Shown: positions 1 through 64,000 of the stretch, one piece after another
How the letters are laid out: the number at the start of each line of letters is the position of its first letter
Numbering within the stretch: the stretch's first letter is position 1
Assembly: GCA_023953905.1 (NCBI GenBank)
Contig: JAMLJA010000005.1
Coordinates: forward strand, 62,001-126,000
DNA from: Rhizobiaceae bacterium
Lineage (GTDB): Bacteria > Pseudomonadota > Alphaproteobacteria > Rhizobiales > Rhizobiaceae
DNA: 64,000 nt
Reading direction: 5' to 3'
Program-made: the position numbers and the translations under genes
The notes under the pieces: generated by a model
Told to the model about the DNA's origin: nothing
Databases searched by the model: none
Seen by the model: only the letters and a program-made list of their open reading frames with translations

Positions 1-2
1 AC

Positions 3-218
3 ATTCTGCATGACTGGCGCGGCTTCGACGAGGATTACACGCCAGAAAAGGCTTACGAGTATCTTTCCGACTGGGCCGGGCGCGATGTCACCAGCGCCGT
101 CCTCTATTGCGCGTCCGTCATCGGGCAGAGCGATGCGGAGTTCGTCGAGGACGCGGGAAAAAAGTCAGGGCAAGGCTCCGCTGGCGCCTCGAAGGCCAGC
201 AGCGCGCCGACTGGCTGA
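3..218 (+). CDS. Phage tail assembly chaperone, G-like (5'-truncated by window)
   Basis: This reading frame is open from the first bases and ends at TGA 216-218; its start lies before the window. It is rich in Asp, Glu and Tyr and ends in a Ser/Ala/Gly tail, as in the small G-type chaperones that coat the tape measure protein during siphophage tail assembly. The identification rests on position (upstream of a giant tape measure gene), on a downstream frame lying in -1, and on a classic slippery run at 155-164. There is no recognised catalytic motif. The frame itself is plain from the sequence; the chaperone role is inferred from gene order and the frameshift. Confidence 0.6.
   Translation: MLHDWRGFDEDYTPEKAYEYLSDWAGRDVTSAVLYCASVIGQSDAEFVEDAGKKSGQGSAGASKASSAPTG
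155..164 (+). promoter_or_regulatory. Candidate programmed -1 ribosomal frameshift site
   Basis: The run GGGAAAAAAG contains two overlapping canonical X XXY YYZ heptamers in the zero frame of the G-like gene: G GGA AAA at 155-161 and A AAA AAG at 158-164. Slipping back one base moves ribosomes into the frame that continues to 544, bypassing the stop at 216-218. In lambda, G/GT uses GGGAAAG in the same place in the operon. The sequence match is direct; actual slippage efficiency is unknown. Confidence 0.65.
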
Positions 219-544
219 CGCGGCTTGCGGAAGAACATCCCGGCGAGCTTCCGGAGACGGAGCTTGCCGAGATGCCGGAGGATGCCGAGCCGGAAGACTG
301 GCACGACGGCATCTGGCGCGCCTGGGACGTGCTGAGGTACGACCGGCCCTATCTCGCGATGGGCGGCGAAATGCCCGTCAGTTTCGCTTCCATCAGCGCC
401 TATGCCGATCGCTACGGCATTGCCGGGCAGGATTTTGACGAGTTCCTGATGCTGTTCCGGGCGATCGACGATGAATGGCTCGCCATCTGCGTCGAACGCG
501 AGAAAGAGCGGCAGGCGCGCGAAGATGCGAAGCGGAAGCGGTAG
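164..544 (+). CDS. T-extension of tail chaperone, made as a -1 frameshift fusion (GT-like)
   Basis: The frame after the slippery run encodes about 126 residues, with Trp/Asp/Glu-rich segments and a strongly basic end (REKERQAREDAKRKR). The only upstream start in this frame is a TTG at 107 that would encode a basic, phage-unlike leader (MRVRHRAERC) overlapping the G-like gene, so independent translation looks unlikely. By analogy with lambda gpGT, the T part would recruit the major tail protein to the chaperone-coated tape measure. The fused product would span the pre-window start of G through 544. The fusion is inferred from frame and slippery sequence, not demonstrated. Confidence 0.6.
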   Translation, partial: VRARLRWRLEGQQRADWLTRLAEEHPGELPETELAEMPEDAEPEDWHDGIWRAWDVLRYDRPYLAMGGEMPVSFASISAYADRYGIAGQDFDEFLMLFRAIDDEWLAICVEREKERQAREDAKRKR

Positions 545-547
545 CCG

Positions 548-958
548 TCACATATCCGCGGGATGCTTGCCCTTGGCCTTCGGCTTCGGCGGTTCCTTCT
601 GGAAGACGATGTTGCATCCCTTCCGGTTGGATGTGTCTTCAATCGCCTGCATCTCGCCCTTCAGTCTCGCAACTTCTGCCGCCTGTGCCCCGTCGCCCTG
701 CGTAAACAGAAGTGCGGGCCAGAAGAGAACAAGGCCAACCGCCATCGCGGCCGTATCTTGCCCTGCCTTCTTGTTCTGAAGTCCTGCGGCGGTCTGCGCG
801 CGCGACGACACACTGGTTGCTTCGAGCGCCAGCTGCTCGCAGGTCAGGTTCTGGTAAAGCACAGGAGAGACATACGATGCTGAAATATCGCTTGCTCTCG
901 AAGCGCAGCCTGCCAGCACAACGGCAAGCGCTGCCGCTGCAATATAATTCAATTTCAT
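548..958 (-). CDS. Small prophage lipoprotein (reverse-strand cargo gene)
   Basis: A 136-residue protein with a type II signal peptide: Met-Lys-Leu, a hydrophobic stretch, then lipobox LAGC with Cys18. The mature part is Ala/Gln-rich, has one hydrophobic patch (GLVLFWPALLF, around residue 75), two further Cys and a Lys/Pro-rich end. A strong Shine-Dalgarno GGAGGGG lies just before the ATG. I recognise it as a small lipoprotein type recurrent in Rhizobiales prophages, with no established function. It sits antisense between the tail chaperone and the tape measure gene, which are normally adjacent, so it is probably a moron with its own promoter. Superinfection exclusion or envelope modification is possible but unproven. 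Confidence 0.75.
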   Translation of the reverse strand: MKLNYIAAAALAVVLAGCASRASDISASYVSPVLYQNLTCEQLALEATSVSSRAQTAAGLQNKKAGQDTAAMAVGLVLFWPALLFTQGDGAQAAEVARLKGEMQAIEDTSNRKGCNIVFQKEPPKPKAKGKHPADM

Positions 959-1054
959 GATTTCCCCTCCGTCCCGGCCGATATCAAACCATTCGACCAG
1001 GCATATGTCCAGCGATCTACTTTGCCGGACTGCAGGTAATCGAGCAAAGCCTCA

Positions 1055-4000
1055 ATGACCGTTTCGCTCCGACAGCTGCGCATCAGCGCTGACATGGACT
1101 CGACCGGCTTCCAGGCCGGGGCGCGGGCGCTTGAGCAGTCGAGCGCGCGGGCGGGCACTGCCGTGAACAGTCTGGGCAATAGCGTCCAGCAAACCGACAC
1201 GAAAGTCAGCCAGGCCGGCAATGCCGTGCACCAGCTTTCGATGCGCTATGTCGAGGGCTATTCCGCCCAGGTCAAGTATGAGCAAGGGCTGCGGCGTATC
1301 AACACCGCGCTGGAGACCGGACAGATAACGGCGGCTCGCGCCGAACAGCTGGTCGCAGGCATGACGCAGAAACTTGCCTTCGCCGGTAATGCGGCGGAAC
1401 TGGCAGCGCAGGGCCACATGCAGCTCGCGAGCGTCGTCAGCAACGTCAACAGCAGTCTCAATGTCGAGACGGGCCAGATCGACCTGAATACGGCCGCTCT
1501 GGTTCGCAATAGCGCTGCCGCTAAAGCGGCGCACGCGGCAAACGACAATGCCGGGCGGTTCCGCCGCCAGAACCTGACTTATCAGCTGTTCGATGTCGGG
1601 CAGATGGCCGTGATGGGCCAGAATCCGATGATGACCCTTGTCCAACAGGGGCCGCAGATCGCGCAGATCTATGCCGGACAGGGCGGGGTGAATGCCGCCT
1701 TCAAGGATCTGGGCACGATCCTTGGAACGGTCGCGACACGTCTCGGTCCGATCGCCGCTCTAGTGGGTGTCGCGGCGGCCGGTGTCGGCATGCTGCGCTC
1801 GGAAATCGAGGACTCGACGGGCGTTGCCGTCAGCTTCATGGACGTGCTCAAGGCCATGGTGCAGGTGCCTGCGCAGGCCATCTATGAGTATCTGGAGCCC
1901 GCCATAGCGGCAATCTCACCATGGTTCGACGCCGCGTGGGATATGGTGATCGACGGCTTCAAGCTCGTCCTCAATGCCTTCATCAAACAAAATGCGATCA
2001 TCGCGGCCACATTCGAGATGGTCACGAGCGCCATCGGGCCGTTGTTTCTTTCGGCTGGCGAGGCCGCCGCCAACGGCTTCATTTCCGGTATCAACTGGAT
2101 GGTCGAAAAGGCGCTTTCCGGGTTCAACCAGATCATCGATGCCGCCAACAGCCTTGTCGCCTTCTTCGGTGGCGACAAGGTCAAGGAAATGTTCGGCTGG
2201 GACCTGGAGATCGGCAAGGTCGCGACCGACGCGCTCAAACTTCCCACGCTCGACATGGGCGGCAAGGCGGCGATCAAGGAAGTCCGGGAAGAGTGGGAAC
2301 GCTATCGCCAGACGGTCAAGGAGATCGTTGGCGAGGACTATGCCGCCAAGATTTTCGATGCGATCGCCGGGCAGGCGGCCGAGAATGCCAAGACGCGCAT
2401 CGCCAACACAAAGGAGGAACTGAAGAAGGCGGCCGATGCCGCTGCCGAGCTGAAGCGCCAGTTCGACGCTTTTTCCGGCCGTGCCGATAATCTGCTGGAA
2501 CAGTATTTTCCGGGCGAGGCGGCCCGCCGCGAGGCGCACGAGCTGATCGACCTGCTCGACAAGTTCGGCGACAAGCTCGACAGCTTGCAGCGCCAAGCGG
2601 TGGAAACCCGTATCGACGAATTGTTCGTCGCCGCGTCTCTTGGGCTGCGCGATCTCGGCAATGAAACCGACAAGACCCGCGACAAGTTCGGCAAGCTGAA
2701 GGACAAGGGCACGGAAACCGGGCGGGCTCTAAAAGAGGGCTTTGCCGGGTTCCTCGAGGACCTGTTCACCGGCCGCGATCTGCTGGATTCGATCCTGAGC
2801 CTTGGCTCGCGCCTTGCTTCAATGAACTTCGACGCCGTGGCCGAAGGGTTTGGCAATTTCTTCGGCGGCAAAGGCTTCAAACTCGATGCTTCCGCCGCCA
2901 AAGCCAACGCCCAGGTGATGGGCAAGGAAATCGGCGTGGCGATCGCGCCGGTTCTGAAGCAAACCGCAAACGATAATTATGCGAATATCGGATTGGCTGG
3001 CAGCGTCGGCGCTTACACCAATGCCATCAATGTCGGCAAATCCGCCGGCGCGGCAATCGCCCCGGCCATCCAGGAGCCGCTCGACCGGCAGGTCGATGTC
3101 ATTGCGGGCGCGATCAAGAAAATCGAGAGCGGCAACAATTACGACGCGGTCGGCCAGCAGACCAAATACGGCAAGCCGCTGGGCGCCTATCAGATCCTCG
3201 AAAGCAATCTGCCGCAATGGTCGCAACAGGCGCTGGGTCGCGTCGTGTCGGCGTCCGAGTTCCTTGGCGATCGTCTGGTGCAGGACCAGATTGCCTACAA
3301 CCAGCTGTCGAAGCTGCTGACCAAGTACAACGGGTCATTCGAAGACGTCGCATCGGTCTGGAACTCCGGCCGCCCTGTCTCCCAGTCCGGCCGCATTGTC
3401 GACCCCTACAATGGCCAGAGCGTCAACACCTATGTCAGCAAGGTCATGCAGGCCGTCGAGACCGGCTCTGCTTCGGGTGCGAAAGTCGGTACTGCAAAAG
3501 GAGCCGCGGAAGGTACGTTCGACGCATGGGCGGGCCTGCGTCAAGCAAGTTCAAAATCGGGGGCGCAGGCATCTGGCGGCGGCATACAGATGGCGGGCGG
3601 TCTGCTGTCGGCAGGCCTTGGCGGCTTCTCGACGGGTTATCAGGCAGCCAATCCGCTTATGGGGGCGCTTGGCGGTGGCATGCAGGGCCTCGGCGCCGGG
3701 ATGCAGCTGGCGAGCCTGTTCCCGGCAATGGCGGCAAGCCTGCCCGTCATCGGCGTTGCGGTCGGTGCCGTGGCCGGTCTGTTGGGCGGCATTCTCGGCG
3801 CGCGCAACAAGGTCAAGCAGGCCCGGCGCGAACTCGAAAAGCAGATGAACGCCATCAACGACCTGCTGGACATCGGGTTCGGCAAGGGCATGGGGCAGTT
3901 CCAGAAGCGGCTGTCGGAATATCTGGCCGAGGTCGACAAGGCCGTGCCGCTGGCATGGAAGGCCAAGGACTGGGATCTGGTCGACAAGCTGCACCAGTCG

Positions 4001-5911
4001 TGGAACGCGATGTTCCTGCGCCTGCGCACCGACTTCTACGACATGTTCGACGAGACCATGCAGGCCTATTCGTCCGGCTACGGGCTCGAATCGCCGGTGA
4101 TGAAAGGCGCGAAGGCGCTGTCGGACCTGCGCGAGGAACTGCGCAACATGGTCGCCGATGTCCGCTATTTCGGCGAGGAAACCATCGTCAAGACAGGCGG
4201 CGAGACGGGCGCGAACTATCAGGAATACAAGGCCTGGATGGAAGCGACGGTCGCGGAGGCCGAAGACGCCGCCAAGAAGATGATTTTGGCCTTCATCGGC
4301 GGGCGTCAGGAATTCACCGAATACGAATCCGCCGTCATGTCGGTCAAGGGCGCGCTCGATGTCGCGCAGACCGCGCTCGAGGAACTCGGCATGTCGGCCG
4401 AGGCCGCCGCGCAGGCGCTCGACAAGCAGCTAAACGCGGCACTGGCCCGGCTGCAATCCACCTTCATCGACGACATCTCGCGTTCGCTCTACGAGCTGGC
4501 GGACATGGACTATATGTCGGACCTGCTCGACGCGCAGGACCGCTACAACACCCGCCTGCGCGATGCCACGGCGCTCGGTCTGTCCGCCGATCTCGCCAAT
4601 CGCGAGCTGGCGCTATCGCTGCGCAACATCGTGCGCGAGGCCGAACTGACGGACGATCAGATCCGCCAGCTTGCCGCCGCGCTGCCGGAACTGTCCGCCG
4701 GTCTGATGGGGCTGCTGGGCATGAGCGAGGGCGGCGACACCGCGCAGGCGCTTTCGGATGCGCAGGCCAAGGTGGAAGACGCCAAGGCGGCGTTGCGCTC
4801 GGCCTATGAGAAGGAACGCAGCGAGCTTGAAGCGACGATCTCGCGGCTGAAAAGCTTTACCGAAGGCATCACGGATCTGCGCGCCAATCTGCGGCTCGAC
4901 AAGGAACTGTCTCCGCTCGGTGCCTATGAGCGGCTTCTGGAAGCGCAGAAACAGTTCGAAGAGGTCTCGGCCAAGGCTATGGGGACCGGGGCCGACGCGG
5001 AAGCCGCACAGAACAGGCTCGATGATGTCAGCCGGGCGTATCTGGAGGAAGCCCGTGCCTATTACGGCTCCAACGAGATGTATTACGGCATCTGGGAGAA
5101 CGTCGATTCGACGCTCGAACAGGTGTGGGCGGCGGCGGACGGGCAACTGTCCAACGCGGAAAAGCAGCTTTCGTCTCTGGAAAAGCAGGTCGGAAAGCTG
5201 ATCGATTTGGACGATGGCGTGAAGAGCGTCAACGAGGCGATCAAGGATCTGCACGCCGCGCAGGCCGAGGAAGCGTCCGCGCAGGCCGCCGACGACGCCT
5301 ACAAGAACTCGATCTTTGCCGAGATGCTGGAAGTGCTGAAGATGCAGCTTGCCGCACAGCAGGCCGCCGATCTGGCGCAGCAGCAGGCGGCGGCGGCTTC
5401 GACGGCAAACTATTCGTCCAGCGATCCGGTGGCGAACGCCTATCGATCGATCCTCGGGCGCGAGCCCGACGCGGCGGGCTATGCGTTTTTCAGCGGCAAC
5501 CTCAATGCCGGCATCACGACACTACCGGAAATCGAGGCAGCGCTGCGCAAGGAAGCCGGCATGGCAACCGGCGGATGGGTGACCGGCGGGACGCCCGGCG
5601 TGGACAGCGTGATGCGCATGCTGATGCCCGGCGAATATGTGATGCCGACCGCGCAGGCGCAGCGCTTCGGCCCGCAGCTCGACGCCATGCGCGGCGGCTG
5701 GTTCGGCGCGGCAAACGACAATTCGGCGCTGATCGCCACCATGCAGTCGGCCATGCGGGCGCTGCAACAGGAGGTCGAGGCCCTGCGCGCGACGGTCGCG
5801 CAAGGGTTCTCGCGCAGCGTGGAAAGCACCGACCGCACCGCCGGGGCCATGGAGCACGGCAACCGCCGCATGGCGATGGAAGCCCGCAGGAAGACAATTG
5901 GAACGAGATAG
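1055..5911 (+). CDS. Phage tail tape measure protein with embedded transglycosylase domain
   Basis: 1618 residues, by far the longest gene of the prophage, alternating coiled-coil and hydrophobic segments as expected for the protein that sets tail length and is ejected into the cell. Hydrophobic Gly-rich stretches lie near residues 225-250 and 840-920. Around residues 680-800 is a lysozyme/SLT-like module with a probable catalytic Glu691 in IESGNNYDAVG, then GAYQI and VWNSG motifs, suited to local peptidoglycan opening. A DUF4214-like segment (YRSILGREPDAAGYAFF, from about 1463) and the common tape-measure tail motif MPGEYVMP (about 1524) close it. An in-frame stop at 1037 fixes the ATG at 1055, although its ribosome site is weak. 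Confidence 0.92.
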   Translation: MTVSLRQLRISADMDSTGFQAGARALEQSSARAGTAVNSLGNSVQQTDTKVSQAGNAVHQLSMRYVEGYSAQVKYEQGLRRINTALETGQITAARAEQLVAGMTQKLAFAGNAAELAAQGHMQLASVVSNVNSSLNVETGQIDLNTAALVRNSAAAKAAHAANDNAGRFRRQNLTYQLFDVGQMAVMGQNPMMTLVQQGPQIAQIYAGQGGVNAAFKDLGTILGTVATRLGPIAALVGVAAAGVGMLRSEIEDSTGVAVSFMDVLKAMVQVPAQAIYEYLEPAIAAISPWFDAAWDMVIDGFKLVLNAFIKQNAIIAATFEMVTSAIGPLFLSAGEAAANGFISGINWMVEKALSGFNQIIDAANSLVAFFGGDKVKEMFGWDLEIGKVATDALKLPTLDMGGKAAIKEVREEWERYRQTVKEIVGEDYAAKIFDAIAGQAAENAKTRIANTKEELKKAADAAAELKRQFDAFSGRADNLLEQYFPGEAARREAHELIDLLDKFGDKLDSLQRQAVETRIDELFVAASLGLRDLGNETDKTRDKFGKLKDKGTETGRALKEGFAGFLEDLFTGRDLLDSILSLGSRLASMNFDAVAEGFGNFFGGKGFKLDASAAKANAQVMGKEIGVAIAPVLKQTANDNYANIGLAGSVGAYTNAINVGKSAGAAIAPAIQEPLDRQVDVIAGAIKKIESGNNYDAVGQQTKYGKPLGAYQILESNLPQWSQQALGRVVSASEFLGDRLVQDQIAYNQLSKLLTKYNGSFEDVASVWNSGRPVSQSGRIVDPYNGQSVNTYVSKVMQAVETGSASGAKVGTAKGAAEGTFDAWAGLRQASSKSGAQASGGGIQMAGGLLSAGLGGFSTGYQAANPLMGALGGGMQGLGAGMQLASLFPAMAASLPVIGVAVGAVAGLLGGILGARNKVKQARRELEKQMNAINDLLDIGFGKGMGQFQKRLSEYLAEVDKAVPLAWKAKDWDLVDKLHQSWNAMFLRLRTDFYDMFDETMQAYSSGYGLESPVMKGAKALSDLREELRNMVADVRYFGEETIVKTGGETGANYQEYKAWMEATVAEAEDAAKKMILAFIGGRQEFTEYESAVMSVKGALDVAQTALEELGMSAEAAAQALDKQLNAALARLQSTFIDDISRSLYELADMDYMSDLLDAQDRYNTRLRDATALGLSADLANRELALSLRNIVREAELTDDQIRQLAAALPELSAGLMGLLGMSEGGDTAQALSDAQAKVEDAKAALRSAYEKERSELEATISRLKSFTEGITDLRANLRLDKELSPLGAYERLLEAQKQFEEVSAKAMGTGADAEAAQNRLDDVSRAYLEEARAYYGSNEMYYGIWENVDSTLEQVWAAADGQLSNAEKQLSSLEKQVGKLIDLDDGVKSVNEAIKDLHAAQAEEASAQAADDAYKNSIFAEMLEVLKMQLAAQQAADLAQQQAAAASTANYSSSDPVANAYRSILGREPDAAGYAFFSGNLNAGITTLPEIEAALRKEAGMATGGWVTGGTPGVDSVMRMLMPGEYVMPTAQAQRFGPQLDAMRGGWFGAANDNSALIATMQSAMRALQQEVEALRATVAQGFSRSVESTDRTAGAMEHGNRRMAMEARRKTIGTR

Positions 5912-5934
5912 GTCAGTAAGAGAGGATACCCCTA

Positions 5935-6140
5935 TGGACTTGACCGCCGGGCCCGCTCCCGTTGTCTTTGGCGCTCTGGCTCCTCTCAGTGACGAGCAGA
6001 GGAGGGAGATTGCTCACCCGCGACATTCAGAAGGTTACCGCTTTTCAATAAGTCGGTCAGCAACCATTCAAGATATGCCGCAAGATGCGGCGGCATCTGG
6101 AAGCCCTGATACAGATTTGGCCCGATTGAAAACGCCATGA
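5935..6140 (+). CDS. Possible small ORF after tape measure, perhaps truncated
   Basis: An ATG with a good site (GAGAGG, seven bases upstream) begins a 68-residue frame starting MDLTAGPAPVVFGALAPL. Only the first 17 or so codons lie outside the antisense gene at 5986-6462, and the remainder looks like non-coding shadow. One reading is that it is the 5' remnant of a phage gene cut when the reverse-strand cargo gene was inserted. It may also be no gene at all. Confidence 0.25.
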
Positions 6141-6462
6141 CAAGCGTGGTCGGAAAGGCGTGCGCTCGATAGACTTCAGCTGTGTGAGACTTGGCATCCC
6201 AATCTTCATCAACCAGCGCGGGTGCATCATTGGAGCCCTTTGTATCCCAACGGTGCACTCGGACTGCGTGCTGCGTCGCCTTAACGAAATGCTGAATCAT
6301 CTGCGTATGCAGAAAATGTGTTGAGGTTGTTTGGTCTTCATACTTCAGCTTCAGCACAACTCCGAATTTACCGGTGTCGACCCCCATAAAGAAGCCGACG
6401 ACCTGCCTGTTAGAAGTAAATCGAGCAAGTTCTTCGATCGGAATATCTTTGAGTGATGTCAT
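5986..6462 (-). CDS. Hypothetical protein, reverse-strand cargo gene in tail operon
   Basis: 158 residues starting MTSLKDIPIEELARF; the ATG at 6462 is chosen because GGAGGGG lies just upstream, rather than the longer frame reaching 6525, which would overlap the next tail gene. The protein has no signal peptide or clear membrane span; it is mixed alpha/beta in character, with several His and Trp residues and a segment with proline-containing hydrophobic turns (IGPNLYQGFQMPPHLAAYLEWLL). I do not recognise the family. Its orientation against the tail operon and its own promoter region suggest a moron expressed in the lysogen. Its ribosome site is also within a hairpin (6469-6487). Confidence 0.6.
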   Translation of the reverse strand: MTSLKDIPIEELARFTSNRQVVGFFMGVDTGKFGVVLKLKYEDQTTSTHFLHTQMIQHFVKATQHAVRVHRWDTKGSNDAPALVDEDWDAKSHTAEVYRAHAFPTTLVMAFSIGPNLYQGFQMPPHLAAYLEWLLTDLLKSGNLLNVAGEQSPSSARH

Positions 6463-6468
6463 TTTCCC

Positions 6469-6487
6469 CTCCCGTTTCTGACGGGAG
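6469..6487 (-). promoter_or_regulatory. Hairpin overlapping the ribosome site of the 5986-6462 gene
   Basis: A perfect 7-bp stem CTCCCGT/ACGGGAG with a 5-base loop. On the minus-strand transcript the 3' arm contains part of the GGAGGGG Shine-Dalgarno, so folding could occlude it. It could instead simply act as a weak terminator for rightward transcription. This is structural inference from sequence only. Confidence 0.35.
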
Positions 6488-6514
6488 CGTACCTTTTCAA
6501 CCGAAAGAGTCCAT

Positions 6515-8065
6515 ATGGCCGACATGCCCGTCTATCTGGTCGAGATCGACCTGTTGGACCCGGACGGCGATCCGTTGACCGTCTGCCTGGCGACGCTCGG
6601 CTACAACACGAAGCCGGGGGATACGCCGCCAAACAGGCACTATGCCGAGCGGATCGCCGATCCGGGCAGCTTCTCGCAGTTCCTCTATGGCGCGGGCGGA
6701 ACGATCGGGCAGTCGGAGCCGGGTTATGGCGAGATCGTCATCTCCAATGCGGATGGGCAGATGGGCTGGCTGCTCGACTGCGCCATGGATGGCAGGCCAT
6801 TGCGGATCAAACGACTGGCATCGCAGCGCGCCGCATTTTCGAGCGCGGTGACCGTGCTTGCGGGCAAGGCGGAAGCGCCGCAATCGGCCGACATGTGGCG
6901 TTCGATCTCGATCGGCATCTACAACCGCATGCTCGATCTCGACGCGCCGCTCCAGAGCGAACGCTATGCCGGCACGACGGTCACGGCGGATGGCAGCTAT
7001 GAAGGCAATGAGGATCTGAAAGAGACCGTCAAGCCGCTCGTGTTCGGGCGCGTGCGCAATATCGAGCCGCCGCTCGTCAACGCGCATCAATGGCTCTACC
7101 AGGTGAGCGCTTCGGCCGTGTCATCCATCGTCGCCTATGACGGGGGAAGCCCCAGAAATCCGGCTGGCGACTTTCCGAGCGTCGCTGCCGCCCTGTCTGC
7201 ATCCGCACTGTATGGGCGCGTGGCGACCTGCAACGCACAGGGCATCGCCCGGTTTGTCGGAAATGCCGGTGCGCAACCGCGCTACAGTTTCACGACGGAC
7301 GTGACGGAAGGGGGCACGCTCGCCGCCCGCTATCCCGGTGCGATCGCGCGGCGGATGCTGGCAAAGGCCGCCGTCGACAGCGGCGACATCGATACCGCTG
7401 CATTCGACGCGCTCGACACGGCTGCGCCATGGGAGGCCGGAATCCATATCGACAGCGACGAAAAGCGGCTGTCGGCGATTTCGCGTTTGCTGGCCTCGGC
7501 GGGTGCTTACCTGATCCCGACCGCGCTCGGCGTCTTCACCACGGGCTTGCTCGCCTTCGGCACGCGTGTCGCAACCTACGATATCGACGATCCAGAAAAG
7601 GCGAATGCGGCGGGCATCACGCTCAATCCCGACAGCGCCAATGGCGTCCCGCCCTGGCGGATCGTGGTGCAGTACCAGCCGGTCTATCGCGTGCTCGACA
7701 AGAGCAATGTCGCCGGCTGCGTGGATGCGGAGACCAAAGCGTTTCTGGCGACGGAATGGCGCGAGGTGGCCGACGAAGACACGGCGCTGCGCGCGCTGCA
7801 TCCGCGCTCGGAGGAACTGGTATTCCAGACGCTGCTCGACAAGACGGCGGATGCGCAGGCCTACCTTGCCTATCTGCGGGCACTCTACGGGGTTGACCGT
7901 GTTCTGACGAGCATCCGGGTTCCCTATGACGAGGCGGCGGCGATCGGCTCTACCGTAACGCTGCAGATCCCCCGGCAGTTCTTTGCGACGGGGCGCGACA
8001 TGATCGTCATCAGCCGGGAAGACGATTTCGGCGACGACATGGTGACGATGGGGCTGTGGGGCTGA
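6515..8065 (+). CDS. Phage tail tip / baseplate hub-like protein
   Basis: 516 residues directly after the tape measure region and one base before the next gene, with which it forms a tightly packed pair. No signal peptide or membrane span. Sequence such as YGEIVISNADGQMGWLLDCAMDGRPLRI, and a C-terminal part with strand-rich receptor-like segments (VTLQIPRQFFATGRDMIVISRED), fits the large distal tail proteins that follow tape measure genes in siphophages of alphaproteobacteria. The role as hub or tip component is inferred from position and general character; no enzymatic motif was seen. Confidence 0.7.
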   Translation: MADMPVYLVEIDLLDPDGDPLTVCLATLGYNTKPGDTPPNRHYAERIADPGSFSQFLYGAGGTIGQSEPGYGEIVISNADGQMGWLLDCAMDGRPLRIKRLASQRAAFSSAVTVLAGKAEAPQSADMWRSISIGIYNRMLDLDAPLQSERYAGTTVTADGSYEGNEDLKETVKPLVFGRVRNIEPPLVNAHQWLYQVSASAVSSIVAYDGGSPRNPAGDFPSVAAALSASALYGRVATCNAQGIARFVGNAGAQPRYSFTTDVTEGGTLAARYPGAIARRMLAKAAVDSGDIDTAAFDALDTAAPWEAGIHIDSDEKRLSAISRLLASAGAYLIPTALGVFTTGLLAFGTRVATYDIDDPEKANAAGITLNPDSANGVPPWRIVVQYQPVYRVLDKSNVAGCVDAETKAFLATEWREVADEDTALRALHPRSEELVFQTLLDKTADAQAYLAYLRALYGVDRVLTSIRVPYDEAAAIGSTVTLQIPRQFFATGRDMIVISREDDFGDDMVTMGLWG

Positions 8066-8066
8066 G

Positions 8067-9452
8067 ATGGCGCAGGATGTCGTAAACATCGTGTCGGCCG
8101 ACGCGTCCGGCGGCGTGAACTCGATCACCTACAACATCGTGACGGATGCGTTGCTGGCCGGGGCGGGGTGCCTGGATTATGAGGGATTGGCCCGCGTCGA
8201 GATACACCTCGCGTCGAGCAATAATCGCGGCGCCGCCACCAAGGTCGCGGACGCCTATGTGTCGGCGCAGGGCGTGCAACGGACCGTTCCTGTCGTCGGT
8301 CTGGGCGTCACGCGCTATGCGTGGTTTCGGGCCGTCACCATGGCTGGCAATGCAGGGGACTGGTTTCCGTCATCGCCGACGGGAGGCATTGCCGAGACCA
8401 CGAGCAATCAGGTGCCGCCGGACAATTCGGTCGGAACGCCGCAGATCGCGGACAGTGCGGTAACGACCGCGAAGATCGGCGATGCCCAGATCACTACGGC
8501 GAAGATTGGCAATGCCCAGATCACGAATGCAAAGATTACGGATCTCTCTGCCGACAAACTGACCGCTGGAGAGATCACCGCCAGCATCACGATCACGGGT
8601 CCGACAATCAGAACCTCCGTCTCGGGCGTTCGGGCAGAGATGAGCCCCACGGGCTCGTTTCTCGTCTACAGTTCCCTCGGGCAGATCGGTTCATTCTCCG
8701 GGGTGAGTGCCGGATTTACGGTGCTGCAAATTGACAAGACCAACGTCGGAGGCCCTGTTTCATCGTTCGTCACGAGCTATGACAGCATTGCCAGCGACTT
8801 TCGAAACAACAATGCCGGCAGTTCCAGCATCACGGCACAATTCATCAATACCCAGAGCGGCGGCGGGATTTTGCGTGTCGGCTATTCGTCGGCGGCGGGG
8901 GGGTATGCGGCCTATGCGGCTTCCGGAGCCTATGGACCGTTTACCGGCGCGCATGACGGCTTCATCGCCAAAATGGACGAGGGATCTATTGGCGAGATCG
9001 TGATCAGCACGGGGCGCGTGATCGCCAGAGGGACCGGGATAGACAACACTGTCCTGCAACTGCGGCGGGCGGAATCGCGCGGTGACCGGCGTGTCTTTGG
9101 CGTCATCACGCAACGGGGCATTTTCACCGGCAGTGAGGATATTGCCGCCCTGCCGCTGCGAAGGTTTGGCGGCATGGGAACGGTGCATCGCTACCTTGCC
9201 ACGAAATTTGACCGTCTGACAGTCAACGGGCTCGGCGAAGGCCAGATCCTCGTTTGCGGGCGCGGCGGGGATATCGACAATGGCGACCTGATCTGGGCTT
9301 CCGACATGCCGGGGAAGGGGGAGCGCGTCCCGCCAGACACACAAATGACCGCCGGTCTTCTCGGAGCCATCGTCGCCAAGGCAACCGAAAGCGTCGCCTT
9401 TACCGATCCGGACCAGGTCAAGCTGGTTGCCTGCACCTACCATGTGAGTTGA
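8067..9452 (+). CDS. Phage central tail fibre / tip attachment protein
   Basis: 461 residues. Residues about 130-170 are a run of short repeats (QIADSAVTTAKIGDAQITTA, then KIGNAQITNAKITDLSADKL), typical of trimeric coiled or beta-stalk segments in J-like and fibre proteins, followed by a Gly/Ser-rich beta region and a C-terminal part with RRFGGMGTV and HVS end. The start codon lies one base after the upstream stop, implying translational coupling with the hub gene. Likely links the tail tip to the fibres encoded downstream. Assignment is by repeat architecture and operon position. Confidence 0.65.
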   Translation: MAQDVVNIVSADASGGVNSITYNIVTDALLAGAGCLDYEGLARVEIHLASSNNRGAATKVADAYVSAQGVQRTVPVVGLGVTRYAWFRAVTMAGNAGDWFPSSPTGGIAETTSNQVPPDNSVGTPQIADSAVTTAKIGDAQITTAKIGNAQITNAKITDLSADKLTAGEITASITITGPTIRTSVSGVRAEMSPTGSFLVYSSLGQIGSFSGVSAGFTVLQIDKTNVGGPVSSFVTSYDSIASDFRNNNAGSSSITAQFINTQSGGGILRVGYSSAAGGYAAYAASGAYGPFTGAHDGFIAKMDEGSIGEIVISTGRVIARGTGIDNTVLQLRRAESRGDRRVFGVITQRGIFTGSEDIAALPLRRFGGMGTVHRYLATKFDRLTVNGLGEGQILVCGRGGDIDNGDLIWASDMPGKGERVPPDTQMTAGLLGAIVAKATESVAFTDPDQVKLVACTYHVS

Positions 9453-9453
9453 T

Positions 9454-10311
9454 ATGGCCACATCTTCCCGCGTCCACATTTTCTATGACAGCAAAGCCGA
9501 CAGCGCGGTGCTTTCCGGCGGAAGCTGGCTTTCCGCGTGCCCGCTGTCGAGCATACAGACGAAAGACTATTCCGAGGTGGCGCGGTCTACCGATGCAAGT
9601 CTTGCCAGCACCCGCATCAACATTGCGCTATCCAGCGTTTATGCCGTGCGTGGCATCATGTTCCGAATGGAGAACGCTACGGCCCGCGCGAAATTCCGGT
9701 GCATCCGGACCGACGCGACCTTCACCGACGCCTATTACACGACGCCATGGATGAACATTGGCGTTCAAGTCCCGTTCGGCACGCTGCCCTATGGCTCCCC
9801 ATGGCTCTATGACGGCTATGTCGCATGGGACGACCCGGATCGATCGCCATGGGCCATATCAGTCTATGACAAGCGGTTCGGAGGCCGATACTGGCAGGTG
9901 CAAATCGATGATGTCGACAATCCGGATGGCTATCTCGACATCAGCCGTCTTTATGTCTGGGATGCCTATGTCCCGACTCTCAACTACGTTTACGGCAACA
10001 ACGGTCTATCGCTCACGGACAACTCCATTTCATCTAAGGCAGTGGGCGGCGCGCGACATGTCCTGCGCTTGCCGAACAAAAAGCGGTGGCAATGCCAACT
10101 CGACCTTCTCCCTGAAAGCGAAGCCTACGGGGCGTTCTGGCATATGCTGAATATCTCTGGCTTCGACAGAGAGTGCTTCGTGGTTCCCGACCCGAACGAT
10201 ACCGTAAACCTCCAGACGAGATCCTTTGCGGGCCGTTTCGTGCAGCCGGACCCGATTGCACAAACGTTCTTTCGGCGTGCCGGCAGCGGTTTCGGCATCG
10301 AAGAACTCTGA
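9454..10311 (+). CDS. Phage distal tail protein of unknown fold
   Basis: 285 residues beginning one base after the preceding stop, so translated with it. Rich in Tyr, Trp and Asp, with aromatic-dense segments (WLYDGYVAWDDPDRSPWAIS, YLDISRLYVWDAYVP), as in structural or carbohydrate-contacting tail proteins. No signal peptide or transmembrane segment. I do not recognise a named family. Context between the tip fibre and the adaptor/fibre genes makes a structural tail role likely. Confidence 0.6.
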   Translation: MATSSRVHIFYDSKADSAVLSGGSWLSACPLSSIQTKDYSEVARSTDASLASTRINIALSSVYAVRGIMFRMENATARAKFRCIRTDATFTDAYYTTPWMNIGVQVPFGTLPYGSPWLYDGYVAWDDPDRSPWAISVYDKRFGGRYWQVQIDDVDNPDGYLDISRLYVWDAYVPTLNYVYGNNGLSLTDNSISSKAVGGARHVLRLPNKKRWQCQLDLLPESEAYGAFWHMLNISGFDRECFVVPDPNDTVNLQTRSFAGRFVQPDPIAQTFFRRAGSGFGIEEL

Positions 10312-10327
10312 CCTCTGAGGGCGCGCT

Positions 10328-10900
10328 ATGGTTAAGCCGACCGAAGAGATTGCACGTCTCGGGCTCTACAACATCTCACCGTGGGATGTGCCGTACACGT
10401 TCGTCGGGCCATTCAGCTACGGCTATGTCGAGACGCTGCCGATGGCCTTCAATGACGTATCGAAAGGCTTGAAGTGGTTTGCCGAAAGCGCGCTTCCAAT
10501 AACAGCGAAGGGTGTTTCGTGGTCGCCGAATGTGCGCGTCAGAGCGACGGGCAACGTCAGCATCGCATCGGAACTGGTCGACGGCGCGTCGATCAATGGC
10601 GTGACATTGCAGACCGGCATGCTGGTTTTCCTCGGACTGCAGACTGACCCGGCACAGAACGGCATCTACACGGTGGTTGCGTCAGGCGCGGCATCCCGTG
10701 CAGCCCATGCAGACGATGCGGCGGAACTGGCCCTGATCGCATTCCTCGTGACGGGCGGTGTCGAGGGATCTGGCGAGCAATGGACCTTGCCGCTCAAAGA
10801 AGACGAGATCGTGGTCGGAACGACGGAGTTGGACTTCGTGCTGTTCGACTTCGACAGCGACGGCAGCCTGAGCGCGGTAATCGACGGCGGCAACTTCTGA
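10328..10900 (+). CDS. Short tail fibre adaptor protein, paralogous to tail spike N-terminus
   Basis: 190 residues. Over nearly its full length it parallels the first 195 or so residues of the tail spike at 12621: shared motifs are DVPFTFVG/DVPYTFVG, RATGNV, INGVTL/LNGVTL, TGM-VFL, NGIYTVVASGAASRA, AAELA and GE-WTL-L. It ends in the short tail IDGGNF, nearly the same as the IDGGTF end of the next protein, a terminal motif seen in fibre proteins. GAGGG precedes the ATG. Probably an adaptor that docks a fibre to the tail, or a fibre whose distal domain has been swapped out. Confidence 0.65.
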   Translation: MVKPTEEIARLGLYNISPWDVPYTFVGPFSYGYVETLPMAFNDVSKGLKWFAESALPITAKGVSWSPNVRVRATGNVSIASELVDGASINGVTLQTGMLVFLGLQTDPAQNGIYTVVASGAASRAAHADDAAELALIAFLVTGGVEGSGEQWTLPLKEDEIVVGTTELDFVLFDFDSDGSLSAVIDGGNF

Positions 10901-10935
10901 GGCGGAGCCTCACAATCTGAAAATGGAGTAGTGGA

Positions 10936-11799
10936 ATGGCTAATACCATTCGCCTGAAGCGTCGTGCTGCGGGCGGTTCCGCAGGTGCACCTTCGTCCCT
11001 GAAAACGACGGAGCCGGCTTTCAACGAGCAGGACAAGATCCTCTATCTCGGATTCGGCGATGACGGCTCCGCGAACGCGACCAGTATTATCCCCATTGCA
11101 GGCGAAGGCGCGGTCGTCATGCTCACGGGCGCTCAGACAGTGGCGGGCGTTAAAACGTTCGAATCCAGCCCTGTTGTCCCGGCCCCGACAACGGACTTGC
11201 AAGCCGCGACCAAGAAGTATGTCGACGACAGCGTGTCGAGCGCTGGCGGCGGTGATATGCTCAAGACGACATACGATCCGAACAGCGTGGAGGCTGATGC
11301 GTTTGACGTAGACAACCACGTCGACGGAACCACGAACAAGGTTTTTACGGCAACAGAGAAGACGAAACTCTCCAACATCGAAGCCGCCGCCGATGTCACT
11401 GACGCGACCAATGTCGGGGCGGCGATCCACGGCGCTACGGCCAAGACGACGCCGGTTAATGCGGACGAACTTGCGCTGATCGACAGCGCTGCATCGAATG
11501 TCCTGAAGAGGATCACCTATCAGAACCTCTCTACTGCGATTGTCGCCTTGATCACCGATAGCGCGCCGGGAACGCTGGACACGCTCAACGAACTGGCGGC
11601 GGCGCTTGGCGACGATCCTGATTTCGCAACTACAATGGCTAATGCGCTGGCGCTGAAAGCCCCGCTGGCCTCGCCAACGTTGACAGGCACGCCGGCTGCG
11701 CCAACAGCCTCGGCAGGCACCAACACCACGCAGATCGCGACAACTGCCAATGTCGTGGCAACGATAGCGGCGGCCACCATAGACGGCGGAACCTTCTAA
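10936..11799 (+). CDS. Tail fibre protein with phage fibre repeats
   Basis: 287 residues. N-terminal segment MANTIRLKRRAAGG...APSSLKTTEPAFNEQDKILYLG is characteristic of fibre or hyaluronidase-like phage proteins; the middle carries TNKVFTATEKTKLSNIEAAA, a repeat widespread in fibre stalks; the end has ALALKAPLASPTLTGTPAAP, a typical phage fibre repeat, and terminates IDGGTF. Low-complexity Ala/Thr/Asp composition fits a trimeric elongated stalk. GGAG precedes the ATG. It is followed after two bases by the next fibre gene. Confidence 0.75.
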   Translation: MANTIRLKRRAAGGSAGAPSSLKTTEPAFNEQDKILYLGFGDDGSANATSIIPIAGEGAVVMLTGAQTVAGVKTFESSPVVPAPTTDLQAATKKYVDDSVSSAGGGDMLKTTYDPNSVEADAFDVDNHVDGTTNKVFTATEKTKLSNIEAAADVTDATNVGAAIHGATAKTTPVNADELALIDSAASNVLKRITYQNLSTAIVALITDSAPGTLDTLNELAAALGDDPDFATTMANALALKAPLASPTLTGTPAAPTASAGTNTTQIATTANVVATIAAATIDGGTF

Positions 11800-11801
11800 C
11801 C

Positions 11802-12554
11802 ATGGCCCGCGCCAACACGATCAAATTCCTGCGCACGACGCGGGCCAACCTTGAGGCTCAGGCTGCGGCGTCCGGCCTGATTCAGGGCGAGCCCTATCTC
11901 ATCACCGACGAAGAGCGGCCCGCGATCGGTATCTCTACCAGTGCCTTCTGGAGCCTGGCCTTGTTCAAGGAAATAGGCGACTTCAATACGCCGCTTCGGT
12001 TCGGAACTGCCTATGATCTTGCCACCGTTGACGTGGATACCATCCAGAGGTCCGGCTTTTATCAGGTCAACAATGATTCCTCCAACATTCCGGTCGCGGC
12101 ATATTCCTACCTATGGGTGCTACAGCACGCGAACAGCGCGTTCACCACGCAACTCGTGGTTCCCGCAACCGGCCGCCCCCGGATGTTTCTCCGCAACAGG
12201 GAGAGTGGGTCTTGGTGGCCATGGGAAGAGATTGACCGAAAAAAACTTGTCACGATCCAGTCTGGCAGCGTCCCGACCCCAACGATAAACACCGACTACA
12301 CCGGCACGCATCGGCTCACCGGACTGACAGCCAACATCACCAGCATGACCACCAATCTGAGCGGCACGCCGAGCCATGGCGATGAACTCTACATCGAGTT
12401 CACAGGCACGGCGAGCCGAACCATTTCGTGGGGAGCCGGTTTTGAGGCAAGCACGGTGGCGCTTCCGACAACGACCAGCGGCACCAACATGCTGACCGTT
12501 CATCTTCGCTACAACTCAGCCACGTCGAAGTGGCGCTGCTGCCGGACCTGGTAG
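11802..12554 (+). CDS. Tail fibre-like protein with knob domain
   Basis: 250 residues. The start MARANTIKFLRTTRANLEAQ resembles the N-terminus of the upstream fibre, suggesting the same docking role. Residues about 65-145 (FGTAYDLATVDVDTIQRSGF ... FLRNRESGSWWPWEEI) have the pattern of pyocin/fibre knob domains, which form the head or receptor-facing part of fibres. The C-terminal 90 residues are Thr/Ser-rich beta structure. Start codon is three bases after the preceding stop. Receptor binding is inferred from domain type. Confidence 0.65.
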   Translation: MARANTIKFLRTTRANLEAQAAASGLIQGEPYLITDEERPAIGISTSAFWSLALFKEIGDFNTPLRFGTAYDLATVDVDTIQRSGFYQVNNDSSNIPVAAYSYLWVLQHANSAFTTQLVVPATGRPRMFLRNRESGSWWPWEEIDRKKLVTIQSGSVPTPTINTDYTGTHRLTGLTANITSMTTNLSGTPSHGDELYIEFTGTASRTISWGAGFEASTVALPTTTSGTNMLTVHLRYNSATSKWRCCRTW

Positions 12555-12620
12555 CCAAAACAATCTTTCTCATCATCGACCGCCCCACCGGACCCCACCT
12601 CCGGCATTGAGGAGCTTTGC

Positions 12621-14594
12621 ATGTCTGACTATACCGACGCGCTTGAACGCCTCCCGCAATACAACGTGTCGGGGCAGGACGTGCCCTTCACGTTCGTTGG
12701 CGAGGATGGCTATGGCTATGTGCTTGAATGGCCGCGTGCACTTTCTGATGTTGCGACCGTCATCAACGGGCAGACCCAGCTTGTCGCGACCGGCGTCCGC
12801 TGGATCAGCGAGCTTGTGCATCTGCGCGCCACAGGCAATGTCGATCTGACCAATGGCCTTGAGGATGGCGATACGTTGAACGGCGTGACGCTGGTCACGG
12901 GCATGAACGTGTTCCTGCCTGCGCAAAGCGCGGGCGCGACGACATCTTTCACGCTCTCCGACGGCACTGTTATCACAGACTCGCCGACTAACGGCATCTA
13001 CACCGTCGTCGCGTCCGGTGCCGCTTCCAGAGCGACCTTTGCCAATGAGGCGGCGGAACTGGCGGGCATGGCCTTTCTGATTGAGCAAGGCACATATGGC
13101 AGAGGTGAGCGCTGGACGCTTTCCCTGGCGGCTGGGGACATTACCGTCGATACAACCCAGCTTCCCTTCAGTCGCGTCATGCTGGAGCGGACAGACCTTG
13201 CCTATCCGTCTATTGTCGGCACCACAACGGCTCTGACCCAGGCAGCGCGCGAAGGTCGTCGTCTGACTTTGGAAGATTTCGGTGCCAAGTGCGACGGCAC
13301 GACCGATGATACGACAGCTTTCGAAGCCGCTGTCAACTTCTTCCAGACTGATACCGACGTACCCTATGGCGGGCGCATCCTCATTCCCGGCCCGACCCGC
13401 CTCACCGACACTATCCAGTTGCTCAAGGGCAGCCGGTTTCTGGAGATAGCCGGGGAGGGCCTGCACACCAGGATCATCGGCGATTTCAGCTCCGAGAAGC
13501 ACGCCTTCTATGTCGGGCATCCGAGCACGGCGGGCGGGGCGTGCAATGTCGAGTTCCACAACATGCTCATCACCGGCGACCCCGACTATACCAAGGGGTT
13601 CGATCTTGAGAACGCCAACCTGTTCCGTTTGAGCAATGTCCGCCTTGAAACGCTGCTCAAGGGCATCGACTCCGCAGCGTCCTATGACTGCGATTACGTC
13701 GACCTGTGCGCCTATGGCGTGATCGAAGAAGTGTTTCACGCATCGTCGCTCTGCCATGAGGCGTCGTTCATCCGTCCGAGCATCCACAATTGCGGTGTGA
13801 ACGGCGGCACCGATCACTACGCATTTCTGTTCGAGGGATCTGGCGTCAATCGGAACGTCAGTTTCGAGAATGGGGCCATGGAAGTCGTGGGCGGGTTGGT
13901 GCGGTCCACGATCGGTCATCATGGATTTGTGTTCAGGGGCATCGAGACTGAGCAATGCACGCTGCCATTTTTCGATTTCGAGGCGGCGATGGTCGGCTTC
14001 GACATCTCCCGGAACGCGTTCCAGTCCGGGCTGACGACGCCAATCGACTACCTCAAGGGCGGCGAGTTCAGGGGCAATTTCTTCTTCGACCAGGATTTCA
14101 CGTGGGGCTCCAACACGACTGACGTTTCGTCCGCAGAGACGGTCGCCAGTGGCACGTCAGTCCTGCCTCTGGAGTTCACCCGCTCCTTCACGCCATATGC
14201 TACATTCTCGACCAATGGCGATTTCGCGCCAACCTACAGTTCGCAGGTCGGCAAGATGATCAAGCGCGGACAGGTCGTGACTTTCTGGATCACGCTTACA
14301 TTTACCTGCAACGCGTATACCACGGCCTCTGGAGCCTTTCTCATCGGCGGCCTGCCACATCCGTGCAGGAACGATACGAATTATGCCGTCACGATCTCCA
14401 GATCGGCGAAACTCGACCTTTCCGCCAATGCAAGGATCGGGGCGGAGGTGTTTATCGATTCGAATGTCATCGCGTTTTACGAGTCGATAGACAACGGCAC
14501 GAGCGCCGCCCTTGCCACCACCAACGTTCCCGCAGGGGCAACAGATGTCTCTATCAACCTATGCGGGACCTATCTGACGGATGATGCGTCGTGA
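12621..14594 (+). CDS. Tail spike with adaptor domain and pectate-lyase-like beta-helix
   Basis: 657 residues. Residues 1 to about 195 form an adaptor homologous to the protein at 10328. From about residue 215 the sequence LTLEDFGAKCDGTTDDTTAF matches the start of pectate-lyase-3/parallel beta-helix spikes, followed by an RILIPGPTRL turn and repeated coil rungs to roughly residue 480. The last 130 residues (about 525-657) look like a separate trimerisation or receptor-binding domain. Such spikes often cleave host surface polysaccharide; which residues would be catalytic cannot be told here. GAGGAG lies before the ATG. Its stop overlaps the GTG of the next small gene. Confidence 0.8.
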   Translation: MSDYTDALERLPQYNVSGQDVPFTFVGEDGYGYVLEWPRALSDVATVINGQTQLVATGVRWISELVHLRATGNVDLTNGLEDGDTLNGVTLVTGMNVFLPAQSAGATTSFTLSDGTVITDSPTNGIYTVVASGAASRATFANEAAELAGMAFLIEQGTYGRGERWTLSLAAGDITVDTTQLPFSRVMLERTDLAYPSIVGTTTALTQAAREGRRLTLEDFGAKCDGTTDDTTAFEAAVNFFQTDTDVPYGGRILIPGPTRLTDTIQLLKGSRFLEIAGEGLHTRIIGDFSSEKHAFYVGHPSTAGGACNVEFHNMLITGDPDYTKGFDLENANLFRLSNVRLETLLKGIDSAASYDCDYVDLCAYGVIEEVFHASSLCHEASFIRPSIHNCGVNGGTDHYAFLFEGSGVNRNVSFENGAMEVVGGLVRSTIGHHGFVFRGIETEQCTLPFFDFEAAMVGFDISRNAFQSGLTTPIDYLKGGEFRGNFFFDQDFTWGSNTTDVSSAETVASGTSVLPLEFTRSFTPYATFSTNGDFAPTYSSQVGKMIKRGQVVTFWITLTFTCNAYTTASGAFLIGGLPHPCRNDTNYAVTISRSAKLDLSANARIGAEVFIDSNVIAFYESIDNGTSAALATTNVPAGATDVSINLCGTYLTDDAS

Positions 14595-14722
14595 CCGCCG
14601 CCGAACTGAAGGCGCTGCGGGAGCAATACCCGGCGGATCGGTTCGATCTGGTGTTCGATGAGAGTGGCACTCTGATCGCAGTCGCTGAGAAGCCCGTGGA
14701 GCCAAAGGTGGACGAAGCCTGA
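14591..14722 (+). CDS. 43-residue small protein coupled to tail spike
   Basis: GTG at 14591 overlaps the tail spike stop (GTGA), and its own stop overlaps the next start (TGATG), so it sits in an unbroken translation chain. The product begins TAAELKALREQYPADRFDL and is acidic, with a helix then a beta-hairpin-like DESGTLIAVAEKP segment. Its size, charge and position resemble small proteins encoded next to fibres, some of which act in fibre assembly. No family was recognised. The double overlap is the main support that it is real. Confidence 0.55.
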   Translation: MTAAELKALREQYPADRFDLVFDESGTLIAVAEKPVEPKVDEA

Positions 14723-15546
14723 TGCTCTCTCCCCTCTACGGCAGCATGGGTGCGCTTGGTGTGGCGACACGGCGTGCGGTTGCGTTCGATGCGGATGCGC
14801 AGGCGTTTATCGACGCGGCGGGGTTAACCAACGCCGGGCAAAAATCAGCGCTCAACAAGCTTGTCGTAGCGCTGAAAGCAGCTTCGCTCTGGACGAAAAT
14901 GCTTGCGGTCTACCCCTTCGTTGGCGGGACAGCGGCGGCGCATAAGTGGAACCTCAAAGACCCGCGCGATCTGGACGCAGCGTTCCGGCTGACGTTCAGC
15001 GGTGCATGGGCGCACGCCGCCAACGGCATCCGGGCCGATGCAGCAACGACTCATGCGAATACGCATCTGGGTCCGGCTACGTCGCTTAGCCCGTCCAGCG
15101 GGAGCTTTGGCGTTTATTCCCTCTCGGCAGACGCGGCTGGGGGCACGTGGTACGACATGGGCAGTGGAGCGAGCGACAGCGCGGCGTCCATGTTGATCTG
15201 CCGCTATTCGAACAGCAGGGCCTATTGGTGCTATGGCGGCGATGCATCGTTCACCTATAACACCGACATTGACGACGGTTCCGGGCTGTTTGTCGTCAAC
15301 CGGCAAAATGGCACGACCACGGAGGGTTGGCGCAACGGGGTCAAGATTGGGCAGGGCGCTCGGTCTGTCAATCTTTCGGCTTCGCCCGTCTTTATCGGAG
15401 CGCTCGACGTTGGCGGTAGCGCGGTAAGGCGATCCGGAAGGACTTACGCATTCGCTTTCGTCTCAAGTGGTCTGTCGGACAGCGAGAACGTAGCCTTCTA
15501 CGCGGCGGTGCAGGCATTTCAGACCGCTCTTGGGAGACAGGTATGA
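14722..15546 (+). CDS. Phage protein with predicted lectin/LamG-like beta-sandwich
   Basis: 274 residues. The N-terminal block (FIDAAGLTNAGQKSALNKLV, then LWTKMLAVYPFVGGTAAAHKWNLKDPRDLDAAFRL) is a conserved motif of a widespread phage tail-associated family. The following about 200 residues, with WYDMGSG, FVVNRQNG and WRNGVKIGQG, have the look of a concanavalin-A/LamG-like fold. Starts on the TGATG overlap and ends overlapping the next ATG by 4 bases. Likely a carbohydrate-binding distal tail or decoration protein; the fold is an inference from pattern only. Confidence 0.65.
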   Translation: MLSPLYGSMGALGVATRRAVAFDADAQAFIDAAGLTNAGQKSALNKLVVALKAASLWTKMLAVYPFVGGTAAAHKWNLKDPRDLDAAFRLTFSGAWAHAANGIRADAATTHANTHLGPATSLSPSSGSFGVYSLSADAAGGTWYDMGSGASDSAASMLICRYSNSRAYWCYGGDASFTYNTDIDDGSGLFVVNRQNGTTTEGWRNGVKIGQGARSVNLSASPVFIGALDVGGSAVRRSGRTYAFAFVSSGLSDSENVAFYAAVQAFQTALGRQV

Positions 15547-16514
15547 TCGAACAGCTTTCAACGGCGGTCAAATTCCTCGCGTTCTATACCGAGGAAAAAA
15601 TAGGCAAGACCGGTCTCGCTGTCACCGTCGATGTGCGCGGCCATGATGGTTCCGAGATCGTCACGGCAGGGGCGGCCACCGAAATAGGCGACGGGCTCTA
15701 CAGCTACACGCTGTCAGGTGGCAGCACTGGCAACGAGGGCACGTATATCGCGATATTCAAGACCGCGACCGATACCGTCGACCAGATGCACATCCCGTCA
15801 TTGTGGTGCATCGGCGTGGCCGGTGTGGAGCGGCTGGACGCGGACGTATCGAGCCGCAATGCGACCGCGCCCGACAATGCCGGCGTTGCCGCGATCAAGG
15901 CAAAGACCGACAATCTGCCTTCGGACCCCGCCGATCAATCGCTCGTCATTGCTGCGACCGATGCAATCATGGCGGCAATCCCGGCGGCGGGCGATGTGGC
16001 AGACGCGGTTTGGGATGAGGCGATTGCCGGTCATGGCGATGCCGGAAGCACGGGGCAGGCACTGTCGGCTGCCGGTTCCGCCGGTGATCCACTATTGAAT
16101 ACCGTTCCCGGCTCCTATGCCAGCGGCACGGCGGGTCATGCACTAGGACGTATTGGATCGGGGCAGATCACTACGGTCTCACCTGTTAGCCAATCGGGCT
16201 CCGTGGCGATCATCAGAGGCGACGATTATAAGGCCGAGGATGGCCGCGCACTCGAATGGACCGATGCGTCGAACAGCTGGCCTGACCTCACGGATGCCGA
16301 CATATCGGTTATCGTCAATGGCGTGACCTATGCAGGCGCGGTCGTCACGCCGACGGGCGCAAGCAAGAAGGTTCGCCTTGAACTGACGTATGTCCAAACC
16401 ACCGCCATGTCGACCGGCACCTATCGCTTTGCGGCGCGCGCCACAATGGATGACGACGATATCCTCACGCTGCTGTCTGGCAGTTGGCGCGTGAAGAACC
16501 CGCAAGACTCCTAG
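15543..16514 (+). CDS. Phage structural protein of unknown function
   Basis: 323 residues, overlapping the preceding stop by ATGA. N-terminus (FYTEEKIGKTGLAVTVDVRG, GDGLYSYTLSGG) is beta-rich, the middle contains AIKAKTDNLPSDPADQS and Ala/Gly-rich low-complexity sequence, and the C-terminus (VAIIRGDDYKAEDGRALEWT ... SGSWRVKN) looks like an immunoglobulin-like or baseplate-upper-protein type domain. No membrane spans. Last member of the host-recognition cassette before the lysis genes. Function not recognised. Confidence 0.6.
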   Translation: MIEQLSTAVKFLAFYTEEKIGKTGLAVTVDVRGHDGSEIVTAGAATEIGDGLYSYTLSGGSTGNEGTYIAIFKTATDTVDQMHIPSLWCIGVAGVERLDADVSSRNATAPDNAGVAAIKAKTDNLPSDPADQSLVIAATDAIMAAIPAAGDVADAVWDEAIAGHGDAGSTGQALSAAGSAGDPLLNTVPGSYASGTAGHALGRIGSGQITTVSPVSQSGSVAIIRGDDYKAEDGRALEWTDASNSWPDLTDADISVIVNGVTYAGAVVTPTGASKKVRLELTYVQTTAMSTGTYRFAARATMDDDDILTLLSGSWRVKNPQDS

Positions 16515-16548
16515 TCAATATTCCCATCCCCTCCCGAAAGGAACCGTC

Positions 16549-17367
16549 ATGACCAACGCCAATCCGGCGGGCGCGCGTGCGTCCGGCGACCCTTTTCATG
16601 TCTATCGTCCGCTGCTCGACCTGATCGGTTACACCGAAGGAACCGACAAGGGCGCGGGCTACAACGAAACGCTGGCCTATGGCGCGTTCACGGGCGGGGC
16701 GGTCAACCTCGTCGGCATGACGCTCGACCAGGTCGACGCGCTGCAGACCAGAATGCTGCGGCATCCGAAGAACAAGCTGAAATCCTCGGCCGCCGGCCGC
16801 TACCAGATCGTGCGCACGACGCTGCGGGCGATCCGCAAGACGCTCGATCTGCCGGCGACCGCGCTCTACGACGAGGATCTGCAGGACAAGCTCGCCTGCT
16901 TCCTGCTCGGACAGCGCGGCATCGACAAATATCTGGCCGGGCGGCTCTCCGAGGATACGATGCTGCTCAACCTTTCGCGGGAATGGGCCAGCCTGCCGAA
17001 GCCGGACGGCAAGGGTTATTATGGCGGGCAGCACGCGGCCGTGAGCCCGGACAAGGTGCGCGCCGTTCTGTCGGAGGTCCGCCGCCGCCATCGCGAGGGC
17101 CAGCCCAAGATAGAGGTGGCCGTCGAGGTCGACCGGCCCGTGGTGCCGGAAATGGTCGAGGAAAAGGTCAAGGAAAAGACCGGGCTCTGGCAGAAGATCA
17201 CGAGCGTCTTCGGCGTCGGCGGTTTTGGCGGCGGCCTGCTCTATGGCGTCGACTGGCAGACGCTGGCTGTCATCGCCGGCGGCGCAATCGTCGTGCTTCT
17301 GCTGATCCTGCTGCTGCGCCGCCAGATCGTCGGCGCGGTGAAGGAAATCCGCGAAGGACTGGCGTGA
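16549..17367 (+). CDS. Endolysin (GH104-type muramidase) with C-terminal membrane anchor
   Basis: 272 residues. The N-terminal 150 residues match phage muramidases of glycoside hydrolase family 104: IGYTEGTDKGAGYNETLAYG with probable catalytic Glu30, then SSAAGRYQI and an aromatic YYGGQ segment. A charged linker (VVPEMVEEKVKEKTG) leads to a single hydrophobic helix at about residues 238-258 and a short basic tail. It degrades peptidoglycan at the end of infection. The C-terminal anchor is unusual for a soluble endolysin and suggests membrane retention, or a fused holin-like role. AAAGGA precedes the ATG; stop overlaps the next start. Confidence 0.8.
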   Translation: MTNANPAGARASGDPFHVYRPLLDLIGYTEGTDKGAGYNETLAYGAFTGGAVNLVGMTLDQVDALQTRMLRHPKNKLKSSAAGRYQIVRTTLRAIRKTLDLPATALYDEDLQDKLACFLLGQRGIDKYLAGRLSEDTMLLNLSREWASLPKPDGKGYYGGQHAAVSPDKVRAVLSEVRRRHREGQPKIEVAVEVDRPVVPEMVEEKVKEKTGLWQKITSVFGVGGFGGGLLYGVDWQTLAVIAGGAIVVLLLILLLRRQIVGAVKEIREGLA

Positions 17368-17651
17368 TGTTCGGCCTTTTCGACGGACTGAAGGCCAGCG
17401 CGGCGCTTGCCGTGCTCGGGGCCGGATCGCTGGTCGGCTTCCTGGCGGGCGCGGGGCTCTTCTACCAGATCGGCCACTGGCAGGGCGAGGATGCCGGCCG
17501 CGAAGCCGAACGCGGGGCGGCGCGCGAAAGGGCGCTCGAACTCATCAAGCAACGGAGCGAAGACAATGCTGCGATTTCCCGCCTCGATATGGCTGGTCTG
17601 TGTGTTGAGCTTGGCGGTGTCTGGGTGCCCGAGACCGCCGAGTGCCGTTGA
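17367..17651 (+). CDS. Inner-membrane spanin (Rz-like)
   Basis: 94 residues with ATG on the endolysin stop (TGATG). One N-terminal transmembrane helix (about residues 10-32, Ala/Leu/Gly-rich) is followed by a charged helix (EDAGREAERGAARERALELI) typical of the periplasmic coiled coil of i-spanins. The last 20 residues carry two Cys and no obvious coiled coil. A lipoprotein gene begins inside it in another frame, the standard Rz/Rz1 layout. Together they would disrupt the outer membrane. Shorter than lambda Rz, so the role rests largely on architecture. Confidence 0.65.
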   Translation: MFGLFDGLKASAALAVLGAGSLVGFLAGAGLFYQIGHWQGEDAGREAERGAARERALELIKQRSEDNAAISRLDMAGLCVELGGVWVPETAECR

Positions 17652-17784
17652 GGGCGCGGGGTTCGTCAAAACCTATCCGAACGCCGGCACGCGCAACTAC
17701 ATCATCCAGAACGACCGGCCCTTTGCCGAGGCCGTGGCGGGCAACAATCGCACCTGCGATCGTTCCCCCGCGTGCCAGAAATAG
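17566..17784 (+). CDS. Outer-membrane spanin lipoprotein (Rz1-like), overlapping gene
   Basis: 72 residues in the +1-shifted frame relative to the i-spanin, overlapping its last 86 bases. Signal peptide with a lipobox VSGC (Cys21), followed by a Pro-containing stretch (PRPPSAVEG) and a short mature domain ending KYQ-type polar residues. GGAGCGAAGACA precedes the ATG. A small lipoprotein out of frame within the 3' end of a single-span membrane protein next to an endolysin is a strong signature of an o-spanin. Confidence 0.7.
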   Translation: MLRFPASIWLVCVLSLAVSGCPRPPSAVEGAGFVKTYPNAGTRNYIIQNDRPFAEAVAGNNRTCDRSPACQK

Positions 17785-17808
17785 CACTCCAGACAGGGCG
17801 GCGGGGCA

Positions 17809-18147
17809 TTGGTGGATAATGTTGAACGGGCGCTCGGCGTCGTCATCGGCAAGCTGGACGGCATCGATGCGAGGCTCGACCGGCAGGATGAAAGCCGGGC
17901 AAAGCTGCATCAGCGGCTCGATGAGCAGATCATGCGGCTGACACATATGGAGTCGGACGTGGCGTCGCTCAAGAACAAGGTCGAAGCGCATGAGAAGGTG
18001 ACCGTCGAGGTGACGACCCTGCGCACGAAGGCCGAAGGGGCGGGAACGGTCGGGCGGTGGCTGCTGCGCCTCGGTATAGGCATCGTCACCTTCGCCGGCT
18101 GGCTTCTCGGCGCTTACACATGGATGACCGGCAAGCCGCCGCCGTGA
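17809..18147 (+). CDS. DUF1515-like phage membrane protein, possible holin
   Basis: 112 residues; the start is TTG at 17809 or GTG at 17812. The N-terminal 75 residues form a charged, heptad-like helix (LDRQDESRAKLHQRLDEQIM, then HMESDVASLKNKVEAHEKV), followed by a C-terminal transmembrane segment of about 20 residues (GRWLLRLGIGIVTFAGWLLG) and a short tail TGKPPP. The pattern matches a family common in rhizobial prophages (DUF1515). Position in the lysis cassette makes a holin or anchored lysis regulator plausible, but single-span proteins of this form have no proven role here. Confidence 0.7.
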   Translation: MVDNVERALGVVIGKLDGIDARLDRQDESRAKLHQRLDEQIMRLTHMESDVASLKNKVEAHEKVTVEVTTLRTKAEGAGTVGRWLLRLGIGIVTFAGWLLGAYTWMTGKPPP

Positions 18148-18307
18148 TGGGGGTGGTGGGTTCGCGCTTTAACCTGCGCGCGGATTTCGACGTTGCAGGA
18201 AAATTGTACAGGGGCACTTCGGTGATGGCCGCCGCCGTGATCCAAGCATTCGCCCTAAGGGCGTTTCCGTGCCGGCCGGTCGCCGGTGTTCGTCTGTGCA
18301 CTTCTTG

Positions 18308-18339
18308 CCGCGCGGTCCTGACGGGCTGCGCGGTTTTTT
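18308..18339 (+). terminator. Rho-independent terminator of the prophage late operon
   Basis: Stem CCGCGC/GCGCGG extended by GTCC pairing with GGGC around a TGAC loop, followed by six T. It closes the rightward tail and lysis transcript, and the next gene lies on the opposite strand right beyond it. Confidence 0.75.
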
Positions 18340-18343
18340 CGTT

Positions 18344-18601
18344 TCAGGCTGTCCGGTCCCGCCGCTCGACCATCGCACTCCATGCCTGTTTCAATGCGTC
18401 AATGGCTTCCTGCTTTGTCTCGCATCTGCCAGCGCCTGAAAGGTTCCAACCCTTGTAACGGCCGCACCCGGCCCATTGCCATTCAGTCCCGCCCTGCGGC
18501 TTGATATCCCGGAACACGCGTCCGATCTGCTGGCCGGTTTCGTCATAGGCGACGAAGTCAGCGGGTACGTCGGGCCATGTTCTGCGCCATTCGAGTTTCA
18601 T
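18344..18601 (-). CDS. Small hypothetical protein near prophage right end
   Basis: 85 residues beginning MKLEWRRTWPDVPADFVAYD, with Trp-rich middle (GGTEWQWAGCGRYKGWN) and a C-terminal helix (ETKQEAIDALKQAWSAMVER). The style, a short protein that reads like 'DETGQQIGRVFRDI ... GT-EW-W', recurs in Rhizobiales phages and mobile elements, without a known function. No signal peptide or membrane span. Antisense to the lysis operon and convergent with it across the terminator at 18308-18339. Confidence 0.6.
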   Translation of the reverse strand: MKLEWRRTWPDVPADFVAYDETGQQIGRVFRDIKPQGGTEWQWAGCGRYKGWNLSGAGRCETKQEAIDALKQAWSAMVERRDRTA

Positions 18602-19084
18602 GCAGGGGTCAAAATAGGTGCCGGGAAGCCCTCGTCAATGCCGCGCCGATCTGGACTGCACCATCTCGAAACGGTGCGGCGCGGATACTGCTTCCGCCCC
18701 ATATTGCGCCCCATTTTGTGCCACAGAATTTGGAAAAAGACGAAAATCGCGAATTATTACAATAAGGTCTAAAGGTGCGGTTGCTCTTCATCCGCACCAG
18801 CATTTAGCCCGAATTCGGTTGAAAATGGCGGTCGCGTGTGACAAAAGGCGAGCCGAATGTGACAGACGGCAAGGTCGCCGTTGAGGTGATCGACGAAAAG
18901 TTTCGACAAATCAAAACCTTGTCGAGGATTTCCTAGATCCCAAACGGCCGTGCTCGCAGCTTTTGGCAAATTGCGCCGGAATCTCGACACACCGTAAGGT
19001 CACGATGCTACTCCCGGCACGTAATCCGGCAGGCATGACGGCATTCAGGGCCGCAGCCGGATTCGTCAAAACAAAGGTTCTATG
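18602..19084. other. Gene-free stretch containing the probable prophage right boundary
   Basis: No convincing gene and no tRNA (no T-loop consensus on either strand). On the minus strand, about 18645-18780 keeps an open frame ending QNGAQYGAEA...SARH, a composition like the C-terminal tail of a recombinase, so a relic is possible. Inverted repeats present: GGTGCGG/CCGCACC (18775-18799 area) and TCGACAA/TTGTCGA (18903-18925). The promoter of tig should lie in the last 150 bases. The exact att site cannot be placed because the left prophage end is outside the window. Confidence 0.5.
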
Positions 19085-20584
19085 ATGCAGGTCACCGAAA
19101 CTCTGAATTCCGGCCTCAAGCGCGAGATCAAAGTCGTCGTGCCGGCCAAGGATATGGAAGACCGGCTGCTGGAGCGCCTGAACGACGCCAAAGGCAAGGT
19201 TCGTCTGAACGGGTTCCGTCCGGGCAAGGTGCCACTGCCGCATTTGCGCAAGATCTACGGCAAGTCTTTCATGGCCGAAGTCGTCAATGAGATCTTGAAC
19301 AATTCCAGCCGCGACATTCTGTCGGAGCGTGGCGAGAAGGCTGCGATGCAGCCTGAAGTCGTCATGACGGAAGACGAGAAAGAGGCAGAAAAAATCCTGT
19401 CCGGTGGGGCGGATTTCGAATTCCAGCTGAATTACGAAGTTTTGCCGCCCATCGAGATCAAGGACGTCTCCGGCATCAGCATCACGCGCCAGGTCTATGA
19501 TGTTCCGGAAACGGAAATCGAAGAGCAGCTGAAGCGGGTCACCGCCGATGCACGTGAGTATACTGCCAAGAAGGGTAAGGCCGAGCTTTGGGACAAGGTC
19601 ACCATTGATTATCTCGGCAAGATCGACGGCGAGCCCTTCGAGGGCGGAGCCGCTGAGGACTCCGGCCTCATTCTCGGTTCGGGCCAGTTCATCCCCGGTT
19701 TTGAGGACCAGCTTGTCGGTGCCAAGGCTGGCGACGAGAAGACGATCAACATTACCTTCCCGGAGAATTATCAGGCCACACATCTTGCCGGCAAGGACGC
19801 GACCTTCGACGTCAAAGTAAAGGAGGTTTCCTCCCCTGACAGCACGACCGTCGATGATGAAGTCGCCAAGAAGCTCGGCCTGGAATCCGCGGAGCGTCTG
19901 ACCGAGATCATCCGCGGCCAGATGGAGAGCCAGTTTGGTCAGATGACCCGCCAGAAGGTGAAGCGCGAATTGCTTGACGCACTGGATTCCAGCTACTCGT
20001 TCGAGGCGCCCTCGAAGCTTGTTGAAGCGGAGTTCAACAATATCTGGTCGCAGGTCAATCGTGACCTTGAGTCGGCCGGCCACACCTTCGAGGACGAAGA
20101 TACCACCGAGGAAGACGCACGTGCCGAGTACACGCGTCTTGCGGAACGTCGGGTTCGTCTCGGGCTGGTTCTCGCTGAGATCGGCGACAAGGCAGGTGTG
20201 ACTGTCACCGACGAAGAGATGCAGCGCGGCCTGTTCGAGTTCATTCGCCGCTTTCCTGCCGATCAGCAGCAGCAGGTATTCGAGTTCTATCGTGGAAATC
20301 CGCAGCAGTTGGCATCGATCCGCGCGCCTATCTTCGAAGAGAAGGTCGTCGATCATCTCCTTGGGCAGGTTGCAGTGACCGATAAGAAGGTCTCCAAGGA
20401 AGAACTGATGGCGGACGACACGGCCGATGCCGAAGAGGCAAAGCCTAAGAAGAAGTCCGCTGCGAAGAAGGCCAAGAGCGCCGACGCCGAAAGTGCTGAA
20501 GCAACCGGAGAAGGCGAGGCACCCAAGAAGAAAGCGGCACCGAAGAAGAAGGCCGCCGCCAAGGCTGAGGATAAGGACGCCTAA
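19085..20584 (+). CDS. tig: Trigger factor, ribosome-associated chaperone
   Basis: 499 residues from the second of two adjacent ATG codons (19082 and 19085); [20 protein letters not shown] is the usual N-terminus. The ribosome-binding domain carries GFRPGKVP, the family signature for docking to L23. An FKBP-type peptidyl-prolyl isomerase domain spans about residues 165-245 ([27 protein letters not shown]). The C-terminal chaperone arms follow, and the last 45 residues are a Lys/Ala/Glu-rich disordered tail longer than in E. coli but common in Rhizobiales. It binds nascent chains at the exit tunnel. Ends at a strong terminator. Confidence 0.98.
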
Positions 20585-20609
20585 GGCGCTCTTCCACAAC
20601 GTATCTGGG

Positions 20610-20632
20610 AAGCCGCCTTCGGGCGGCTTTTT
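20610..20632 (+). terminator. Rho-independent terminator of tig
   Basis: Stem AAGCCGCC/GGCGGCTT with TTCG tetraloop, followed by TTT. It sits between convergent genes; the stop codon of the leftward DUF72 gene abuts its T run. Confidence 0.9.
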
Positions 20633-21438
20633 CAGTTCTGGACGCGCTCCATCAGGGCGATCGCACCTTGCGGCGCCCGCAATTTGCCCTCGTGAATGAT
20701 GTAGACAAAGACGTCCCGCGGTTCGCGTTTCACCGTCCGCGAAGGATCCGCGAGAGGCAGGTCGTCCGGTTGCCCGCCTGACGCCCACAGTTTTGCGCGA
20801 GCCGACCATCCATCAAGCTCGCCTGGCGTATAGGCCGTGGGATTGGTGTCCTCACCCTTCTGCAGACGGGCATAGATGAAGTTCGAGGTCACATCCGCGA
20901 ACTCCGGATATTCGTGATGATGGGCGTAGCAGATGGCGGCCTCGTATTTCTCCGCCAGTGCCACGAACTCCGGCACGGCGAAACTGGCATGCCGTACTTC
21001 GAGCGCGTGGCGCAGAGCAAGGCCGCCTGTGGAAGACGGAAGCAGCTTGAGGAAGCCCTCAAAATCGCCCGGATCGAATTTCTTGGTCGGCGCGAACTGC
21101 CAGACAATCGGTCCTAGCTTGTCTCCCAGCTCATCGAGCCCCTGACCGAAGAACTTGGCCATCGACTCGCCTGCCTCCGACAGCACCTTACGGTTGGTCA
21201 CGAAGCGGTTGCCCTTTATGGAAAAGACAAAGCCGTCCGGTGTCTCGCTCCGCCATTTGACATATGTCTCCCGCTTGAAGCCGGAATAATACGTGCCGTT
21301 GACCTCTATCGTCGGCACCTGTCGGGACGCGAACTCCAGCTGCTTCTTCTTCGACAGCTTTTCTGGATAAAACGTGCCTTCCCAAGGTTCGAAAGTCCAT
21401 CCGCCCATCCCGGCGCGGATTGTTCCTGAAATGGCCAT
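20632..21438 (-). CDS. DUF72 family protein
   Basis: 268 residues; ATG at 21438 is preferred because GGGGGA lies six bases upstream. TIM-barrel-like family (YecE type): GMGGWTFEPWEGTFYPEKL, the IEVNGTYYS motif, ALEVRHASF and the ending VFVYIIHEGK are conserved. Function is unestablished, although structural relatedness to metal-dependent endonuclease IV-type barrels is often noted. It is transcribed towards tig and lies directly downstream of uvrA on the same strand, about 100 bases away, so it may be co-transcribed. Confidence 0.9.
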   Translation of the reverse strand: MAISGTIRAGMGGWTFEPWEGTFYPEKLSKKKQLEFASRQVPTIEVNGTYYSGFKRETYVKWRSETPDGFVFSIKGNRFVTNRKVLSEAGESMAKFFGQGLDELGDKLGPIVWQFAPTKKFDPGDFEGFLKLLPSSTGGLALRHALEVRHASFAVPEFVALAEKYEAAICYAHHHEYPEFADVTSNFIYARLQKGEDTNPTAYTPGELDGWSARAKLWASGGQPDDLPLADPSRTVKREPRDVFVYIIHEGKLRAPQGAIALMERVQN

Positions 21439-21545
21439 GTCGATTCCCCCGACCAAGATTGTTCCTGTGTTGTGATCCGGCTTTGACGCTCGACTTGCCT
21501 TGGTCTGACACCCAAGTCGCCGAGGTTGATCGCCTCACGCGATGG

Positions 21546-24476
21546 CTATTCGGCCGCCACGCGTCTGCCGGATCCCGGTCGACGTTCAAGGAGCTCCTTG
21601 AGGAACTGACCGGTATAGCTGCGGGGCTCGTGAACGATGTCCTCCGGGCTTCCGCACGCCACCAGCTCTCCACCGCCATCTCCGCCTTCCGGGCCAAGGT
21701 CAAGGACCCAGTCGGCGGTCTTAATGACCTCGAGATTGTGCTCGATGACCACCACCGTGTTCCCCTGATCGACAAGCTCATGCAGAACTTCGAGCAGCTT
21801 CGCGACGTCGTGGAAGTGCAGACCGGTGGTCGGCTCGTCGAGGATATAAAGCGTCTTGCCAGTTGCCTTGCGCGACAACTCCTTGGCGAGCTTGATGCGC
21901 TGTGCCTCGCCACCCGACAGGGTCGTCGCCTGCTGTCCGATATGGATGTAACCCAGTCCGACCTGATTCAGGGTGACGAGCTTATCCCGAACTGCGGGCA
22001 CCGCTGCGAAAAAGTCGACGCCTTCCTCGACGGTCATGTCCAAGACGTCCGCGATCGACTTGCCCTTGAACGTCACATCGAGCGTCTCGCGATTGTAGCG
22101 TTTGCCGTGACAGACATCGCAGGTGACGTAGACATCCGGCAGGAAGTGCATCTCGATCTTGATGACGCCATCGCCCTGGCACGCCTCGCAACGGCCACCC
22201 TTTACGTTGAATGAGAAGCGGCCGGGTTGATAGCCGCGCGCCTTCGCCTCCGGCAGACCGGCGAACCAGTCGCGAATCGGCGTAAAGGCGCCGGTATAGG
22301 TCGCCGGGTTCGAACGCGGTGTGCGTCCGATCGGGCTTTGATCGATATCGATAACCTTGTCGAGAAACTCGAGCCCCTCAATGCGGTCGTGCTCTGCCGG
22401 GTGCTCACGCGACCCCATGATGCGGCGCGACGCGGCCTTGAAAAGCGTCTCGATAAGGAAGGTCGACTTGCCGCCGCCCGATACACCTGTCACTGCCGTA
22501 AAGGTGCCCAGCGGAATCTCGGCTGTAACATTCTTCAGATTGTTGCCACGTGCGCCGACGACTTTGATCCGCCGTCCTTTTTTCAAGGTGCGGCGCGTTT
22601 CAGGCATCGCGATCTCCAACTCACCGGAAAGATACTTTCCAGTGATGGAGTTGGGGTTGGCGATGATCTCGGCAGGTTTGCCCTGCGCGATCACACGCCC
22701 CCCATGTACTCCGGCGGCAGGACCGATATCGACCACATAGTCGGCATGCAGGATCGCATCCTCATCATGTTCGACCACGATCACGGTGTTTCCTAGGTCG
22801 CGCAAATGTTTGAGCGTATCGAGAAGCCGGGCATTGTCGCGCTGATGCAGCCCGATCGACGGTTCGTCGAGCACGTAAAGGACCCCGGTCAGGCCGGACC
22901 CGATCTGTGACGCAAGACGAATGCGTTGGCTTTCACCGCCCGAAAGAGTGCCGGAATTGCGTGCAAGCGTCAGGTAGTCGAGCCCGACATCATTCAGAAA
23001 GCGGAGGCGTTCCCTGATTTCCTTGAGGACACGAACCGCGATCTCGTTCTGCTTGGCATTCAGAGATTCCGGAAGTGCGTTGAACCATGCGTCCGCCTTG
23101 CGAATCGACAGACCCGTCACTTCACCGATGTGCTTGCCCGCGATCTTGACGGCCAGCGCCTCGGGCTTGAGGCGATAGCCCCCACAGGACGGGCATGGGC
23201 TTGCTGACATGAAGCGCTCGATCTCTTCACGCATCCAGGCCGATTCCGTCTCCTTCCAGCGTCTCTCGAGATTGGTGATCACACCCTCGAAAGTTTTGGT
23301 CGTTTTGTATGAGCGCAGGCCGTCATCATAATTGAACGTGACGGGTTGATCGCCGGTGCCGCGAAGAATCGCATTCTTGGCCTCTTCCGGCAGGTCCTTG
23401 AACTTGTCGCCAAGCTTGAAGCCGTAGACTTTACCCAGTCCTTCCAGAGTCTGGGCATAGTAGGGGGATGTCGACTTGGCCCATGGCGCGATTGCACCAT
23501 CACGCAGCGAGACGTTGTCGTCCGGCACGATCAGGTTTTGATCGATGGCGCGCTGATTTCCCAAACCATCGCAGGTTGGGCAGGCGCCGAACGGATTGTT
23601 GAAAGAGAAAAGACGCGGCTCAATCTCCGAAATCGTGAAGCCGGAGACGGGGCAGGCGAACTTCTCCGAGAAAAGTAAGCGCTCATGCGTCTCATTCTTG
23701 GATTTGTTGACCGAATCCTCCGCCGTTTCGCCTGCGGGCAAAGGCTTGTCGGCAAATTCCGCCACAGCCAGTCCATCTGCGAGCCTCAACGCCGTTTCAA
23801 GCGAATCCGCCAGACGCGTGGCGAGGTCGCCGCGCACCACGACGCGGTCAACGACGACATCGATGTCGTGTTTATATTTCTTGTCCAATGCCGGAACGTC
23901 GGCGATCTCGTAGAAAACGCCGTCTACCTTGACCCGCTGAAAGCCCTTTTTCTGAAGCTCGGCGAGTTCTTTCCTGTATTCCCCTTTGCGCCCGCGCACC
24001 ATCGGGGCTGTTATGTAAAGGCGGGTTCCTTCCTCGATCGCCAGCACCCGGTCGACCATCTGGGACACCGTCTGGCTTTCGATCGGAAGCCCGGTAGCCG
24101 GAGAATAGGGAATGCCGATACGCGCCCATAGAAGACGCATATAGTCGTATATCTCGGTGACAGTGCCGACTGTCGATCTGGGATTGCGGCTCGTCGTCTT
24201 TTGCTCGATCGAAATCGCTGGCGACAGGCCGTCGATCTGGTCGACATCCGGCTTCTGCATCATTTCCAGAAACTGGCGCGCATAGGCCGAAAGACTTTCG
24301 ACATATCGCCGTTGCCCCTCGGCATAGATGGTATCGAAAGCCAGGGATGACTTTCCCGACCCCGACAAACCCGTCATCACGACAAGACTGTCTCGCGGCA
24401 GGTCGAGATCGACGTTCTTGAGATTGTGTTCGCGCGCGCCGCGAATGGAAATGAATTTGTGGTCCGGCATGACCAT
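21546..24476 (-). CDS. uvrA: Excinuclease ABC subunit A
   Basis: 976 residues, family-typical. Two ABC ATPase halves: Walker [10 protein letters not shown] (about residue 36) and GVSGGGKST (about residue 662), with signature motifs [12 protein letters not shown] and [12 protein letters not shown]. The C-terminal zinc module CEACQGDG...[10 protein letters not shown] is intact. In the first zinc module the usual CPxCG is CPVSG, so one Cys is Ser, a change common in alphaproteobacteria. It recognises bulky DNA lesions and loads UvrB in nucleotide excision repair. A second ATG six bases in (MPDHKFISI) could be the true start. Probable SOS control is noted at 24565-24579. Confidence 0.98.
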
Positions 24477-24564
24477 CCAGCTTGGAAATAGGGGACAAGG
24501 GGTTGCGAGCGCGTAAGTCGGGCGCCGCTTGAATGTAGGTCTCGATTACCAGATGTCGAGTGGA

Positions 24565-24579
24565 GAACGCAACGGAAAC
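24565..24579 (-). promoter_or_regulatory. Possible imperfect SOS (LexA) box upstream of uvrA
   Basis: GAAC-N7-AAAC (GAACGCAACGGAAAC), one base from the alphaproteobacterial direct-repeat LexA motif GAAC-N7-GAAC. It lies about 90 bases upstream of the uvrA start. Support is modest because one half-site deviates. Confidence 0.4.
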
Positions 24580-24808
24580 AAAACCAACTGACAACGCACT
24601 GTCAGGAGGCCGGGCGTCCGGCGCGGCGTCGATCACGTTTTATCGCGTCGGCTTGACCAAAACCTTCTGTGAGCGCAACATATCGTTGCGCTTTCGTTTT
24701 TGGCGGGTTCGCAAGATCCGATTTTGAGGCGGACGCGATTCTACTTTGAAAGCGCAACTATATTCTGGACGAAAGGATGAGGTATGACCCCGCCTGACAG
24801 TTCCACTA

Positions 24809-24890
24809 GGCTCCTCGAAATTTGAGGAGCCACGGCAGGCTGACATGATCACCATGTGATCTCGTCCTTTCGAGCCCTGCCGTTTCAAAT
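24809..24890 (+). ncRNA. Candidate small structured RNA (low confidence)
   Basis: Two consecutive hairpins, the second a multi-branched fold ending CCTGCCG followed by TTTC, as an intrinsic terminator might. No clear promoter was found upstream, and the strand is uncertain because the palindromes read in both directions. It is listed because this density of perfect stems in 80 bases is unusual in the window. Confidence 0.25.
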
Positions 24891-25030
24891 ACAATTAGAG
24901 ACCATAGTCGGATCGTCGGCTTTGCCGCGAAGCGTCCGAAATTTTGCGGGCTTTCCTGAGCCTGCCGTCGGGACAAACCCGTTGATGAAGCCTCGTGCCA
25001 AGTGACACGAGGCTTCTTGCGTAATTGTTA

Positions 25031-25345
25031 TTAGCGACGAGGGTTTGACTTCAGGTCGCCGATGTTCACGTCGATCGTGACGTCGCCGGAAATCCGCACA
25101 TCCGTATTCCCAATACGAAATGACCGTGGGTCCGAATCCGCATCCGACGGCTCCGGCTCAGGCGCTTTGACAATGGCTTCGGGCGTTTTGACGCCGGGCA
25201 GATCCATGTCCTCGGCATAGACGGCAGGACCCTGCACAATACTGAGCCCAGCAGCGAAGATGATAATCGGGGTCTTCATATGCTGGAGATAGGAAGAGAG
25301 AGCGAACCTCGCCACGGGATGATTGCGCAATGCGACAAATATCAT
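25031..25345 (-). CDS. Small exported protein coupled to arsR
   Basis: 104 residues if read from the ATG that overlaps the arsR stop (ATGA), or 82 from an internal ATG at 25279 that begins a clean signal peptide (MKTPIIIFAAGLSIVQGPAVYA). The mature part is acidic and Pro-rich, then ends in a beta-like segment (RIGNTDVRISGDVTIDVNIG). A secreted or periplasmic protein of unknown function. Its overlap with arsR means it is in the same autoregulated operon, so it is probably expressed in response to whatever ligand releases the repressor. Confidence 0.65.
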   Translation of the reverse strand: MIFVALRNHPVARFALSSYLQHMKTPIIIFAAGLSIVQGPAVYAEDMDLPGVKTPEAIVKAPEPEPSDADSDPRSFRIGNTDVRISGDVTIDVNIGDLKSNPRR

Positions 25346-25656
25346 CGTTCCAGTTCTTCCAACATGCGCCGAAGTTCCTGGATGCGATCGGGCCAGAAGA
25401 GCCGGTAGCGCTCAATCCAGTCTGACAGTGGCCCAAGAGCATCAGGTGCACTGCGGTAATAGGAAAATCGCCCGCTTCTCCTCTCCGTCACGAGCCCGGC
25501 CTCACGCAACACTGTGAGATGCTGCGAGATTGCAGGCTGAGAAACCGGCAGCGCCGAATGGAGATCGTTGACGGTCTGCTCCGCCTTCACCAGCCGCTCG
25601 AACACAGCCCTACGCGTAGGATCGGCCAGGGCGCGGAAGACGTCAGGACTGGTCAT
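25342..25656 (-). CDS. ArsR family transcriptional regulator
   Basis: 104 residues from ATG 25656 (a GTG at 25665 is possible). Winged-helix domain with MTSPDVFRALADPTRRAVFE, recognition helix QPAISQHLTVLREAGLV and wing ERRSGRFSYYR. It lacks Cys-rich metal sites such as CxC or ELCVCDL, so the ligand is probably not arsenic or cadmium. Two near-identical inverted repeats immediately upstream (25666-25700) strongly suggest autorepression. It is followed by an overlapping gene for an exported protein. Not to be confused with true ars operon regulators. Confidence 0.9.
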   Translation of the reverse strand: MTSPDVFRALADPTRRAVFERLVKAEQTVNDLHSALPVSQPAISQHLTVLREAGLVTERRSGRFSYYRSAPDALGPLSDWIERYRLFWPDRIQELRRMLEELER

Positions 25657-25665
25657 TGGAAACAC

Positions 25666-25681
25666 ATAAGTGCGGACTTAT
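25666..25681. promoter_or_regulatory. Operator 1 for ArsR regulator
   Basis: Perfect inverted repeat ATAAGT-GCGG-ACTTAT ending ten bases before the arsR ATG. The 16-bp shape fits the sites bound by ArsR/SmtB dimers. Its twin lies 19 bp further upstream centre to centre. Confidence 0.75.
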
Positions 25682-25684
25682 TGA

Positions 25685-25700
25685 ATAAGTGATCGCTTAT
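25685..25700. promoter_or_regulatory. Operator 2 for ArsR regulator
   Basis: Inverted repeat ATAAGT-GATC-GCTTAT, matching operator 1 at 11 of 12 arm positions. Tandem sites suggest cooperative repression of the arsR promoter. Confidence 0.72.
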
Positions 25701-25760
25701 CTTATCGTGCACACTTGGGAGTTCTGCAATCCCGATTGACACAAGATCGGGTGCCAATTA

Positions 25761-25775
25761 GAACAAAATGGGAAC
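25761..25775 (+). promoter_or_regulatory. SOS (LexA) box upstream of ssb
   Basis: Exact GAAC-N7-GAAC direct repeat (GAACAAAATGGGAAC), the LexA motif of Rhizobiales and relatives, about 100 bases before the ssb start. Divergently placed from uvrA, as in E. coli where uvrA and ssb are paired. Confidence 0.72.
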
Positions 25776-25876
25776 AAATGGCTTGTGGATAGCGGCAATC
25801 GTTTTTGCCGATGCCCGCAACAGCGCCATGTTTGGTGTAAGAGAAAGCTGATTTCGGACGAGCGCGGAGATTTCCC

Positions 25877-26398
25877 ATGGCTGGTAGCGTGAACAAGGTA
25901 ATTCTGGTCGGCAATCTCGGGGCCGACCCGGAGATACGTCGATTGAATTCCGGCGATCCCGTCGTGAACCTGCGCATTGCCACCTCGGAAACCTGGCGCG
26001 ACAAGAATTCTGGAGAACGCAAGGAAAAGACCGAGTGGCACAGCGTCGTGATTTTCAACGACAATCTCGCCAAGGTTGCCGAGCAGTATCTCAAAAAGGG
26101 CGCGAAGGTTTACATCGAAGGGCAGCTTCAGACGCGCAAATGGACCGACCAGCAGGGTCAGGATCGCTATACGACCGAGATCGTGTTGCAGAAATTTCGC
26201 GGCGAATTGCAGATGCTGGATGCGAGAGGCCAGGGTGGTGATAGCGGCAGTGTCGGATATTCCGGCGGCGGTCGCGGCTCGGATTTCGGTCAATCAGGCC
26301 CGAGCGAGAGCTATGGCGGTCGCGGCGGCGGCAATCGCGGCGGTGACGATCGTGGCGGCGGCTTCTCGCGCGATCTCGATGATGAGATCCCTTTCTGA
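25877..26398 (+). CDS. ssb: Single-stranded DNA-binding protein
   Basis: 173 residues. OB-fold in residues 1-115 ([60 protein letters not shown]). A Gly/Arg/Ser-rich linker of about 50 residues is followed by the conserved acidic tip DDEIPF, which recruits replication and repair enzymes. Coats single strands at forks and repair sites. Probably SOS-inducible through the box at 25761-25775. Convergent with marC across a hairpin. Confidence 0.97.
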
Positions 26399-26475
26399 GA
26401 AACTGGTCGTGCCTGCGCTTGGCCTGATGTCGGTTGTCGGCAGGCGGGCGGTTCGCTCAGGTGGCTTAGCGTAGA

Positions 26476-26501
26476 TCGGGAACTGCTTTGGCAGATCCCG
26501 A
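26476..26501. terminator. Candidate bidirectional terminator between ssb and marC
   Basis: Stem TCGGGA-CTGC/GCAG-TCCCGA with one A/A mismatch and loop TTTG. It lacks a T run, so termination efficiency is uncertain. Its place between convergent genes supports the call. Confidence 0.45.
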
Positions 26502-26564
26502 GCGCATGTCAGATAAATCTGGTTGGATGTCGATGAGATGGCACGGGCTATCGCGTCAATCTGC

Positions 26565-27194
26565 CTATGAAAGCGCCAGCGCCTTGATCCCGTCCGCCAC
26601 GAACTGAACTGCAAGCGCGGCGAGGATGACGCCGAGAAGCCGTGTGAGGATGGATCGCCCGGTCATGCCGAGAAGACCGTCGATGCGTTCGGCAAGCAGG
26701 AACACGCAGTATGTAAGTATCAGACAAAGCAGAATGATCGCCAGGAGTGCGGCCTGACCGGCGATCCCCGGCATCTTACTGGACAACAGCACCGTTGCCG
26801 AAATCGCACCCGGTCCGGCGATCAGGGGAATTGCGAGCGGGAAGGCAGCAATATCGCGTATCCGGTCTTTTGTGACGGCGGCGCTGGCGCTCTTTTCCTT
26901 GCGCTCATTGCGCTGCTCGAAGATCATTTCCGCCGCGATATAGAACAGCAGCAAGCCGCCCGCGACGCGGAAAGCCGGCAGAGTGATGCCGAAGGCCTTC
27001 AATATCGCTGCTCCGGCGAGAGCAAAGAGCGCCAGCACCCCAAATCCGATGACTGACGCGCGTATCGATACCTGAAGCCGTTCGGCCCTGTTCATGCCGC
27101 CCGTCAGCGCCAGAAAAAGTGGTGCCAGTCCCGGCGGGTCTATCGTCACCAGAATGGTGATGAAGGCGTTGAAGAGGCTGTCCAAATGGGGCAT
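26565..27194 (-). CDS. MarC family integral membrane protein
   Basis: 209 residues from an ATG with GGAGGGATCAA upstream; longer frames overlap the next gene's leader. Six predicted transmembrane helices, with family motifs VTIDPPGLAPLFLALTGG near the N-terminus and FPLAIPLIAGPGAIS in the middle. Named after the E. coli multiple-antibiotic-resistance locus, but the transport function of the family is unproven. Sits divergent from the SDR gene with a gap of 203 bases. Confidence 0.9.
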   Translation of the reverse strand: MPHLDSLFNAFITILVTIDPPGLAPLFLALTGGMNRAERLQVSIRASVIGFGVLALFALAGAAILKAFGITLPAFRVAGGLLLFYIAAEMIFEQRNERKEKSASAAVTKDRIRDIAAFPLAIPLIAGPGAISATVLLSSKMPGIAGQAALLAIILLCLILTYCVFLLAERIDGLLGMTGRSILTRLLGVILAALAVQFVADGIKALALS

Positions 27195-27397
27195 TTGATC
27201 CCTCCGGCTTGGGCGCAAGGCTAACGCTAAGAGGCTGATGACGCCAGTACCTCCAAAATGCGATTTCTGGCGCGCGGTGCATGTTTCAAGAAGTTGCAGG
27301 CGTTGATCCGGTGCGCTGTTCGTGCCTTCTATGTGCACCGGCAAGAGGAGTTCGAGACAGAAACTTCCCGCCGATTGCAGGGAGGGTTCATATCAAG

Positions 27398-28165
27398 ATG
27401 ACTTCGCTATTCGATCTGACAGGCAAGACCGCGCTGGTTACAGGCTCTTCAGGCGGGCTTGGTCTCGCAATGGCGCGCGGCCTCGCTGAAGCCGGTTCGT
27501 CCATCGTCCTGAACGGTCGCAACGAAGCCAAGCTTGCGCCGCTTGTCGATGAGTTCGCCAAAAATTCCCATTCGGCCAGCCATTGCGCTTTTGATGTCTG
27601 CGATGAAGAGGCGATCGTGTCGGCCTTCAACAGGTTTGACGAGACCGGCCAGCACATCGATATTCTCGTCAACAATGCGGGCATCCAGTTCCGGCGTCCT
27701 ATGCTTGAGCTCGAAAGCGCCGACTGGCGACGTGTCATCGAGACAAATCTGACGAGCGCTTTCATCATCGGGCGGGAGGCCGCCAAACGTATGGTCAAAC
27801 GCGGCAGCGGCGGGAAGATCATCAACATCGCGTCACTGGCCAGCGAAGTCGCCCGCGCAACGATTGCGCCGTATGGCGCCGCAAAAGGCGGCATGAAGCT
27901 GCTCACACGCTCGATGGCCGCCGAATGGGCCGCGCATGACATCCAGGCGAACGCGATTGGGCCTGGCTATATCGACACGGAAATGAACACGGCACTGACG
28001 TCCGATTCGAAGTTCGACGCCTGGGTTCGGGGCCGAACCCCTTCCGGTCGCTGGGGTGTTCCGCAGGATCTCGTGGGCACCGCGATCTTCCTGGCGTCGC
28101 CAGCGTCAAATTATGTCAACGGCCAGATCATCTATGTCGATGGTGGACTGCTAGCCGTCATCTAG
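27398..28165 (+). CDS. SDR family oxidoreductase, gluconate 5-dehydrogenase-like
   Basis: 255 residues; ATG at 27398 has GGAGGG eleven bases upstream. Classical short-chain dehydrogenase: TGSSGGLG cofactor motif (residues 15-22), NNAG, catalytic Ser-Tyr159-xxx-Lys163 (YGAAK), and IDTEMN after the catalytic core. The start (MTSLFDLTGKTALVTGSSGG) and the ending YVNGQIIYVDGG match enzymes annotated as gluconate 5-dehydrogenase or 2-dehydro-3-deoxygluconate dehydrogenase. NAD(P)-dependent oxidation of a hydroxy acid is likely; the exact substrate is not decided by sequence. Confidence 0.85.
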   Translation: MTSLFDLTGKTALVTGSSGGLGLAMARGLAEAGSSIVLNGRNEAKLAPLVDEFAKNSHSASHCAFDVCDEEAIVSAFNRFDETGQHIDILVNNAGIQFRRPMLELESADWRRVIETNLTSAFIIGREAAKRMVKRGSGGKIINIASLASEVARATIAPYGAAKGGMKLLTRSMAAEWAAHDIQANAIGPGYIDTEMNTALTSDSKFDAWVRGRTPSGRWGVPQDLVGTAIFLASPASNYVNGQIIYVDGGLLAVI

Positions 28166-28301
28166 ACATCTCCGGTCGACGTTCACTCACGCTTGCGGGA
28201 TATGGCTGCAGCCACGTAAGGGTGATTGGCGCGACGTCGATGCGTTGGCTATATCCGCGCTGGTTTTGACAAATCCGCCGCGACGCGGCGGGCGAGGGTT
28301 C

Positions 28302-29048
28302 ATGGCAGTCGACGTCGGATATCTAACTGCAGCTGGAGCTGGCGCTCTTTCGTTCCTTTCCCCATGCGTCTTGCCGCTCGTTCCGCCTTACCTTTGCTAT
28401 ATGGCGGGGGTCAGCGTGGACGATTTCCGCGAAAGCCAAAGCACTACTGGCACGCATGCCAAGCGGGCCGCGCTTCTCCTGGCTTCGCTCGCTTTCGTCC
28501 TTGGCTTCACCACCGTCTTTGTCGCGCTGGGAGCCGGCGCCTCCACGCTTGGCCGATTCTTGCGCGCGTGGCAGGAGCCACTGGCAATCGTCGCAGGTCT
28601 TGTAATCATCGTCATGGGATTGAATTTCCTCGGCGTGATTCGAATTCCGCTCCTGTCGCGCGAGGCACGCTTTCAGTCCCGGGGGAAACCCGCGAGCGCG
28701 ATGGCCGCCTATGTCATGGGTCTGGCATTCGCATTCGGCTGGACCCCCTGCATCGGCCCCGTCCTTGGTCCGATTCTGACGCTTGCCGGCGGTAGCTCGA
28801 CGGTGGCAGATGGCGCGCTGCTTCTGTTTGTCTACTCTCTTGGTCTGGGCGTTCCATTCGTGCTCGCGGCCCTTTTTTCGGGTGCGTTCATGCGCTGGAT
28901 GTCCGGATTTCGGGCGCATCTAGGGCGCATTGAGAAAGTCATAGGCGCCCTTCTGGTGGTCGCTGGCGTGCTCTTCATCACAGGTGGGATTCGCACCGCA
29001 TCCTATTGGCTTCTGGAGACGTTTCCGATCTTCCAGCAGATCGGGTGA
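28302..29048 (+). CDS. Cytochrome c biogenesis protein CcdA family
   Basis: 248 residues from ATG 28302. Six transmembrane helices with the redox pair Cys22 in SFLSPCVLPLVPPYLCY and Cys150 in GWTPCIGPVLGPIL. CcdA proteins carry electrons from cytoplasmic thioredoxin across the membrane to periplasmic thiol proteins for cytochrome c haem attachment. A further Cys in the first helix (LCYMAG) is also present. Not linked to other ccm genes here; it stands between an SDR gene and glmU. Confidence 0.9.
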   Translation: MAVDVGYLTAAGAGALSFLSPCVLPLVPPYLCYMAGVSVDDFRESQSTTGTHAKRAALLLASLAFVLGFTTVFVALGAGASTLGRFLRAWQEPLAIVAGLVIIVMGLNFLGVIRIPLLSREARFQSRGKPASAMAAYVMGLAFAFGWTPCIGPVLGPILTLAGGSSTVADGALLLFVYSLGLGVPFVLAALFSGAFMRWMSGFRAHLGRIEKVIGALLVVAGVLFITGGIRTASYWLLETFPIFQQIG

Positions 29049-29126
29049 AGCTTCGATCTGATCAAGATTGGCTCTCGGTGCGACGGATGGTAGTGCATTG
29101 TGCCAATCTGACAGCCGGAATCAGCC

Positions 29127-30476
29127 ATGACCGAACGTAGCTGCCTGTCCATCATACTCGCCGCCGGCGAGGGCACACGAATGAAGAGCGCGCTTCCCAA
29201 AGTGCTTCATCCGGTGGCCGGACTTCCGATAGTTTGCCATGTGATCAATGCGGCGCGTGCCAACGGTGGCGAGATTGCCGTCGTCACGGGACATGGCGCG
29301 GAGAAAGTGGGGGCAGCGGTGAAGGATTTCGCGCCGGAAGCGAACACCTTCATACAGGCGGAGAGAAAAGGGACGGCCCATGCGGTCCTGGCCGCCCGCC
29401 GAGCGATAGAGCAGGGCCACGACGATATTCTCGTGATGTTCGGCGATACACCTCTTATCGAGGTGGCCGCGTTGGAAGCCGCGCGTGAGCCGTTAAAGCG
29501 CGGCGTTGCGGTCGTCGTCATGGGATTCCGGACCGACAATCCAACGGGATATGGACGCCTTATTGAGGACAACGGGGAACTGGTCGCCATCCGCGAGGAG
29601 CGCGACTGCTCGGAGGAGGAACGGCGCATAAAGTTCTGCAACGGCGGCCTGATGGCCATATCCGGGGAACACGCGCTGGCGCTGCTCGATGCGGTGGACA
29701 ACAGGAACGCCAAGGGCGAATTTTATCTCACGGACATCATCGAGATCGCACGTGATCGAAATCTCCGCGTCGTTGCCGAAGAAGTCGCATTCGAGAATGT
29801 TCTGGGCATCAACAACCGCGTGGAGTTGTCTGCGGCAGAAGCCATCTGGCAGCAACGCAAGCGCCGCGAGATGATGCTGGCGGGGGTCACTCTCACGGCG
29901 CCCGAAACGGTCTATTTCTCCCACGACACCGAGATTGGGCAGGATACGGTCATTGAGCCACACGTGTTTTTCGGTCCATCGGTGACAGTCGCCGAATCAG
30001 TTGTGATCCACGGGTTCTCGCACCTCGAAGGCGCCAGGATCGCGTCGGGCGCGCAAATCGGTCCATATGCGCGACTGCGCCCGGGTGCCGATCTTCACGA
30101 AAAAGCCAAGGTCGGGAATTTCTGCGAGATCAAGAAGGCCACAATTGAGCGAGGCGCCAAGGTGAATCACCTCACCTATATCGGCGACGCGCGGATTGGC
30201 GCTGAGGCGAATATCGGCGCCGGCACGATCACCTGCAATTATGACGGGTTCAGCAAGTTCTTCACGGATGTCGGCCCCGGCGCGTTCATCGGATCAAACT
30301 CGTCATTGGTCGCGCCCATCAGCATCGGCTCCGGGGCCTATGTCGCATCCGGCAGCACCGTCACAGAAGACGTTCCTGACGGGGGTCTGGCGTTTGGCCG
30401 GGCACGCCAGACGACGCTGCCTGATCGTGGCCGACAATTGCGTGAAAGGCTTTCGGCGGCCAAGAAGGCGAAATAG
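29127..30476 (+). CDS. glmU: Bifunctional UDP-N-acetylglucosamine pyrophosphorylase / glucosamine-1-phosphate N-acetyltransferase
   Basis: 449 residues, family length. The N-terminal uridyltransferase has [20 protein letters not shown] and [16 protein letters not shown]; the C-terminal half is a left-handed beta-helix with hexapeptide repeats and the acetyltransferase motif [19 protein letters not shown] (residues about 330-350). It makes UDP-GlcNAc for peptidoglycan and lipopolysaccharide. Followed by glmS after 137 bases, the classic alphaproteobacterial pair. Confidence 0.97.
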
Positions 30477-30613
30477 CAGGTAACCTGTTTTCAATGCCGC
30501 AATGGCATCATGGAACCGCGTGCGCTGACATGAAGCGAAATCGAATGTGATTTCGGCCCATTGCTGGTGGCGCTTAGAAGCCTCCAAGAGCAGCGGCGGG
30601 AATAGAGGTCCTT

Positions 30614-32437
30614 ATGTGCGGCATTGTCGGAATCGTCGGTCATTCACCGGTGGCGCCTCTCATCGTGGATGCGTTGAAACGACTCGAATATCGAGGTTAT
30701 GACTCGGCGGGCGTTGCGACCATTGAGCATGGGGCGCTGGCGCGCCGCCGCGCGGAGGGCAAGCTCATCAATCTGGAGCGCCGTCTCACCGCCGATCCGC
30801 TGGATGGCACGATTGGGATCGGACATACGCGTTGGGCGACCCATGGCGTGCCGAATGAGACGAATGCTCATCCGCACTTCTCCGACGACGTCGCCATCGT
30901 CCACAATGGCATAATCGAGAATTTCGCCGAGCTTCGATCCGAACTTGAAAAGGACGGGTACGTTTTCAGCTCCCAAACAGACACCGAAGTGGTCGCTCAT
31001 CTGGTCTCGCGGGAACTGCGACGTGGCGCACGTCCTGTCGATGCGGCTTTTCGCGCTTTGAAGCAGTTGAGAGGCGCGTTCGCGCTGGCGATCATGTTCA
31101 AGGGTGACGACGACCTGATCGTGGGCGCGCGAAACGGGCCGCCGCTTGCAGTCGGTCATGGCGAAGGCGAGATGTTTCTGGGTTCTGACGCCATCGCGCT
31201 TGCGCCGTTCACCGATTCGATCACCTATCTCGAGGACGGCGATTGGGCGGTGATCCGCCGCAACAACATTCAGATTTTTGACATGAGTGGTGAGCCAGTC
31301 GAGCGGCTGCGCCGCCAATCGATCGGAACAAGCTTTCTGGTCGACAAGGGCAATCACCGCCACTTCATGCACAAGGAGATCCACGAGCAGCCTGAGGTCA
31401 TCTCGCACACGCTCGGCCACTATGTCGACTTTACCAACGGCACCGCCAAGGCGCTCGACCTTCCCTGGGACTTCGCCAAGGTCGACAGACTGGCGATCTC
31501 GGCATGCGGAACAGCCTATCTGGCGGGCCTTGTAGGGAAATACTGGTTCGAGAGACTGGCGCGGCTTCCCGTGGATATCGACGTGGCCTCGGAATTCCGA
31601 TATCGCGAGATGCCGATCTCGAAGAACAGTGCAGCGCTCTTCGTTTCGCAATCGGGCGAAACCGCCGACACGCTTGCCTCCTTGCGCTATTGCCGGGGCG
31701 AGGGCGTGCCGATCGGAGCGATCGTGAATGTTCGCGAATCGACCATGGCGCGCGAAGCCGATGTGATCTTGCCGACACTCGCCGGCCCGGAGATCGGCGT
31801 TGCCTCGACCAAGGCATTCACGTGCCAGCTTTCGGTGATGGCGTCCCTGGCGATCCGAGCCGGCGTGGCTCGTGGCCACATTGCCAAGGGTGAAGAACAG
31901 GTTCTGGTCCGACAATTGGCCGAGGCGGCGAGGCTTGCAACGCAGGTCATCAAGCTGGAAGACCAGATCGAGAAGGTGGCCCGCGACCTCGCGCACTCAA
32001 GAGATGTGCTCTATCTTGGGCGCGATACGAACTATCCGCTCGCTCTGGAAGGCGCTCTCAAGCTCAAGGAACTCTCCTATATCCACGCAGAGGGTTATGC
32101 GGCTGGAGAGTTGAAGCATGGACCGATCGCGCTGATCGACGAGAACATGCCTGTTGTCGTGATCGCGCCGCATGACCGGATTTTCGAGAAGACGGTTTCG
32201 AATATGCAGGAGGTTGCTGCGCGCGGCGGCAAGATCATCCTCATCACGGATGAGCGCGGCGCGGCGAATTCGACGCTGGAAACGCTGGATACGATCGTGC
32301 TTCCGGACATGCCAGAGATCATCGCACCGATCCTTTATGCACTGCCGGTTCAGATGCTTGCTTATCACACGGCGGTTTTCATGGGCACGGATGTCGACCA
32401 GCCGCGCAATCTCGCAAAATCGGTAACTGTCGAGTAG
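30614..32437 (+). CDS. glmS: Glutamine--fructose-6-phosphate aminotransferase (isomerizing)
   Basis: 607 residues. Begins MCGIVGIVG, so Cys1 after Met removal is the N-terminal glutamine-amidotransferase nucleophile; HTRWATHG and NGIIENF follow. Two SIS domains occupy about residues 285-430 and 455-600 (SQSGETADTLASLRY, GRDTNYPLALEGALKLKELS, KSVTVE terminus). Converts fructose-6-phosphate and glutamine to glucosamine-6-phosphate, feeding glmU. No glmS ribozyme is expected or seen in this clade. Confidence 0.98.
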   Translation: MCGIVGIVGHSPVAPLIVDALKRLEYRGYDSAGVATIEHGALARRRAEGKLINLERRLTADPLDGTIGIGHTRWATHGVPNETNAHPHFSDDVAIVHNGIIENFAELRSELEKDGYVFSSQTDTEVVAHLVSRELRRGARPVDAAFRALKQLRGAFALAIMFKGDDDLIVGARNGPPLAVGHGEGEMFLGSDAIALAPFTDSITYLEDGDWAVIRRNNIQIFDMSGEPVERLRRQSIGTSFLVDKGNHRHFMHKEIHEQPEVISHTLGHYVDFTNGTAKALDLPWDFAKVDRLAISACGTAYLAGLVGKYWFERLARLPVDIDVASEFRYREMPISKNSAALFVSQSGETADTLASLRYCRGEGVPIGAIVNVRESTMAREADVILPTLAGPEIGVASTKAFTCQLSVMASLAIRAGVARGHIAKGEEQVLVRQLAEAARLATQVIKLEDQIEKVARDLAHSRDVLYLGRDTNYPLALEGALKLKELSYIHAEGYAAGELKHGPIALIDENMPVVVIAPHDRIFEKTVSNMQEVAARGGKIILITDERGAANSTLETLDTIVLPDMPEIIAPILYALPVQMLAYHTAVFMGTDVDQPRNLAKSVTVE

Positions 32438-32579
32438 AGCCGTTAGCGCCTCGTGGGCCATCGCGAATCGTCGATTTGGGTCCCTAAATCATATTTGATT
32501 GTCCAAACCTTACGGCGCTGCTCTAATTCGGGGCAGCACAAAGAAGGACGTTAATGCCCGGTTTTCAGGACAGTCGTAC

Positions 32580-33251
32580 ATGACGAGGCTCAGGAACTAC
32601 TTCCTGACAGGCATCATCGTGACCGCACCGTTGGCGATTACTGCCTATCTTGCGTGGTCCGTGATCGGATGGGTCGACGCCTGGGTCAAGCCCTATATTC
32701 CATCCCGCTACAACCCGGACACGTATCTGAATTTCACGATACCCGGTGTCGGCCTCATCTTTGCGCTTCTGATGATCACCTTGATCGGTTTTGTGACTGC
32801 AAATTTTGTCGGTCGTGCAGTGGTTGGATTCGGCGAGCGCCTGCTCAACCGCATGCCGCTCATACGCAATGTGTACCGAGGTCTGAAGCAGATATTCGAG
32901 ACCGTTTTGGCCAACCGGTCGGAACTTTTCAACAAGGTCGCGCTGTTCGAGTATCCGCGCAAGGGAAGCTGGTCGATCGTGTTTATCGCGAAGCAGCAAG
33001 AGACGGAAATCAACCAGGCGCTTTCGCAACAGCACAGCCGAACGATCGCGGTGTTTCGACCGATTACCCCGAACGTTACAACCGGCTACCTGCTTTTCGT
33101 CGACGAGAGTGACCTTATCCCGCTCGACATGAGCGTGGAAGACGCCGCCAAGATGCTGATCTCGGCGGGTCTTGTCGGGCCGGACTTAGAGGCGGACACG
33201 GACGCGCTGGCCCGTACGGCAGCCGAAATCAGTGAGAAGTCCAAACCCTAG
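32580..33251 (+). CDS. DUF502 family membrane protein
   Basis: 223 residues from ATG 32580 (CAGGA upstream). Two transmembrane helices near residues 8-30 and 55-80, then LLNRMPLIRNVYRGLKQIFET and a C-terminal soluble domain with PITPNVTTGYLLFVDESDLIPLDMSVEDAAKMLISAG, all conserved in DUF502. Function unknown. The gene is consistently found near glmS and recG in Rhizobiales, as here. Confidence 0.88.
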   Translation: MTRLRNYFLTGIIVTAPLAITAYLAWSVIGWVDAWVKPYIPSRYNPDTYLNFTIPGVGLIFALLMITLIGFVTANFVGRAVVGFGERLLNRMPLIRNVYRGLKQIFETVLANRSELFNKVALFEYPRKGSWSIVFIAKQQETEINQALSQQHSRTIAVFRPITPNVTTGYLLFVDESDLIPLDMSVEDAAKMLISAGLVGPDLEADTDALARTAAEISEKSKP

Positions 33252-33319
33252 CGCCAGCGTGAATGAACCATTTCTGCGGCGAGACGTTCGATGACAGTCA
33301 ATGTCTGAGAGTGTCCACA

Positions 33320-33814
33320 ATGAGCTACGCACGATTCGCTGCGATGATTGCCACCTCAACGGTCGTCATGTTCGGGTTGATGTACCTGAACACATATGCC
33401 GTCGACCATGTGTGGTTCAGTCAAACGCGGGCTTGGATGGCGTTGTTGATGGGCGCGGTGATGGCGTGCATCATGCTGGCATTCATGCTGAAAATGTATG
33501 ACAGCAAGCGCGTCAATCTTTCGATCTTCATCGGAAGCGTTGTCGTGTTCGCGGTTTCGCTCTGGCTTGTTCGCAGCCAGGAGACTGTTGACGATATCTC
33601 CTACATGAAGGCGATGATTCCTCATCACTCGATCGCGATCATGACGAGCGAACGTGCCCATATTCGAGATCCGCGTGTTAAAGAGCTGGCTGACGGAATC
33701 ATTGAGGCCCAAGTCCGGGAAATCGGAGAAATGGAAAAGCTCATTGCTGACATCGAAGCGGAACCGATACCAACCAATGCGGCCGATCTGCCCCCAAGAA
33801 CAATAAGCAATTAG
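33320..33814 (+). CDS. DUF305 domain protein with N-terminal membrane helices
   Basis: 164 residues, ATG at 33320 (other upstream starts give no plausible leader). Three transmembrane helices fill residues 5-90, followed by MKAMIPHHSIAIMTSERAHI, the DUF305 signature whose His-His motif is thought to bind metal, and VKELADGIIEAQVREIGEMEKL. Typical DUF305 proteins are soluble; this is a membrane-anchored variant of a kind common in rhizobia, often near copper or metal genes. No such neighbours are present here. Confidence 0.85.
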   Translation: MSYARFAAMIATSTVVMFGLMYLNTYAVDHVWFSQTRAWMALLMGAVMACIMLAFMLKMYDSKRVNLSIFIGSVVVFAVSLWLVRSQETVDDISYMKAMIPHHSIAIMTSERAHIRDPRVKELADGIIEAQVREIGEMEKLIADIEAEPIPTNAADLPPRTISN

Positions 33815-33873
33815 ACCGAGAGGGGGGTCGTCTCACCATCCCACCTATCCAGGCCACTGGCCTTGTATGTTGC

Positions 33874-36000
33874 TTATCCTGATCGCAGGAGCCGCACAGC
33901 CTCGTCCCTCCCGAACAGGTAGAGAAGCATCCTCACTGCTTTGCCCCGCTCCGATTCCAGATCGGGGTCTCGAGTCAGCAGTAGCCGGGCGTCATCGCGG
34001 GCTGTTTCCAGCAAATCCGAATGATACTCGATGCGTGCGACCTGAAACCCAGGCGTCCCGGACTGGCGCGTCCCAAGGATCTCGCCTTCGCCGCGCAGTT
34101 TCAGGTCCTCTTCGGCGATCACGAAACCATCTTCGGTGTCCCTCATCACCGAAAGGCGGCGTTTGGCTGTTTCACCGAGCGGGTCCTTGTAGAGCAGCAC
34201 GCAAGTGGACGGCCGGTCGCCGCGGCCTACACGTCCCCTCAATTGGTGCAGCTGCGCCAGACCGAAACGTTCAGCGTGCTCAATCACGATAATGGTGGCA
34301 TCGGGAACGTCCACACCGACTTCGATCACGGTGGTTGCAATCAGGACTCGCGTCTCGCCGGACTTGAAGGCGCGCATGGCTTCGTCCTTCTCGGCGCCCT
34401 TCATGCGCCCGTGAACCAATCCCATCGATGTGCCGAAGACTGGTAGGAGGGAATTGAACCGGTCACTTGCCGACATCAGCTGGATCTCTTCGGATTCCTC
34501 CACGAGTGGACATATCCAATAGATCTTCTGACCTTCTGCGGCGGCAGACCGCATGCGCCCGACGAGTTCGTCGATGCGTTCGAGCGGCAAGGTGATCGTC
34601 TTGATCGGCTGACGACCAGCCGGCTTTTCGTTGAGGCGTGAAACGTCCATGTCGCCAAACGCAGTAAGCACGAGTGTGCGGGGTATTGGCGTGGCGGTCA
34701 TGACGAGCATGTCCGGCGCGTTGCCCTTGGCCGTGATCGCAAGGCGCTGGTGGACCCCGAAGCGATGTTGCTCGTCGACGATCGCGAGAACGAGATCCTT
34801 GTAAACCACGGGCTCCTGAAACAGGGCGTGCGTGCCAACCACGATATTTACGGCACCGCTCGCCAAGCCCTCAAGCACCTCGGCGCGTTCGCGACCTTTT
34901 TCCCGTCCCGTCAGGATTGCCACCCGCAAACCAGCCTTTTCTGCGAGGGGAGCAATCGTCGCGAGATGTTGACGGGCAAGGATCTCTGTCGGCGCCATAA
35001 TGGCCGCCTGGCCACCCGCCTCTACGGCGCGTGCGCAGGCGAGCAGCGCGACGACCGTTTTTCCCGAGCCAACGTCGCCCTGAAGCAGACGCAGCATCCT
35101 TTCCGGTTTGGCGAGGTCGGCGTTTATCTCGTCCAGCGCATGTTCCTGCGACCTTGTCAGCGAATAGGGCAATGCGTCTCGTATTGAGCTCTCCAACGAC
35201 CCATCGCCGGTGAGCGGCCGGCCAGCCAACCGTCGTGTGCGCGCCCGAACCAAGGCCAAGGACACTTGTCCAGCGAGAAACTCGTCATAGGCGAGCCGTC
35301 GCCAACCCGCGCTTTCTGGCGAAAGATCTGTTGGATCAGCGGGGCTGTGCAGGCGCTGAAGCGCCTCGGTGAAGGTGGGGAATGTCTGTCGGCGAACGAT
35401 TTCCGGATCGAGCCATTCGAGCAGATCGGGTACGCGGGCGACGGACTGCGCAATTGCTCGGCGCAGCACCTTGATAGAGAGGCCCGCCGTCAGGGGATAC
35501 ACGGGTTCCACGAGCGGCAGGCTGCCGGCTTCGTCAGCGCGTGCGATGTGGTCGGGATGCACCATTGAAGGCCGCCCGTTGAACCACTCCATGCGTCCGC
35601 TAACGATGACCATTTCGCCTTCCGGCAGCAGCTTCTCCAGATAGGCGGCATGGGCGTGAAAGAAGGTCAGCGCCATTTCGCCGGTGTCGTCATGGACATA
35701 GACACGGTAGGGAACTGAACGGTTGCCGCGGGGAGGCGGTTGATGCCGGTCGACACGCACGTCGAGCGTGACGATTGCCCCATCAGAGGCAAGTGCGATG
35801 CCCGGGCGGTTGCGCCGATCGATCACCGAATGCGGAAGCGTGAAGATCAGATCGCCCACGCGCGCCTCGCGCCCGCCAAGATCAGCCGGAACGACATTCT
35901 CGATCATCCGCGCGACCTTGGGCCCGATGCCTTCCAGCGTCGTAATCGGGGCAAAGAGTGGGTCAAGCAGTGCGGGGCGCATGGTCATTCGCAAAGACAT
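33874..36000 (-). CDS. recG: ATP-dependent DNA helicase RecG
   Basis: 708 residues. N-terminal wedge/OB domain, then a superfamily 2 helicase core: Walker A GDVGSGKTVVALL (about residue 308), VDEQHRFGVHQR as motif II, ATTVIEVGVDVPDATIIVIE as motif V and QLRGRVGRGDR as motif VI. Remodels stalled forks and Holliday junctions. The C-terminal RecG lobe (KDPLGETAKRRLSVMRDTEDGFVIAEEDL) is intact. Starts could be ATG 36000 or the downstream MRPALLDPLF. Divergent from sdhE with a 93-base shared promoter region. Confidence 0.97.
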   Translation of the reverse strand: MSLRMTMRPALLDPLFAPITTLEGIGPKVARMIENVVPADLGGREARVGDLIFTLPHSVIDRRNRPGIALASDGAIVTLDVRVDRHQPPPRGNRSVPYRVYVHDDTGEMALTFFHAHAAYLEKLLPEGEMVIVSGRMEWFNGRPSMVHPDHIARADEAGSLPLVEPVYPLTAGLSIKVLRRAIAQSVARVPDLLEWLDPEIVRRQTFPTFTEALQRLHSPADPTDLSPESAGWRRLAYDEFLAGQVSLALVRARTRRLAGRPLTGDGSLESSIRDALPYSLTRSQEHALDEINADLAKPERMLRLLQGDVGSGKTVVALLACARAVEAGGQAAIMAPTEILARQHLATIAPLAEKAGLRVAILTGREKGRERAEVLEGLASGAVNIVVGTHALFQEPVVYKDLVLAIVDEQHRFGVHQRLAITAKGNAPDMLVMTATPIPRTLVLTAFGDMDVSRLNEKPAGRQPIKTITLPLERIDELVGRMRSAAAEGQKIYWICPLVEESEEIQLMSASDRFNSLLPVFGTSMGLVHGRMKGAEKDEAMRAFKSGETRVLIATTVIEVGVDVPDATIIVIEHAERFGLAQLHQLRGRVGRGDRPSTCVLLYKDPLGETAKRRLSVMRDTEDGFVIAEEDLKLRGEGEILGTRQSGTPGFQVARIEYHSDLLETARDDARLLLTRDPDLESERGKAVRMLLYLFGRDEAVRLLRSG

Positions 36001-36093
36001 ATCAGCATCTGTTCAACTTAGGCTCACCGACGGCCAGCGCAAACATGACAGGGCCCGCTTTCCACGCTATATGCGCCGCACAAAGAGGGCGAG

Positions 36094-36381
36094 ATGACAG
36101 GCACGACGCGTTCGAGCACAGGATTGGAGATCAGACAGCGAAAGTTGCTCTTTCGTTCGTGGCATCGCGGTCTTCGAGAGCTCGACCTTGTTCTTGGCAC
36201 GTTTGCCGATGCAGTCGTTGGCGACCTGACCGAAGAAGAAGTCGAACAATATGAACGGCTTCTGGAAATTCCAGATACCGATCTTCTCAGCTGGATCATG
36301 GGCGACCGCCCCATGCCCGCTGAGTATTACAGCCCGCTCTTCGAACGCATTGTGACGTTTCGGAGAGAGATGACATTCTGA
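36094..36381 (+). CDS. sdhE: FAD assembly factor SdhE
   Basis: 95 residues, small helical protein with the diagnostic RGLRELD (the RGxxE motif that contacts the flavoprotein) and a C-terminal YERLLEIPDTDLLSWIMGDR. It assists covalent flavinylation of succinate dehydrogenase SdhA. In alphaproteobacteria it commonly lies between recG and mfd. Stop lies 16 bases before the mfd ATG, so co-transcription is likely. Confidence 0.92.
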   Translation: MTGTTRSSTGLEIRQRKLLFRSWHRGLRELDLVLGTFADAVVGDLTEEEVEQYERLLEIPDTDLLSWIMGDRPMPAEYYSPLFERIVTFRREMTF

Positions 36382-36397
36382 ATGTGATCCCGATCCC

Positions 36398-39300
36398 ATG
36401 AAGCTCCTTCCAACCATCGGCTTGCCCAAAGGCAAGTCCGGTAAATTCATTGTCGATGGCGTCTCCGACGGCTTCGAGGCGTTCGCGCTGGCTGAAATCG
36501 TTCAGGAATCGGGCGCAGATCGGCCTGTGGTCTTCGTCGCGCGCGACGGCCAGAAATTGCCGATTCTGGTCGAGGCCTTGTCGTTCGTCGCGCCGGATCT
36601 GCCTATACTGGATTTCCCGGCATGGGACTGCCTGCCCTATGACCGTGTATCTCCGGGAGCCTATGCGGCGGCGAGGCGGCTGGATGCTCTGAGCGCCATG
36701 ATCGCGTTGGCCAAAAAACCTCACAAGTCGCTCATCCTTACCACCGCCAATGCGCTGCTGCAGCGCATTCCCCCGGCCGAAATGATCGAGGCGCAGACGT
36801 TCCAGGCAAAGCCGGGCAATCAGGTCGACATGAACACGCTGATCTCGCGGCTGGAAAGTTCCGGCTTCGATCGTGTTTCGACTGTGCGCGATGTCGGCGA
36901 GTTTGCCGTGCGCGGCGGTATATTGGATCTGTTTGCGCCAGGAACACCGGAGGCGCTGCGCCTCGACTTCTTCGGCGACACGCTGGAATCAATCCGCGCA
37001 TTCGATGCGGCGACGCAACGTACGACGGGGCAGCGCAACGCCCTGAAGCTTCAGGCCATGAGCGAGGTCGCGCTGACGCCGGAAACGATCAGCCGTTTCC
37101 GTCGCGGCTATATCGACGCATTCGGGGCGCCGTCGCCTGACGACGCGCTCTATGCCGCCGTTTCGGAAGGTCGGCGCTTTGCCGGAATGGAGCATTGGCT
37201 GCCGCTTTTCTACGAGCGCATGGACACGGTATTCGACTATCTGCCGGATGCGCCATTCGTGTTCGACCATCTTGCGCACGAAGCGCTGTCTGAACGGCAC
37301 ACATTGATCCTCGACCATTTTGAGTCGCGCAAGAACCAGGTGAACAGCGCTCTCAAGGATGCCGCACCTTACAAGCCCATCCCCCCGGAACGGTTGTACC
37401 TTTCCCTTGATGAGGTGTCGGCGGGCACCATTGATCGACTTGCACTCGACCTGACGCCATTCGATGCCCCGGATGCGGGCGATCGCAGGCTGCTGCATGC
37501 AGGTTCGAAAGCGGGTCGCAGCTTCGAGTTGGAACGCGCCGACCCCAACGCCAACGTGTTTGATGCTGTCGTGAAACACATTGGGACCGAGCGCGCGGCA
37601 AACCGCAAGGTTGTCGTGGCCGGATGGACCGAGGGTTCGCTCGACCGTCTCGGACAGATCCTTGCCGAACACCATCTCGGCAACCTTCAACGGGTCGGCG
37701 GCCTTGCGGATGTCGCGAAGCTTAAAGACGGCGTCGCCGCGCTGGCCGTTCTCCCGCTTGAGGCCGGCTTCGAGACGGATGACCTCGTGGTTGTCGCCGA
37801 GCAGGATGTTCTGGGCGACCGGCTCGTTCGCCGGAAGAAGCGCAAGCGCGCGTCGGATTTCATTGCGGAGATCGCGTCACTTTCAGCCGGCGATATCGTC
37901 GTGCACGCCGATCATGGTATCGGACGCTTCATTGGACTGAGGACCATTCAGGCGGCCGGCGCGCCGCACGATTGCCTTGAAATCCATTATGCGGCGGACG
38001 GGCGGCTCTTCCTGCCGGTCGAGAATATCGAGCTGCTATCCCGCTACGGCTCCGATTCCGCCGAGGCCGTGCTGGACAGGCTCGGCGGTGGCGCATGGCA
38101 GTCGCGCAAGGCGAAACTGAAGCGCCGGCTGCTCGACATGGCCGGTCAGTTGATCCAGCTTGCCGCACAGCGCCAGATGCGCGCGGCGCCCGAATTTCAT
38201 GTTCCTTATGGTCTCTATGGCGAATTCGCCGCGCGTTTTCCCTATGAGGAGACGGACGACCAGCAAAACGCCATCGACGCCGTTCTGGACGATCTGTCGC
38301 TTGGCAAACCCATGGATCGCCTAATTTGCGGCGATGTCGGATTCGGAAAAACCGAAGTCGCGTTGCGCGCTGCCTTCGTGGCTGCGATGGAAGGCGTTCA
38401 GATCGCCGTAGTTGTCCCGACAACCTTGTTGGCGCGGCAGCACTTCAAGACGTTTTCTCAGCGTTTCCAGGGGCTTCCGGTGACTGTCCGGCAGGCATCG
38501 CGGTTGGTGGCGGCCAAGGAGCTTGCTGAAACCAAAAAGGGGCTCACAGACGGCACTGTGGACATCGTCGTGGGGACACACGCGCTTTTGGGAAGCTCGG
38601 TTTCGTTCAAAAACCTCGGCTTGCTGATCATCGACGAGGAGCAGCATTTCGGCGTGAAGCACAAGGAGCGCCTGAAAGAGCTGAAGTCCGACGTGCACGT
38701 GCTGACGCTTTCCGCAACGCCGATCCCCCGCACGCTTCAACTCGCTTTGACGGGTGTGCGAGAGCTGTCGCTTATTGCCACGCCGCCAGTCGACCGCATG
38801 GCCGTTCGCACGTTCATTTCGCCATTCGATCCGCTTGTGATCCGGGAAACACTGTTGCGTGAGCGTTATCGCGGCGGACAGAGTTTTTATGTCGTTCCGC
38901 GCATTTCAGACCTCATTGAGGTTAAGGAATTCCTTGCCGATCAGGTTCCCGAACTGAAGGTTGGCGTTGCCAACGGGCAGATGGCGCCCGGTGAGCTCGA
39001 TGACATCATGAATGCGTTTTATGACGGCCAGTATGATGTGCTGCTGTCCACCACCATTGTGGAATCCGGTCTCGACATTCCAACGGCAAACACTCTGATC
39101 GTGCATCGCGCAGACATGTTCGGATTGGCTCAGCTTTACCAGCTGCGTGGCAGGGTAGGGCGCTCCAAAGTCCGCGCCTATGCATTGTTTACGTTGCCAG
39201 CCCACAAGAAACTCACCAACCAGGCGGACCGACGACTCAAGGTGCTGCAGTCTCTGGATACTCTAGGTGCGGGCTTCCAACTTGCGAGTCACGACCTGGA

Positions 39301-39898
39301 CATAAGAGGGGCGGGAAATCTGCTCGGCGAGGAACAGTCGGGGCATATCAAGGAAGTCGGTTTCGAACTCTACCAGCAGATGCTTGAGGAGGCAGTGGCC
39401 GAAATCAAGGGTTCGGGCGAGGTATCCGATAGCGACTGGTCACCGCAGATCTCCGTGGGCACGGCCGTGATGATCCCGGAGAGCTATGTTCCGGATCTGC
39501 AATTGCGTCTGGGCCTCTACCGCCGCCTCGGCGAGCTCGACACGCCCGAGGAAATCGACAGCTTCGGCGCCGAGATGATCGACCGGTTTGGACCGCTTCC
39601 GGACGAGGTCGGCCACCTGTTGAAGATCATGTTCATCAAGGGGTTGTGCAGAAAGGCCAATGTCGAGAAGCTCGACGCGGGGCCGAAGGGTGTGGTCATC
39701 AATTTCCGCAAAAGGGAATTCCCCAATCCGGCAGGACTTGTCCAGTTCATCGGCGAGCAGGGTTCTCTGGCCAAGATCAGGCCCGACCACAGCATCGTTC
39801 TCGCTCGCGACTGGCCGACGCCCGACAAGCGGCTCGCCGGATCCGCTGTCGTGATGACGCAGCTCGCCAGATTGGTCGACAAGACTGCCGCGCAATAG
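36398..39898 (+). CDS. mfd: Transcription-repair coupling factor
   Basis: 1166 residues. UvrB-like N-terminal domains (FPAWDCLPYDRVSP at about residue 65), the RNA-polymerase-interacting domain near residue 495 (GDIVVHADHGIGRFIGL), and a RecG-like translocase with Walker A GDVGFGKTEVALRAAF (about residue 645), DEEQHFGVKHKERLK and QLRGRVGRSK. C-terminal TRCF domain follows. It removes stalled polymerase from lesions and recruits UvrA. The gene is complete and of normal length. Confidence 0.98.
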   Translation: MKLLPTIGLPKGKSGKFIVDGVSDGFEAFALAEIVQESGADRPVVFVARDGQKLPILVEALSFVAPDLPILDFPAWDCLPYDRVSPGAYAAARRLDALSAMIALAKKPHKSLILTTANALLQRIPPAEMIEAQTFQAKPGNQVDMNTLISRLESSGFDRVSTVRDVGEFAVRGGILDLFAPGTPEALRLDFFGDTLESIRAFDAATQRTTGQRNALKLQAMSEVALTPETISRFRRGYIDAFGAPSPDDALYAAVSEGRRFAGMEHWLPLFYERMDTVFDYLPDAPFVFDHLAHEALSERHTLILDHFESRKNQVNSALKDAAPYKPIPPERLYLSLDEVSAGTIDRLALDLTPFDAPDAGDRRLLHAGSKAGRSFELERADPNANVFDAVVKHIGTERAANRKVVVAGWTEGSLDRLGQILAEHHLGNLQRVGGLADVAKLKDGVAALAVLPLEAGFETDDLVVVAEQDVLGDRLVRRKKRKRASDFIAEIASLSAGDIVVHADHGIGRFIGLRTIQAAGAPHDCLEIHYAADGRLFLPVENIELLSRYGSDSAEAVLDRLGGGAWQSRKAKLKRRLLDMAGQLIQLAAQRQMRAAPEFHVPYGLYGEFAARFPYEETDDQQNAIDAVLDDLSLGKPMDRLICGDVGFGKTEVALRAAFVAAMEGVQIAVVVPTTLLARQHFKTFSQRFQGLPVTVRQASRLVAAKELAETKKGLTDGTVDIVVGTHALLGSSVSFKNLGLLIIDEEQHFGVKHKERLKELKSDVHVLTLSATPIPRTLQLALTGVRELSLIATPPVDRMAVRTFISPFDPLVIRETLLRERYRGGQSFYVVPRISDLIEVKEFLADQVPELKVGVANGQMAPGELDDIMNAFYDGQYDVLLSTTIVESGLDIPTANTLIVHRADMFGLAQLYQLRGRVGRSKVRAYALFTLPAHKKLTNQADRRLKVLQSLDTLGAGFQLASHDLDIRGAGNLLGEEQSGHIKEVGFELYQQMLEEAVAEIKGSGEVSDSDWSPQISVGTAVMIPESYVPDLQLRLGLYRRLGELDTPEEIDSFGAEMIDRFGPLPDEVGHLLKIMFIKGLCRKANVEKLDAGPKGVVINFRKREFPNPAGLVQFIGEQGSLAKIRPDHSIVLARDWPTPDKRLAGSAVVMTQLARLVDKTAAQ

Positions 39899-39904
39899 AT
39901 GCGC

Positions 39905-39927
39905 GGCGGCCGTGCAGTTTGGCCGCC
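39905..39927. terminator. Candidate terminator between mfd and BCCT gene
   Basis: Stem GGCGGCC/GGCCGCC around a 9-base loop between the convergent stops of mfd and the transporter. No T run follows on the plus strand, so it may act weakly or through Rho. Confidence 0.4.
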
Positions 39928-39961
39928 TCAACCTATTCTTGATTGAGACGTGCCAGCGCTG

Positions 39962-41539
39962 TCATTTTGTCAGGGCGTGCTCGGTGGCAAGTCCTTTCCA
40001 AACCGCCACGCACATTGCCAGAAGCACCAGCGCGAAGGGGACGCCGGTGGTGATTGCCGCAGCCTGGAGGGCACCGAGTCCGCCTGCCAGTAGCAGCACG
40101 ATTGCAACCAGCCCTTCGAACACAGCCCAGAAGACGCGCTGCGGCACAGGCGCATCTACTTTGCCGCCCGCTGTAATTGTGTCGATGACGAGAGATCCGG
40201 AATCGGATGACGTCACGAAGAACACAATCACCAGTACGATCGCGATAAACGATGTGATGGAAGCCAATGGCAGGCTCTCCAGCATCACGAACAGCTGAAG
40301 TTCCAACGAAGCATCTGCAATGGCCTGAACATTTTGGTTGACGAGTTCATCAAGGGCAGTTCCCCCGAATGCCGTCATCCACAACACGCATACGGCAGAA
40401 GGTATGAGCAGCACGCAGATCAGGAACTCGCGCACGCTCCGGCCACGCGAGACTCTGGCGATGAACATGCCGACAAATGGCGACCACGAGATCCACCACG
40501 CCCAGTAAAATGCAGTCCAGCCATCAAAGAAGTTGGTATCGGTTCGACCGAACGGGTTGGCCAGTGCCGGTAGGTTGACCACATAGGCTCCGAGATACTC
40601 GAAGAATCCGGTGAAGATTGCGACCGTTGGTCCGACCACGATCACGAAAAGCAACAGGATTGCCGCAAGTGCCATATTGATCTCGCTGAGGCGCTTCACC
40701 CCCGCGTCGAGACCCGCCACAACGGAGAACAGGGCAATGCCCGTTATGCCGATTATCAGCAAAACCTTGGACATTTCAGAAACTGGTAGTCCGAACAGGT
40801 GATTGAGTCCTGCATTTGCCTGTTCGGCGCCGATGCCGAGTGAGGTAGCGAGACCAAAGAGTGTCGCAAAGACCGCCAGAACATCGATGATGTGTCCAGG
40901 CCATCCCCAAACTCGGTCGCCCAGCAAGGGGTAGAATGCCGAACGTATGGTGAGTGGCAGTCCGCGATTGTAGGCGAAGAAAGCCAGCGCAAGCCCGACG
41001 ACCGCATAGATTGCCCAGGGATGCAGACCCCAATGGAAAATCGTCGCCGCCATGCCGAGCTGGCGTGCCCCATCGGCATCCTGGGCCGCACCTGCAAGCG
41101 GCGCCCAGCTATCCGGAGCGCCGGCGCCCTCCGCAAAGGAGGAACTGAAATGTGAGACGGGTTCCGACACTCCATAAAACATCAGTCCGATACCCATCCC
41201 GGCGGCAAAGAGCATTGCAAACCAGCCGGTATAGGAGAAGTCTGGCTTGGCATCTTTGCCACCCAGTCTGATTTTCCCGAACGGGGTGAAGATCAGGACG
41301 ATGCAGAAAAGCACAAAGATGTTGGCCGAGATTGCAAGCAGCCAGTCGAACGATGCGGTTACAGCGGGCCTGAGCCAGCCGAAAAAGTCCGCGGCGGGCG
41401 CATGAAAGATGGCCGCAAAGAACACAAAGAGCACAATGATCCCACCTGATATGAAGAAGACGGGATTGTGGATGTCGAGGCCGAGTACGTTGACGTTATC
41501 CTGACCGACTTCATAGTCGGTCTCGGTAAGTGGAGTCAT
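39962..41539 (-). CDS. BCCT family betaine/choline/carnitine transporter
   Basis: 525 residues with twelve predicted transmembrane helices. Motif GMGIGLMFYGVSEP matches the Gly-rich stretch of Na+-coupled BCCT carriers, and FYWAWWISWSPFVGMFIARVSRGRSVREF is the aromatic-box region that binds trimethylammonium groups. Probably imports glycine betaine, choline or a related osmolyte. Short cytosolic tails (N-terminus about 20 residues, no long C-terminal extension) argue against the long-tailed osmosensing type. Confidence 0.9.
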   Translation of the reverse strand: MTPLTETDYEVGQDNVNVLGLDIHNPVFFISGGIIVLFVFFAAIFHAPAADFFGWLRPAVTASFDWLLAISANIFVLFCIVLIFTPFGKIRLGGKDAKPDFSYTGWFAMLFAAGMGIGLMFYGVSEPVSHFSSSFAEGAGAPDSWAPLAGAAQDADGARQLGMAATIFHWGLHPWAIYAVVGLALAFFAYNRGLPLTIRSAFYPLLGDRVWGWPGHIIDVLAVFATLFGLATSLGIGAEQANAGLNHLFGLPVSEMSKVLLIIGITGIALFSVVAGLDAGVKRLSEINMALAAILLLFVIVVGPTVAIFTGFFEYLGAYVVNLPALANPFGRTDTNFFDGWTAFYWAWWISWSPFVGMFIARVSRGRSVREFLICVLLIPSAVCVLWMTAFGGTALDELVNQNVQAIADASLELQLFVMLESLPLASITSFIAIVLVIVFFVTSSDSGSLVIDTITAGGKVDAPVPQRVFWAVFEGLVAIVLLLAGGLGALQAAAITTGVPFALVLLAMCVAVWKGLATEHALTK

Positions 41540-41698
41540 GGCAAGTCCTTCCGTATGCGGGTCCGGAGGCCAATCCGGAAAACATTCCCTCCAATAGAGA
41601 AATACGTTTGGGTTTATTTCATCCTTGCTGGATTATGGCAAATCTGGGGCATCGGCGACGAGGTTTGGATGGCTCCTCTTCCGAGAAAATGACAGACG

Positions 41699-42367
41699 TT
41701 ACAGTTCGCCGCGTGCCCTTTGCGCCGCCACTTGCCGAAAGGCGTCAGCGAGTGCCTCGCTGTCCTGAGCCCCCATGACGGCATACTTACCTTCCAAAAG
41801 GAAGCATGGCACGCCCGAGATCCCCATGCGTGAAGCCGTGGCGATCTCGGTCTGCACTTCGCTTCTATCAGCATCCGTCGGCAGGAGCGTCATTGTGAGC
41901 GCGTCCTCCATGCCCGCATCCCGCGCCGCATCGATGAGCACCTGGGGATCACCGATGTTCTGGCCGTGTTCAAAATTCAGGCTGAACAGCCGACGCACCA
42001 GATCATTGTGAACTGAACTGCCTGCTGACGCGGACCACCTGATGACCCGATGGGCATCCAACGTATTCGGAGCCACCTTGATCGCATCGAATGCAAAGTC
42101 GATACCCTCCTCCTTGCCGATGGCCTCGAGGCGTTTGTGGATTTCGGCTATACGTTCCTCGCTGCCGAACTTGTCGATCATATACTGCCGACGGTCCTTG
42201 CCCTCTGGCGGGATGGTCGGGTCCAACTGATAAGGCCGCCACCGCACCTCAACTGCAATTTCCGGAACTGCGGCAATCGCCTTTTCGAGCCGTTTCATGC
42301 CAACATAGCACCATGGACAGACCACGTCGGAAACGACGTCGACATTGAGTTTCTGCCTTTCAGTCAT
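41699..42367 (-). CDS. DsbA family oxidoreductase (FrnE-like)
   Basis: 222 residues with CPWC redox motif at Cys17-Cys20 and no signal peptide, so a cytoplasmic FrnE-type protein rather than a periplasmic DsbA. The conserved GVPCFLLEGKYAVMGAQ (cis-Pro region) is present. The ATG at 42367 overlaps the stop of the upstream binding protein gene (ATGA), which implies translational coupling. Members of this group are implicated in disulfide or thiol stress chemistry and polyketide-like isomerisations; the substrate is unknown. Confidence 0.9.
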   Translation of the reverse strand: MTERQKLNVDVVSDVVCPWCYVGMKRLEKAIAAVPEIAVEVRWRPYQLDPTIPPEGKDRRQYMIDKFGSEERIAEIHKRLEAIGKEEGIDFAFDAIKVAPNTLDAHRVIRWSASAGSSVHNDLVRRLFSLNFEHGQNIGDPQVLIDAARDAGMEDALTMTLLPTDADRSEVQTEIATASRMGISGVPCFLLEGKYAVMGAQDSEALADAFRQVAAQRARGEL

Positions 42368-44175
42368 GGCTTTGCCTCGCGATGCCACCAGGTTGGAAAC
42401 TGTGCGCCCTGAATGGGCGTGACATCCGGGCGTTCGATTTGCGCCCAGTGTGCGACCCACTGGTTTGGTCTGTAATAGAGCGGAATTATGTAGGCGCCGC
42501 TTAACAGCATGCGATCCAGCACACGAACCGCGTCGATAAACTGGGGCCGTTCACGCGCATTCAGGATTTCGTCGAGCATGGCATCGATGGCCGGATTTGC
42601 AACGCCCGCGTAGTTGTAGGTGCCGGGTTTGTCATGCACCTCCGATCCCCAACGGCTCGTCTGCTCGATGCCAGGTGAAAGCGAAGATGTGTAGCGGAAG
42701 AACATGAGGTCGAAATCGTATTCGATCTGCCTCTGGAGGAACTGGGCGGCGTCCACCGACCGGATCACGAGGTCGATGCCGAGCTTCCTCAACGTCTGTT
42801 GAAAGGCCATGGCGATCTGCTGGTTCTCGCCGCCCTTGAGCATCACTTCCAACGAGAGAGGTTTTCCCGTCCCGTCGACCATCTTTCCGTCCACGAGAAG
42901 ATATCCGGCCTCCTTCAGCTTGGCGAACCCTTCGCGCAGAAAAGCCCTGTCACGACCGCTTCCATCAGACGTGGGCGGCTGCCAACCATTCGCGAGAATG
43001 TCTGGTGTCACCACGTCGGGGAACGGCGCGAGCAGCGCTAACTCGCCTGCGCTTGCAGGGCGTCCGGCGCTCGCCAGTTCCGAGTTGTCGAAGAAACTGC
43101 GTGTGCGGGTGTAGACACCGGAAAACAGGCTGCGATTGACCCATTCGAAGTCGAAGAGCGAGGTCAGCGCTTGTCGAAGTTTGATATCCGACAAGGTATT
43201 TCGGCGCGTGTTCATGACGATGCCGAACATGCCTGACGGCATCTGCGTCGTGATTTCCTCCTTGATGATATCACCAGCCGCAACCGCCGGAAAATCATAC
43301 TGATTGGCCCACCGCCCGCTGTTCTCGTCCATGAAAACGTCGATCAGGCCCTTCTTGAAGGCTTCAAAGAGGACGTTCTCGTCGCGGTAATAGGTGAGGC
43401 GGATTTCGTCGTAATTGTCGAAGCCTCGTTTGGAGGGAATGTCCTTTGCCCAGTAATCAGGGTTGCGACGAAACGTGACGGAATCGCCTGGCTTGACCTC
43501 GACCAACCGATAGGGACCGCTTCCGATCATCGGTGTCAGCGTCGACTTGTCGAACGTGTCCGCATCAATCGCGTGTTCGGGGAGAATGGGCAAAAGGCCA
43601 AGGATGAGCGGCAGTTCCCTGTCCGGTTGCTTGAACTCAAACCGAACACCGCGTTCCCCGACTTTCTCCACCTTAGCGATTTTGTCTGCGGTCACCGCAT
43701 AGCGCGGCAGACCCTTGTCGCGCAGCAGGTTGACGGTGAAGATCACGTCGTCGGCCGTCACGGGCTCGCCGTCCGAGAACTTCGCGCGGGCGTCGAGCGT
43801 GAACTCTGCGTAGCTTCGCGCATCGTCGGTTTCGATCGATTCTGCCAGAAGCGGATAGAGCGTAAAGGGTTCGTCTGCCGACCTCATCATGAGGGTGTCG
43901 AAAACGTTGTTGCCAAAGAGCAGATCGACGCTTCCCCGCGCACCGCTGCCCTGAACGATGAAGGGATTGATGCTGTCGAATGTTCCGGGCCAGGCATAGT
44001 TGACCCTGCCACCTTTCGGTGCGTCGGGATTGACGTATGAGAATTGCGCAAAGTCGGCGCTGAGCGCAGGCTCCCCATGCATGGCGATTGCGAAAGATTT
44101 TTGCGCGAGCGCAGAAGCAGCGCTGGCAAGCAGCACAAATGCACTCACAATCGCGACAACAGATTTTCGGTCCAT
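42364..44175 (-). CDS. ABC transporter extracellular binding protein, family 5 (oligopeptide type)
   Basis: 603 residues; ATG 44175 has GGAGG ahead of it. Sec signal peptide ends near ALA/QKSFA (residue about 26). Family 5 core with HGEPALSADF, GSGPYRLVEVKPGDSVTFRRNP, and a YejA-like long C-terminal lobe (YDFDLMFFRYTSSLSPGIEQ). It would capture peptides or similar solutes for a Dpp/Yej-like importer. No permease or ATPase gene is adjacent, so it is an orphan unless the rest lies elsewhere. Overlaps the FrnE-like gene. Confidence 0.9.
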   Translation of the reverse strand: MDRKSVVAIVSAFVLLASAASALAQKSFAIAMHGEPALSADFAQFSYVNPDAPKGGRVNYAWPGTFDSINPFIVQGSGARGSVDLLFGNNVFDTLMMRSADEPFTLYPLLAESIETDDARSYAEFTLDARAKFSDGEPVTADDVIFTVNLLRDKGLPRYAVTADKIAKVEKVGERGVRFEFKQPDRELPLILGLLPILPEHAIDADTFDKSTLTPMIGSGPYRLVEVKPGDSVTFRRNPDYWAKDIPSKRGFDNYDEIRLTYYRDENVLFEAFKKGLIDVFMDENSGRWANQYDFPAVAAGDIIKEEITTQMPSGMFGIVMNTRRNTLSDIKLRQALTSLFDFEWVNRSLFSGVYTRTRSFFDNSELASAGRPASAGELALLAPFPDVVTPDILANGWQPPTSDGSGRDRAFLREGFAKLKEAGYLLVDGKMVDGTGKPLSLEVMLKGGENQQIAMAFQQTLRKLGIDLVIRSVDAAQFLQRQIEYDFDLMFFRYTSSLSPGIEQTSRWGSEVHDKPGTYNYAGVANPAIDAMLDEILNARERPQFIDAVRVLDRMLLSGAYIIPLYYRPNQWVAHWAQIERPDVTPIQGAQFPTWWHREAKP

Positions 44176-44407
44176 TGTGGCCTCCAATGCAACATAAGGT
44201 GATTCTCATCCGACACTAACATGAACCACTCGGGTCGGCTTGCCATGTCGGTCAGGACTCGGGTGAGATCGTCGCTGTCGTTTTGGCTGGATTCCAATGC
44301 CTGCCCGGTGTAACAGGCCCCACCAGTCATCCTGTTGCCTCATTTGCGCAACAGTTAGCCAATGACACCGGCCGGGTGGGCGGCCGACGGGATCGTAAGA
44401 GGTATTC

Positions 44408-45043
44408 ATGACGATGAACGGATTGCACCGCGCGGCGGCTCCTCTCTCGGCGTTCATTGCCGGAGTGGCATCACTCGTTGCTATTGGAACTGCGCCGGCC
44501 GCTGCACAGCAGCAACAAGTGCCAAATGGCTGGTTCAAGGCATGCACCAAGCAGGAAGAAGTCGATATCTGCAACGTCCAGAACATTATCGTTGCCGATA
44601 GTGGACAGCTTGTGACGGGCGTCAGTCTGATCGAGCTTAAGGGCAAGGTGAATCGCAAGGTGTTTCAGGTTACCGTGCCAACCGGTCGTCTGGTGCCTCC
44701 CGGCATCGGATTGCAGATCGATGGCGGCAAGGCGCAGAAGCTCGATTACGTCATTTGCTTCCCGGACCGCTGTGTGGCCGAGGTGCCGTTGGGCGATCAG
44801 CTCGTTGCCTCCTTCAAGAAAGGCGGCGAACTTACGCTGACATCCGTGAACTTCCAGAACCAGCAGAACCCGGTAAAGGTGTCGCTCAACGGCTTTACCA
44901 GCGCCTATGATGGTGCGCCGTTGCAGCAGGCGGATATCGAGGATCGCCAGAAGAAGCTTCAGGAGTTCGTGAAGAAGAACGACGAGGACTTCGCCAAAAA
45001 GCTCAAGGAAGAACAGGAAAAGGCCAAGGCGGCCGGCAACTGA
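44408..45043 (+). CDS. ialB: Invasion associated locus B (IalB) family protein
   Basis: 211 residues. Signal peptide to about residue 33 (ending APAAA), then the IalB fold: GWFKACTKQEEVDICNVQNI with a conserved Cys pair, and DYVICFPDRCVAEVP with a second pair. C-terminal 35 residues are a Lys/Glu-rich coiled tail. IalB proteins are periplasmic or envelope-associated; in Bartonella one aids erythrocyte invasion, but most free-living rhizobia carry copies of unknown role. AGAGG precedes the ATG. A terminator follows at 45126-45153. Confidence 0.9.
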   Translation: MTMNGLHRAAAPLSAFIAGVASLVAIGTAPAAAQQQQVPNGWFKACTKQEEVDICNVQNIIVADSGQLVTGVSLIELKGKVNRKVFQVTVPTGRLVPPGIGLQIDGGKAQKLDYVICFPDRCVAEVPLGDQLVASFKKGGELTLTSVNFQNQQNPVKVSLNGFTSAYDGAPLQQADIEDRQKKLQEFVKKNDEDFAKKLKEEQEKAKAAGN

Positions 45044-45125
45044 CCGACTTCGCCTGAGCCTGTTCTGTGCGATCCGGTTCACCATTCTAATTTGGCCGGA
45101 TCACGTTAGATTTCATTCTTCAGCC

Positions 45126-45163
45126 AGCCCCGACGCCATCAGGTCTCGGGGCTGTTCTGTTTT
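45126..45163 (+). terminator. Terminator of ialB
   Basis: Stem AGCCCCGA/TCGGGGCT with an inner GAC...GTC pairing, followed by a T-rich GTTCTGTTTT tail. Confidence 0.75.
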
Positions 45164-45518
45164 CAGGTTGCCCCTGAACGACTCAACCGGGCCTCGCTGA
45201 ACTTTTCCGAAAGCCCAACGCGCCGCTCCACGAGCGCCACCAGGCCGATTCGGCCCAGCATCACATCTGCCTGCGTTCAGGTCGCTGTCTCGGCGTCAAG
45301 GGCATTGCTGACGTGTGCTGATCCTCTATGGCACCAACATCGCGCGACAGCATCAGCAACCCTCCAGCACATCGCTGACGGCACGACATGGCGCGAGTCT
45401 GCTCTGCGTAGACCCGGAGCAGGATGATTGTCCGTGTGATCGATCAAACGCGCCTGCGGCCGCCTATCCGATGAATAGGCGATGGATTGCAAAACGGTCA
45501 GTAAGTCTTTGATTTGTC
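45164..45518. other. Gene-free stretch between ialB terminator and tRNA-Glu
   Basis: No frame resembles a gene. One small hairpin GCCTAT/ATAGGC (about 45462-45481), just past the tRNA 3' end on the minus strand, could aid tRNA transcript termination. Otherwise nothing recognisable. Confidence 0.5.
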
Positions 45519-45594
45519 TGGTACGCCCAACGGGACTCGAACCCGTGTTTCCGCCGTGAAAGGGCGGCGTCCTAGACCGCTAGACGATGGGCGC
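45519..45594 (-). tRNA. tRNA-Glu (anticodon UUC)
   Basis: 76 nt including an encoded CCA. The acceptor stem starts GCGCCCA with a G1-U72 pair, the D-arm is TCTAGCGGTCTAGGAC, the anticodon stem CCGCC/GGCGG encloses loop CTTTCAC giving UUC, and the T-loop is GGTTCGAGTC. All three arms pair well. Confidence 0.97.
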
Positions 45595-45666
45595 TCAGAC
45601 AGCCGGGCTTATAGTCAGCTTGTGTTCACCCGGCAACCCATTGCGAAGATAATTCTTCTACTTTTT

Positions 45667-46836
45667 TCAGGCCTTTCGACGACGGCAGCGCCAATTCCAA
45701 TCGCGCTCGGGTCCAATGTCCACGTGAACCGATTCCGTATGGCAATAAGTACCGACGCCACCCCGACCAGGCAGGGCTCTCGCGAAGTTTGCCAACTCCC
45801 ACTTGGTCACGCCAGCGACCTGGATATCCGCGGCCGCGCAATACATGTGCTGGGAGCGGCTCGCTCCTCGTACACGGCGATTATAGCTTGGGCTGCGATA
45901 GCCCGACGTCACCACAACCTTGCGTCCGAAGTGATTCTCGATCTGGCGCAACATCTTGACCAGACCCGGCTTGAGGCAGGCGACATCTACCTTTTCGGTT
46001 TGCTTCAACAGTCCGTTCGGCGCGAGACGCGCCATGCCGGCAGCGGAGGCAACGCGAACGACGGGATACATGTCATCTTCATTGAGATCGACGTCGCTGT
46101 TGTCGTCGAGGCCCGATTTCCGCTTGATTTCAAACAGGGCGCCCTTGCGGACGCCGGGCAACGCATCGCTGCCGTAGGACCCGCTGATGACAGCGCGGGA
46201 GATTTCCGCCTGCTCCTTTGCATCCGCGGCTGCAAGCTTGACGGGCTTCTCGGTCGCCTTCTTCTCTTGTGCCTTGACGGGTGGTGTGGCTGCGAGCTTT
46301 TCCGTCTTCGTCAATGCGGGCGAGGTGGCAGCTGAAGCCTGATTGGTCGAGAAGAGAGAGGCAAGGAACCCCCGCTTCTTTTCCGACGGAGCGTCAAGCG
46401 CAGGATCGCGTGCCGTCATGACCTGCTCGACGACCGGGGAGGGCGAAGCAGTGAGAATCTGCTCAGCCTTGACCCTTTTGGTTGTGTCTTCTCCAACTTT
46501 TTCGGCTTCGGCGGACTTTGCCTCGGGCAAAGGCTTGGCTGTCGCTTCTGCTTGGGCAGCAGCAGCCGCTTCTTCAGCCGGTTCAACCGGATTGTTGCTC
46601 GGCAGATAGGCCACCTGATCGGGCAGGGACGAGTCGCTGTCTCGCGCGTCACTGAACAAGGCAGGCTCGGCGGACTTGACCGACACTGCGCCCGTGTCAT
46701 CCGCCACGTTGAGATTTGTCAGACCGAAACTTGCCTGGCTGTCAGGCGAAGTCGAACAGGACGCCACAAAAAGGCATCCGGCTGCGCTCAATGCGCGTAC
46801 GAGGGTCTTCGTGGAGCGCGATCGCACCAGATCCAA
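45667..46836 (-). CDS. Lipoprotein with M15/DUF882-type peptidase domain
   Basis: 389 residues, with TTG as best start (GGGGAAG upstream). Signal peptide ends in lipobox VASC (about Cys27). An Ala/Lys/Glu-rich disordered region of about 170 residues precedes a C-terminal D,D-carboxypeptidase-like domain: SGYRSPSYNRRVRG, then SQHMYCAAADIQV and VHVDIG supply the zinc-binding His/Asp/His. Likely trims or binds peptidoglycan cross-bridges. Resembles proteins of YcbK/DUF882 type. The long linker suggests reach from the outer membrane into the cell wall. Confidence 0.85.
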   Translation of the reverse strand: MDLVRSRSTKTLVRALSAAGCLFVASCSTSPDSQASFGLTNLNVADDTGAVSVKSAEPALFSDARDSDSSLPDQVAYLPSNNPVEPAEEAAAAAQAEATAKPLPEAKSAEAEKVGEDTTKRVKAEQILTASPSPVVEQVMTARDPALDAPSEKKRGFLASLFSTNQASAATSPALTKTEKLAATPPVKAQEKKATEKPVKLAAADAKEQAEISRAVISGSYGSDALPGVRKGALFEIKRKSGLDDNSDVDLNEDDMYPVVRVASAAGMARLAPNGLLKQTEKVDVACLKPGLVKMLRQIENHFGRKVVVTSGYRSPSYNRRVRGASRSQHMYCAAADIQVAGVTKWELANFARALPGRGGVGTYCHTESVHVDIGPERDWNWRCRRRKA

Positions 46837-47095
46837 AATCGCTTCCCCTTTACTGCGCCACAGTCAAACGACGACCGTCAGCTCTGGCATTCAAACCCGG
46901 CGCGATGCGTCCGGACAGAATCCTTGAAACAAAGAAAACAAGCCCCAGGATGCGGGCTATGGCTCAAATGCGGCCAGAACAAGTTTTCGTGACACCTTTT
47001 CGCCCGGATCGGGTCACCGCGTCAACGGCAACGGGAAAATCGCATGTCGCGTACCTGTGGCGATATCATCGCCAACCAGTCTGCGAATCTCCAAG

Positions 47096-48928
47096 TCAGA
47101 CGCGAACCTTGACGTATGTACCCGGTGCATCTCCGAGCGATTTCGACGCTGGTGGCAATTTGCGTGCTGGTACCCGCGAATTGTCCTTTTCCTCGATCCA
47201 TTGGTGCCAATGAACCCACCATGAGCCGGGTGTCTCGACGGCGCGTGCCACCCAGTCGTCGAACTCGCCTTCGGGCTTGCCGTCTGTCCAATACTGGTAC
47301 TTTTTGGATGCGACGGGATTGACCACGCCGGCTATGTGGCCCGATCCGGCCATCACATAATCGACCTTGCCGCCAAAATATTTGCAGCCCAGGAAAACGG
47401 AGCGCGCTGGAGCGATATGGTCTTCCCGCGCAGCGAGATTGTAGACCGGAATCGTGATCTCGCTGAGCGAGATGTTCTGGCCCGCCAGTTCCATGCGGCC
47501 CTGGGAAAGATTGTTCTGAAGGTAGCAATTCCGCAGATAGAAGGAATGATTGGCAGCTGCCATCCTTGTCGAATCGGCGTTCCAGTAGAGCAGATCGAAC
47601 GGAAGGGGAGCCTTTCCGCGCATATAGTTGTTCACGACATAGGGCCAGATAAGGTCACCTGACCGGAGCATGTTGAAGGCGGTCGCCATTTTGGTGCCGT
47701 CCAGATAGCCCTTGGCGCCCATCGATTGCTCAAGCGCTGTAACCTGATCTTCATCCACGAAGATCTTGAGGTCGCCCGCAAACGTGAAATCCACCTGCGT
47801 GGTGAAGAACGTAACCGACTTGATGCGGTCCTCACGCTCCTTGGCGAACAACGCCAGCGCTGCGGCCAGTAGCGTTCCGCCCACACAATAGCCAATGGCA
47901 TTTATCTCGCGTTCTCCCGTCGTTTTCTCCACGACGTCGAGCGCAAACTGGAGACCTTCGCGAATGTAGGCTTCCCAGCCTTTGCGCCCGTGCCGCTCAT
48001 CCGGGTTGACCCATGAGATGACAAAGACCGTGTGCCCTTGCTCAACGGCCCAGCGTATGAAGGATTTTTCAGGGTTGAGGTCGAGAATGTAGAACTTGTT
48101 GATCCAGGGCGGACAGATCAGCAGCGGGCGTTTCAGGACATCCGGCGTTGAGGGCGCGTACTGGATGATTTCAGCAAGCGCGCTGCGCGCCACGACCTTG
48201 CCCGGCGTGGTGGCAATATTCTTGCCGACCTCGAATCGCGAATAATCAGACTGGCGAAGCTTGAGATCGCCTTTTCCAGCCTGAATATCCTCGGCCAGCA
48301 TGCGCATTCCGCGCACCAGATTCTCTCCATTGGAGGAGATCGTCTCGCGAAACAGCTCGGGATTGGTGAGAATGAAGTTCGACGGCGAAATGGCATCGGA
48401 CAGTTGCTTCACATAGAAGCTCGCCTTCTGCTTGGTGCGGTCATCGAGCTGCGCGTGGGTCACAAGATCACCGGCCCACTGCGAGGTCACGAGATAGGCC
48501 TGCTTCAGAAAGTCGAAGAACGCGTTCTTGCCCCATTCGGGGTCATTAAACCTTTTGTCGCCGCGCTCTGGCGCGATGGCATTCTGATCGGGATGGTCGC
48601 CGTTCTGCGCACGCTGAATCGCTGAATTCCAAACACCCATGTACCCGGCAAAAAGTCGCGTCTGCGCCTCCAGTGCCCGCGACGGATCGGAAAGCCAGTA
48701 TTCTGTGAGCTTGGAAAACGTCTTGACCATGTCGGTCATGGGCTCAGCGACGCTGTCGCGAACCTCGCCATTTTCCCTCGGGCCGACCCAAGCGGACGCC
48801 GCGCGGCCAGCCTCTTCCACCATTCGCGCCAGATTTATCGCGAACTTCTCCGGATCCTTGACGAGGTATTGCTCAATGGCCGACTCGTTCTTGGTGTCCG
48901 TTTCGTTCGATGCGGTAGTGTCCGGCAT
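47096..48928 (-). CDS. phaC: Class I poly(3-hydroxyalkanoate) polymerase
   Basis: 610 residues from MPDTTASNET (ATG 48928, GGGAGGATCAG upstream). Lipase-like box GYCVGG with nucleophile Cys348, catalytic Asp in AAREDHIAPA and His in GSGHIAGVVNP, all intact. Polymerises hydroxyacyl-CoA into PHA storage granules, with short-chain preference typical of class I. No phaA, phaB or phasin gene is adjacent. Longer starts up to 49012 are less likely because they would run into the divergent promoter region of the next gene. Confidence 0.96.
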   Translation of the reverse strand: MPDTTASNETDTKNESAIEQYLVKDPEKFAINLARMVEEAGRAASAWVGPRENGEVRDSVAEPMTDMVKTFSKLTEYWLSDPSRALEAQTRLFAGYMGVWNSAIQRAQNGDHPDQNAIAPERGDKRFNDPEWGKNAFFDFLKQAYLVTSQWAGDLVTHAQLDDRTKQKASFYVKQLSDAISPSNFILTNPELFRETISSNGENLVRGMRMLAEDIQAGKGDLKLRQSDYSRFEVGKNIATTPGKVVARSALAEIIQYAPSTPDVLKRPLLICPPWINKFYILDLNPEKSFIRWAVEQGHTVFVISWVNPDERHGRKGWEAYIREGLQFALDVVEKTTGEREINAIGYCVGGTLLAAALALFAKEREDRIKSVTFFTTQVDFTFAGDLKIFVDEDQVTALEQSMGAKGYLDGTKMATAFNMLRSGDLIWPYVVNNYMRGKAPLPFDLLYWNADSTRMAAANHSFYLRNCYLQNNLSQGRMELAGQNISLSEITIPVYNLAAREDHIAPARSVFLGCKYFGGKVDYVMAGSGHIAGVVNPVASKKYQYWTDGKPEGEFDDWVARAVETPGSWWVHWHQWIEEKDNSRVPARKLPPASKSLGDAPGTYVKVRV

Positions 48929-49023
48929 CGTCGCGCTGATCCTCCCTGGACATTTTTCTTGACATGATAACATGCGAGCTTCGACAAGGTCTAACGCATT
49001 GGACCGCCACATGAAGCAAAATT

Positions 49024-49410
49024 ATGAAACCTCGCGCTGACATAACCACCAAATCGGCATGGTCACGAGCGGCCGAACTATGTGGGCTGGGCATTGTTTT
49101 TATGCTGGCCGCCTGCACTTCCAATATTAATGAGGGCGTCGGCCCACCGACCACGGTGCCCTCACTCAGCGGCTCTGCGCCCCAGAACACGGGGACCTAT
49201 CCCAATCTGAATATCCGCCCGCAGGTCGCGGCAAATCAGATAACTGCCGAGCAACGCGCATCCGCCGGTGCCCGCCTCAATGCGGCGACCCAGTCGGCAC
49301 AGCGTGGCGCGAGTACGCCCGCCATGTCGGCGCAGGAGCAGGCACGTCTGAAAAAACTTGCCGACGACAAAGGTGCTTCTGTGCTTGCCGAAATCGAAGG
49401 ACAGCAGTGA
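49024..49410 (+). CDS. Small hypothetical lipoprotein
   Basis: 128 residues with a signal peptide of about 30 residues and lipobox LAAC. The mature part is Thr/Ser/Pro-rich then Ala/Gln-rich with helical end (MSAQEQARLKKLADDKGASV). Recurrent hypothetical protein near the aminotransferase gene in related genomes as far as I recall, function unknown. Divergent from phaC, with a 95-base gap. Followed by the aminotransferase after 69 bases, so possibly co-transcribed. Confidence 0.7.
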   Translation: MKPRADITTKSAWSRAAELCGLGIVFMLAACTSNINEGVGPPTTVPSLSGSAPQNTGTYPNLNIRPQVAANQITAEQRASAGARLNAATQSAQRGASTPAMSAQEQARLKKLADDKGASVLAEIEGQQ

Positions 49411-49479
49411 TCCTATCGACCCGGCTTGCGAATGGGTGTATAGGCGCCCGCATTCCCGACACTCCCGCGCCCGGTTTCG

Positions 49480-50706
49480 ATGATGGAAGAATTTCACAAG
49501 GTCCGCCGCCTGCCGCCTTATGTTTTTGAGCAGGTCAATCGACTGAAGGCATCCGCCCGAGCTCGTGGCGCCGACATCATCGATCTGGGAATGGGTAATC
49601 CGGATCTGCCAACGCCAAAGACGATCGTCGACAAACTGTGCGAGGTCGTTCGCGATCCACGCACGCACCGATACTCGTCCTCTCGTGGCATTCCCGGATT
49701 GAGACGCGCCCAAGCGAACTATTACGGGCGCCGTTTTGGCGTAAAACTCGACCCCGAAACCCAGATCGTTGCAACGCTAGGCTCGAAAGAGGGCTTTGCG
49801 AACATGGCGCAGGCCATTACGGCGCCGGGTGACGTGGTTCTGTGTCCGAATCCGACCTATCCAATTCATGCGTTCGGCTTCATCATGTCGGGCGGCGTCA
49901 TTCGCTCGATGCAGGTGGAACCTGACGACAATTTTATCCCGGCTCTGGAGCGCGGAATCCGTCATTCGATTCCGAAACCGCTGGCACTTATCCTCAACTA
50001 TCCTTCGAACCCGACGGCTCTCGTTGCAAGCCTCGATTTCTACAAGGACGTCGTGGCTTACGCCCGTAAGAACGACATCATTATCCTGTCGGATCTTGCC
50101 TATTCGGAGATCTACTTCGATGGAAATCCGCCTCCTTCGGTTCTGCAGGTGCCAGGCGCCATGGATGTGGCGGTCGAGTTCACCTCAATGTCGAAGACGT
50201 TTTCGATGCCGGGATGGCGCATGGGATTCGCGGTCGGCAACGAGCGGCTCATCTCTGCTCTGTCGCGCGTCAAATCATATCTCGATTATGGCGCATTCAC
50301 GCCGATTCAGGTGGCAGCGTCCGCAGCTTTGAATGGCGATGGCTCGGATATCGAAGAGGTGCGCTCGATCTACCACAGGCGTCGCGATGTCATGGTGGAG
50401 TCCTTCGGCCGTGCAGGCTGGAATATTCCCGCGCCGGCTGCATCGATGTTCGCGTGGGCGCCGATTCCCGAGCAGTTCAAGCATCTGGGTTCGCTTGAAT
50501 TTTCGAAGCTGCTGATCGAACACGCCGATGTCGCTGTGGCCCCCGGTATCGGCTTCGGTGAATATGGCGATGACTATGTTCGCGTGGCGCTCGTCGAGAA
50601 TGAGCACCGCATCCGACAGGCAGCACGCAGCATCAAGAAGTTTATCGCAATGTCGGACAAGCAGCCGAACAACGTCGTTCCTCTTGCCACGCGACGCGGC
50701 GCCTAA
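49480..50706 (+). CDS. Class I PLP aminotransferase (AlaC / LL-diaminopimelate aminotransferase-like)
   Basis: 408 residues, with MEEFHKVRRLPPYVFEQVN and IIDLGMGNPDLPTP at the start. PLP-binding Lys in SMSKTFSMPGWRMGF, plus NYPSNPTA and DLAYSEIYFDG. This branch is annotated variously as AlaC, aspartate aminotransferase or LL-DAP aminotransferase. It sits 43 bases upstream of hom, which favours a role in aspartate-family or alanine nitrogen transfer, but the substrate is unproven. Either of two adjacent ATG codons could start it. Confidence 0.9.
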   Translation: MMEEFHKVRRLPPYVFEQVNRLKASARARGADIIDLGMGNPDLPTPKTIVDKLCEVVRDPRTHRYSSSRGIPGLRRAQANYYGRRFGVKLDPETQIVATLGSKEGFANMAQAITAPGDVVLCPNPTYPIHAFGFIMSGGVIRSMQVEPDDNFIPALERGIRHSIPKPLALILNYPSNPTALVASLDFYKDVVAYARKNDIIILSDLAYSEIYFDGNPPPSVLQVPGAMDVAVEFTSMSKTFSMPGWRMGFAVGNERLISALSRVKSYLDYGAFTPIQVAASAALNGDGSDIEEVRSIYHRRRDVMVESFGRAGWNIPAPAASMFAWAPIPEQFKHLGSLEFSKLLIEHADVAVAPGIGFGEYGDDYVRVALVENEHRIRQAARSIKKFIAMSDKQPNNVVPLATRRGA

Positions 50707-50749
50707 AAGACCCAATACGAATATCGAATAGAAGAGGGGCGCGGACGCG

Positions 50750-52063
50750 ATGGCGGATGCTTTGCGGGTGGGAATAGCCGGTCTCGGCACGGTTGGAAGC
50801 TCGGTGGCTCGGCTGCTGGGCGAGAAGTCGGCCGAACTGACGCGCCAATGCGGGCGATCTCTCGTCGTGACCGCAGTTTCCGCGCGTGACCGCACGCGCG
50901 ATCGTGGAGTCGATCTGTCCGGTGCCGCTTGGTTCGAGAATCCCGTCGAGATGGCCCGCAAGGGCGAGATCGACGTGTTCGTCGAGCTCATCGGTGGCGA
51001 TGAAGGCGCTCCGCGCGAGGCTGTGAAGACGGCGCTGGAAGCGGGCAAACACGTGGTGACTGCCAATAAGGCGCTGCTCTCAAAGCATGGCGTCTCACTC
51101 GCGGAAGTCGCTGAAAAGAAGGGCGTGCTGCTCAATTATGAAGCCGCCGTCGCGGGCGGTATTCCCGTGATCAAGACAATGCGCGAGGCATTGGCAGGCA
51201 ACACGGTCAACCGTGTTTTCGGAATCATGAATGGCACCTGCAACTACATCCTGACCCGGATGGAGAGTGAAGGAATTTCGTTCGAAGCCTGCCTGGCTGA
51301 CGCCCAGCGCCTTGGCTATGCAGAGGCCGACCCGACCTTCGACATCGAAGGCAACGATACCGCTCACAAGCTCTCGATTCTCACCAGCCTGGCGTTCGGA
51401 TGCAAGATTTCTGCCGCTGACATCTATCTCGAGGGCATTTCAAACATCACGCAGGCCGATATTCGTGCAGCTTCTGCGCTTGGCTATCGCATAAAGCTGT
51501 TGGGCGTGGCTCAGAGAACTGAAAGTGGAATTGAACAGCGCGTCCATCCGACCATGGTTCCGACCGCCTCGGTGATCGCTCAGGTGCACGGCGTCACCAA
51601 TGCTGTCGCGATAGAAACCGACATTCTCGGTGAGTTGCTTTTGTCCGGCCCCGGAGCTGGCGGCAATGCGACCGCCTCAGCCGTGATTGGCGACATCGCC
51701 GATATCGCAAAGAGCCGGCCGGGCTTCCAGCATGGTCCGGTGTTCGGTAGGCCGGCAAAGGAACTCTCGCCATACAGGAAAGCGCAGATGCGCAGCCATG
51801 CAGGTGGCTATTTCATCCGATTGACGGTGCATGACAGGATTGGCGTCTTTGCTGCCATTGCCAAGCGCATGGCCGATAACGACATTTCGCTAGAATCCAT
51901 CGTTCAGCACGCTGATGGCGCGCTTGCCAAGGATCAGAAGACTGTGGTGCTCGTCACGGCAGAGACGACCGAAGCCGCTGTCCGCAAGGCCGTGGACGGG
52001 GTGACGAAAGATGGGCATTTGACCGACAAGGCTCAGGTCATAAGGATCGAGCGGGCAGGCTGA
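50750..52063 (+). CDS. hom: Homoserine dehydrogenase
   Basis: 437 residues. N-terminal NAD(P) site GIAGLGTVGSSVARLLG, catalytic region KALLSKHG and NGTCNYILTRME, ADPTFDIEGNDTAHKL and KLLGVAQ in the middle. The C-terminal ACT domain (GGYFIRLTVHDRIGVFAAIAKR) suggests threonine feedback. Reduces aspartate-4-semialdehyde to homoserine for threonine and methionine. GAGGGG lies before the ATG. Confidence 0.97.
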   Translation: MADALRVGIAGLGTVGSSVARLLGEKSAELTRQCGRSLVVTAVSARDRTRDRGVDLSGAAWFENPVEMARKGEIDVFVELIGGDEGAPREAVKTALEAGKHVVTANKALLSKHGVSLAEVAEKKGVLLNYEAAVAGGIPVIKTMREALAGNTVNRVFGIMNGTCNYILTRMESEGISFEACLADAQRLGYAEADPTFDIEGNDTAHKLSILTSLAFGCKISAADIYLEGISNITQADIRAASALGYRIKLLGVAQRTESGIEQRVHPTMVPTASVIAQVHGVTNAVAIETDILGELLLSGPGAGGNATASAVIGDIADIAKSRPGFQHGPVFGRPAKELSPYRKAQMRSHAGGYFIRLTVHDRIGVFAAIAKRMADNDISLESIVQHADGALAKDQKTVVLVTAETTEAAVRKAVDGVTKDGHLTDKAQVIRIERAG

Positions 52064-52183
52064 TTTCAGGCTGCGTTCAACTATGATTGCAAGCTTGCCG
52101 ACTTCAACCGATCTAGTTGAGGCGGCTGACTTGCAGTTGTCACGATGCTTTGACAGAAGCAGGCTGCGGTTATCAGACAGGAA

Positions 52184-53200
52184 TTGACTATGGACGCTCC
52201 GAACAGATTTGCCGACATGCCAATAAGCGGTGGTCTTGACCGCATCCTGACGATCGAACTCGTTCGCGTCACGGAGCGCGCGGCCGTGGCTGCGGCTCGC
52301 CTGCGGGGACGCGGAGATGAAATGGCTGCTGATCAGGCCGCTGTCGACGCCATGCGCTCTGAATTGAACCGCCTGCCGATTCGCGGGACAGTTGTGATCG
52401 GCGAAGGCGAGCGCGACGAGGCGCCCATGCTTTATATCGGTGAAGAAGTTGGGACGGGCGAGGGGCCAGCCGTCGATATCGCGCTCGACCCGCTCGAGGG
52501 CACTACGATCTGCGCAAAGAACCTTCCGAACGCTTTGGCGGTTGTCGCAATTGCGGAAAAGGGCAGTCTGCTGAATGCTCCCGATGTGTATATGGACAAG
52601 ATCGCCATCGGGCCGGGTTATCCCGCGGGTACTGTGGATCTGGATCTTTCGCCTGCTGAGAATATTGAGAGGCTGGCCAAGGCCAAGGGTGTTTTGGTCG
52701 ATGAGATCACAGCGTGTATCCTTGATCGTCCGCGTCACGAGAAGCTGATCGAAGCCGTTCGCGCGACAGGCGCAGCAATCCGGCTGATCGGCGATGGCGA
52801 TGTAGCAGGCGTCATCCACACGACCGATCCGGCTGAAACCGGCATCGATATCTACATCGGCTCGGGTGGCGCACCCGAAGGCGTTCTGGCTGCCGCCGCA
52901 CTACGCTGTATCGGCGGTCAGATGCAGGGCCGGCTGATCCTCGACACGCCTGAAAAAGTCGCCCGCGCCGCCCGTATGGGAATTGAAGATCCTTCTCGTG
53001 TGTATCAGGCCGAAGACATGGCCAAGGGTGACGTGCTCTTTGCCGCGACCGGCGTCACGGACGGAAATATGCTTGCGGGCGTCAAGTTCGGAAAGGATTC
53101 GATCCGAACTCATACGATTGTGTTGCGCTCATCAACCCGCACGGTTCGAGAGATTAAGGCGCGCCATCAGGACATGGACAAATTCGGCCCCGAATCCTGA
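52184..53200 (+). CDS. glpX: Class II fructose-1,6-bisphosphatase
   Basis: 338 residues. GlpX motifs: IGEGERDEAPMLYIGEEVG, DIALDPLEGTT (metal and phosphate binding) and DIYIGSGGAPEGVLAAAAL. Hydrolyses fructose-1,6-bisphosphate in gluconeogenesis. The hom-glpX order is conserved in Rhizobiales, usually followed by recJ; recJ is absent here, and a stand-alone Lrp-type domain follows instead. Confidence 0.96.
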   Translation: MTMDAPNRFADMPISGGLDRILTIELVRVTERAAVAAARLRGRGDEMAADQAAVDAMRSELNRLPIRGTVVIGEGERDEAPMLYIGEEVGTGEGPAVDIALDPLEGTTICAKNLPNALAVVAIAEKGSLLNAPDVYMDKIAIGPGYPAGTVDLDLSPAENIERLAKAKGVLVDEITACILDRPRHEKLIEAVRATGAAIRLIGDGDVAGVIHTTDPAETGIDIYIGSGGAPEGVLAAAALRCIGGQMQGRLILDTPEKVARAARMGIEDPSRVYQAEDMAKGDVLFAATGVTDGNMLAGVKFGKDSIRTHTIVLRSSTRTVREIKARHQDMDKFGPES

Positions 53201-53287
53201 TTTGCGTATGTGGCGACCCGATCCGATCGCCTTGAAACCGGCTGCCCCATCTGCGAGAAACCTGCAGGGCAAAGCGATGGTGCGTTC

Positions 53288-53527
53288 ATGAAAGTCTTTT
53301 TCGTTCAGATCAAATGCGAACTCGGCAAGAGCTACGAGGTGGCAAGCGCTCTCGCCGACGCTGAAATCGCTTCGGAAATCTATTCCACTGCGGGGAGCTT
53401 CGATCTTCTGGCCAAGTTCTATGTTGATGACGATCAGGTCGACATTGGTCATTTCGTCAATGAACGCGTGCAGGTCATTCCGCACATCAAGGACACATAT
53501 ACGATCGTCACCTATCGTGCGTTTTGA
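53288..53527 (+). CDS. Stand-alone Lrp/AsnC ligand-binding (RAM) domain
   Basis: 79 residues, an alpha/beta RAM fold (MKVFFVQIKCELGKSYEVAS, TAGSFDLLAKFYVD, HFVNERVQVIPHIKDTYTIV) without the helix-turn-helix of full Lrp proteins. Such mini-proteins can form dimers or higher rings binding amino acids, and might modulate full-length regulators. No SD-perfect alternative start adds a DNA-binding region. Located 87 bases after glpX. Confidence 0.85.
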   Translation: MKVFFVQIKCELGKSYEVASALADAEIASEIYSTAGSFDLLAKFYVDDDQVDIGHFVNERVQVIPHIKDTYTIVTYRAF

Positions 53528-53683
53528 GTGCACTCTTTGGGCTCACTGAGCTCATTAATCCGCCAAACTGTCGACTTTCTAGGCAAAAACGCCTCGATTC
53601 TGGCTCTTGAAGCCTCAACCATCTAAATGCTCTTGCATTTCTCTCAGGAGGCCGTTGAATAGACGGCACAGGGGAGACTTTGA

Positions 53684-55099
53684 TTGGTCGCGTTCAACGA
53701 AATGCACCCAGACGGTGCCGAACTTCGCAAGCCCTATGCCGCTTATGATAGCTGGCTCAGCAAGCAGGACCCCCATCGACTTGCTGACAAAATGCGTGAT
53801 GCCGAACGCGTGTTTCGCAAAACGGGGATTACATTCAACGTCTATGGCGAGGAGGAAGCAGCCGAGCGGCTCATTCCTTTCGACATCGTGCCGCGCATCC
53901 TTGCCGGTTCGGAATGGCGGCGGCTAACACAAGGAATCGAACAGCGCGTACAGGCGCTCAACGCGTTTCTTGACGACATCTATCACAGGCAGGAAATCCT
54001 GAAGGCAGGGCGGATTCCCAAGGCCCTGATTGCCAACAATGAGGCTTTCCTGCCCGAAATGATCGGCGTGCGACCCCCCGGCGGCGTCTACACGCATATC
54101 ATTGGGGTGGACATCGTGCGCACCAGCGAGAACGAGTTCTTCGTTCTGGAAGACAATGCCCGCACGCCGTCCGGCGTCTCCTATATGCTGGAGAATCGGG
54201 AAACGATGATGCAGCTCTTTCCCGAGCTGTTTCAGCGGATACGAGTTCGTCCCGTTGAAAACTATCCGCAGCTTTTGCGCCAGTCTCTCGCGGCAGTCGC
54301 GCCCGGGGGTCTGAAATCTTCCCCGACCGTGGCAGTGTTAACGCCGGGCAGCTACAATTCCGCTTATTTCGAACACGCGTTCCTTGCCGATCAGATGGGC
54401 GTGGAATTGGTCGAAGGGCAGGATTTGCGGGTAGTCGATGGACATGTCGCCATGCGCACGACCGAGGGCTACAAGCAGATCGATGTGATCTACCGTCGCG
54501 TCGATGATGATTTTCTGGACCCGCTGACGTTCCGGCCCGACTCTGCGCTTGGTGTACCGGGCATCATGGACGTCTATCGCGCAGGCAACATAACCATTGC
54601 CAATGCACCGGGAACCGGGATTGCCGACGACAAGGCGATCTACTCCTATATGCCGGAAATCATCGAGTTTTATACCGGCCGCAAGGCAATTCTCGGAAAC
54701 ATACCGACATGGCGGTGTTCCGAACCCGACAGCCTGAAGTATGTTCAGGAACATCTGACCGAACTGGTGGTCAAGGAGGTTCACGGGTCGGGGGGATATG
54801 GCATGCTGGTCGGCCCGGCCGCTTCGAAAAAGGAGTGTGAAGACTTCAGCAAGAAGCTTGCGGCAAAGCCTCACAATTACATCGCTCAGCCCACGCTTTC
54901 TCTATCTACCTGTCCGATCCTTACAGAATCTGGCCTGGCGCCTCGCCATGTCGATCTTCGTCCCTTCGTTCTGGTGTCCGATCGTATTCAGATCGTGCCG
55001 GGGGGCCTCACGCGGGTTGCCTTGAAGGAGGGATCGCTCGTCGTGAATTCGAGCCAGGGTGGCGGGACCAAGGATACCTGGGTGCTGATGGATGACTGA
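53684..55099 (+). CDS. Circularly permuted ATP-grasp type 2 protein (Anbu-associated)
   Basis: 471 residues with TTG start supported by GGGGAG seven bases upstream. Motifs LEDNARTPSGVSYMLENRE, VVKEVHGSGGYGMLVGPAAS and RPFVLVSDRIQIVPGGLTRVAL belong to the DUF404/DUF407 ATP-grasp family, ligases that join carboxylates to amines through acyl phosphate. It is the first gene of a four-gene set with alpha-E, transglutaminase-like and Anbu genes. Peptide or amino acid ligation is inferred; no substrate is known. It contains a C-terminal NSSQGGGTKDTWVL segment. Confidence 0.92.
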   Translation: MVAFNEMHPDGAELRKPYAAYDSWLSKQDPHRLADKMRDAERVFRKTGITFNVYGEEEAAERLIPFDIVPRILAGSEWRRLTQGIEQRVQALNAFLDDIYHRQEILKAGRIPKALIANNEAFLPEMIGVRPPGGVYTHIIGVDIVRTSENEFFVLEDNARTPSGVSYMLENRETMMQLFPELFQRIRVRPVENYPQLLRQSLAAVAPGGLKSSPTVAVLTPGSYNSAYFEHAFLADQMGVELVEGQDLRVVDGHVAMRTTEGYKQIDVIYRRVDDDFLDPLTFRPDSALGVPGIMDVYRAGNITIANAPGTGIADDKAIYSYMPEIIEFYTGRKAILGNIPTWRCSEPDSLKYVQEHLTELVVKEVHGSGGYGMLVGPAASKKECEDFSKKLAAKPHNYIAQPTLSLSTCPILTESGLAPRHVDLRPFVLVSDRIQIVPGGLTRVALKEGSLVVNSSQGGGTKDTWVLMDD

Positions 55100-55174
55100 G
55101 GCAAACAGTATGACCCACCCCTCAGTCTCTCAGGCTTTGAGCCGGGCCCGTCTTTCCAATGCGACGGGAGCCAG

Positions 55175-56119
55175 ATGATGCTGGGTAGAACAGCCAATGG
55201 GCTCTATTGGATGAGCCGCTATATCGAGCGTTCCGAGAACATGGCACGTCTCGTCGACGCCGGTCTTCGCATGGCGCTTACGCGCACAGAGAATACAGCC
55301 GAAGAGTGGTTTTCGGTGGTCGCAAGTGCTGGGGCCGAGATCGCATTCCAGGCAAAGCACGGCAAGGATTATAGCGAGGCGACGGTCTCGGACTTCCTTC
55401 TACGCGATCGCAGCTACTCCTCCAGCGCCAGATCGGCAATGGAGACTGCACGCAACAATGCGCGCATGGTGCGCACGGCGCTGACGCGTGAGACCTGGGA
55501 GGCCATCAACGAAGCGTGGATGTCCCTTACGCGATTGCTGGCGTCACCTATAGACGACCGCGACCTGCCTGCCGTTCTCGATGCCATCAAGCGCGAGTGC
55601 GCACTCATCAGAGGCGCCCTCTACAGCACGATGCTGCGCAACGAGATTTTCGATTTCTACCAGATTGGGACCTACGTCGAACGTGCAGACAACACGGCGC
55701 GGATTCTCGACGTTAAATATTATGTGCTGTTGCCATCGATCTCGTGGGTCGGGTCCACACTCGACAACTATCAGTGGGAATCGATTTTGCGCTCTGTGTC
55801 GGCCCACCGTTCCTACCGCTGGATCTATGAAGCGGAATACAAGCCAACAAATATCGCTGACTTTCTGATCCTGAACGGCCGGATGCCGCGTTCACTGGCA
55901 TTTTGCTACCGCATGATCGCAGAGCATCTCGGGTTTCTCGCCGCGAATTACGGTATGCGGCATCCCAGCCACGATTCGCTGGACCGCATTTTTGCGAAGC
56001 TCCGCGTCGGTTCCATAAAGGAGATCATCGATTCCGGGCTGCATGAGTTTCTCTCGGATTTCATTCGGGAGAACAACCAGCTTGGCGATCAAGTCGCGCT
56101 CGACTACCGGTTTCATTGA
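55175..56119 (+). CDS. Alpha-E domain protein (DUF403, Anbu-associated)
   Basis: 314 residues of mostly helix. Starts MLGRTANGLYWMSRYIERSE, whose Trp and paired Arg/Glu residues are conserved in the alpha-E family; also NEIFDFYQIGTYVERADNT. No enzymatic motif is known. It lies 75 bases after the ATP-grasp gene and 9 before the transglutaminase gene, the usual genomic trio. It may be a scaffold or carrier for the ATP-grasp product. GGGAG precedes two adjacent ATG codons. Confidence 0.92.
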   Translation: MMLGRTANGLYWMSRYIERSENMARLVDAGLRMALTRTENTAEEWFSVVASAGAEIAFQAKHGKDYSEATVSDFLLRDRSYSSSARSAMETARNNARMVRTALTRETWEAINEAWMSLTRLLASPIDDRDLPAVLDAIKRECALIRGALYSTMLRNEIFDFYQIGTYVERADNTARILDVKYYVLLPSISWVGSTLDNYQWESILRSVSAHRSYRWIYEAEYKPTNIADFLILNGRMPRSLAFCYRMIAEHLGFLAANYGMRHPSHDSLDRIFAKLRVGSIKEIIDSGLHEFLSDFIRENNQLGDQVALDYRFH

Positions 56120-56128
56120 GGAGATTCG

Positions 56129-56923
56129 ATGCGGCTAAAGATCACCCATCGAACCGAATACCAATATGACGTGCCGGTTCCCTATGCTCTTCAACGCATT
56201 CGCCTGGTGCCTTTGACGAATGATCTTCAAGTGGTTCTCAACTGGCATCTGGAGATCGAGGGCGCGGCAGAAGAACTTCGATATGTCGATCACTTCGGTA
56301 ACGACACGAGACTGCTCAGCGTGGCGGGTGGAGCGAGCACAATTGCGGTCGAGGCGAGCGGGGAGATCGAGACGACGGATCGCTCCGGCATGCTTGGGAC
56401 GCATCGCGGCTTCGCACCACTGTGGCTTTTTCAACCTCAAACGTCGCTGACGACCGCCGGAGAAGGCGTGAAGTCTCTGCTTGCGGAGTTACCAGAAGGC
56501 CGCGACCTGGATCGTCTGCATGCTTTGATGGCGCTGATTGCGGAGCGCGTGGAATACAAGACCGGCACAACCACGACGTTGACCACGGCCGAGGACGCCG
56601 TCGTGGCAGGCTCCGGCGTCTGTCAAGACCACAGCCATGTCTTTCTTGCCGCCGCGCGTCTACTGGAAATGCCAGCGCGCTATGTCAGCGGTTATCTGAT
56701 GATGGACGACACCGAGTCGCAGGTCGCGACTCATGCGTGGGCAGAGGTTCATCTGGCGGGTCTCGGGTGGGTCGGCTTCGACGCAGCGAACGGAATTTGC
56801 CCCGATGATCGCTATGTTAGGATCGCAACAGGCCGAGATTATCGCGATGCGATGCCTGTTTCGGGGATTCGACTGGGACAGGGCGACGAACGGCTTGAAG
56901 TCCGCATTACTGTAGAGCAGTAA
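56129..56923 (+). CDS. Transglutaminase-like cysteine peptidase family protein (Anbu-associated)
   Basis: 264 residues. N-terminal beta domain (MRLKITHRTEYQYDVPVPYA, typical of the N-terminal region of bacterial transglutaminase-like proteins), then a papain-like core with Cys165 in GSGVCQDHSH, His202 in ATHAWAEVH and Asp218 in GFDAANGIC, a complete catalytic triad. The motif ARYVSGYLMMDD is also conserved. It could cross-link, deamidate or hydrolyse peptides made by the neighbouring ATP-grasp. GAGGAG precedes its ATG. Confidence 0.92.
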   Translation: MRLKITHRTEYQYDVPVPYALQRIRLVPLTNDLQVVLNWHLEIEGAAEELRYVDHFGNDTRLLSVAGGASTIAVEASGEIETTDRSGMLGTHRGFAPLWLFQPQTSLTTAGEGVKSLLAELPEGRDLDRLHALMALIAERVEYKTGTTTTLTTAEDAVVAGSGVCQDHSHVFLAAARLLEMPARYVSGYLMMDDTESQVATHAWAEVHLAGLGWVGFDAANGICPDDRYVRIATGRDYRDAMPVSGIRLGQGDERLEVRITVEQ

Positions 56924-56969
56924 TCGCTGGGCTAAAACGGGAGTCGGTTCCAGCCGATATTTCTCATTC

Positions 56970-57716
56970 ATGACTTATTGTGTTGGGTTGCAGACCGACA
57001 AAGGCCTTGCGTTCATGTCCGATACGCGGACGAACGCAGGTATCGACAACGTGTCGACCTTTCGGAAGATGCGTATCTGGGAAGAACCTGGCGAGAGGGT
57101 GATCGTGCTGATGTCGTCTGGCAATCTTGCCACGACGCAATCGGTTGTAAGCCTCCTCGACGAGCGTTCGAAAGCCGTCCCGGAACGTTCCCAGACCTTG
57201 CTCGAAACGCAGTCGATGTATCAAACGGCGCGTCTCGTCGGTGCCACGGTCAAGGAAGTCATCTCCAGTTCCGCGCCGGCAGGCCAGAAAGCCGAATCCT
57301 ATTTCAACGCATCCTTCATTCTCGGTGGTCAGATCAAGGGAGGGGAACCTCGACTGTTTATGATCTACCCTGAAGGCAATTTCATCGAAGCCAGCGAAGA
57401 CACACCGTTCTTTCAAATTGGCGAGACGAAATACGGCAAGCCCATCATCGTGCGCGCCTATGACCGAAAGATGGATTTTGCCGAAGTCGCGAAGCTGCTG
57501 ATGATCTCTTTCGACTCGACATTGAAATCCAATCTGTCCGTGGGTCTGCCTCTGGATCTGATGTTCTACGAGCGCGATACGTTTCGAACCAGCTTCAAAC
57601 GTCGCATTACGCAGGACGACGCTTACTATCGAACCATCTCCGACGGATGGTCCAATGCGCTGCGCAGCGCGTTCAACGAACTGCCTGATTTTCCGGTGAA
57701 TGCCACGGGCACTTGA
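56970..57716 (+). CDS. Proteasome-type peptidase Anbu
   Basis: 248 residues, beginning MTYCVGLQTDKGLAFMSDTR. Removal of Met exposes a Thr1 nucleophile; Asp17 (SDTRTNAG) and Lys32 (FRKM) occupy the positions expected for the Ntn-hydrolase triad. Unlike HslV (about 175 residues) it has a longer C-terminal part, characteristic of the Anbu group, which has been reported to assemble as open rings or helical stacks. Probably a self-compartmenting peptidase of the four-gene set. Its physiological substrate is unknown. The ribosome site is weak. Confidence 0.93.
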   Translation: MTYCVGLQTDKGLAFMSDTRTNAGIDNVSTFRKMRIWEEPGERVIVLMSSGNLATTQSVVSLLDERSKAVPERSQTLLETQSMYQTARLVGATVKEVISSSAPAGQKAESYFNASFILGGQIKGGEPRLFMIYPEGNFIEASEDTPFFQIGETKYGKPIIVRAYDRKMDFAEVAKLLMISFDSTLKSNLSVGLPLDLMFYERDTFRTSFKRRITQDDAYYRTISDGWSNALRSAFNELPDFPVNATGT

Positions 57717-57784
57717 TACGCGACGTGCCAGCGCAATATCTGCTGGCAAAGAGCGGTGTATCGAGAATTGAGGCAGTGGTCACG

Positions 57785-57821
57785 ACTTTCGTTTCTTGCT
57801 ACAAGCTGCAAAAACGAAAGT
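57785..57821. promoter_or_regulatory. Inverted repeat upstream of glpR, probable GlpR operator
   Basis: Perfect 10-bp arms ACTTTCGTTT/AAACGAAAGT separated by 17 bp, ending 11 bp before the glpR ATG, inside the promoter or leader. The half-site resembles that at 58631-58680 (ACnTTCGnT shared). Confidence 0.6.
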
Positions 57822-57832
57822 GAGGGCTTCGT

Positions 57833-58606
57833 ATGTTCCTGCCGCCGCGTCACGCTGAGATCATCCAGATTGCGAAGGACCAGGGACGGGTGCTCGTCGA
57901 TGATCTGTCCGCACATTTCAATGTAACCCCCCAGACGATCCGCAAGGATCTCAATGATCTGTGCGATCAGAGGCTACTGACGCGCATTCACGGCGGCGCA
58001 TTATTTCCCTCCGGTATTGAGAACATGGAGTATGAAGCGCGCCGTAAGATCGCCGCCGAGGAAAAGGATCTGATCGGCGCCGCGGCGGCGCGGCTGATCC
58101 CGGACAACGCCTCCTTGTTCATAAATATCGGGACGACGACGGAGGCTGTAAGCAAGGCGCTTCTTGATCACTCCGGCTTGATGGTCATCACCAATAACAT
58201 AAATGTTGCCAACAGGATGCGCGTTTACCCTTCAATCGAGGTGGTCATTGCGGGCGGTGTCGTGCGAGGCTCCGACGGAGGCATAGTTGGTGAAGCGGCG
58301 GTCGATTTCATCCGCCAGTTCAAAGTCGACTATGCGATAATTGGCGCCTCCGCGATCGATCACGATGGAGCGCTTCTGGATTTCGACTATCGGGAGGTAA
58401 AGGTCGCCCAGGCCATCATTGCCAATGCCCGCCATGTCATTCTCGTCTCGGACAAGACGAAATTCGAGCGAACCGCACCTGTCCGGATCGGTCACCTGTC
58501 GCAGGTCGATACGTTCATCACCGACGTTTGCGACCTCTCTGGAATCCGAGGGATATGCGCGGAATCCGAGGTCGAACTGATTGAGACGTCTCGCTCGCCA
58601 GCCTGA
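57833..58606 (+). CDS. glpR: DeoR family regulator of glycerol metabolism
   Basis: 257 residues. N-terminal HTH with PPRHAEIIQIAKDQGRVLVD and recognition helix TPQTIRKDLNDLCDQRLLTR; sugar-phosphate sensing DeoRC domain with FINIGTTTEAVSKALLDH, GGVVRGSDGGIVGEAAVDF and DKTKFERTAPVRIG. Resembles GlpR, which senses glycerol-3-phosphate. Adjacent to glpK, as expected for local control. Other glp genes (glpD, glpSTPQUV) are not in the window, so this is a reduced locus. Confidence 0.9.
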   Translation: MFLPPRHAEIIQIAKDQGRVLVDDLSAHFNVTPQTIRKDLNDLCDQRLLTRIHGGALFPSGIENMEYEARRKIAAEEKDLIGAAAARLIPDNASLFINIGTTTEAVSKALLDHSGLMVITNNINVANRMRVYPSIEVVIAGGVVRGSDGGIVGEAAVDFIRQFKVDYAIIGASAIDHDGALLDFDYREVKVAQAIIANARHVILVSDKTKFERTAPVRIGHLSQVDTFITDVCDLSGIRGICAESEVELIETSRSPA

Positions 58607-58630
58607 TCATACACGAATGGGATTGCGTTT

Positions 58631-58680
58631 GACATTCGCTCCTGGTTCAAAATAGTTCTGTTTTCGGTTGAGCGAATGTC
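58631..58680. promoter_or_regulatory. Inverted repeat and candidate promoter upstream of glpK
   Basis: Perfect 11-bp arms GACATTCGCTC/GAGCGAATGTC separated by 28 bp. The left arm overlaps a candidate -35 TTGACA (58629-58634), with a weak ATAGTT seventeen bases on. The half-site shares ACnTTCGnT with the glpR operator, so binding by GlpR is likely. Confidence 0.55.
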
Positions 58681-58811
58681 GTTGTATGGCGAAAGCGGGG
58701 AGACGCTTTTGACCAACGATCAGATCGGCGATGTCGTTGGCATCCGCGACGGTCGTGCTTCGGCGCAATTTCTAAGGCATTTTGACGTGGTCATTCTCGG
58801 GAGGAAACTTA

Positions 58812-60314
58812 ATGCCAGGACAATATATTCTCGCGATTGATCAGGGCACGACCTCGACGCGCGCAGTCGTGTTCGACGAAAGCATGCGAGTCGCCGGAGT
58901 TTCCCAGAAAGAATTCAAACAGTATTTTCCGTCGTCAGGTTGGGTCGAGCACGATCCGGAGGAAATCTGGTCAGCGGTGCTTGAAACCTGCCGGGGCGCA
59001 CTGACGAAAGCTGGTATTGAACCGAGCGATGTTGCAGCCATAGGCATCACGAACCAGCGCGAAACGGTTGTGATGTGGGACAAGGCGACGGGAAAGCCGG
59101 TTCACAACGCCATCGTCTGGCAAGATCGCCGAACCGCGCCGCTCTGTGAGCGATTGAAAAGCGAGGGTCTGGAAGAGAAATTTCAAGAGCGCACGGGGCT
59201 GCTTCTCGATCCTTATTTCTCAGGCACGAAGATTGCGTGGCTGCTTGATAATGTGGAGGGCGCGCGCAGACAGGCAGAGGTAGGTGATCTGCTCATCGGT
59301 ACGATCGACACGTTCCTGATATGGCGCCTGACACGCGGTGAGGTTCACGCGACCGACGCGACAAACGCCTCCCGCACACTCGTTTACAACATCAAGTCCA
59401 ACCATTGGGACGAAGAACTTCTGTCGATCCTGGACATTCCGCAATCTCTCTTGCCGGAGGTTCGGGATTGCGCCGATGATTTCGGCCAAACCGCACAATC
59501 GCTGTTTGGGCATCGGATTCCGATCCTTGGTGTCGCTGGCGACCAGCATGCCGCGACGATCGGACAGGCCTGTTTCAAGCCCGGCATGATGAAATCAACC
59601 TATGGCACAGGATGTTTCGCACTGCTCAACACTGGCACGGACATTGTGCAGTCCAACAACCGGCTGCTCACAACAATCGCTTACAGGCTCGGCGGCCAGA
59701 CAACATACGCCTTGGAGGGCTCGATCTTTGTGGCTGGAGCCGCCGTGCAGTGGTTGCGTGATGGCCTGCAATTGATCGAGAGGGCAGACCAGACGGGTGC
59801 GATGGCTGCGAAAGCAGATGAGGAGCAGGATGTGTATCTTGTTCCTGCCTTTGTCGGTCTTGGCGCACCTCATTGGGACTCGTCGGCGCGAGGGGCGATG
59901 TTCGGATTGACCCGAAATACCGGACCTCGCGAATTCGCGCGTGCAGCACTCGAATCTGTCGCCTTCCAGACACGGGATCTGCTTGACGCGATGCAGAAGG
60001 ATTGGAAGGGAAGCGAGGAGTCCACGGTATTGCGCGTCGATGGGGGTATGGTCGCATCCGACTGGACCATGCAGTGTCTGGCTGACATATTGGATGCTCC
60101 GGTCGATCGACCCACAATACTGGAAACGACCGTTTTGGGCGCTGCATGGCTCGCTGGTTCGCATGCGGGAATCTGGCCAGATGCCAAAGAGTTTTCGAAC
60201 CAATGGAGATTGGATCGACGCTTTGAGCCTCTGATGAATGAACAAACGCGTTCAAGAAAAATTGCTGGCTGGCGCGACGCGGTAAGGCGGACACTCACGC
60301 AAAGCCCGGACTAA
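58812..60314 (+). CDS. glpK: Glycerol kinase
   Basis: 500 residues, ATG 58812 with GGGAGGAAA upstream. FGGY kinase: [14 protein letters not shown] (phosphate 1), [34 protein letters not shown], and [19 protein letters not shown] near the end, all as in GlpK. Phosphorylates glycerol to glycerol-3-phosphate for catabolism or lipid synthesis. Located 205 bases after glpR. Confidence 0.97.
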
Positions 60315-60335
60315 CTTTGGCTTCGCTCAAACAAA

Positions 60336-60359
60336 AAGGCCCGCAGAGCGGGCCTTCTT
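60336..60359. terminator. Bidirectional terminator between glpK and BA14K gene
   Basis: 9-bp perfect stem AAGGCCCGC/GCGGGCCTT with AGA loop. On the minus strand it is followed by five T, so it terminates the leftward BA14K transcript as well as glpK. Confidence 0.9.
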
Positions 60360-60380
60360 GAATTTCGTGTCAGAACGCGA

Positions 60381-60881
60381 TCAGCTATACGGAGAGTAGC
60401 ACTGACGACGCGGGCCATTGTATGGCTGGAACGTGTTGTCCGAAGCACGATAGCTTCTATAGCGGTTATAACACCACTGAACGTGTGAGTTGCCATAGCT
60501 GCGCTGAATGACACGCGGCTGGTTGCTCAACGTATTGCCGATGATCGCGCCAGCGCCAAAAGCTGCGAGCGGATACCACCAACCATTGTTGTGACGGCGA
60601 TAGCCCTTGCGCCAATGGTTCGAACCGCGATGGCCGTTCCAGTAGTGCCTGCTGCCACCGCGATCACCCCAACGGCGATCGTGACGTCCGCGGTCGCCTC
60701 TGCGCCATTCACGATTGCCATTGCGGATCCAGCGCTTCTCAGAAACCTTCTGAATGTCCTGTGTCGCAGCGGGTGCCGCGACGGAAACCATTGGAGCAGC
60801 AGCCATCACGGGAGCGATTGAAGAAACGGCAAATGTTGCCGAAACGGCAACTGCCATCATGCTTGAAAGAAACTTTTTCAA
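60381..60881 (-). CDS. BA14K family exported protein
   Basis: 166 residues, TTG start with GAGGAG seven bases upstream. Signal peptide to about residue 28 (VMA/AAP). The middle is extremely Arg/Gly/His/Trp-rich ([20 protein letters not shown]), then a hydrophobic segment ([15 protein letters not shown]) and the C-terminal BA14K lectin-like motif [20 protein letters not shown] ending [10 protein letters not shown], with its conserved Cys. Named after a Brucella antigen, it is widespread in Rhizobiales. Monocistronic; terminator shared with glpK. Confidence 0.9.
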
Positions 60882-60964
60882 CTCGGGTCTCCTCGAGAAA
60901 TTTGGATAATCCCTTCAACAATGAAACATAGTGCGTTTGGTTCCAAAACCAAACCATTAGATGC

Positions 60965-61978
60965 CTAGTTTTGTGACACGCCTGCATCTGCAAAACTCGC
61001 CATGCCTTCATGACAGGCACTTGCTGCACGCAGGATGTTGACCGCAAGACACGCACCCGAGGCTTCGCCGAGCCTCATCTGAAGCTGCAACAAGGGCTCC
61101 AAGGAGAGGTTTTCAAGCAAGCGAGCATGGCCCGCTTCAGCTGACAGATGCGAGGCTTGCGCGTGCGCAAGACCTCCCTTGCACAGTTTTGCCATCGGTG
61201 CCGCCGCCGCTGTCGAGACAAAACCGTCGAGAAGCACTGCGGTCGCATTATGCCGCGCAGCAAGAACGGCTCCGAAGATTGCGGCCAGTTCGCGCCCGCC
61301 TACTCGTCGCAACACTTCAAGCGGATCCTTCAGTGCTTCACCGTGGAGCGCGATTGCCGCGTCAACGACTTCTGCCTTGCGCGCCAGGCCTGCATCATCG
61401 ACACCGGTACCGCGTCCAACCCAATCGGCTCCCGTACCGCCAAACAATGCGGCGGCAACGGCTGCGGCCGTCGTGGTGTTGCCGATTCCCATTTCGCCAA
61501 CGCAAACAAGCTGCGCGGATGGTGACAGTGAAGCGTAGCCTGCCGATACGGCGTCGAGAAACTCTGCTTCTGTCATCGCCGGTTCTTCCGTGAAGTCCGC
61601 TGTAGGGCGGTCCACCTCCAATGGAACGACCTTGAGCGATGCCCCCGCGGCCTGCGCGAGTTGATTGATCGCAGCTCCGCCCGAGGCGAAGTTTGCGACC
61701 ATCTGGGCCGTCACCTCCGGTGGAAAGGCAGAGACGCCGCGCCGCACTATGCCGTGCGAACTCGCGAATACAATGACCTCAATCGCCTCCAGCGACGGGA
61801 TCGCGCGCCCTTGCCAGCGCGCCAGCCACACCGCCAGATCCTCTAGCCGCCCAAGGCTTCCCTGCGGCTTGGTCAACACGTTCTGGCGCGCGCGCGCCCT
61901 TTCGGCGGCATCGTCATCTCCGCTCGGGAGATTCGCGCAGACTTCGCGCAGGGCATCCATGGTTGCGAACTGAGACAT
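60965..61978 (-). CDS. cobT: Nicotinate-nucleotide--dimethylbenzimidazole phosphoribosyltransferase
   Basis: 337 residues. CobT family: LPSGDDDAAERARARQNVLT, GRLEDLAVWLARWQG, GEMGIGNTTTAAAVAAALFG, GRGTGVDDAGLARKAEV, and a conserved C-terminal region (HARLLENLSLEPLLQLQMRL) containing the catalytic Glu. Activates dimethylbenzimidazole as alpha-ribazole phosphate for the lower axial ligand of cobalamin. GGAG before the ATG; cobS stop lies 15 bases upstream. Confidence 0.95.
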   Translation of the reverse strand: MSQFATMDALREVCANLPSGDDDAAERARARQNVLTKPQGSLGRLEDLAVWLARWQGRAIPSLEAIEVIVFASSHGIVRRGVSAFPPEVTAQMVANFASGGAAINQLAQAAGASLKVVPLEVDRPTADFTEEPAMTEAEFLDAVSAGYASLSPSAQLVCVGEMGIGNTTTAAAVAAALFGGTGADWVGRGTGVDDAGLARKAEVVDAAIALHGEALKDPLEVLRRVGGRELAAIFGAVLAARHNATAVLLDGFVSTAAAAPMAKLCKGGLAHAQASHLSAEAGHARLLENLSLEPLLQLQMRLGEASGACLAVNILRAASACHEGMASFADAGVSQN

Positions 61979-61993
61979 TGGAATCTCCAGAGC

Positions 61994-62758
61994 TTAAACG
62001 GGAAGAAAAATTGAGACTGCCACCAGCAGCACGACGATTTCACCGACCTGTTGCAGAGCGCCGAGAACGTCTCCGGTCTGGCCGCCGATCTGGTGCTGGG
62101 CTAGCTTCATGAGGCCAAGAAACGCTGCAAGGAGGGCAATGGCGGCGACAATCGCAGCACTTGGCCCAAGCAGCGTCAGACCAAGGAAACCGAGCATCGC
62201 CGCTAGCGCGCCGGTTTTAACCGGGACGGCGCCCGCATTTGCTGAAAGTCCATCCAACCGCGCTGGCGGCAAGACAGCCATCATCACAGGCATTGTAGCG
62301 CGCGACGCTATGTGCGTGGCGGCGAGCAGAAGGAAAACTGACGTCGAATCTGCGAGAGCGACCAGCGCGGACCACCGCAACAATACGCTGATAAGCAACG
62401 CCAACACCCCAAAGGTGCCGATGCGGCTGTCCTTCATGATTTCGAGCTTGCGTTGGCGCGATACTCCCCCGCCGAATCCATCTGCTACATCGGCAAGGCC
62501 GTCCTCATGCAGCCCACCTGTGATGAGCATTGTGACAGCAAGGGCACACGCTGCCGCGATCGTGGGCGGCAATGACAGCCAATCGGCAAGACGGAAGGCA
62601 AGGGCGCCCGTCAGGCCAACGACAATACCGACAATCGGAGCTGCCCATATTGCATCTGCCAGCCTGCGGCCGACGGGGCCACGCGCAGGGATGCGCGTGA
62701 AAAAGCCGATGCACAGCAGAACATCACCCGCAACGAGCCGCAGCGGATCGCGCGCCAT
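61994..62758 (-). CDS. cobS: Adenosylcobinamide-GDP ribazoletransferase
   Basis: 254 residues from ATG 62758 (AAGG upstream); a GTG at 62764 overlaps the cobB stop (GTGA). Polytopic membrane protein with FFTRIPARG and HEDGLADVADGFGGG, the metal-binding motif that defines CobS/CobV. Joins adenosylcobinamide-GDP and alpha-ribazole to form cobalamin, working with CobT. Second gene of the leftward operon. Confidence 0.94.
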   Translation of the reverse strand: MARDPLRLVAGDVLLCIGFFTRIPARGPVGRRLADAIWAAPIVGIVVGLTGALAFRLADWLSLPPTIAAACALAVTMLITGGLHEDGLADVADGFGGGVSRQRKLEIMKDSRIGTFGVLALLISVLLRWSALVALADSTSVFLLLAATHIASRATMPVMMAVLPPARLDGLSANAGAVPVKTGALAAMLGFLGLTLLGPSAAIVAAIALLAAFLGLMKLAQHQIGGQTGDVLGALQQVGEIVVLLVAVSIFLPV

Positions 62759-62760
62759 TG

Positions 62761-64000
62761 TCACGACCTTGCAATGGCGTGGAAGAAGCCGCCGGTGACA
62801 TTGCCGCGAATGCCGCCGCCTGGTCCAAGCGGCCTGCCGAGGCCGTCCGACATCTCGAAGAAAGGCGTATCTTGGCCCGCCTCTGTAACACTTGCGTAGT
62901 GGAACTCATGACCCCTGATCGTATCTCCAGCGCCGCCCAGAATTCCGTTCGCGAGTAGCTTTGCCTGCCGATAGCCAAGGTTCATTTTGCGTTTGGCGAA
63001 ACTGGTTGAGTGACCGAGAAGTCCGAGCATCTCGTGACTATGGCCTTCCGCATCCTCGATCGATGCCCCCAGCGCCATATAGCCACCGCACTCGCCATGC
63101 ACAGGTTTGGTTTGCGCGAACCGTGTCGTCCCACGCCTGAAGTTGCGTGCATCCGCCAGCCTTGCGCCATGCAATTCCGGATAGCCGCCGGGTAGCCAGC
63201 AGACGTCACAATCCGGGGCAGGGGCCTCGTCCGCGAGCGGTGAGAAGAAATGGATTTCAGCCCCGCGCTTGCGCCATATCGACTGAAGATGCGGATAGAG
63301 GAACCCGAACGCCTCGTCATGTGCCAACGCGATACGCTGTCCAGGCGGATCGATCGCTTCGCTGGGGTTTTCGATAGTCGGCAGTCCGCAAAGAGGAACG
63401 CTGGCAGCGAGTATGCGGTCGATATCCAGGGACTGCTCCATGATATCGGCCAGCCTGTCAATGAAAGCGTCGAGCGCGGTATGTTCACGCGCCTGCACGA
63501 GACCCAGATGTCGTTCCGGCAGCGCCATGTCGGGATTGCGCATGATCGCGCCCAAGACGGGTAATCCTGCTGCCTCGATCGCATCGGCGCATTGCCTGAG
63601 ATGCCGCTCGCTGGCCACCTTGTTCAGTACCACGCCGGCTACCCGAACCTCGGGATCGTAGACGGCAAAACCCTTTGCGACGGCTGCGGCCGATCGCGAC
63701 TGCCCTGAAATGTCGAGCACAAGCACCGTTGGGAGACTAAACCGCGCGGCGAGATCGGAGGCTGCGCCGGAGCGCCCGCGACCGGCTTCGATGCCGTCGA
63801 ACAGGCCCATGGCGCTTTCCGCTATCAGTATATCGCAGTTTCGTGCCGCTTCAGCCGCCAGGAAACCCAGAAGATCCGGCGCCATTGCCCAGCTATCCAG
63901 ATTGACCCCAGCGTTTCCGGTCGCTGCCGCGTGAAATTCGGGATCTATATAGTCCGGTCCTGACTTCGCTCCGCCAGCCTTGATTCCCCGCCGAGCCAAC
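62761..64000 (-). CDS. cobB: Cobyrinate / hydrogenobyrinate a,c-diamide synthase (5'-truncated by window)
   Basis: C-terminal 412 residues; the first 25 or so, including the P-loop, lie beyond 64000. SGPDYIDPEFHAAATG is the conserved ATP-side motif after the P-loop, then VVLNKVAS, ALAHDEAFGFLYPHLQ, CWLPGGYPELHGARLA, and the amidotransferase nucleophile in KPVHGECGGYMALG. The enzyme amidates the a and c side chains using glutamine. Aerobic (CobB) versus anaerobic (CbiA) naming cannot be decided here; Rhizobiales normally use the aerobic route. First gene of the segment transcribed leftwards, coupled to cobS. Confidence 0.93.
   Translation of the reverse strand, partial: LARRGIKAGGAKSGPDYIDPEFHAAATGNAGVNLDSWAMAPDLLGFLAAEAARNCDILIAESAMGLFDGIEAGRGRSGAASDLAARFSLPTVLVLDISGQSRSAAAVAKGFAVYDPEVRVAGVVLNKVASERHLRQCADAIEAAGLPVLGAIMRNPDMALPERHLGLVQAREHTALDAFIDRLADIMEQSLDIDRILAASVPLCGLPTIENPSEAIDPPGQRIALAHDEAFGFLYPHLQSIWRKRGAEIHFFSPLADEAPAPDCDVCWLPGGYPELHGARLADARNFRRGTTRFAQTKPVHGECGGYMALGASIEDAEGHSHEMLGLLGHSTSFAKRKMNLGYRQAKLLANGILGGAGDTIRGHEFHYASVTEAGQDTPFFEMSDGLGRPLGPGGGIRGNVTGGFFHAIARS

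Follow-up and report, generated by a model that had tools for sequence, protein, structure and literature searches.

Genes for ArsR-type repressors that adjoin a gene of COG3832 (AHSA1/SRPBCC) form two-gene modules that have been predicted to be toxin-antitoxin-like, and the 2009 paper concerned describes this ArsR subfamily as lacking metal motifs (PMC2701414). The partners are SRPBCC proteins, i.e., START-type pocket proteins (PMC2577659; PMC2701414). The 2009 paper calls the ArsR-COG3832 pair strictly unique, and neither 'ClpP' nor 'Clp protease' occurs in its main text (PMC2701414). A COG3832-ArsR pair from Stenotrophomonas maltophilia (PMC7650669) is of the same two-gene type, with no ClpP mentioned; the pair showed no toxicity in kill-rescue tests, which argues against the parent operon being a true toxin-antitoxin system. 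Frankia gene groups likewise have ArsR adjoining AHSA1, a link left unexplained, but they belong to another phylum, and the passage on them does not mention ClpP (PMC4531530). As for proteolysis, one report places clpP2 and clpP3 of R. etli under positive regulation by (p)ppGpp in stationary phase (PMC3188799), and a figure showing toxin-antitoxin proteins as candidate substrates of Clp or the proteasome includes the M. tuberculosis ArsR-COG3832 (PMC8165232). ArsR-COG3832 pairs have been known since 2009; what we did not find described is a three-gene form with ClpP and its decay in the locus reported here. The open-licence PMC literature yielded no description of either (weak evidence of absence), and no paper treating ArsR and ClpP jointly with either SRPBCC or Mesorhizobium.

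The locus lies in a window of 64,000 nucleotides (the whole stretch of DNA analysed, C38:62001-126000 of the 4.75-Mb genome labelled G000), and its features are collected in Table 1. It resembles the ArsR-COG3832 modules in having a repressor of the non-metal ArsR subfamily in a small, autoregulated-looking operon, and in its close relatives an AHSA1 partner overlaps arsR. It departs from the modules as published (PMC2701414) in that the AHSA1 partner is missing from the window and in that the relatives carry a third gene, for a dedicated ClpP. In our view the locus is likely to have arisen by deletion from an autorepressed arsR-SRPBCC(AHSA1)-clpP operon, with an orphan autorepressor left upstream of a gene for a small exported protein.

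Table 1. Features of the arsR locus, in window coordinates
Feature	Position	Strand	Remarks
uvrA	24476 onward	minus	beyond exported gene
Small exported protein, 82 aa	25031..25279	minus	signal peptide ending VYA/ED; conserved PEP...FRIGNTDVRISG motif; no Pfam/NCBIfam family
Junction in place of SRPBCC and clpP	25280..25341	minus	no significant remnant of either gene
ATGA overlap	25342..25345	minus	equivalent arsR-stop context holds SRPBCC start codon in relatives
arsR-type repressor gene, AHSA1/SRPBCC-associated subfamily	25342..25656	minus	104 aa from ATG 25656 (107 aa if GTG 25665)
Presumed -10, TTATGT	25664..25669	minus	7 nt before arsR ATG; inferred from aligned upstream regions
Operator 1 (downstream, nearer arsR)	25666..25681	none	ATAAGTGCGGACTTAT; arms 6/6; overlaps presumed -10
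Operator 2 (upstream)	25685..25700	none	ATAAGTGATCGCTTAT; arms 5/6; right arm holds -35 TTGCTT in relatives
Ancestral -35 position, here TCACTT not TTGCTT	25687..25692	minus	17-nt spacer; from aligned upstream regions
ssb	25877 onward	plus	divergent from arsR

The repressor and its operators

Membership of the repressor in the ArsR/SmtB superfamily was clear from Pfam, with HTH_20 at 50.3 bits (cut-off 27, 2.4e–13) and HTH_5 at 46 bits (cut-off 22, 4.8e–12). Its best NCBIfam match, at 90.7 bits (cut-off 55), was the broad model NF033788, 'metalloregulator ArsR/SmtB', and an ordinary metal-sensing repressor of this family would fit that label. The protein scores far under the equivalog cut-offs of the CmtR and BigR models, no metal transporter or ars gene lies beside arsR, and, as the preliminary description had noted for the typical metal-binding motifs, there is no Cys anywhere in the translation; judged on that absence, metal-binding Cys/His sites seem to be lacking. 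Since an ArsR subfamily next to COG3832 and devoid of metal motifs is already in print (PMC2701414), the missing Cys motifs are a known trait and give no clue to a new inducer, and we regard metal sensing as very improbable. SdpR (NCBIfam NF033789) offers another likeness, a non-metal autorepressor with an ArsR fold, and the window protein matches that model weakly, at 64 bits against a cut-off of 100, so that it falls outside the family. The partner of SdpR, SdpI, is absent here.

The arsR gene is an intact open reading frame that retains all 36 invariant columns of an eight-sequence alignment; its product is 73%, 64% and 63% identical to the orthologues of the same-genus genomes G001, G002 and G003, and dN to G001 is low (0.20) with dS saturated. 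Alignment with the orthologues makes ATG 25656, rather than GTG 25665, the probable start of translation, and the nearer operator then lies 9 bp upstream of it.

Two 16-bp inverted repeats before arsR, 19 bp apart start to start, were seen as described before, although to call them near-identical is generous: the arms are alike, but the centres differ and overall identity is 75%. The unit had been assigned the span 25342-25700, which takes in arsR and the operators but leaves the exported gene outside. A pattern search of the entire 4.75-Mb genome for ATAAG-N6-CTTAT returned only these two sites, both before arsR, and the reversed control pattern returned 0. With the looser TAAG-N6-CTTA the window again held only the two operators, against a mean of 0.09 in dinucleotide shuffles, none of 100 of which reached two. 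We discarded the idea of a wider regulon, as sites with one mismatch (17 per strand genome-wide, 15 besides the operators) were fewer than for the reversed control (52). Uniqueness in the genome without any such excess points to local regulation, so that a regulator binding this motif should act here only.

The motif is conserved with arsR well beyond the genus. It precedes arsR in 29/29 of the best family loci (29 of 30 were counted, L005 being left out), and of the 80 named loci, which are the best 80 of 551 confirmed with an ArsR alignment, 70 have TAAG-N6-CTTA within the stretch scanned upstream of arsR; elsewhere in these best 80 of 551 it occurred 0 times in 631,459 bases. Restricting attention to those among the best 80 of 551 that have clpP, 54 of 60 carry the operator, and the other six have, by eye, TAAG-N6-CTAA at the equivalent promoter position. 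These six (L097, L100, L111, L121, L123 and L126) are from four Achromobacter and two Bordetella, i.e., the three-gene operon occurs in Betaproteobacteria with an operator variant of one base. Pairs of operators at the 19-bp spacing also precede arsR in G001, G002, G003, G036 and G153. Two alphaproteobacterial MAGs (L104 and L131) have two TAAG-N6-CTTA sites 18 bp apart before an arsR-SRPBCC pair without clpP; paired operators thus exist outside clpP-type loci too. More distant arsR-SRPBCC pairs (L013, L014, L016-L018, L021-L023) have other upstream repeats, e.g., ATTAGC...GCTAAT or ATAACT...AGTTAT, which suggests a separate operator code for each ArsR subgroup.

Our reading of the promoter comes from cross-species alignment, as a sigma-70 consensus scan of 24900-25900 returned no promoter and no terminator. 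The common layout in aligned relatives is TTGCNN, a 17-nt spacer holding the operator, and TTATNN overlapping the right arm of the operator, with the arsR start codon ~7-10 nt further on; at orthologous arsR genes of other genera too the motif occupies the spacer between -35 and -10 and overlaps the latter. In G001, G002, G003, G036 and G153 the upstream operator supplies the TTGCTT that serves as -35. With the -10 so close to the ATG, a leaderless or nearly leaderless arsR transcript is likely. The substitution at the -35 position in the window makes its promoter look weakened, as far as the alignment allows such an inference.

The operators lie in the region between arsR and the divergent ssb, 176 bp before the ssb ATG, and could in principle serve both genes, with ArsR tuning the single-strand-binding protein. 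They overlap the arsR promoter, the ssb side has a LexA-like box of its own, and in other genera the operator goes with arsR, not ssb; we hold dual control to be improbable. The box, at 25761-25775 between ssb and arsR (GAACAAAATGGGAAC), fits GAAC-N7-GAAC, the form of the alphaproteobacterial LexA box, although this pattern often matches by chance (the window has 4, with 2.5 expected). A GTTC-rich sequence was seen by eye at the equivalent position in G001 and G002.

This anatomy gives good support to local autorepression by a non-metal ArsR. The earlier proposal was of an autoregulated sensor producing an envelope protein; its autoregulatory half stands, given operators on the promoter that are the only perfect matches in the genome and are kept in other genera, whereas the envelope output does not, as in 28 of the 29 closest loci the operators control arsR-SRPBCC-clpP.

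The arsR-SRPBCC-clpP operon in relatives

Among the family loci just mentioned, SRPBCC and clpP follow arsR in 28 of the best 29, the sole exception being the window. Among the named loci (best 80 of 551), SRPBCC lies directly behind arsR in 79, with Archangium (L088) the exception, and clpP comes next in 60. The AHSA1/SRPBCC gene overlaps arsR by ATGA in all close relatives examined; the SRPBCC proteins of G001, G002 and G036 exceed the cut-off of PF08327 (AHSA1), and the clpP product of G001 matches PF00574. Gene order is ssb, arsR, SRPBCC, clpP, uvrA in all three same-genus genomes; the exported gene separates clpP from uvrA in G001 and G003 and was not detected in G002. G036 has arsR, SRPBCC and clpP before uvrA. 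Nineteen of the best 80 of 551 named loci (Mesorhizobium and one MAG) combine ssb, SRPBCC, clpP and the exported gene, and uvrA is within reach in 17 of those 19. The unit also occurs on its own: 41 (35 + 6) of the best 80 of 551 have the three genes but lack ssb, uvrA and the exported gene, in genera that include Bradyrhizobium, Devosia, Bosea, Methylobacterium, Achromobacter and Bordetella.

The ClpP of this operon is not the housekeeping one. In a set of 61 genomes, 12 carried a second ClpP on the strand of the best arsR match, 368-563 bp behind it. An arsR match at E 1e–30 or better was counted by eye in 71 of 394 genomes, 69 of which had two or more ClpP matches; of the remaining two, the fragmented G113 had only a linked ClpP and G000 only an unlinked one. 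In a ClpP tree of 89 rows, one branch (support 100/99) separated 69 operon copies from the 20 others, which marks the operon ClpP as a distinct paralog.

In the uvrA-upstream stretch of 19 further genomes, ssb was near uvrA in all 19 and no arsR, SRPBCC or clpP match was found, and from this gene order the cluster evidently entered the ssb-uvrA interval in one lineage. Parsimony at the locus alone leaves the direction of change unfixed, and several family genomes have ssb adjoining uvrA with none of the cluster genes detected; the window might then be the ancestral arrangement, and the relatives would have gained SRPBCC and clpP between arsR and the exported gene. We find this scarcely credible at all, because the three-gene unit occurs apart from ssb, uvrA and the exported gene in many genera (the 35 + 6 loci among the best 80 of 551), which makes loss in the window far likelier than gain elsewhere, and because the operon ClpPs fall on one side of a fully supported branch. 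This wide distribution together with that branch indicates that the unit is older than the present locus.

Gene loss and the exported protein in the window lineage

By its closest relatives, whose arsR genes are followed by SRPBCC, the window arsR belongs to the subfamily of the ArsR-COG3832 modules, and it keeps two copies of the operator on its promoter. No SRPBCC lies directly behind it and no operon-clade ClpP is present; the only ClpP of G000 is on another contig and belongs to the housekeeping (solo) clade. On this comparison of gene content, SRPBCC and the operon clpP have been lost together in G000. Local alignment of the 63-nt junction with the G001 and G003 junctions was no better than with shuffles (p 0.06 to 0.99), so it yielded no remnant of either gene, and the exact deletion breakpoints could not be placed by this alignment. 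The 104-aa reading frame begins with codons that recall a ClpP C-terminus, a likeness that we considered and dropped.

Dating the loss by dN/dS was abandoned and only a relative-rate test was used, because dS was saturated (1.4 to 4.4, or not computable). With G036 as outgroup, 12 changes in arsR were unique to G000 versus 2 to G001 (p 0.008), and with Mesorhizobium 11 versus 2 (p 0.013); with G003 the excess was not significant (11:5, p 0.13). The comparison gene uvrA gave 21 versus 20, although it was itself faster in some comparisons (39:16, outgroup G002). Faster evolution of arsR in G000 than in G001 is suggestive, not firm. Together with the degenerate -35, it would suggest relaxed constraint on the orphan arsR.

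The exported gene had been taken to overlap arsR by ATGA. The ATG at 25345 that overlaps the arsR stop does open a reading frame, but it is doubtful as the start of the exported protein: homologues from two same-genus genomes and Mesorhizobium align from the ATG equivalent to 25279 (MKTPII...), directly before the signal peptide. The product is therefore probably of 82 aa from ATG 25279, without overlap, and the 104-aa form an extension of the reading frame. By comparison with relatives, the ATGA 'coupling' is the arsR stop context that there overlaps the SRPBCC start. Ten aligned homologues have in common a signal peptide (read by eye), an LPGV motif, PEP and, near the C-terminus, (F/I)(K/R)IG(N/D)T(D/E)V(R/H)I(S/G)G; the window protein, which is short and mostly linker, has the signal peptide and the conserved C-terminal motif of this operon-tail protein. 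Searches of Pfam and NCBIfam at E up to 10 gave no match, except that relatives had single weak ones (E 0.057 or more).

Between the exported gene and uvrA, at 24766-24945 on the minus strand, we observed a non-coding stretch conserved in five genomes (G000-G003 and G036), with an invariant TCGGA/TCCGA stem and a GGCTCC/GGAGCC hairpin, two pairs of which show compensatory changes. It had no Rfam match at the gathering score, and the covariation term of the whole-region consensus is unfavourable (+4.74), so that a structured RNA is only a possibility.

The pairing of repressor and exported gene might nonetheless now be functional, i.e., the repressor was rewired after the deletion and the unit works as an autoregulated sensor with the exported gene as its target. 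The two genes are adjacent on the same strand, operators and reading frames are intact, dN in arsR is low, and solo antitoxin homologues have been suggested, in the 2009 paper, as recruits for other regulation (PMC2701414). That arsR and both operators are intact and dN is low means that arsR may still be useful, which counts against our preferred explanation. Set against rewiring are that the pairing occurs in one genome only, that arsR is faster here and its -35 decayed, and that where relatives have the exported gene it lies behind clpP. In G019 its homologue, arsR and uvrA are on three different contigs (C5, C7 and C14, respectively), so the exported protein can do without the operon. A weak homologue in G033 (C12:1585-1839, E 2e–5, 38%; not recovered by tblastn) lies between ssb and uvrA, in a stretch without an arsR match. 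We rate a rewired sensor as unlikely, and keep the deletion derivative as the preferred reading.

Proposed regulation and significance

For that deletion derivative, anatomy and conservation would be explained as follows. ArsR dimers would bind the two operators and so cover the arsR promoter, operator 1 filling the -35/-10 spacer and overlapping the -10, and operator 2 covering the -35; bound ArsR would block RNA polymerase, and the repressor would thus limit its own transcription. In relatives the same transcript would carry SRPBCC, the START-like pocket protein, and the dedicated ClpP paralog, both made upon release of ArsR, with the exported gene following clpP in Mesorhizobium and in some genomes of the window's genus. 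Since SRPBCC is a START-type pocket protein, a hydrophobic ligand is a fair guess, by analogy, as the signal of the parent operon. For the window lineage, comparison shows that SRPBCC and clpP were removed from between the arsR stop and the exported gene; the orphan ArsR probably still binds its operators, and could control only itself and perhaps the exported gene.

A broader scheme, which we put forward tentatively and would not call probable, is that the parent is a three-gene stress module spread over Hyphomicrobiales and Alcaligenaceae. SRPBCC would deal with a ligand or a damaged protein, which would lift repression by ArsR and so turn on a specialised ClpP, one whose targets might include ArsR itself. 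The window genome would then be a natural knock-out of both effectors, its orphan repressor rewired or being rewired to the exported protein.

The window locus is a modest one, and the parent operon is the more interesting object. The analysis corrects a plausible but misleading single-genome reading, in that a deletion brought regulator and exported protein together, and it draws attention to an ArsR-SRPBCC-ClpP operon that is widely conserved, has a ClpP clade of its own and shows a clear operator code. That operon offers a handle on what ArsR-AHSA1 modules sense and on why many Hyphomicrobiales keep extra ClpP subunits, and the window genome provides a natural comparison without both effector genes.
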